Origin: Deltaproteobacteria bacterium RBG_13_61_14
Lineage (GTDB): Bacteria > RBG-13-61-14
Length of the DNA: 10,728 nt
NCBI GenBank assembly: GCA_001797815.1
Contig: MGQK01000114.1
Coordinates: forward strand, 5,652 to 16,379
Direction: 5' to 3'
This document shows positions 1 to 10,728 of this stretch, piece by piece. A program made the translations under genes and the position numbers. How positions within the stretch are numbered: the stretch's first letter is position 1; every line of letters begins with the position of its first letter. The notes beneath the pieces were generated by a model that searched no databases, was not told the DNA's origin, and saw only the letters and a program-made list of their open reading frames with translations.

Positions 1-109
1 TCCTGGTCTGGGCCGTGTCTTTATATAGGAAAGGGAGAAAAGGATCGAGGGCGGGATAAGACTCTCCCCCTGTCACTTTGCCACCTTGACAACTTGCCGA
101 CTTCTAGCG

Positions 110-179
110 GCCGAGGTCGCTCACCGGCTCGAGCCGCGCACTGTCAATCCGCGGGTCGGCGGTTCACCCCGAACCCGTG
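110..179 (+). pseudogene. tRNA-like relic (anticodon-like GTC), 3' acceptor strand missing
   Basis: Seen: the segment folds like the body of a tRNA. Positions 110-116 (GCCGAGG) sit where a 5' acceptor strand would be. A D-stem GCTC/GAGC (119-122/131-134) encloses a loop with GG. An anticodon stem of 4 of 5 pairs (136-140/148-152) carries the seven-base loop CTGTCAA, which would put GTC (Asp) at the anticodon. A five-base variable region follows. The T-arm start GGCGGTTC (158-165) pairs 4 of 5, counting one G-T wobble, with 175-179, but its loop is 12 nt rather than 7, as if ACCCC (166-170) had been inserted. The bases after 179 do not complement the acceptor strand. Inference: a decayed tRNA of Asp or Asn ancestry, not functional. 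Chance resemblance cannot be fully excluded, although many tRNA-invariant positions are kept. Confidence 0.45.
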
Positions 180-188
180 AAAAAATGT

Positions 189-218
189 TTGACAAAGTCT
201 CTTTCGCTTTGCTATTTT
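189..218 (+). promoter_or_regulatory. Sigma70-type promoter of the acyl-CoA synthetase gene
   Basis: A perfect -35 box TTGACA (189-194) is followed after 18 nt by TATTTT (213-218), which is preceded by TGC and so forms an extended -10. The predicted start near 225 leaves a leader of about 125 nt before the synthetase ATG. It lies about 10 nt downstream of the tRNA-like relic. This is a prediction from consensus match only. The remaining bases of 1-348 show no further recognisable element or convincing gene. Confidence 0.5.
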
Positions 219-348
219 TATCTCTCGACGATACCGCTTGGATTGAGCGAGGAAGGTGGGGATCGTGGACGAAGTTGGAATTGCTCCAAGAATCCGATCG
301 CCAGAGTCCGGTTCTGGGTAGAGAGAAGTTAGAAAGGGAGAGGAAGTC

Positions 349-2202
349 ATGGGAACCTATTTACGCGATCTCAAGGAAAAGCCGTGGTTTGGAGAGTACC
401 ACCTCTGCCGGATGGCCACTACCTTGGCGCCCTACCCGCAAATTCCGGTTTATCATTTTCTGGAAGCCGCGGCCCGGGATTACCCGGATTCGGGGGTGGT
501 CCAAGCCGGCTTCGAGCTTTCCTACCCGCAAATCCGGGACCAGGCCTTTCGGCTGGCGACCGCCCTGGCTGCCCTGGGGATTAAGAAAGGGGACCGGGTC
601 GCCACCATTCTTCCCACCTCCATTCAGTTCATCCTCGCGGATTACGCCATTTCCCGGGCCGGGGCCGTTCACATTCCCAGCAGTTTCCTGGAGCCGGAAT
701 CCGTCTTGCTCCACAAGTTCCAGGAGGGCGCGCCCCAGGCCTTGATTTGCATGGTGGAGGAGTTGGGGGTGAGCGTGGAGAGCGCCAAGTCCTTGGCCCA
801 TAAATCCGGGATCCCCAATATGATCTTGACCCGACGGGATGATTATTCCCCTACGCCTCCGGAACCCAAGGAGATTGCCAACGTTCTCTGGCTCCGGGAC
901 CTGATTGCAAAATCTCCCGCGAGCCCGCCGGAACTGGACCTCGACCCGGATCGTGATCTGGAGACCCTGCTCTTTACCGGCGGGACCACCGGCCTGCCCA
1001 AGGGGTGCATGCTCACCCACAAAAACATTGTAGCCAATGCGATGCAGTCCAAAGCCACTTTTGGCCCCCTCGCGGATCTTTTGGGAGAGAAGTTCTCGGT
1101 TCTGATCGGCATTCCTTTCTATCATGCCTATGGCCATATCATCATGCATACCATCACTCACATTGGAGCGACCCAATTGTTGGTGATGGATCCCCGGGAC
1201 ACCCGGTCCCTGATCCAGATGATCAAGGAGTATTTCCCGATCCTGCAGTTCGGCGTGCCCACCCAATACATGAAGATGCTAAAAGAAGAATTGAAAGGCG
1301 TAAATATCCTGGGCGTTTCCGGCTCCGCCGCCCTCCCTCCGGAAATCCAGGAGCAGTTTGAGAAGAGGTCCGGAGGGGGGGTGCTGGAGGGCTACGGCCT
1401 GTCCGAATGCGCTCCCAATACCCACCTGAACCCTTCGCTGGTGATCCGCCTGACCGGCGGCCGGGACAAGGCATGGCTTTTTCAACAAGTGGATAAGCTC
1501 TACCCGTTCCTGGTAAAGGTCATGACCCGCGTCCGAAAGCATGTTGACGCGAAAACGATGGGCAAGGTGTTCGCCCGGATCTTGCCCCTGATGATGCGCC
1601 AGGCCGCGAAACCCGAGCGCAAAAAGGACGAGAAAAAGGGGAGTATCGGCATCCCCTTTGTGGATACCGAGATCAAGGTCGTGGATGAGGCCGGCAAAGA
1701 GCTGACCTATGAGGAATTGTTGGAGGGCAAGTCGGGAGAGATGCTGCTCAACGGTCCGCAAAGGATGCTCGGCTATTGGCCCAAACCCGGCTCGGGGCTT
1801 GAGCCCGATGGATACGTGCGGACCGGCGACGTCGTCCGCATGGACCCCAATGGCTACTTCTACGTGGTGGACCGAATCAAGGACATGATCAATGTCTCGG
1901 GCTTGAAGGTGTATTCCCGGGAGATTGACGACCTGCTCTACACCCACCCCGCGGTGGAATTGGCCGCGACTATTGGCGTCCCGGATCCGGAAAGGAATGG
2001 AAGCGAACGAGTCAAAATCTTCATTCAACTGAAGTCCGAATTTCAGGGCAAGTTGACGCCGGAGCAGATTTTCACATTCCTTCAGGATAAAGTTCCCAAA
2101 TACGCCCAGCCGTCCGGAATCGAATTCCTGCCGGAATTGCCGGTGACCGGCGTGGGCAAAGTTGACAAGAAGAGCTTAAGGAAGGCCATAGTTGAAAAAT
2201 AG
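349..2202 (+). CDS. AMP-forming acyl-CoA synthetase (long-chain fatty acid-CoA ligase-like)
   Basis: Activates a carboxylic acid to its CoA thioester via an acyl-AMP intermediate; the cytoplasmic or membrane-associated location is inferred. All core motifs of the ANL superfamily are visible in the 617-aa product: the phosphate-binding loop TGGTTGLPKG (about residues 210-219), GYGLSEC (348-354), YVRTGD (489-494), the hinge region DRIKDMINVSGLKVYSREID (508-527), and the C-terminal GVGKVDKK with the probable catalytic Lys604. Between GYGLSEC and GSIGIP (431 on), where about 20 residues are usual, there are about 75. The extra part is helical-looking and strongly basic, ending in KPERKKDEKK. The ATG follows a GGGAG Shine-Dalgarno at 336-340 (8-nt gap). 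The fatty-acid-type substrate is a guess; aromatic or alicyclic acids are equally possible. The gene appears to be its own unit, since the next gene has a separate promoter. Confidence 0.93.
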   Translation: MGTYLRDLKEKPWFGEYHLCRMATTLAPYPQIPVYHFLEAAARDYPDSGVVQAGFELSYPQIRDQAFRLATALAALGIKKGDRVATILPTSIQFILADYAISRAGAVHIPSSFLEPESVLLHKFQEGAPQALICMVEELGVSVESAKSLAHKSGIPNMILTRRDDYSPTPPEPKEIANVLWLRDLIAKSPASPPELDLDPDRDLETLLFTGGTTGLPKGCMLTHKNIVANAMQSKATFGPLADLLGEKFSVLIGIPFYHAYGHIIMHTITHIGATQLLVMDPRDTRSLIQMIKEYFPILQFGVPTQYMKMLKEELKGVNILGVSGSAALPPEIQEQFEKRSGGGVLEGYGLSECAPNTHLNPSLVIRLTGGRDKAWLFQQVDKLYPFLVKVMTRVRKHVDAKTMGKVFARILPLMMRQAAKPERKKDEKKGSIGIPFVDTEIKVVDEAGKELTYEELLEGKSGEMLLNGPQRMLGYWPKPGSGLEPDGYVRTGDVVRMDPNGYFYVVDRIKDMINVSGLKVYSREIDDLLYTHPAVELAATIGVPDPERNGSERVKIFIQLKSEFQGKLTPEQIFTFLQDKVPKYAQPSGIEFLPELPVTGVGKVDKKSLRKAIVEK

Positions 2203-2292
2203 GGACCGTCGTCACCTATTTTCCATACCCTGGAACGGTCTATCGTTGATGGAGGGGGCGGTGAATCCGTCCGGAGAATGCCCTCCAAGACT

Positions 2293-2321
2293 TTGACTGG
2301 CTCAAAACGATGCGCTACAGT
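2293..2321 (+). promoter_or_regulatory. Putative promoter of the exported unknown protein gene
   Basis: TTGACT (2293-2298), a 17-nt spacer, then TACAGT (2316-2321): 5 of 6 and 4 of 6 consensus matches. The predicted transcription start near 2328 lies downstream of the ATG at 2310. This supports the ATG at 2394, which directly precedes a signal peptide, as the true start. Consensus match only. Confidence 0.35.
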
Positions 2322-2393
2322 TTGGCCCAGGGGGGCTCCCTTTTGCGCGCTCAACCGGGCTATTGTTTAGTTGCGCATCACCAGGCCATTCTG

Positions 2394-3722
2394 ATGAAAC
2401 CCGGAAGAAGTCATTTCTTGGCGGCAATCCTGATCCTGGGATTGGTTCTGCCGTCCCCTTTCCAGGCGGAGATCAAAACTATCCAGAGGGTGGACGATCC
2501 GGTGGTGATGGAAAGCAGGGTCTTGACCGCCCTGCTCAAAAGTCCCCTTGACCGCCTGGCCTTGGTGGCCCGAACCGGCGAGGTCTGGGCCCCGATCCCC
2601 TTCCAGATTGACGAGAAAAAGCCCGACGGCAGTTACGCCTTTACTTTTGGTCCCCTGGCGGGCCCGGACCCGGACCCCACCCTTGACGCCAACGATGAAC
2701 TGGTGTTCATGGTCAAGGACACCGGCGACCGGGTGGAGGACCAGAAGTGGCCCGAGGCCGCGGAAGCGGTCATGGAGATCGAGGTCCGCGATCCCAAGAA
2801 CGGGCAGAAGGGCTGGGCTTACCTGGTCCGCTTCTCCGGCCCGGCGCCTCGCTCCCAGGATGATTACATCCAGGTCGAGACCGACCCGGCCTCTAACTAC
2901 CGCAAGATCATCACCTACGAGTATGTCATGGGCGGCCCCTCGAATGTCATCTACCCGGACTATATGGCGGCCCGGGAATTGCCGAACGGCCGGCCCGGGG
3001 TGGACGTGTTGGACCGTCTGAAAATGCGGGGAGAATTCGTCTTGCCCATGGGACTTTCCATTCCCTTGATCTTCGATGAGATGGCCAAGTCCAAAGACAA
3101 GGGCTTGATTGACGGCCCGGTCCGGGTGCTGCTTCTGGCCGAGGGTTACCTGGAGTTGGCCAAATTCATCAAGATCAAGGGCGAGGGCTATTCGCTGATT
3201 TCCTACTATGTCAACCACATGATCTGGCCCATGGCGATGGAGTTGCCCATGGCCCGCTTGCTCAAGATTGAAAACTTTTACGGATACCTGGACTTTAACC
3301 AGAATGTCTTTGGCTCCTGCAGCTTCAGCGCGGCCAACCCCTATAATAAGGACGTGGTCTTTGATGGGCACATGAGCGAGGCGGAAAAGAAACTCGATAC
3401 CGAGACGAACATAGACTGGAACGCCGGCTTCGGGCCGCAGGGCGCGATTATTCACCGATTGTATTTTGACCCCAGACCAGCGGTGAGCAAGCAGCTCCAT
3501 TATTTTATTGACGACGCGACCATCCAGGATCCGCCCGAGGACTTCCCGGGAGTCTTCGGCGCCGGCTATCACCTGGTGTTCCCCGAAGAGTTGCTGCCTC
3601 AATCCACGGTTTACCAATACTACTACTTCCTGAGTCGTCTTCGACCCGAAGAAGTCTCCCGCATTCTCGACATCCTCGATCATCCGGTGGAGGTCCGGGT
3701 CAAGGCCAGGGTTGGCCCTTAA
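2394..3722 (+). CDS. Exported protein of unknown function (442 aa)
   Basis: I do not recognise a family with certainty. The start at 2394 is chosen because it opens a textbook Sec signal peptide: basic MKPGR, hydrophobic core LAAILILGLVLP, small residues and a likely cut after FQA (about residue 25). The longer frame from 2310 would put 28 unrelated residues in front of it and would begin inside the putative promoter. The mature part (about 417 aa) starts with a region containing PFQIDE (69-74) and DANDELVFMVKDTGDR (98-113), and looks rich in beta strands. It is acidic and aromatic-rich, with Tyr clusters (ITYEYVMG, YQYYYFLSR). It has a single Cys (309) and no CxxCH haem motif or transmembrane helix. 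It is therefore probably a soluble periplasmic or surface protein, perhaps binding a ligand. The Shine-Dalgarno is weak. Its position beside an acyl-CoA synthetase and a periplasmic dehydrogenase fits a role in handling an external substrate, but this is speculation. Confidence 0.82.
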   Translation: MKPGRSHFLAAILILGLVLPSPFQAEIKTIQRVDDPVVMESRVLTALLKSPLDRLALVARTGEVWAPIPFQIDEKKPDGSYAFTFGPLAGPDPDPTLDANDELVFMVKDTGDRVEDQKWPEAAEAVMEIEVRDPKNGQKGWAYLVRFSGPAPRSQDDYIQVETDPASNYRKIITYEYVMGGPSNVIYPDYMAARELPNGRPGVDVLDRLKMRGEFVLPMGLSIPLIFDEMAKSKDKGLIDGPVRVLLLAEGYLELAKFIKIKGEGYSLISYYVNHMIWPMAMELPMARLLKIENFYGYLDFNQNVFGSCSFSAANPYNKDVVFDGHMSEAEKKLDTETNIDWNAGFGPQGAIIHRLYFDPRPAVSKQLHYFIDDATIQDPPEDFPGVFGAGYHLVFPEELLPQSTVYQYYYFLSRLRPEEVSRILDILDHPVEVRVKARVGP

Positions 3723-3765
3723 AACCTCACCTCATCGGCCAAGTGTCAACAACTCCAAGTCGGCA

Positions 3766-3911
3766 GGGTGAACGACATAAATGGTGGAATTTCGTGGGCC
3801 TTTGTAGGGGCGATCCTTGTCATCGCCCTGAATCCTGCGTAATGGCAAGGGGGGGGCGAATACAAGATTCGCCCCTACATCCGCACCAACTACCATTTAT
3901 GTCGCACACCC
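3766..3911. repeat. MITE-like palindromic element, 146 bp
   Basis: Terminal inverted repeats of 20 bp with 18 matches (GGGTGnnCGACATAAATGGT) occupy 3766-3785 and, as reverse complement, 3892-3911. Inside, a second pair of arms, GTAGGGGCGAnnCTTG (3804-3819) and its complement (3863-3878), continues the symmetry with a 5-nt offset. Each inner arm also forms its own hairpin: GGGCGAT/ATCGCCC (3808-3814/3822-3828) and a perfect 9-bp stem GGGGCGAAT/ATTCGCCCC (3853-3861/3867-3875). No ORF within it is convincing and no clear target-site duplication is visible. The architecture (TIRs, AT-rich ends, no coding) fits a non-autonomous miniature transposable element or a dispersed palindromic repeat. It fills most of the gap 3723-4008 between the exported protein and the small Cys protein, and could act as a terminator for the former. 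Confidence 0.65.
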
Positions 3912-3922
3912 AAACGATCACT

Positions 3923-3951
3923 TTGATTTCTGCAAAGGGATTTAGTAAAGT
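3923..3951 (+). promoter_or_regulatory. Putative promoter of the small Cys protein gene
   Basis: TTGATT (3923-3928), a 17-nt spacer, then TAAAGT (3946-3951), each matching 4 of 6 consensus bases. It begins 12 nt after the right end of the MITE-like element, so the insertion sits immediately upstream of the promoter. Weak consensus evidence only. Confidence 0.25.
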
Positions 3952-4008
3952 AACCCGAATCGGGGCGGGTGTCGTCCTTTTCCCTGAATTTCAAGAAAGG
4001 AGAGAAAA

Positions 4009-4191
4009 ATGGCGGAATCGAGTTGCTCCCATTGTCCTTTTCGCGCCAGATACGATAAAAACCCGAAATCCATCATCGGGCGGATCTGGCGATGGCACAT
4101 CAACTGGTGTCCGGGTTGGAAGGCTTATATGAAGTCTTTGCCCGGGGACCAAAGAGCCAAAGTGGCAGCCCAATATCATCTCAAGACCTAA
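4009..4191 (+). CDS. Small cysteine-containing protein (60 aa), unknown function
   Basis: A short but credible gene: AGGAG (3998-4002) lies 6 nt before the ATG, and the product has a highly constrained look. It contains C6-x2-C9 in SSCSHCPFRARY, then the aromatic, basic segment GRIWRWHINWCPGWKAYMKSLP (about residues 24-45) with His30 and Cys34, and a charged tail. There is no signal peptide or membrane helix. Cys6, Cys9, Cys34 and His30 could together bind a metal, but this is inferred from residue spacing alone. I believe similar CPFRA...RWHI..CPGWK proteins occur in Desulfobacterota, but I cannot name a family. It stands alone between the MITE-like element and a hairpin repeat, with no operon partner. 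Confidence 0.72.
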   Translation: MAESSCSHCPFRARYDKNPKSIIGRIWRWHINWCPGWKAYMKSLPGDQRAKVAAQYHLKT

Positions 4192-4259
4192 ATTAGGGAC
4201 AGGCATTCATGCGGCGCGGCGGCACCCTGAAATCATGAAAATGCCTTTGCCGCCGGGAA

Positions 4260-4305
4260 TCACCCTCTCCCTTCCCTCTCCCCTCGAGGGAGAGGGTTAG
4301 GGTGA
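4260..4305. repeat. Hairpin repeat, perfect 9-bp stem with nested outer arms
   Basis: CCCTCTCCC (4274-4282) and GGGAGAGGG (4288-4296) form a perfect stem with loop CTCGA. Outer arms TCACCCT (4260-4266) and AGGGTGA (4299-4305) add seven further pairs with an asymmetric bulge. Repeats of this CTCTCCC...GGGAGAG type are, to my knowledge, scattered between genes in many proteobacterial genomes. No U-tract follows, so a Rho-independent terminator is not evident, though the structure could still stop transcription or protect RNA ends between the small protein and the dehydrogenase operon. Confidence 0.6.
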
Positions 4306-4340
4306 AGAATTGGCCGTTCTATCTATGGTCTATTTGATTC

Positions 4341-4345
4341 GGAGG
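4341..4345 (+). promoter_or_regulatory. Ribosome binding site fixing a GTG start
   Basis: GGAGG lies 7 nt before GTG at 4353. No in-frame ATG is available that would keep the twin-arginine signal, so this site decides the start of the small subunit gene. Confidence 0.7.
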
Positions 4346-4352
4346 TGATCGT

Positions 4353-4910
4353 GTGACCGTCACGAGAAGAACATTTATCCGATGGACCTCGTTGAGCCTG
4401 GGGGCGCTGGTAGGTCCCTGGAGCATCGCCGGAAGAAAAGGTTATGCCGCCACCAAGGATTCGCCGGAGTTAGAGTTCCTCACGCCTTCGGAATATCGTT
4501 ACCTCAACAAGCTGGCCCGCGAGGTCATCCCCGACGAGCCGGTCCTTTCCGGAGAGGTGGATGTGGCCAAGAACATTGATCGGTTCTTTGCTCAAACCAA
4601 CACCGCTCCGGATTTCCTGATCATGCTCCGGTTCCTGCGCCTCATCCGGCTGGCAGACCCGGTTTTCCCCCTCCTGCAAAGAATCTCGCCCCTGCTTGCC
4701 GAAGACGTCATCAGCTTCCAGCGCACCATCTGCTTCCTGGGCTATTACAGCGATGCCAACGGGGAGGCGGATCTGCCGGCCGAGAAGCGAGTGGTCTGGC
4801 CCCGGCTCGGATACGATGGGCCCAAGGGTGAAGACTGGTTCCCGCCGGACAAGGAAGTTCAGCTCGACCGCTCGATCCTGAAGGACCGGGTTCAGGAGGA
4901 AGGGGCATGA
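4353..4910 (+). CDS. Tat-exported small subunit of a GMC dehydrogenase (gluconate 2-dehydrogenase subunit 3-like)
   Basis: Begins with a GTG codon. The N-terminus carries a twin-arginine motif, TRRTFIR (residues 4-10), a modest hydrophobic stretch (SLSLGALVGPW) and a likely cleavage near GYA-A (32), so the protein should leave the cytoplasm folded via Tat. The mature part starts with FLTPSEYRYLNKLAREVIP, typical of the gluconate 2-dehydrogenase subunit 3 family, and ends with FLGYYSDA...VWPRLGYDGP (129-156), also family-like. At 185 aa it has the usual size. The gene overlaps the next one by 4 bp (ATGA at 4907-4910), implying translational coupling and a complex. In characterised FAD-dependent sugar dehydrogenases the analogous gamma subunit supplies the Tat signal for a catalytic subunit that has none, and the same arrangement is seen here. 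Family assignment is by motif recognition, not alignment. Confidence 0.83.
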   Translation: MTVTRRTFIRWTSLSLGALVGPWSIAGRKGYAATKDSPELEFLTPSEYRYLNKLAREVIPDEPVLSGEVDVAKNIDRFFAQTNTAPDFLIMLRFLRLIRLADPVFPLLQRISPLLAEDVISFQRTICFLGYYSDANGEADLPAEKRVVWPRLGYDGPKGEDWFPPDKEVQLDRSILKDRVQEEGA

Positions 4911-6598
4911 TTATCAGCTACCAGGATTTGGCGGCCGGCAAGACGGTAGGCCCGGTGGATGTGTGTATCATCGGCTCGGGCGCGGGCGGCTCGACCATGG
5001 CCTTTTACCTGGCCCAGGCCGGGTATTCCGTGGTGGTGCTGGAAAAGGGCGGCTATTTTCCGTCCGAGGAACTGGGCCGCAAAGAGGTCGCCTTGCTTAC
5101 CCGGACCCAGGCCATGACCATCTTCACCCCCACCACCGGCGAGCATACCCGGGTCTCTCTGATTGCGGGCGAGTGTTACGGCGGAGGCACCCTGGCCGCG
5201 GAGGGCGCGGCGTTTGACTTCCCGGACGTGATCAAGGACGACTGGGAAAAGCTGGGGCTGAAATCATTCAGCCGCTCGAACCCAAAGCTTGACACCTGGA
5301 TGGACGAGCTCAACCAATTGCTTTCGGTCAAGCCCATGGCCTGGGAATTCCAAAACCGCAACAACCAGCTCCTGGCCATTGCCGCGGAGCGGGAGGGGTT
5401 GCCCTGGGAGCCTTCGCGCCGGGCGGTGACGTATTGCATGCGCTGCGGCAATTGCACCCAGGGCTGCCGCTACGGGGTGAAGCAGGATTCCGCGGTCACT
5501 TTCCTGGCCTGGTCTCATGAATACCAGACGCAAATTTTTGTGGGGGCCAAGGCGGAAAAAATCCAGATCCATTACGCCGGACCCGAGGACCAGGAATACC
5601 GGGAGCGACTGCAAAAGGCGCGGGGCGCGGCGGCGGAAGATCTCCGGAGGGAGTTGGAACAGCGGGCGAAACCATTCCCGGCCAAATTCACCGTCACCGC
5701 CGGCGTCACCGACCGCAAGGCCCCGCCTCCCCGCAACCGGCCGGCGGAGAGCAAGACCCTGACCGTCCACGCCCGCCAGCTCGTGCTCGCGGCCGGGCCG
5801 CTCGGGAGCTCGCGCCTGCTGATGAAGAGCGGGATCAACCCCCACCGGGTGGTGGGCAAGCGTTTTACCACCCATCCCTCGGCCTTCACCCTCGCCCGCT
5901 TTCCCAAGAAGGTGCTGCTCCGGGGCTGGGACGGGATGTTATGCTCCATGGAAATTCATCATTTCGGGGACCATAACCGCGACCAGTCTTATTATCAGCC
6001 GGAGCGACACGGCTTTTTAATCGAGGCGGCGCTGTCCCTGCCCTGGGGCATGGCCAACATGACCCCCGGCGTCGGCCGGGAACACCTGGACCGGATGCAG
6101 CACCTGAACTATTTCGGCGGGTGCGAGATGATCACCAAAAGCGACGCCTCTGGCGAGATCACCCCGGAAGAAATCAAGTTCGAAATGTCGGAGACGGACA
6201 ATGAGCGGATGCTCTTTGGCAGCTGGATCATGTCCCGGCTCATGTTCCGGGTGGGGGCGCAGGAGGTTTTTACCGGGCTGCCCGGCTTGATCCTCAAGTC
6301 TCCCACTCAACTCGATGAAATCTACAAATATCGGCGCGGAAAGAAAAAAGGGTTCCTGCTCAAGCAGGCCAACCTCTATTCCGGCCACATCTTCGGCGGG
6401 TGTATCATGGGCAAGGACCCCCGGCAATCCTTCGCCGACGAGACCGGAGAATGCCACGAGATCAAGGGCCTCTGGGTGGCGGACGGCTCCGCCTTCCCGA
6501 CCAACACCGGAGTCAATTGCCTGATGTCCATCACCCTGGTGGCCCGCAAGATTGCCGATGACTTTATCCAAAAGACGCAAAGCTCTCCCCCCCAATAA
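4907..6598 (+). CDS. GMC-family FAD oxidoreductase with a CxxCxxCxxxC cluster
   Basis: Catalytic flavoprotein of 563 aa, probably an alcohol, sugar or hydroxy-compound dehydrogenase. Seen: the FAD-binding Rossmann motif VDVCIIGSGAGGS (17-29) with Glu46 ending the second strand; AAGPLGSSRLL (295-305); and the GMC C-terminal signature with GHIFGGCIMG (492-501) and GLWVADGSAFPTNTGVN (521-537). His493 and Asn537 match the usual catalytic His plus His/Asn pair. Cysteines at 177, 180, 183 and 187 (CMRCGNCTQGC) have the spacing of a 4Fe-4S site and could pass electrons out of the flavin. A charged, helix-forming insertion with a proline-rich end (about 224-283) separates the FAD-domain strands. There is no signal peptide, so the partner subunit encoded just upstream probably carries it out via Tat. 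No cytochrome subunit follows, so the electron acceptor is unknown. AGGAGG at 4894-4899 precedes the ATG. Confidence 0.92.
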   Translation: MIISYQDLAAGKTVGPVDVCIIGSGAGGSTMAFYLAQAGYSVVVLEKGGYFPSEELGRKEVALLTRTQAMTIFTPTTGEHTRVSLIAGECYGGGTLAAEGAAFDFPDVIKDDWEKLGLKSFSRSNPKLDTWMDELNQLLSVKPMAWEFQNRNNQLLAIAAEREGLPWEPSRRAVTYCMRCGNCTQGCRYGVKQDSAVTFLAWSHEYQTQIFVGAKAEKIQIHYAGPEDQEYRERLQKARGAAAEDLRRELEQRAKPFPAKFTVTAGVTDRKAPPPRNRPAESKTLTVHARQLVLAAGPLGSSRLLMKSGINPHRVVGKRFTTHPSAFTLARFPKKVLLRGWDGMLCSMEIHHFGDHNRDQSYYQPERHGFLIEAALSLPWGMANMTPGVGREHLDRMQHLNYFGGCEMITKSDASGEITPEEIKFEMSETDNERMLFGSWIMSRLMFRVGAQEVFTGLPGLILKSPTQLDEIYKYRRGKKKGFLLKQANLYSGHIFGGCIMGKDPRQSFADETGECHEIKGLWVADGSAFPTNTGVNCLMSITLVARKIADDFIQKTQSSPPQ

Positions 6599-6620
6599 GC
6601 GAAACCGATCTCATCCCCTT

Positions 6621-6647
6621 AACGGCTGGCGCGCCGTTCCGCCAACC
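6621..6647. terminator. Possible bidirectional hairpin between convergent genes
   Basis: The 56-bp gap between the GMC gene and the MetE-like gene holds two alternative stems: AACGGC/GCCGTT (6621-6626/6633-6638) and GGCTGGCG/CGCCAACC (6624-6631/6640-6647, 7 of 8 pairs), around the palindrome GGCGCGCC. There is no U-tract on either strand. Its placement between converging genes suggests termination, but the structure is modest. Confidence 0.3.
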
Positions 6648-6654
6648 CTCGTCC

Positions 6655-7677
6655 TTAGACCCGGTATTTTTCGCGCAGGCGCAGCGAGAACTGCTGGATG
6701 GCGGCGAAGGCTCGCTCCACGGTCCGCTCCCGGTCCGGGTTGACCAGGCAGCAGGTGGCCGGGGAGAGGAGGCTCTGGGCGAGGAGGAGTTCGCGGTCAA
6801 TTCCCTGGTCTTGCAGGATAGACCAGACCTGCTCCAGTCGCTCTTCCAAGGAGGCCAGGTCCTCTTTTTCAAACGGCTCGAAGTTGGTGGGCACGATGCC
6901 CCAGACCAGGACTCCGCCGCGGTCCAGGAACTTCCTGATCGAGCGGGCATAGGTGGCGAAGACCTCGGCGTTGGTGTAGATGTCGAGCGAGAGGATGTCG
7001 AGGTCGAGACCGAGGAGGAAGTCCCAGTCCGGGTTGCCGCAGAGGTGCACGCCCCGGGGCCGCGCGACCGCGGCGAAGAACCGCTCCAGGTCTTGGCGGG
7101 CGGCCTGGTCGTTGTAACCCGACATCGCGCTCCACAAGAACTGCAGGCCCGGCTCGTCCACGAACATGAAGGCGTTGGAGTTCATTCTCTTGAGACGGCG
7201 GAGCTGGACGTTCAGCCGCTTGGCCAGGAATTCATACATGAAAGGCCGGACCGTGTCGTCGAACAGGATGGGCCGCCGGTTCTGGTCGAGCACGTTGAAG
7301 CCGAAGCTGATCGGGCCTTCGAGCTGGCCCCGGATCGCGGGCCGGTCGGAGAGGTCGAGCGCCAGGAAGCGGTGATAGACCGAGGAATAGGCCGGGCTGA
7401 TGTCGAAATAGTCCGGCTCCTCAAAATGGGCCAGGGTCTCTTCCACCTCGGCGATGAATTTATCCAGCGAAAAACTCAAGCGCCGGTTCGCCAGGTCGAG
7501 CACGATCCCGGGGAAATGCTCGGACGCCTGCACGAACATGTCCTCATGGTAATCGGAGAGCGGGAGCTGGGGCCAAAAGGGCACATCCAGCGAGAGCGCG
7601 GTCGCGAGCGCCCGGTCCACCTCAATATGGGGCATCACCGCCATGGCGGTGGTCAAAAGGTTTCCAGGAATCGGCAT
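6655..7677 (-). CDS. Stand-alone MetE-like (cobalamin-independent methionine synthase C-terminal domain) protein
   Basis: About 340 aa, corresponding only to the catalytic half of MetE; the N-terminal barrel is absent. Residues (from the 7677 start): PGNLLTTAM near the N-terminus, FVDEPGL (172-178, like DEPAL of MetE), HLCGN (211-215) giving a His and a Cys zinc ligand, SLDIY (230-234) where MetE has its Glu ligand, and SPATCC (305-310) giving the last Cys. It probably binds zinc and transfers a methyl or other one-carbon group to or from a thiol, but substrate and donor are unknown. Homologues often begin near PGNLLTTAM, so I prefer the ATG at 7677. A longer start at 7722 would lie practically at the predicted transcription start of the upstream -10 box. 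Neither start has a clear Shine-Dalgarno. The gene is convergent with the dehydrogenase and divergent from the thiolase operon. Confidence 0.82.
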   Translation of the reverse strand: MPIPGNLLTTAMAVMPHIEVDRALATALSLDVPFWPQLPLSDYHEDMFVQASEHFPGIVLDLANRRLSFSLDKFIAEVEETLAHFEEPDYFDISPAYSSVYHRFLALDLSDRPAIRGQLEGPISFGFNVLDQNRRPILFDDTVRPFMYEFLAKRLNVQLRRLKRMNSNAFMFVDEPGLQFLWSAMSGYNDQAARQDLERFFAAVARPRGVHLCGNPDWDFLLGLDLDILSLDIYTNAEVFATYARSIRKFLDRGGVLVWGIVPTNFEPFEKEDLASLEERLEQVWSILQDQGIDRELLLAQSLLSPATCCLVNPDRERTVERAFAAIQQFSLRLREKYRV

Positions 7678-7727
7678 GATCAAGTCCCCGGAGAAATCCG
7701 GTCCGGCGGGACCTTTCCTCATTATTA

Positions 7728-7736
7728 ACTATAACA
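7728..7736 (-). promoter_or_regulatory. Extended -10 element for the MetE-like gene
   Basis: On the minus strand TGTTATAGT gives an extended -10 (TGn plus TATAGT, 5 of 6). No matching -35 box is seen at the usual distance. Transcription would start near 7721, leaving a leader of about 44 nt before the ATG at 7677. Confidence 0.35.
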
Positions 7737-7823
7737 TGATTTACCCCAGGCCGCGGTCCGATCCCTCGAAATCAGCCCCCTTTGCCCATCCCCCAGGCAT
7801 ATTTCCGCGCCCGCACAAGGCAG

Positions 7824-7829
7824 TTGACA
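7824..7829 (+). promoter_or_regulatory. Possible -35 box upstream of the thiolase-like operon
   Basis: A perfect TTGACA in the 200-bp divergent region, followed by a T-rich tract. At 16-19 nt spacing the -10 candidates are poor (for example TTTGGT at 7847-7852), so this promoter may need an activator. Downstream lie a 10-bp palindrome CGCTCGAGCG (7875-7884) and three CCATCG copies (7855, 7871, 7913), which are candidate regulator sites. Confidence 0.3.
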
Positions 7830-7945
7830 TTTTTTTGGCTTTGTGGTTTGGTAGCCATCGTTGATCGGCACCATCGCTCGAGCGGCAAGCGGTCTCAGAA
7901 GTTCCATAGACACCATCGGTTTAATTTAATCAGAAGGAGGTAGAG

Positions 7946-9094
7946 ATGTTGAGAAGGGTGGCAATTGTTGGGTACGCCCAATCCCGCCATCAATACGACA
8001 TGCTCAAGACCCGGGAGGACATGGTGTTCGAGGTCTGCAAGGCGGCGTTGGCTCACGCCGGCATCTTGCGGGAAGACATCGGCACCGTGGTCACGGCCTC
8101 CACCGACTACCTGGATGGCCGGACCATCTCCAACGTGTTCTTGAGTATGGCGGTGGGCGCGTACCTGAAGGACGAGTCGAAGGTGGAGGAGGACGGGGCG
8201 ATGGCGCTCCAGTATGCGATGATGCGCATCATGTCCGGCGCGCATGACGTCGCCCTGGTCGAGGCGCATACCCAGGCCTCCACCTTCAATCCCCACCAGG
8301 TTTCCTATTACACCCTGGACCCGCTCTTTGACCGGCAGATCGGCCTGCTCAACGACGTGGCGGCCGCGGCCCTGCAAGCCAGGATGTATATGGACCGCTC
8401 CGGCGCGCGGGAAGAGTGCCTGGCCGCGGTCTCGGTCAAGAACCTGCGCAACGCGGCCTTTAACCCGAACGCGCACCGGCGGATGGCGGACCTGAGCCTG
8501 GAAGAGGTGCTTGCCTCCAAGCTCTACTACGACCCGATCCGGGAGCTCACCATGTCGCCGATCAGTGACGGCGCCGCGGCCGTGATCCTGGCCAGCGAGG
8601 AGCGGGCGCGGGAGATCACCGACTGCCCGGTCTGGATCGAGGGCGTGGGCCTCTGCTCCGACGCGTATCTGCGTGACCGGAGGCTCGACCGGCTCGATTC
8701 CTTGCGGATCGCCGCGCAAAAGGCCTACCAGATGGCGGGCATCCAGGACCCGCTCCAGGAGCTCGACCTGGCCGAAGTGACCGAGCGCTACGCCCACGAG
8801 GAGTTGATGATCTACGAGGCGCTGGGGCTCTGCCGCGAAGGCAAGGGTAAGGTCCTGATCGAGAACGGCACCACCGCCTTCGACGGCGAGTTCCCGGTCA
8901 ACCCCAGCGGCGGCGCCCTGGGGGCCGACCCCATCTGCGCGACCGGGCTGATCCGGGTGATCGAGGCGGCCCAGCAGATCCGGGGCGAGGCCAACGGCTG
9001 CCAGGTCTCCGGCGCCGGCCGGGCCCTGGCCCACGGCCAGTTCGGGATCTGCGCGCAAAAGAACGTCGTGCTGATCCTGGGAGGTGAGTCATGA
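7946..9094 (+). CDS. Thiolase-like protein 1 (SCP2-thiolase type), lacking the nucleophilic Cys
   Basis: Thiolase-fold protein of 382 aa with a very strong Shine-Dalgarno (AGAAGGAGGT, 7932-7941). It keeps the family landmarks: VAIVGYAQS at the start, MRIMSGAHDVALVEAH (93-108), SPISDGAAAVILAS (204-217), LDLAEVTERYAHEEL (273-287), VNPSGGALG (318-326) and ALAHGQFG (360-367). Where true thiolases have their acyl-accepting Cys in CxSG, this protein has EEDG (Glu81 by my hand alignment). Where they have HPxGATG, it has DPICATG (Asp328). Classical thiolysis through an acyl-Cys is therefore unlikely. It is the first gene of an operon and overlaps the next by 4 bp. It probably pairs with the second thiolase-like protein and DUF35 in one complex acting on an acyl-CoA. 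Retro-aldol, aldol or condensation chemistry is possible, and a purely structural role is the main alternative. Confidence 0.88.
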   Translation: MLRRVAIVGYAQSRHQYDMLKTREDMVFEVCKAALAHAGILREDIGTVVTASTDYLDGRTISNVFLSMAVGAYLKDESKVEEDGAMALQYAMMRIMSGAHDVALVEAHTQASTFNPHQVSYYTLDPLFDRQIGLLNDVAAAALQARMYMDRSGAREECLAAVSVKNLRNAAFNPNAHRRMADLSLEEVLASKLYYDPIRELTMSPISDGAAAVILASEERAREITDCPVWIEGVGLCSDAYLRDRRLDRLDSLRIAAQKAYQMAGIQDPLQELDLAEVTERYAHEELMIYEALGLCREGKGKVLIENGTTAFDGEFPVNPSGGALGADPICATGLIRVIEAAQQIRGEANGCQVSGAGRALAHGQFGICAQKNVVLILGGES

Positions 9095-10338
9095 TCATCC
9101 GCAATGCCGCAATTATCGGATGTGGACAGACCAAACATTCCTCCAAACGGAGGGAGGTCAACGTGGCGGAACTGGTGGCCGAAGCCGCCTTCCGCGCCAT
9201 TGAGGACGCCGAGCTGACCCCCAAAGAGATTGACGCCCTGGTGGTCGGCAACATGCAGGGCTTCGGCGGAGTGGCCCAGCCCGAGCTCTGGCTGGGCGAT
9301 TGGATCGGAGGCGAGGGCAAGCCGGTGCTGCGCATCACCACCGGCGGCACCACCGGCGGCTCGGTCGGCCAGGGCGCTTATTACTCCGTGGCCTCGGGCA
9401 TGTATGACGTGGTCCTGGCCGTGGCCTGGGAGAAACACTCGGACAGCAAGGAAGCCGGCGCCACCACCGGCCTGATGCACGTGGCTCTGGGCAACTTCTT
9501 CCACGCCCTCAACTACGGGATCGGGCTCAAGACCCTGCTCGCCACCCAGGCGGTCGGCGCCGCGGCCGGGGCCGCGGTTTACCAGGCCCGCTTCTACCTG
9601 CACCGCTCCGGCTGCTCGATCGAGCACCTGGACATGGTGGCGGCCAAGGACCGGCGCAACGCGGCCAAGAACCCCTACGCGCATTTGCAGATCCCCAACT
9701 GCACGCCAGCGGACATCGCCAAGACCGAGATGATCGCCTGGCCCTTCCGCTACGGCCACGTCTGCCCGGCCAGCGACGGCGCTTCCGCCATCGTGGTGGC
9801 GAGCGAGAAGATTGCCAAGAAAAAGTGCAAGCAGCCGGCCTGGATCAAAGGGGTCGGGTCCTTCTCCGACGAAGAGAACCAGATGCAAAGCGAAAACATG
9901 GGCGGCATCGGCGTGCTCGACGCCTCCGAGCAGATGGGCGCCCGGCTCTCGGCCCAGAAAGCCTACAAGATGGCCGGCATTACCGACCCGAAAAAGGAAA
10001 TTGACCTGGCCGAGATCTACCAGCCCTTCCCCAGCCAGGAACTGCTCTTCGCCGAGAAGCTCGGGCTCTACGATGAAGGTGAGGCCTGGAAGGGGCTGGA
10101 AAAGGGCGAGACCGACATCAACGGCCGCATTCCCTGCGACCTGTCCGGCGGGGTGAACGCCACCAACGCCATCGGGTCCTCGGCCTTGCAGCGGATCCTC
10201 GAATGCGCGCTCCAGATCCAGGGCAAGGCCGGCGAGCACCAGGCGGCCAAGAAAGTTCACAATGCCGTGGCCCACGGCTGGGGCGGGGTTACCAACTACA
10301 TCACCGTCACCGTGCTCGGTGATACTCCCAGGGGGTGA
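9091..10338 (+). CDS. Thiolase-like protein 2 (SCP2-thiolase / lipid-transfer type), lacking the nucleophilic Cys
   Basis: Paralogue of the preceding gene (415 aa), starting at the ATGA overlap with GGGAGGTGAG just upstream (9079-9088). Typical segments: AAIIGCGQTKHS (6-17), VASGMYDVVLAVAWEK (100-115), PASDGASAIVVASEK (226-240), IDLAEIYQPFPSQEL (304-318), LSGGVNATNAIG (351-362), AVAHGWGG (392-399). The usual Cys is replaced in TTGGTTGG (Gly86 by hand alignment) and the HPxG His by Asn359. This pattern recalls SCP2-thiolase-like proteins such as Ltp2, a DUF35-dependent aldolase that also lacks the Cys and uses tyrosines. Tyr310 in LAEIYQPF may be a comparable residue, but I have not aligned it. 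The DUF35 gene starts 4 nt after the stop, which supports a three-protein complex. Confidence 0.88.
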   Translation: MIIRNAAIIGCGQTKHSSKRREVNVAELVAEAAFRAIEDAELTPKEIDALVVGNMQGFGGVAQPELWLGDWIGGEGKPVLRITTGGTTGGSVGQGAYYSVASGMYDVVLAVAWEKHSDSKEAGATTGLMHVALGNFFHALNYGIGLKTLLATQAVGAAAGAAVYQARFYLHRSGCSIEHLDMVAAKDRRNAAKNPYAHLQIPNCTPADIAKTEMIAWPFRYGHVCPASDGASAIVVASEKIAKKKCKQPAWIKGVGSFSDEENQMQSENMGGIGVLDASEQMGARLSAQKAYKMAGITDPKKEIDLAEIYQPFPSQELLFAEKLGLYDEGEAWKGLEKGETDINGRIPCDLSGGVNATNAIGSSALQRILECALQIQGKAGEHQAAKKVHNAVAHGWGGVTNYITVTVLGDTPRG

Positions 10339-10342
10339 GAAC

Positions 10343-10728
10343 ATGGCGGAGAAAAGCAAACCGGTCATGACCATGGCCGTGGAAGGGACCTGGAACGTGG
10401 GGGCTTACCATTACAAGGCGCCCCGCCTGACCGAGGAGTTCGTGCAGGGCCTCAAGGAGAAGAAGCTCGTGGGCACACTCTGCCGGGGCTGCGGCAAGGT
10501 GATCGTGCCGCCCCGCAACATCTGCGGCCGCTGCCACCGCCGGATGGACGGCCGGCGGGTGGTGAGCAACGTCGGCACCATCACCTGTTTCGTGTGCAGC
10601 GCGCCCATGATCAAGGGAAAGGTGAAAATTTTCGGCATGGACCCCGTGGACATGGGATTGGTCAAGGAGGGCGAGGTGGTGATCCCGGTGTTCGTCAAGT
10701 TCGACGGCTCCGATTCCAACGTGCATAC
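10343..10728 (+). CDS. DUF35 zinc-ribbon/OB-fold acyl-CoA-associated protein (partial, cut by the window end)
   Basis: Reads open through the right edge, with 128 residues visible. A helical N-terminal part (to about 40) leads to a rubredoxin-like zinc ribbon with Cys47, Cys50, Cys61 and Cys64 (CRGC...CGRC). An OB-fold follows, beginning NVGTITCFVCSAP (76-88) and continuing through GLVKEGEVVIPVFVKFDG. This is the standard DUF35 layout. GGGGGTG (10331-10337), overlapping the stop of the preceding gene, serves as Shine-Dalgarno. DUF35 proteins are partners of thiolase-fold enzymes (ChsH2 with Ltp2, BbsA with BbsB, and archaeal thiolase/HMG-CoA synthase), where they help bind the CoA substrate or bridge subunits. 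Here the partner should be one or both of the two thiolase-like proteins directly upstream. Confidence 0.9.
   Translation, partial: MAEKSKPVMTMAVEGTWNVGAYHYKAPRLTEEFVQGLKEKKLVGTLCRGCGKVIVPPRNICGRCHRRMDGRRVVSNVGTITCFVCSAPMIKGKVKIFGMDPVDMGLVKEGEVVIPVFVKFDGSDSNVH

Follow-up and report, generated by a model that had tools for sequence, protein, structure and literature searches.

Introduction

The benzoylsuccinyl-CoA thiolase BbsAB (structure 7pxp) acts in an anaerobic pathway and consists of a thiolase-fold subunit, BbsB, and a DUF35 partner. BbsB is the single thiolase paralogue of this system and has kept the nucleophilic Cys and both His residues. The archaeal complex of acetoacetyl-CoA thiolase, HMG-CoA synthase and a DUF35 protein (6esq) is a multi-enzyme complex bridged by DUF35, and its thiolase has also kept Cys84, His283 and His335. 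In contrast, the thiolase-fold subunits of Ltp2-ChsH2 (6ok1) and of the bile-acid aldolase Sal-Shy (9myr), in which ChsH2 and Shy are the DUF35 partners, lack the nucleophilic Cys, which is a Gly in Sal. Both form homodimers, that of Ltp2 being built from one paralogue. The roles of their catalytic residues, which include a Tyr in each, Tyr344 in Ltp2 and the acid Cys304 in Sal, have been described (PMC12329534).

A further system is Ltp3-Ltp4 of actinobacteria, for which the evidence in PMC6678751 and PMC6593523 consists of gene studies in Rhodococcus. C24-branched sterols are first carboxylated at C28 and hydrated, and this heteromeric aldol-lyase then splits their C24-C25 bond; acetyl- or propionyl-CoA is freed, and the remaining carboxylate needs re-activation (PMC6678751). 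Both Ltp3 and Ltp4 are termed aldol lyases, after Wilbrink et al. 2012, in PMC6593523 and PMC4761994.

Here we describe a gene cassette encoding two Cys-less thiolase-fold proteins, named T1 and T2, together with DUF35 proteins. The cassette lies in a 10,728-nucleotide stretch (C114:5652-16379; hereafter the window) of the 4.7-Mb genome of Deltaproteobacteria bacterium RBG_13_61_14.

Results

Genetic organization of the cassette

The features of the cassette and its surroundings are listed in Table 1. The ORFs of T1 and T2 overlap by 4 bp (ATGA), and T2 is separated by a gap of 4 nt from the first DUF35 gene, which bears out the coupling of these three genes noted in a first-pass annotation of the window. 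That annotation also had both thiolase-like proteins share one DUF35 protein. However, the first DUF35 ORF, in which eight codons are masked in the sequence data, runs past the end of the window. Reading of the downstream contig placed its 3' end at L040:501, the equivalent of position 10849, and revealed a second DUF35 gene that begins 13 nt past this end. The idea of a single shared DUF35 is therefore wrong. The region past the second DUF35 gene contains unrelated-looking genes, followed by ORFs that we judged by eye to encode hydrogenase subunits.

Table 1. Positions of the genes, residues and signals discussed in the text (window numbering unless indicated otherwise).
Feature	Position	Strand	Basis
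Acyl-CoA ligase gene, upstream of the cassette	349-2202		profile search
GMC oxidoreductase gene, upstream of the cassette	4907-6598		profile search
Shine-Dalgarno-like AAGGAGG, 5' of the T1 start	7934..7940	+	by reading letters alone
T1 subunit, Cys-less thiolase-fold, Ltp4-like, 382 aa	7946..9094	+	Pfam Thiolase_N + Thiolase_C_1
T1 Asp83-Gly84, within KVEEDG of the short nucleophile loop	8192..8197	+	alignment
T1 Thr279, column of the invariant T2 Tyr	8780..8782	+	alignment
T1 Asp328, GHxxG His column	8927..8929	+	alignment
T2 subunit, Cys-less thiolase-fold, Ltp3-like, 415 aa	9091..10338	+	Pfam Thiolase_N + Thiolase_C_1
T2 Gly86, nucleophilic Cys column	9346..9348	+	invariant, 81/81 pairs
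T2 Tyr310, column of TcLtp2 Tyr294 and CtSal Tyr302	10018..10020	+	invariant, 81/81 pairs
T2 Asn359, GHxxG His column (Tyr344 in TcLtp2, Gln352 in CtSal)	10165..10167	+	invariant, 81/81
First DUF35 gene, zinc ribbon CxxC...CxxC and OB fold	10343..10728	+	Pfam zf-ChsH2
Second DUF35 gene, beyond the window	L040:515-991, equivalent to 10863-11339		Pfam zf-ChsH2 + OB_ChsH2_C

For the acyl-CoA ligase and GMC oxidoreductase genes of the window, co-transcription with the cassette is not evident. No promoter or terminator was called upstream of T1, and an Rfam search of the window gave no match. As a point against the aldol-lyase reading proposed below, no hydratase gene was found in the cassette or adjoining it.

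T1 and T2 have a thiolase fold but lack the thiolase catalytic residues

The AlphaFold models of T1 (mean pLDDT 83.9, pTM 0.88) and T2 (mean pLDDT 80.1, pTM 0.86) have a clear thiolase fold. With these single-chain models, the top structural match was 6esq for both proteins, with Z scores of 53.9 for T1 and 50.5 for T2. The corresponding scores were 45.5 and 44.6 for Ltp2, and 46.3 and 43.5 for Sal. The first-pass reading that the fold is intact in both proteins thus agrees with the Pfam domains and with Z scores above 50 against 6esq.

The comparison of residues started from an alignment with two Cys-thiolases, 6esq and 7yvy, and was then extended to Ltp2, Sal and BbsB. Neither protein has the nucleophilic Cys and the GHxxG His by which a thiolase is recognized. 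These losses had been noted in the first-pass annotation, as had the residues T2 Gly86, T2 Asn359 and T1 Asp328 at those columns. Its assignment of T1 Glu81 to the Cys column stands as one of two alignments: the nucleophile loop of T1 is three residues shorter than that of the Cys-thiolases, and this deletion makes Glu81 and Gly84, the latter beside Asp83, equally defensible as the equivalent of the nucleophile.

The alignment added a residue of T2 that the first-pass annotation had not mentioned. T2 Tyr310, within a YQPF motif, replaces the His of the HDxF motif of SCP2-thiolases and is located at the position of the catalytic Tyr of TcLtp2 and CtSal, in line with the annotation's analogy to the aldolase Ltp2-ChsH2. 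T2 therefore resembles both Ltp2 and Sal in its thiolase fold, the absence of the nucleophilic Cys (Gly in T2 and Sal), the Tyr and the DUF35 partner. It differs from them in the residues around this Tyr, which lies in a YDxF motif in these aldolases (YDHF in Ltp2), and in the second catalytic residue, the proton donor: T2 has Asn359 in place of Tyr344 of Ltp2 and Pro312 in place of Cys304 of Sal, which counts against the aldol-lyase reading.

Gly86, Tyr310, Asn359 and Gly398 of T2 are present without exception in 81 T1-T2 pairs, with a mean identity between T2 proteins of 43%. This invariance excludes that Gly86, Tyr310 and Asn359 are there by chance. In T1, the Tyr column is occupied by S, Y, F, N, H, T and others, and the Asn column by N, H, D and others, while an acidic residue is kept at the position of Asp83 (D in 72 and E in 8 of 81 proteins). 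The first-pass annotation had considered either a heteromer with one catalytic and one structural subunit or two half-sites. The invariant T2 columns and the variable T1 columns favour the former, with T2 as the likely catalytic subunit and T1, judged by its sequence, probably as the non-catalytic partner. The idea of two half-sites is not supported, as the conserved Tyr and Asn of T2 are not maintained in T1.

The loss of the canonical residues from both proteins would also fit a cassette whose two thiolase-fold subunits are dead and which serves as a carrier or scaffold handing acyl-CoA or lipid to other enzymes, and SCP2 domains are indeed fused to DUF35 in several cassettes. Nevertheless, the four T2 residues are invariant over two domains of life, which is unexpected for a dead protein, and Ltp3 and Ltp4 are reported (PMC6678751, PMC6593523) to be essential for a specific cleavage. 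We regard a pure scaffold as quite improbable. More improbable still is that the proteins act as thiolases with another Cys as nucleophile. The candidates are T1 Cys331 and Cys369, located in loops that bear thiolase catalytic residues, and T2 Cys225, which is kept in 76 of 79 sequences. However, Cys331 and Cys369 are present in only 29 and 47 of the 79 sequences, respectively, and Cys225 lies within a CPxSDG motif in which a Cys is likewise found in Ltp2 and in BbsB, a Cys-thiolase, so that it does not occupy the nucleophile position. Among the 79 sequences, no Cys was found conserved at a position plausible for an alternative nucleophile.

The cassette is related to Ltp3-Ltp4

In the more careful of our phylogenetic trees, the T1 clade holds Ltp4 (support 100/99) and the T2 clade holds Ltp3 (support 99/91). 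Together, T1 and T2 form one superclade (100/99), apart from the Cys-thiolases and from the clade formed by Ltp2 and Sal (100/100). A quick tree of 92 rows placed one pair (L139) outside both the T1 and T2 clades. The scores of T1 against NF005924 (213.5 bits, cut-off 419) and of T2 against NF006180 (PRK08313; 467 bits, cut-off 514), which we take, in part from gene order, to be the Ltp4 and Ltp3 families, respectively, are below cut-off, and we therefore do not give the window proteins the names Ltp4 and Ltp3. Pairs that do exceed both cut-offs are present on plasmids of Tsukamurella and Streptomyces, where the gene ahead of the pair encodes two OB domains of the DUF35 type. The partner protein at loci L159 and L160 has two OB_ChsH2_C stretches.

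The window cassette and Ltp3-Ltp4 thus have in common two adjoining Cys-less thiolase paralogues and two DUF35 domains. Moreover, representatives of Ltp3 have the Gly, Tyr and Asn of T2, and Ltp4 has the shortened nucleophile loop of T1. There are also differences: T2 of the window is only about 37-39% identical to the Ltp3-type matches on the plasmids, and the DUF35 domains are encoded by separate genes in the window but are fused in actinobacterial Ltp3-Ltp4. The same gene set, with Ltp3, Ltp4 and a double DUF35, being already known genetically in actinobacteria (PMC6678751 and PMC6593523), the complex is not an undescribed one, contrary to what the first-pass annotation had proposed. By sequence, the cassette is best described as a divergent new member of the Ltp3-Ltp4 kind in a lineage of anaerobic type. 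In our literature search, we found no activity measured with a purified protein of the T1/T2 superclade.

We also considered a sterol substrate for the window cassette. The NCBIfam profile of 3-oxosteroid 1-dehydrogenase had no match near its cut-off in the genome. As no 3-ketosteroid dehydrogenase is recognizable in the host genome, a sterol substrate is not indicated and this candidate is not supported.

Distribution of the family and co-inheritance of T1 and T2

A scan of genome contigs, in which only T2 was used as query, identified 80 loci in Archaeoglobus, Lokiarchaeota, Jordarchaeia, Dehalococcoidia, actinobacteria, acidobacteria, Syntrophaceae, Spirochaetes and others. One cassette (L107) belongs to a cultured organism, Desulfatibacillum alkenivorans. 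The genome of the window contains complete or partial cassettes on contigs C114, C92, C62, C17, C104 and C83. Of the 95 T2 genes examined, 86 have T1 as their direct neighbour, and 70 of the latter have exactly two DUF35 domains encoded nearby. The gene order varies: with D denoting DUF35, it is D-T1-T2-D in 37 cases and T1-T2-D-D in 33. A division of the two DUF35 proteins into two clades is weakly supported, as the best split separates them in 41 of 70 cassettes.

T1 and T2 co-diversify. Their distance matrices are correlated with r = 0.884 for 81 pairs, against a maximum of 0.089 in 2000 permutations; this correlation partly reflects the common descent of linked genes.

Genomic neighbourhood

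Neighbouring genes were identified by Pfam at 84 loci covering 968 kb. Genes for acyl-CoA ligases (24 loci), acyl-CoA dehydrogenases (22), enoyl-CoA hydratases (17), CoA-transferase (13) and MaoC (12) were found, and the recurrence of ligase, dehydrogenase, enoyl-CoA hydratase and MaoC genes supports the aldol-lyase reading. A MaoC hydratase was expected in the long DUF35 fusions, as in ChsH2 and Shy; those tested have SCP2 or BKACE (beta-keto acid cleavage enzyme) instead.

The same neighbourhoods bear on the direction of the reaction. As aldol reactions are reversible, the enzyme might work as a condensing one, in which a ketone, aldehyde or beta-keto acid is combined with an acyl-CoA enolate into a branched beta-hydroxyacyl-CoA, for example in ketone activation or the assimilation of an intermediate. 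The CoA-transferase and acyl-CoA ligase genes beside some cassettes would suit such a role, and the 6esq complex, the top fold match, runs synthetically. On the other hand, acyl-CoA dehydrogenase and hydratase neighbours fit degradation, and the Cys-less, Tyr-bearing Ltp2 and Sal, as well as Ltp3-Ltp4 on genetic grounds, are catabolic lyases. We consider the condensing direction unlikely.

BKACE is encoded at 19 of the 84 loci and is fused to DUF35 in 10 of them; a Syntrophaceae cassette is among those with a fusion. Compared with the two BKACE genes in the whole 4.7-Mb genome of the window, the 19 in these 968 kb represent a marked excess, although the ten fusions are mutually related. We found no literature that joins BKACE and DUF35. 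The BKACE neighbours and fusions suggest that beta-keto acids are among the products, and a lyase that leaves a beta-keto acid, as inferred here, would be expected to have BKACE or a CoA-transferase nearby. A more specific possibility, which we put forward tentatively and regard as rather doubtful, is that T1-T2-DUF35 is a broad HMG-CoA-lyase-like family of Bacteria and Archaea with a thiolase fold, which would split 3-hydroxy-3-(carboxyalkyl)acyl-CoAs into an acyl-CoA and a beta-keto acid to be consumed by BKACE or the CoA-transferase. The best score in a search for HMG-CoA lyase in the genome of the window was 228 bits (family cut-off 246).

Discussion

We think it fairly probable that T1, T2 and the two DUF35 proteins make up a single heteromeric enzyme, an acyl-CoA aldol-lyase of the same kind as Ltp3-Ltp4, with Tyr-based retro-aldol cleavage by T2 and a non-catalytic T1. 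We infer the reaction and its direction from the comparisons above. T1 and T2 would form a heterodimer of the thiolase type, in which each carries one DUF35 protein that helps to shape the acyl-CoA pocket. As the nucleophilic Cys is replaced by Gly86 in T2, an acyl-enzyme cannot form. Instead, T2 Tyr310 would take the proton from the beta-hydroxyl, upon which the Calpha-Cbeta bond would split into a ketone or beta-keto acid and a short acyl-CoA enolate. The latter would be stabilized and protonated, most likely with the help of T2 Asn359, while T1, which has no conserved catalytic set, would complete the dimer. The most likely kind of substrate would be a beta-hydroxyacyl-CoA that is branched or tertiary and is not open to the oxidation needed for normal thiolysis.

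The relatives of Ltp3-Ltp4 are an old family present in Archaea, Chloroflexota, delta-proteobacterial and other lineages. In the T1-T2 family, there are several copies per genome and two DUF35 domains, and the Gly/Tyr/Asn signature is confined to one subunit. Its enzymology becomes testable with respect to the catalytic subunit, the source of the second proton and whether or not beta-keto acids are the products. The family also serves as a warning that genes of anaerobes annotated as thiolases can be lyases.

Genes neighbouring the T1-T2 pairs

Upstream of T1, the Cys-less Ltp4-like thiolase-fold protein, the window encodes a GMC oxidoreductase with a distant resemblance to cholesterol oxidase (67/850 bits). 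Its gene is overlapped by that of a 185-aa protein with a twin-arginine-like signal, for which no family match was found; a GMC gene is also present near L073, a closely related cassette. For two further ORFs in the window, neither Pfam nor NCBIfam gave a match at an E-value of 0.001.

At ten loci (L130, L131, L132, L133, L134, L136, L138, L140, L141 and L145), a fusion of a beta-keto acid cleavage enzyme (BKACE) with DUF35 adjoins the T1-T2 pair, and some of the ten cassettes have SCP2 sterol-carrier domains on their other DUF35. A literature search for the combination of BKACE and DUF35 found no paper. Near some cassettes, a further Cys-less type of DUF35-associated thiolase-like protein was observed, which has Gly at the nucleophile Cys and keeps both His (HDAF/HDAY and GHxxG or MHxxG).

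Locations of the ORFs and genes described
Feature	Location	Strand
470-aa ORF	window 2310-3722	plus
Small protein and GMC oxidoreductase genes, together	window 4353-6598	
355-aa ORF	window 6655-7722	minus
Second Cys-less type	L083:2378-3610	
Second Cys-less type	L086:11033-12289	
Second Cys-less type	L088:676-2097	
Second Cys-less type	L142:9165-10493	

Further cassettes in the same genome

Additional T1-T2 cassettes or single members are present on five contigs of the window genome (C92, C62, C17, C104 and C83); C62 also carries a fused double DUF35. This suggests that the organism has several parallel lyases for different substrates.
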